Part shown: positions 1 to 6,989 of the stretch, piece by piece
Layout of the letters: every line of letters begins with the position of its first letter
How positions within the stretch are numbered: position 1 is the stretch's first letter
Assembly (NCBI GenBank): GCA_021804185.1
Contig: JAJZKL010000054.1
Location: forward strand, 1 to 6,989
Direction of reading: 5' to 3'
From: Thermoplasmata archaeon
Lineage (GTDB): Archaea > Thermoplasmatota > Thermoplasmata > Thermoplasmatales > Thermoplasmataceae
DNA: 6,989 nt
Translations under genes and position numbers: made by a program
Notes under the pieces: generated by a model
Told to the model about the DNA's origin: nothing
Databases searched by the model: none
The model's input: the letters and a program-made list of their open reading frames with translations, nothing else

Positions 1-3
1 ATT

Positions 4-23
4 CATCACCTGATGACTCATCA
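4..23. repeat. Overlapping short inverted repeats downstream of the flavoprotein gene
   Basis: CATCA-CC-TGATG (4-15) overlaps TGATGA-C-TCATCA (11-23); both have perfect arms of 5 and 6 bases. They lie 28-47 bases past the flavoprotein stop codon, so they could be a transcription-end structure or an operator belonging to a gene beyond the left edge. No gene is seen in positions 1-50. Confidence 0.3.
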
Positions 24-50
24 TTCATGTTGCAGGAGAGCTTCTTCGAT

Positions 51-1394
51 CTATTGTAACTTTCCGGTAGCATGTTTTCCAGCTATGTATCCTCCAACGA
101 TGGCCATCAACAGACCACTACCGCTGAGGTAACCTGTTGATCCGCGGCCAGAAATGCCGGCCGCTGCATCACCGACGGCATACACAGTATCGGACGTCCT
201 GACCCCAACTTCAATGGCTCTCATGAACCTGTCTGTTCTTATGCCGCCGAGGGTATGGAATAGAGCAGGGAATATTTTCGCGCAGTGTAATGGAAAAATC
301 CTGGTTTCCCTTGATGACTTTTGGAGGATACTGGTGGTAAGAAATCCCACGGATGTCTGAAGTTTTTCCTTATTAGCCCCGGTATAATCGGCAAGTTCAT
401 CAATACTGTGGCAATGTCTAAATCCTCCAACGGACTCAGTCAGGCGGAAATCCGAATAAAGATCGTACATCTCTGAATATATTCCATCTGGAATTAATTC
501 AAAGCCGAAACTACCCTCCTGGGATGAAAGTTTCGATGCAAACTCTGAATAACCTATCTTTTCTTCTGCAAATCTTGATCCTTGGCTATTTATTATGATT
601 GAACCTTTCATAACGGATTCCCATGAAATAAGAGTTCCAACCGCAGACAAGGACGAGTGTGCCTGATATGAATCCATGTTTGAAAGCTGAAGTCCAAGGT
701 CTTTCGCAATGGAAACTGCAGTCCCGTCATGAAATGTGCTTCCGAAATATTTTAGATTCACTGCATCTGGAATATATCTTGATAGAAGCCGTTTATTTGC
801 ACCGAAGCCCCCTGTAGCCACAACAAATTTCTTTGATTTCAACAACTCATCAGTACCTTCAATGACAACAGACAAACTTCCTGATACAGTGTCCTTTTTC
901 AGTTTAGCTCTTCTGCCTGTAACAATAGTCAGGTTCGGTGTATTTTCTGCTTTTTTTCTCATTGCAGTGACCAGATCCGAGCCAGACCTGCTAGCTGGAG
1001 AAACAATACTGAAGCTGGTATAGCCATAGTATTTGAACTCAGTTACAGGGATTAATTGTAGCCCAACATAATCAGCAAACCAGTCAGCGACGTTCCCGGA
1101 CTGTTTGCACAACTCCATCACAAGTTCCGGGTTTGCCTCACCGTGATTCATGCGCATTATGTCATTAAATATTTGTTCAGGAGGGAAATCAAAACCTTGC
1201 TGCAACTGAAATCTGCTGTTGGCCACTGGAAACATTCCTTGTGTTTCAAGTGTGTGCCCGCCATATACCTCCGTTCTTTCAAGTATCAGAACTTCAGATC
1301 CTGATTCCGCAGCAGAAAGACCAGCTACCAGACCTGATCCACCGGCGCCGAGGACGATAACATCAAAAGTGGATAATTCATTCTCATTGCCCAT
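51..1394 (-). CDS. FAD-dependent dehydrogenase/reductase, fumarate reductase flavoprotein-like (FAD_binding_2 family)
   Basis: A cytosolic flavoprotein of 447 residues with no signal peptide or membrane segment. Seen: the FAD-binding Rossmann motif GAGGSG at residues 16-21 with the ribose-binding Glu39; TGGFG at 194-198; HDGTA at 222-226; GSRFAEE at 272-278; HTLGG at 380-384; and the C-terminal FAD motif VGDAAAG at 407-413. This order is that of soluble fumarate reductase, tricarballylate dehydrogenase, urocanate reductase and 3-ketosteroid dehydrogenase. His246 and His380 fit the two active-site His of fumarate reductase, but by-eye alignment puts Tyr282 and Tyr422 where that enzyme has its catalytic and substrate Arg, so a plain fumarate/succinate enzyme is unlikely. 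I chose ATG 1394 because a TATA-like box lies 26 bases upstream and only ten residues precede the first strand; an in-frame GTG at 1439 would add 15 residues. It is divergent from the lyase gene and may supply an unsaturated acid to the hydratase. The family is firm; the substrate is unknown. Confidence 0.85.
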   Translation of the reverse strand: MGNENELSTFDVIVLGAGGSGLVAGLSAAESGSEVLILERTEVYGGHTLETQGMFPVANSRFQLQQGFDFPPEQIFNDIMRMNHGEANPELVMELCKQSGNVADWFADYVGLQLIPVTEFKYYGYTSFSIVSPASRSGSDLVTAMRKKAENTPNLTIVTGRRAKLKKDTVSGSLSVVIEGTDELLKSKKFVVATGGFGANKRLLSRYIPDAVNLKYFGSTFHDGTAVSIAKDLGLQLSNMDSYQAHSSLSAVGTLISWESVMKGSIIINSQGSRFAEEKIGYSEFASKLSSQEGSFGFELIPDGIYSEMYDLYSDFRLTESVGGFRHCHSIDELADYTGANKEKLQTSVGFLTTSILQKSSRETRIFPLHCAKIFPALFHTLGGIRTDRFMRAIEVGVRTSDTVYAVGDAAAGISGRGSTGYLSGSGLLMAIVGGYIAGKHATGKLQ

Positions 1395-1416
1395 ACTTTT
1401 GGATATTATTCCTTGG

Positions 1417-1430
1417 AATTTAATTCTAAT
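1417..1430 (-). promoter_or_regulatory. TATA-like promoter of the flavoprotein gene
   Basis: On the minus strand an AT-rich element reading GAATTAAATT (1426-1417) is centred about 26 bases upstream of ATG 1394, the usual archaeal distance from TATA box to transcription start. No Shine-Dalgarno sequence lies at normal spacing, so the message is probably leaderless. This is the main argument for the 1394 start over the GTG at 1439. Confidence 0.45.
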
Positions 1431-1453
1431 TTCATTCACCCCAAAAAGAGACG

Positions 1454-1460
1454 TTATATT
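1454..1460 (+). promoter_or_regulatory. TATA-like promoter of the lyase gene
   Basis: TTATATT is centred 24 bases upstream of ATG 1481. The sequence between contains no Shine-Dalgarno motif, so transcription probably starts at or next to the ATG. This spacing excludes the upstream TTG codon at 1463 as the start, because it would lie before the predicted transcript. Confidence 0.5.
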
Positions 1461-1480
1461 CCTTGTTCAGATTACAACAC

Positions 1481-2296
1481 ATGTCACTGATTGATATTAT
1501 CAAAAATGAAACTATACTTGCTCCCGGTGTATACGATCCCCTTTCGGCCCTGATTGCACAAAAGGCGGGATTCAAAGCTCTTTATCTCAGTGGTGCCAGT
1601 ATATCATATACTTATTTGGGGATGCAAGATCTATCATTCACTAATCTCACAGATGTAGAGAGCGCACTGCGCAGAATTAAGAATCGTGTGGATGTGCCCA
1701 TCATCTGCGATGCCGACACCGGATACGGAAATGAGGATAATGTTGCATACACTGTAAGAGTTCTCGAGAGGTCTGGGGCTTCCGCCATACAGTTAGAAGA
1801 TCAGAATTCTCCTAAGAGATGCGGCCATCTTGCAGGAAAGGAAATCATACCTGCCCAGGAAATGGTCCTGAAGATCAAGACAGCCGTTGCAGCAAGGAGA
1901 GATGCTGCGATAATTGCTAGAACTGATGCAATAACTGTATCTGGAATTGAAGAGGCTATTTTCAGAGCTAATATGTATATGGATGCAGGTGCTGATATAG
2001 CGTTTGTGGAATCCCCCAGGAATAAGGAGGAAGTGAACAGGATTGCCAGAGAGGTTCAGGGCTTAAAACTCATCAATATGGTGGAGGGGGGAAAGACACC
2101 AATAATGGATTTCAAGGACCTCAGGAGTATTGGATTCAATATTGTTATTTTCCCGGGATCCGCCGTCAGGACTGTGACATACGCCATGGAAAATCTTTTC
2201 CGAACCCTTTATGACACCGGTTCAACCACTGCTTACAGGGATAGAATGCTTGATTTCAATCAGCTCCAGGACATTCTTCGACTGCAAATGAAATAA
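1481..2296 (+). CDS. Isocitrate lyase/PEP mutase superfamily C-C lyase (2,3-dimethylmalate lyase- or methylisocitrate lyase-like)
   Basis: A cytosolic Mg-dependent TIM-barrel lyase of 271 residues, close to the usual 280-300. It should cleave a 2-hydroxy (or 2-hydroxy-tri-) carboxylate to pyruvate or glyoxylate plus another acid. Seen: PGVYDPLSA at 15-23; the substrate-binding YLSGAS at 35-40; metal-binding DADTGYGN at 77-84; EDQ at 106-108; the catalytic loop KRCGHLAGK at 112-120 with Cys114 as general acid, marking a lyase rather than PEP mutase; ARTDA at 146-150; and NMVEGGKTP at 199-207. The EGG in the last motif differs from the EFG I recall for E. coli PrpB and looks closer to the dimethylmalate lyase, oxaloacetate hydrolase and decarboxylase groups. 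ATG 1481 is preferred over TTG 1463 because of the TATA spacing. The gene converges with the hydratase operon, which would make its substrate. Superfamily and lyase chemistry are firm; the substrate is inferred. Confidence 0.88.
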   Translation: MSLIDIIKNETILAPGVYDPLSALIAQKAGFKALYLSGASISYTYLGMQDLSFTNLTDVESALRRIKNRVDVPIICDADTGYGNEDNVAYTVRVLERSGASAIQLEDQNSPKRCGHLAGKEIIPAQEMVLKIKTAVAARRDAAIIARTDAITVSGIEEAIFRANMYMDAGADIAFVESPRNKEEVNRIAREVQGLKLINMVEGGKTPIMDFKDLRSIGFNIVIFPGSAVRTVTYAMENLFRTLYDTGSTTAYRDRMLDFNQLQDILRLQMK

Positions 2297-2301
2297 AAAA
2301 A
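2295..2301 (-). terminator. T-run terminator for the amidohydrolase-hydratase operon
   Basis: Read on the minus strand, seven T residues follow the stop codon of the LeuD-like gene by about 18-24 bases, inside an AT-rich stretch with no clear hairpin. Archaeal RNA polymerase stops at such T-runs. The run overlaps the stop codon (2294-2296) of the convergent lyase gene, so the two transcripts would overlap at their 3' ends. Confidence 0.5.
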
Positions 2302-2318
2302 TTCATAAATCGACAAAT

Positions 2319-2837
2319 TTAGTCCCAGAAAGGAGACAGATCAAGAAGACCTTTCTTCTTCAGTACCTCGATGATTCCGCCCGAATCCAAGATTTCCAGC
2401 AGGAATAAGGGTAGAGGCTTAAAATTGATGACTTCTCCGGTTGCAGCCGTTACCGCTCCCCGGTCAAGGTCAACAGAAATTCTATCCCCCTCGGATACAC
2501 TGGACCTGATACCCGGCACTGTTGCAATGGGTAGGCCGAAATTGACGGAATTTCTGAGAAACAGGCCGTTAACTGATTCTGCAATAACGCACGAAATACC
2601 CAGTCCCTTTAGGTTCGCAGCTGCAGGTCTTGAAGACCCCATGCCAAAATTTCTGCCGGCAACCAGAATATCTCCTGCTTGAACCATTTCAGCCCAGCCA
2701 GGTCTATTTGCCCACATGGTGTATCTAGGTCTCTCGTTCTCAGAAACTGTGTAGCATATGTGCGGGTACATCAGGTCAGTGTTTATGTTATCGCCAAAGA
2801 CCCAGGCTTTTCCAACATATCTGTGATCAGTTGACAT
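2319..2837 (-). CDS. Aconitase-family hydro-lyase, small (swivel) subunit, LeuD-like
   Basis: A 172-residue swivel-domain subunit, normal LeuD length, that would pair with the upstream large subunit to hydrate or dehydrate a branched dicarboxylate. Seen: VFGDNINTD at 13-21, the family's entry motif; GDILVAGRNFGMGSSR at 55-70, the phosphate/carboxylate-binding loop; FLRNSVNFGLP at 93-103. Two departures stand out. The residue after GSSR is Pro71, where isopropylmalate isomerase and homoaconitase usually have Glu (GSSRE). The substrate-recognition loop after YP reads HICYT, matching neither the YLVY-type loop of isopropylmalate isomerase nor the YLRT-type loop of homoaconitase. The gene overlaps the large subunit gene by 11 bp, and a weak GGTGG lies 8 bases before its ATG, so translation is probably coupled. 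A leucine or homoaconitate role is less likely than a catabolic hydratase such as a dimethylmaleate hydratase-type enzyme. Confidence 0.88.
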   Translation of the reverse strand: MSTDHRYVGKAWVFGDNINTDLMYPHICYTVSENERPRYTMWANRPGWAEMVQAGDILVAGRNFGMGSSRPAAANLKGLGISCVIAESVNGLFLRNSVNFGLPIATVPGIRSSVSEGDRISVDLDRGAVTAATGEVINFKPLPLFLLEILDSGGIIEVLKKKGLLDLSPFWD

Positions 2838-4122
2838 CTCTGGCCACCCTCAGGTATTTTCTTGGATCCGTTATTCTGCTTTCAATTGCGGAGGCGGCCA
2901 CAGTTGCAGAGGATGCAAGATATATACTTGCGCTTCTAGATCCCATTCTGCCCTTGAAATTCCTAGTGGTTGAGGTTATGCCAACTTCATTGTCCCCAAG
3001 CAAACCCATATGTCCACCGAAGCATGATCCACAAGTGGCGTTTGTAACTATGCCTCCTGCTTCAGTTATTTCTTTAACATATCCAAGTTCAAGCGCCTGC
3101 CTGTAAATCTCCTGGGTGGCAGGGGTGACTACTAGTCTTGTGTCCCTGCTTATCTTTCTTCCCTTTAGTATCCTAGCGGCAATTTCCAGATCATGGAGCC
3201 TGCCATTTGCGCATGATCCTATGGTCGCCTGGTCAATATGGATGTCCCCCAAATCAGCCACCGCCCTGATATTCCTGGAAACAAAATCCGGCAAAGCTAC
3301 CATGGGCTCCAGATTGGACAGGTTTATGTCATATTCGGATTTGTAGGTCGCATCTGGTTCAGGCTCAATCTTTCCATGGGACGGTAAACCTTTTTCTTCC
3401 ATATACTTCTGCAGCACGCTGTCATAAGGGAACACAACGAATTCAGCCCCTAATTCAGCGCACATTGTTGAAATCACAGCTCTTTCATCGATTGATAGAC
3501 TTTCAATGCCGGTTCCATGAAACTCTATGTTCTGGTCTGTTGCATCTCCAATATCCTGGGCCATCTTAAGGAAAACATCCTTTGCCTCAGTTCCAAGCGG
3601 CAGCTTACCATTTAGGTTAACCTTTATGGTGTTGCCCACAATGTACCACGTCTCCCCCGTACAAAGCACCTGCATCAGTTCCGGCATGCCTAACCCACGC
3701 CCCAGAGAATTATAGGCTCCCATGGCAATCGTATGGGAATCTGTGTTTGCTATAATCATACCTGGTCTGATGAAACCTTCCTGGGCCAGAAGAGCATGAG
3801 ATATTCCGCCCCTTCCGTAATCATAAAAGTTCTTGACGCCCCATCTTTGAACCAACTTTCTGATCTTTCTGTTTCCGTCAGCAACATCGGTAGTAGGGGC
3901 AGGCACAAGATGGTCGAAGATTATTGCCACTTTGTCAGGATCGAAAACAGACTTTGGGGGGTTTCTGAGGAATTCCGGGTGTAGGCCCGCCATATCCAGA
4001 AGCACGGCGAAATCCACCTTGACCCTTACTATGTCTCCAGGCTCTATTTTCCCTGACTTATTAACCGAGTGTAAATAGAGTATCTTCTCAATAATGTTCA
4101 TACCGTGAACCCACTGCGTCAC
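2827..4122 (-). CDS. Aconitase-family hydro-lyase, large 4Fe-4S subunit, LeuC-like
   Basis: A 431-residue catalytic subunit, about the length of archaeal LeuC/homoaconitase large subunits. Seen: GMNIIEKIL at 7-15 (family start GMTxxEKIL); NTDSHT at 126-131; TGETWY at 155-160; IGSCANGR at 301-308; CGSC at 364-367; STTRNFKGRMG at 384-394. Cys304, Cys364 and Cys367 are spaced 60 and 3, the spacing of the 4Fe-4S ligands in E. coli LeuC, so the cluster should be intact. GTG 4122 overlaps the amidohydrolase stop as GTGA, a coupling arrangement; ATG 4101 is an alternative that would start at the family's own GM motif. It forms one enzyme with the LeuD-like subunit next downstream. No leucine genes are present; the neighbours are a cyclic amidohydrolase and a convergent C-C lyase, which suggests that it hydrates an unsaturated dicarboxylate in a degradative route. 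Aconitate-type or isopropylmalate-type substrates remain possible. Confidence 0.9.
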   Translation of the reverse strand: MTQWVHGMNIIEKILYLHSVNKSGKIEPGDIVRVKVDFAVLLDMAGLHPEFLRNPPKSVFDPDKVAIIFDHLVPAPTTDVADGNRKIRKLVQRWGVKNFYDYGRGGISHALLAQEGFIRPGMIIANTDSHTIAMGAYNSLGRGLGMPELMQVLCTGETWYIVGNTIKVNLNGKLPLGTEAKDVFLKMAQDIGDATDQNIEFHGTGIESLSIDERAVISTMCAELGAEFVVFPYDSVLQKYMEEKGLPSHGKIEPEPDATYKSEYDINLSNLEPMVALPDFVSRNIRAVADLGDIHIDQATIGSCANGRLHDLEIAARILKGRKISRDTRLVVTPATQEIYRQALELGYVKEITEAGGIVTNATCGSCFGGHMGLLGDNEVGITSTTRNFKGRMGSRSASIYLASSATVAASAIESRITDPRKYLRVARDVN

Positions 4123-5558
4123 GCGACTGGTCTTTTTATATACTCACCCAGAGGATCACCAAACTTTCCGTCTGAATAGGTGACGTTGCCTCTCAGTATT
4201 GTATACTCCGGTTGACCATACAGTTCGAGCCCTTCAAATGGGGTGAAATCTTGTGCCGAATGCAGGTCCTGATATCTTATTTTTCTCTTCTTATTAATAT
4301 CAAGAATAACCAGATCGCCATCAAAGCCTAATGCAATATCCCCTTTTCTCCCATATAGAGAATGGACCCTGGCGGGATTTGCTGTTATCAGTGATGCAAG
4401 TTTCTCCAGTGGTATCTTTCTCTCGACGTAGCCCCCGGTAATTATTGCAGGGAGCAACAGTTCTGTGGCGCCATAGCCATTCTCTGCCGTCCATAACTCA
4501 TTGCCCTTTCTGGATTCTTCTATGGCTGCGTGGTCTGATCCGACGGTGTTGATCATACCATCAATTATACCTTTCCACAGAAAATCTCTGTCGTCTCCAG
4601 ATCTTATGGGCGGATTAACCTTTCCATGTATCCCAGCATCGGAATTCACGGTTAATGTGAGGTGGGAAGGAGTTGTTTCTACATACACATCGACGTCCGG
4701 GAACTGGCGTTTCATTTCATTAATTGTTTCAAGGGCTAATCGGCTGCTTACATGAAGCAAGTTAATGGGGCAGTGAGTTTCATGGGCAAGTTCGAAGGCT
4801 TCAATTATGGCTATGCGTTCAGAACTGGGAGGTCTGGCCTTGCTGTATGCCTGAAGAGGATTCAGTTTCTCCCTGTCCATCTCTTCTCTTGTTTTTTCTA
4901 GGTTTATCCTTATGATTTCGGCGTCTTCTGCATGAATGCTTAATCTTACGTTGCCGTAATTTTCATTTACTTCTGAAATCTTTTTCATTATGTTGTACAT
5001 GTGACCAAGATCGTACGGCTCATCAGAAAGAAGATATTCTTTCTCCACGGAACCTTTCTTAACCTCACTCTTGAGGTTGAGACCCTTGTAGAACATGTAG
5101 TACTTGAATGTCGACACTCCGTTCTTGGAGACAAGCTCAGGGATTTCCTCAACGTGCTTCTTCAGTATAGGGGCAAGATTAAAACCGTAATCCGTGTAAA
5201 AATTACCCGCCGATTGTTCAAGCACCTTCTTGAAGAGAGATGAATATGGCTCGGAAGTATTCATATAGTTCTTCCCAGAACGAAAATAACTCAGTATTGT
5301 AGTAACTCCACCGGCTGCTGCACTGGCGGACTCAGATCTCGCATCATCTGAAAATGGGCGGTAAATTCCCACATGAAAGTGAGAATCAACTACTCCAGGA
5401 AACACATACTTGTTTCCAGCATCGATCACTTTCTTTGCATCATTATTTATGTGATCGGCAATGGCGACGAATTTTCCGGCCTCAATACCAATATCTGCTT
5501 TCCTGACACCTTTGCCCGGAAAAACAACGTGACCGTTTCTCACTATTAGGTCCATCAT
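4119..5558 (-). CDS. Hydantoinase/dihydropyrimidinase-like cyclic amidohydrolase
   Basis: A 479-residue cytosolic amidohydrolase that should hydrolyse a cyclic amide bond (hydantoin, dihydropyrimidine, cyclic imide or lactam) with a binuclear metal centre. Seen: DSHFH with His60 and His62; AAAGGVTT at 80-87; TFKYYMFYKG at 150-159, where Lys152 should be the carboxylated metal bridge and Tyr157 the carbonyl-binding Tyr; HAED with His209; LLHVSS with His269; TTPSHL at 295-300; KVNPPIR at 313-319; GSDHA with Asp342; and GDLVILD near the C-terminal small domain. All metal ligands are present. H60/H62/K152 match the spacing in D-hydantoinase, but K152 to H209 is about 24 residues longer, so the loop beside the active site is extended. 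ATG 5558 (or ATG 5555) lies right at the expected transcript start. It is the first gene of the operon. No carbamoylase or half-amidase gene is visible, so the second step is missing here or not needed. Dihydroorotase is unlikely. Confidence 0.88.
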   Translation of the reverse strand: MMDLIVRNGHVVFPGKGVRKADIGIEAGKFVAIADHINNDAKKVIDAGNKYVFPGVVDSHFHVGIYRPFSDDARSESASAAAGGVTTILSYFRSGKNYMNTSEPYSSLFKKVLEQSAGNFYTDYGFNLAPILKKHVEEIPELVSKNGVSTFKYYMFYKGLNLKSEVKKGSVEKEYLLSDEPYDLGHMYNIMKKISEVNENYGNVRLSIHAEDAEIIRINLEKTREEMDREKLNPLQAYSKARPPSSERIAIIEAFELAHETHCPINLLHVSSRLALETINEMKRQFPDVDVYVETTPSHLTLTVNSDAGIHGKVNPPIRSGDDRDFLWKGIIDGMINTVGSDHAAIEESRKGNELWTAENGYGATELLLPAIITGGYVERKIPLEKLASLITANPARVHSLYGRKGDIALGFDGDLVILDINKKRKIRYQDLHSAQDFTPFEGLELYGQPEYTILRGNVTYSDGKFGDPLGEYIKRPVA

Positions 5559-5576
5559 AAGTAGTCATGGGTTGGT

Positions 5577-5588
5577 AATTTTTTAACC
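5577..5588 (-). promoter_or_regulatory. Promoter of the amidohydrolase-hydratase operon
   Basis: On the minus strand GG followed by TTAAAAAATT (5586-5577) is centred about 24 bases upstream of ATG 5558 and 27 upstream of the adjacent ATG 5555. This is a good archaeal TATA box with a purine-rich flank where TFB would bind. There is no Shine-Dalgarno motif between, so the first gene of the operon is probably leaderless. Confidence 0.6.
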
Positions 5589-5621
5589 TTTGCTCATATT
5601 ATTTTCAGATTTTTTTCACGG

Positions 5622-5636
5622 TATTATGCCATAATA
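5622..5636. promoter_or_regulatory. Perfect 15-bp palindrome, candidate operator
   Basis: TATTATG-C-CATAATA has perfect 7-bp arms around one central base. It lies 64-78 bases upstream of the amidohydrolase ATG, outside the core promoter, where an archaeal activator or a dimeric regulator could bind. Its arms are too short and AT-rich to make a convincing terminator hairpin. No regulator gene is in the window. Confidence 0.4.
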
Positions 5637-5698
5637 AGAACGCATCCTTTTATACAAATTATACTTTGAAGCCTGTCAATCGATAATATGGTTTACAG

Positions 5699-5745
5699 AG
5701 AAAAATTCAGCCTACAATTAAGTTAAAATTTATATGCAAAATAGA
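5699..5745 (-). terminator. Probable T-rich termination region of the glycanase-like gene
   Basis: Downstream of the TAA stop at 5757-5759, the minus strand carries several short T-runs (four to five T each, including ATTTTG, ATTTTA and AATTTTTC) and no strong hairpin. This suits archaeal termination on T-rich DNA and suggests that the gene is transcribed separately from the amidohydrolase operon. The evidence is compositional only. Confidence 0.3.
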
Positions 5746-5756
5746 AAGTATGGTTA

Positions 5757-6989
5757 TTAACTTCCTGAACTGACTTCGTATACTTCAAGTGTTCCGTTTC
5801 TGACAACCAGAGAATTGTTCACGGCCAGTTCATAGAGGTCAAAGTAGTGAGTGATGGAGCCGTCAAGCTGCGATACACTATGCACGGTCTTGGAGGTCAC
5901 AGCATGGTTATATGTCAATGCGGTAATCACGTTGTCCACAATAGTCCCTGCAAAGAAACCGTCCCCAACAACCGTCGTGTCATTGCTGTATGTCGTATTA
6001 TAATCACCTGAAGTACCGTTGATATCATATGAAACAAGTGTGTAGTCCGTTATGTTCCTGATCTGTGTAACATTGAAACCAATCCCAATGCCCGTGAGAT
6101 CACCACTGCTGTTAAGGTATATGAATTCAGAGGAGGTACCGTTGATCTGGAAATATTCCTGCTTGATGTTCAAGATGCTAATATGGCCATATGCCGGGCC
6201 ACCGCTGGAATTAAACAGGTAGTATGTAGAGGTGTCGAAGTATGTTATGCTTTCATTGAGGTAAAAATTCTCCACAATTGGAATGACATATCCAGAACTC
6301 GTGGGAATAACAATATCTGCACTTGGATCATATTCAGTTGCGTTCGCGAAGAACGAGTCAGTTTTAAGAATGCTGTAATCTGCAAGATATGCGCTTGTTG
6401 TTGTGATGCCAGATGAAGCCAGTATTTCAGTGACGCTGTTGCTGTCATTAAGGAATGCTGCGGATGCCGGAATGGATTCTGTTGTCAGGTTTGTCTGGGG
6501 ACTCTGGAAATAGGAATCATTGAAACTGAATGTGCTGGAGATCATATGTGAGACAGCTGTTTCCTGTGTTGTGTTTATCATGAAGTTCAAGGCAGATCTG
6601 ATCCAGAGGTTCTCGTCATTGATTACTTCCACCTTAATTGTCCTGGTTCCATGAAGCAGTGAGAGATATGGTGAAAGATTGATGACATGAGGAGGATACA
6701 CCTCAGCACCTATGCCCAGAATGGGCTGCCACAGGAACAGATCCCCGCCACCGGTCTGAATATTCGGATACGGCTCCACTGTTGCCACAAGTTCGTTTCC
6801 GATAAATATCCTGAATTCCCTGAATGGAGGCTGCAAGGTATACCAGAACTCGTCGTTTCCGTTCTGCTGCTCATAGAAGTTGATATAGGCCGAACTGATG
6901 TTTTCAGGGAAGGTAACATTTGTCGTTCTGGTAACATTGAACGGTATTGGCACATTGTTGGGGAATGCATTTCTGGGCGTTGGAAAACC
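5757..6989 (-). CDS. Peptide:N-glycanase A-like exported protein (PNGase A family), 5'-truncated by the window edge
   Basis: The visible 410 residues run in frame to the right edge, so the start, any signal peptide and the first part of the PNGase A domain are outside; the GTG at 6953 is not the true start. Numbering from that codon, the match to the PNGase A family is: a strand reaching DEFWYTL at 34-40; FREFRIFI at 44-51 with PYP at 61-63; TGGGDLFLWQPILGIG at 67-82; PPHVINLSPYLSLL at 87-100; then the TIKVEV strand. The remainder is Ser/Thr/Asn-rich and probably beta-structured, with no C-terminal membrane segment. It has no Cys, very few Lys and about 20 N-X-S/T sequons, which fits an extracellular, heavily glycosylated acidophile protein. 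Plant PNGase A removes N-glycans from glycopeptides; whether the archaeal relatives do so is not something I can establish. It is separated from the amidohydrolase operon by 198 bp and seems unrelated to it. Confidence 0.78.
   Translation of the reverse strand, partial: GFPTPRNAFPNNVPIPFNVTRTTNVTFPENISSAYINFYEQQNGNDEFWYTLQPPFREFRIFIGNELVATVEPYPNIQTGGGDLFLWQPILGIGAEVYPPHVINLSPYLSLLHGTRTIKVEVINDENLWIRSALNFMINTTQETAVSHMISSTFSFNDSYFQSPQTNLTTESIPASAAFLNDSNSVTEILASSGITTTSAYLADYSILKTDSFFANATEYDPSADIVIPTSSGYVIPIVENFYLNESITYFDTSTYYLFNSSGGPAYGHISILNIKQEYFQINGTSSEFIYLNSSGDLTGIGIGFNVTQIRNITDYTLVSYDINGTSGDYNTTYSNDTTVVGDGFFAGTIVDNVITALTYNHAVTSKTVHSVSQLDGSITHYFDLYELAVNNSLVVRNGTLEVYEVSSGS

What the first reader, a model, noticed from the sequence alone, without database searches (positions are those of the whole stretch)
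51..5558. Possible undescribed catabolic module: cyclic amidohydrolase, flavin dehydrogenase, LeuCD-type hydratase and PEP-mutase-superfamily lyase
Seen: five adjacent genes in three transcription units whose reaction types chain logically: ring opening, C=C formation or reduction, hydration, then C-C cleavage. Established: in anaerobic nicotinate breakdown a LeuCD-like dimethylmaleate hydratase and a PEP-mutase-superfamily dimethylmalate lyase form the last two steps, after an amidohydrolase ring opening (enamidase). Tricarballylate use couples a related flavoprotein to aconitase. Inference: the archaeon degrades a cyclic amide or imide, or an alkylated dicarboxylate, to pyruvate or glyoxylate plus an acid such as propionate or succinate. 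The middle nicotinate enzymes (B12 mutase, isomerase, nicotinate dehydrogenase) are absent here, so this is not simply that pathway.
Basis: partly seen in the sequence, partly recalled or inferred. Interest (0 to 1): 0.75.

Follow-up and report, generated by a model that had tools for sequence, protein, structure and literature searches.

The report
Imide-to-glutarate catabolic gene module
Five neighbouring genes of an uncultured archaeon belong to a gene set that recurs in distant microbes and probably opens a nitrogen-containing ring and splits the resulting acid into glutarate and a keto acid, perhaps to consume fragments of chlorophyll or haem.

Summary
The five genes are real and form a recurring module. 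Of 11 genomes with the ring hydrolase (AH) among 400 of the class, 9 (own included) have LeuC or LeuD beside it. The set AH, LeuC, LeuD, PEP-mutase-superfamily lyase also occurs in a second Thermoplasmata family, Sulfobacillus-type bacteria, Armatimonadota and Bipolaricaulota, with the flavoprotein in some. The host (93 percent complete) shows no homocitrate/isopropylmalate synthase and no LysX, so LeuCD is not biosynthetic there; it has a separate PrpB. LeuC groups with lysine-pathway homoaconitases. One Sulfobacillus-class operon runs LeuC-LeuD-lyase-AH-FAD-CaiB-glutaryl-CoA dehydrogenase, pointing to glutarate. Many other bacteria pair the same AH with a PrpD-like gene, CaiB and a CitE-like lyase. 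Best reading: a cyclic imide with an acidic side chain is opened to a homoaconitate-like acid, hydrated, and cleaved to glutarate plus a 2-oxo acid; haematinic acid from tetrapyrroles fits best. No reaction is shown. Against it: that dehydrogenase adjoins the module in one locus only, and 0 of 8 archaeal genomes searched has a close homologue.

The parts
4119..5558 (-). AH: binuclear-metal cyclic amidohydrolase of the allantoinase/hydantoinase/dihydroorotase class; proposed ring (imide) hydrolase
2827..4122 (-). LeuC-type large subunit; proposed homoaconitate-like hydratase
   Evidence: over cut-off of the archaeal-type families PRK00402 and hacA_fam; tree
2319..2837 (-). LeuD-type small subunit of the same hydratase
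   Evidence: over cut-off of LEUD_arch, 140.4 of 108.95 bits; loop shared with homoaconitase-type relatives
1463..2296 (+). PEP-mutase/isocitrate-lyase superfamily lyase, PrpB-like paralogue (likely start ATG 1481); proposed glutarate-releasing lyase
51..1439 (-). FrdA/TcuA-type flavoprotein (likely start ATG 1394); proposed dehydrogenase of the saturated ring or acid
   Evidence: flavocytochrome c and TcuA models, under cut-off; Tyr in place of urocanate reductase's Arg, 12 of 12 rows, two of them second copies of others
1395..1480 (.). divergent gap between the likely starts of lyase and flavoprotein; possible shared control region
   Evidence: read from the sequence; no promoter scan was run

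Best explanation
The genes encode a catabolic module for a cyclic imide that carries an acidic side chain. AH hydrolyses the ring to a half-amide (inferred). The amide is removed by a clustered isochorismatase-type or cyclase-type hydrolase in other carriers, and in this host by a gene elsewhere or spontaneously (inferred). LeuCD hydrates the maleate-type, homoaconitate-like tricarboxylate (inferred from its kin). The lyase cleaves the product to glutarate plus a 2-oxo acid (inferred from its residues and from a CaiB gene and a glutaryl-CoA dehydrogenase in one operon). The flavoprotein probably dehydrogenates the saturated form of the ring or acid (inferred). Best candidate substrate: haematinic acid (2-methyl-3-carboxyethylmaleimide), giving a methyl-homoaconitate and finally pyruvate plus glutarate. 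Shown here: gene families, recurrence of the set, and lack of the biosynthetic partners. Not shown: any reaction or substrate.
For: Recurrence of AH with LeuC/LeuD in 9 of 11 class genomes and in 9 of 80 loci of the species scan, 8 of those 9 with the lyase; in 15 other wide LeuC loci no AH or lyase hit. LeuCD label arises at least 4 times in changes on the AH tree and module LeuC has at least 2 origins. No synthase or LysX match in the host; a second LeuC outside the module in 3 of 3 bacterial module genomes. LeuC groups with homoaconitases, whose loci L033 and L035 hold homocitrate synthase over cut-off. G002 keeps AH, lyase and carrier together without LeuCD and has a homoaconitase-type LeuCD elsewhere. 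Lyase Arg. L191 operon with CaiB and a dehydrogenase whose best PDB matches are glutaryl-CoA dehydrogenases. Isochorismatase-family gene in 6 of 6 f15 loci. Natural occurrence of haematinic acid (passages of PMC7318184).
Against: No enzyme activity. Glutaryl-CoA dehydrogenase homologue adjoins the module in one locus only of those scanned, and 0 of 8 archaeal genomes has one above 38 percent identity. CaiB scores 319-408 bits where the glutarate CoA-transferase model asks 750, and in PDB a formyl-CoA transferase ties with the glutarate-type enzyme. The small-subunit loop differs among modules (YPHICYT, YLKL, YLER). 18 of 80 AH loci show no hydratase or lyase of either kind. No amidase gene beside the window genes. 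Roles of R67, R93 and the lyase Arg are inference.
Confidence: 0.45

Rival explanations
1. Dicarboxylate version: AH opens a dialkylmaleimide without an acidic chain; LeuCD works as dimethylmaleate hydratase and the lyase as dimethylmalate lyase, giving a 2-oxo acid plus propionate or another short acid.
For: Best PDB match of the lyase is petal death protein, which is known for alkylmalates (name, activity recalled); dimethylmalate lyase is third. The lyase has EGG where the four PrpB sequences aligned have EFG.
Against: The Arg of SAxR is kept in 18 of 18 lyase rows but absent from both petal death protein and dimethylmalate lyase in the printed alignments; LeuC groups with homoaconitases; glutaryl-CoA dehydrogenase and CaiB in L191.
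Confidence: 0.17
2. Six-membered imide version: AH opens a citrazinate-like ring to an aconitate monoamide; LeuCD acts as a dedicated (methyl)aconitase and the lyase as (methyl)isocitrate lyase, giving succinate plus glyoxylate or pyruvate.
For: AH shares KVNPP with the host's dihydroorotase, an enzyme of a six-membered ring with a carboxylate. The citrazinate to aconitamide step is recalled; one search listed no paper on its genes.
Against: The host already has an aconitase-sized LeuC-like ORF and a PrpB set, so dedicated copies would be redundant; glutaryl-CoA dehydrogenase in L191.
Confidence: 0.12
3. Ureide version: AH opens a hydantoin or dihydropyrimidine; the clustered isochorismatase and RidA-type proteins of relatives handle the ureido acid as in the Rut pathway; LeuCD and lyase serve a separate propionate or citramalate route.
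For: The isochorismatase-family proteins match biuret amidohydrolase and RutB models, under cut-off; a RidA-family gene lies in L088; AH matches hydantoin-5-propionate amidohydrolase models, under cut-off.
Against: A ureido acid gives no maleate-type acid for LeuCD, so the constant LeuCD-lyase company would be unexplained; no AH equivalog cut-off for a ureide hydrolase is reached.
Confidence: 0.15
4. LeuCD is the genome's leucine or lysine enzyme and its neighbours are unrelated.
For: It is the only LeuC homologue in the host besides an aconitase-sized ORF, and its close kin sit in lysine loci.
Against: No synthase and no LysX match in the host; the same company in several phyla.
Confidence: 0.03

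Closest known systems
End of anaerobic nicotinate fermentation: enamidase, dimethylmaleate hydratase, 2,3-dimethylmalate lyase (recalled)
   Same: Amidohydrolase ring opening, LeuCD-type hydratase, PEP-mutase-superfamily lyase
   Different: Lyase has the Arg that dimethylmalate lyase 3fa3 lacks; no B12 mutase or isomerase seen by eye in the 20 kb around the window; glutarate-type downstream genes in L191
Methylcitrate pathway lyase PrpB (TIGR02317)
   Same: Fold, KRCGH loop, SAxR Arg
   Different: 275.3 bits against a cut-off of 354.4; a separate PrpB at 413 bits in the same genome
Homoaconitase of the lysine (aminoadipate) pathway
   Same: 53-66 percent identity in LeuC, same LeuD loop
   Different: No homocitrate synthase or LysX in the host; different gene company
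Allantoinase, D-hydantoinase, dihydroorotase, imidase (cyclic amidohydrolases)
   Same: Fold and metal ligands
   Different: Under every equivalog cut-off; GIYR and SYFR motifs; the host has another dihydroorotase-like gene
Tricarballylate dehydrogenase TcuA / flavocytochrome c
   Same: Family; TcuA also makes an aconitate-type alkene (recalled)
   Different: 116.5 and 155.5 bits, under cut-offs 369 and 285.45; Tyr in place of the urocanate reductase Arg
Itaconate breakdown by CoA-transferase, hydratase and CitE-like lyase (RipABC)
   Same: Second set beside AH has CaiB and a CitE-like gene whose best model is RipC, under cut-off
   Different: AH, cyclase-family and MmgE/PrpD-family genes are added; window set has LeuCD and a PrpB-like lyase instead

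Membership tests
Methylisocitrate lyase PrpB | score over the curated cut-off of TIGR02317 | tested here: not met
   275.3 bits, cut-off 354.4; host has another gene at 413
2,3-dimethylmalate lyase | no Arg at the SAxR position, as in 3fa3 | tested here: not met
   Arg in 18 of 18 rows; Gly in 3fa3. That this position defines the family is my inference
PEP-mutase/isocitrate-lyase superfamily lyase | fold and catalytic KxCGH loop | tested here: met
   Cys, Gly, His invariant in 15 of 15 rows
Isopropylmalate isomerase of leucine synthesis | isopropylmalate synthase in the genome | tested here: not met
   no match to a homocitrate/isopropylmalate-synthase-type query in G000 (genome 93 percent complete)
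Homoaconitase of lysine synthesis | homocitrate synthase and LysX in the genome | tested here: not met
Homoaconitase-like substrate range | hydration of homoaconitate-type tricarboxylates | not testable with these tools
   kinship only
Cyclic amidohydrolase class | binuclear metal ligands H-x-H, Lys, His, His, Asp and the fold | tested here: met
Imidase (cyclic imide hydrolase) | hydrolysis of cyclic imides | not testable with these tools
   no sequence marker known to me
Fumarate/urocanate reductase type flavoprotein | catalytic Arg (role recalled) | tested here: not met
   Tyr in 12 of 12 rows where the printed urocanate reductase has Arg
Nicotinate fermentation cluster | B12 mutase, isomerase and nicotinate dehydrogenase genes | tested here: inconclusive
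   not seen by eye among ORFs of L003; no search of the genome was made
Glutarate route (CaiB glutarate CoA-transferase plus glutaryl-CoA dehydrogenase) | both genes present with the module | tested here: inconclusive
   both in one operon in L191; dehydrogenase at 55 percent or more in 5 of 5 bacterial module genomes, none above 38 percent in 8 archaeal genomes; CaiB under cut-off

The most novel reading that the evidence does not exclude
A widespread, undescribed pathway for tetrapyrrole-derived maleimides: haematinic acid and its dihydro form (from chlorophyll ring D) are dehydrogenated by the flavoprotein and opened by AH, and the methyl-homoaconitate is hydrated and cleaved to pyruvate plus glutarate. 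One version uses LeuCD plus a PrpB-like lyase; the other a PrpD-like dehydratase, CaiB and a CitE-like lyase acting on CoA esters.
Probability: 0.3. Interest if true: 0.88.

Novelty: new variant of a known kind. Interest (0 to 1): 0.7.

Why it matters
Chlorophyll is made and broken down on a 10^12 kg scale each year, and haematinic acid and maleimides have been reported from leaves and lake sediments (passages of PMC7318184; that study itself found haematinic acid but no maleimides in its leaves). The listings of searches showed me no microbial gene set that consumes these small pieces. The module offers named, expressible enzymes to test. Even if the substrate proves different, it is a recurring archaeal and bacterial gene set that today is labelled only dihydroorotase-like, methylisocitrate-lyase-like and isopropylmalate-dehydratase-like.

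Tried and rejected
Biosynthetic role of LeuCD: rejected. The lyase as the housekeeping PrpB: rejected. Fumarate/urocanate-type reductase: unlikely. Nicotinate pathway proper: not supported by neighbours read by eye; its other enzymes were not searched for. Literature: searches (listings) showed me no paper on this module; one listed one paper (isoprene metabolism, not read), 84 listed none, and 83 was swamped by general biodegradation papers (12 shown of 25,347). Papers seen: passages only of PMC7308503, PMC7609661, PMC8669743 and PMC7318184. Structure models gave no coordinates in the Python box, so the pocket arginines could not be measured against the metal site. That dialkylmaleamates fall apart at acid pH, which could make an amidase dispensable in an acidophile, is recalled; one search gave only a listing. 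Roles of single residues in known lyases, dihydroorotase and reductases are recalled.
Full report
What is there. The window lies in a 1.76 Mb genome of 96 contigs, 93 percent complete. Public records of two relatives with the module are titled Thermoplasmata archaeon (L070 has the contig length of G005:C64 and L071 that of G389:C6). AH, LeuC and LeuD overlap end to start on the minus strand; the lyase is on the plus strand; the flavoprotein is on the minus strand. Beyond the flavoprotein lie a small CMD-family protein and an MFS carrier whose best model is the aromatic acid:H+ symporter family, under its cut-off. The carrier is 69 percent identical to one beside AH and the lyase in G002 and 47 percent to one beside the module in G005.

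Recurrence in archaea. In the own genome and 40 relatives, LeuC relatives of 53 percent identity or more occur in 8 relatives. Five of the eight wide loci (L033, L035, L036, L037, L039) hold a homocitrate-synthase-type gene in the fetched stretch (cluster C44); in L033 and L035 that gene, and in L035 also LysX and LysZ, pass curated cut-offs. L034 is a 7 kb contig that I count as the same type from its likeness to L033; L040 was not put through the clustering. In the eighth, L038 (G005), LeuC stands in the same five-gene set as in the window: lyase, LeuD, LeuC, AH, then the divergent flavoprotein; its LeuC is interrupted. In the other 15 wide LeuC loci of that call, none holds AH or the lyase; two hold a 23 percent flavoprotein hit. 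Searching 400 class genomes with AH gave 11 at E 1e-60 or better. Of these, 9 have LeuC or LeuD in the fetched stretch: the own genome, G005, G389 (a 5 kb contig with LeuC, AH and flavoprotein only) and six of family f15. The other two are G002 (lyase and carrier beside AH) and G290 (flavoprotein and, by eye, a MmgE/PrpD-type gene).

Recurrence in bacteria. A scan of one genome per species confirmed 92 AH loci, of which the best 80 were kept (L070 and L071 are G005 and G389). LeuC or LeuD is present in 9 of 80, with the lyase in 8 of these 9: unnamed bacteria L074 and L087, Bipolaricaulota L088 and L143, Armatimonadota L090 and L091, Sulfobacillus benefaciens L097, and the two archaea. L097 reads MFS, GntR, LeuC, LeuD, lyase, AH, flavoprotein on one strand. 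Around L097's genome, 5 of 151 genomes of the class carry AH at E 1e-90 or better, itself included: G552 has the set twice (L191, and L195 with AH in two pieces), G508 has LeuC, LeuD, lyase, CaiB, AH (L192), and G516 and G520 have the other set described next; these two match L096 and look like L147 of the first scan.

A second set with the same logic. Of the 80 loci, 51 hold a MmgE/PrpD-family gene, 48 a cyclase-family hydrolase, 56 CaiB, 31 a CitE-like lyase, 20 an isochorismatase-family hydrolase; LeuCD and PrpD-like genes never meet (0 of 80); 18 of 80 show no hydratase or lyase of either kind (families on one representative each). The AH tree forces at least four changes of the LeuCD label, and module LeuC has at least two origins (that tree flags long branches, so the placing of the bacterial rows is unsure). 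I read this as two interchangeable ways to hydrate and split the acid that AH releases (inference).

Not biosynthetic. The host shows no match to a homocitrate/isopropylmalate-synthase-type query and none to LysX; G005 has one 30 percent synthase-like hit and no LysX. The host's only other LeuC-like gene is a 923-codon, aconitase-sized ORF, not typed further. In the three bacterial module genomes examined (G402, G403, G404) a second LeuC lies elsewhere. The host also has a PrpB over the family cut-off next to a PrpD-like gene and, by eye, a citrate synthase, so the window lyase is a distinct paralogue.

Chemistry. A lyase of this superfamily splits a 2-hydroxy-3-carboxy acid into a 2-oxo acid and a carboxylate, and a LeuCD hydratase makes such an acid from a maleate-type alkene (family chemistry, recalled). 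In the tree the LeuC of G000, G005 and G389 falls in a clade with the six homoaconitase-type rows (support 99/98), as a fork of its own at 86/92. The small-subunit loop LMYPHICYT is shared with those relatives; a flexible loop of the small subunit sets substrate preference in this family (passages of PMC7308503). In Sulfobacillus the loop reads YLKL where the solved homoaconitase small subunit reads YLRT and the solved isopropylmalate/citramalate isomerase YLVY: a basic residue in the same place. L087 and L091 read YLER, so this sign is mixed. The lyase keeps an Arg that is present in the three PrpB-type or CPEP-mutase-named chains printed and absent from petal death protein and dimethylmalate lyase, in 18 of 18 rows, one a second copy; that it holds a third carboxylate is inference. 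AH has R67 and R93 in 40 of 40 rows picked, in the loop after HxH and at the end of strand 2, near where the host's dihydroorotase-like protein has RDPG and MPNN (the alignment has gaps there); that they hold a substrate carboxylate is inference.

The product. In L191 AH is followed by the flavoprotein, a CaiB-family gene and an acyl-CoA dehydrogenase, each start overlapping the stop before it. The dehydrogenase's best PDB chains are a putative glutaryl-CoA dehydrogenase (490 bits) and mycobacterial ones (426, 420); a chain named only acyl-CoA dehydrogenase scores 392, the human glutaryl enzyme 382, and the next other enzyme 234. In NCBIfam it reaches no cut-off; a glutaryl-CoA dehydrogenase model is third at 222 bits. 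CaiB's best model in L191, L192, L088, L063 and the host is succinate-glutarate CoA-transferase, at 319-408 bits against a cut-off of 750; in PDB a formyl-CoA transferase and the succinate-hydroxymethylglutarate CoA-transferase tie. If glutarate is released, the acid before it must be of homoisocitrate type and the alkene of homoaconitate type; with a methyl on the alkene this is the ring-opened, deamidated form of haematinic acid (my chemistry). Against this: the dehydrogenase adjoins the module in one locus only, and in 8 archaeal genomes the best match is 38 percent identical, 33 in the host, while all 5 bacterial module genomes searched have one at 55 percent or more. The host's single CaiB gene lies near thiolase- and enoyl-CoA-hydratase-family genes in a locus also present in G005, which allows but does not show glutarate use.

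Substrate. Haematinic acid and maleimides are oxidation products of chlorophyll, reported from leaves and lake sediments (passages of PMC7318184; PMC8669743, on maleimides as pigment products). The dihydro ring D of chlorophyll would give a saturated imide, for which a TcuA-like dehydrogenase is a natural partner (inference). An amidase is clustered in other carriers (isochorismatase family in 6 of 6 f15 loci) but not beside the window genes; the host has five isochorismatase-family genes elsewhere. I put this specific substrate at 0.3 and the wider imide-to-glutarate reading at 0.45.

Verdict. A real, recurring catabolic module built from known enzyme families, for which my searches found no description; substrate unproven; worth the bench work listed.

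Noticed in passing
window 5757-6989 (-); L003:57-2693: C-terminal part of an 878-codon PNGaseA-family protein (PF12222) next to the module.
   Followed up: no
L038:4608-5871 and L195:7280-8712: Module copies with LeuC (G005) or AH (G552, second copy) in two pieces; decay or assembly error cannot be told apart here.
   Followed up: no
L003:8377-8793; L061:340-729: A small CMD-family protein goes with the MFS carrier beside AH in G000 and G002 (48 percent identity); role unknown.
   Followed up: no
L063-L068: Family f15 loci also hold a second AH-like gene, an ADC-family protein (best NCBIfam model MppR, under cut-off), an Amidohydro_2 protein and CaiB: perhaps a longer version of the pathway.
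   Followed up: partly
L083-L148, actinobacterial and other AH loci: A second recurring set AH, cyclase, MmgE/PrpD, CaiB, CitE-like (51 of 80 loci have the PrpD-like gene), which deserves its own study.
   Followed up: partly
protein hits P0021 and P0023: 60 percent identical AH relatives are named from Sulfodiicoccus acidiphilus and Saccharolobus caldissimus; their neighbourhoods were not fetched.
   Followed up: no
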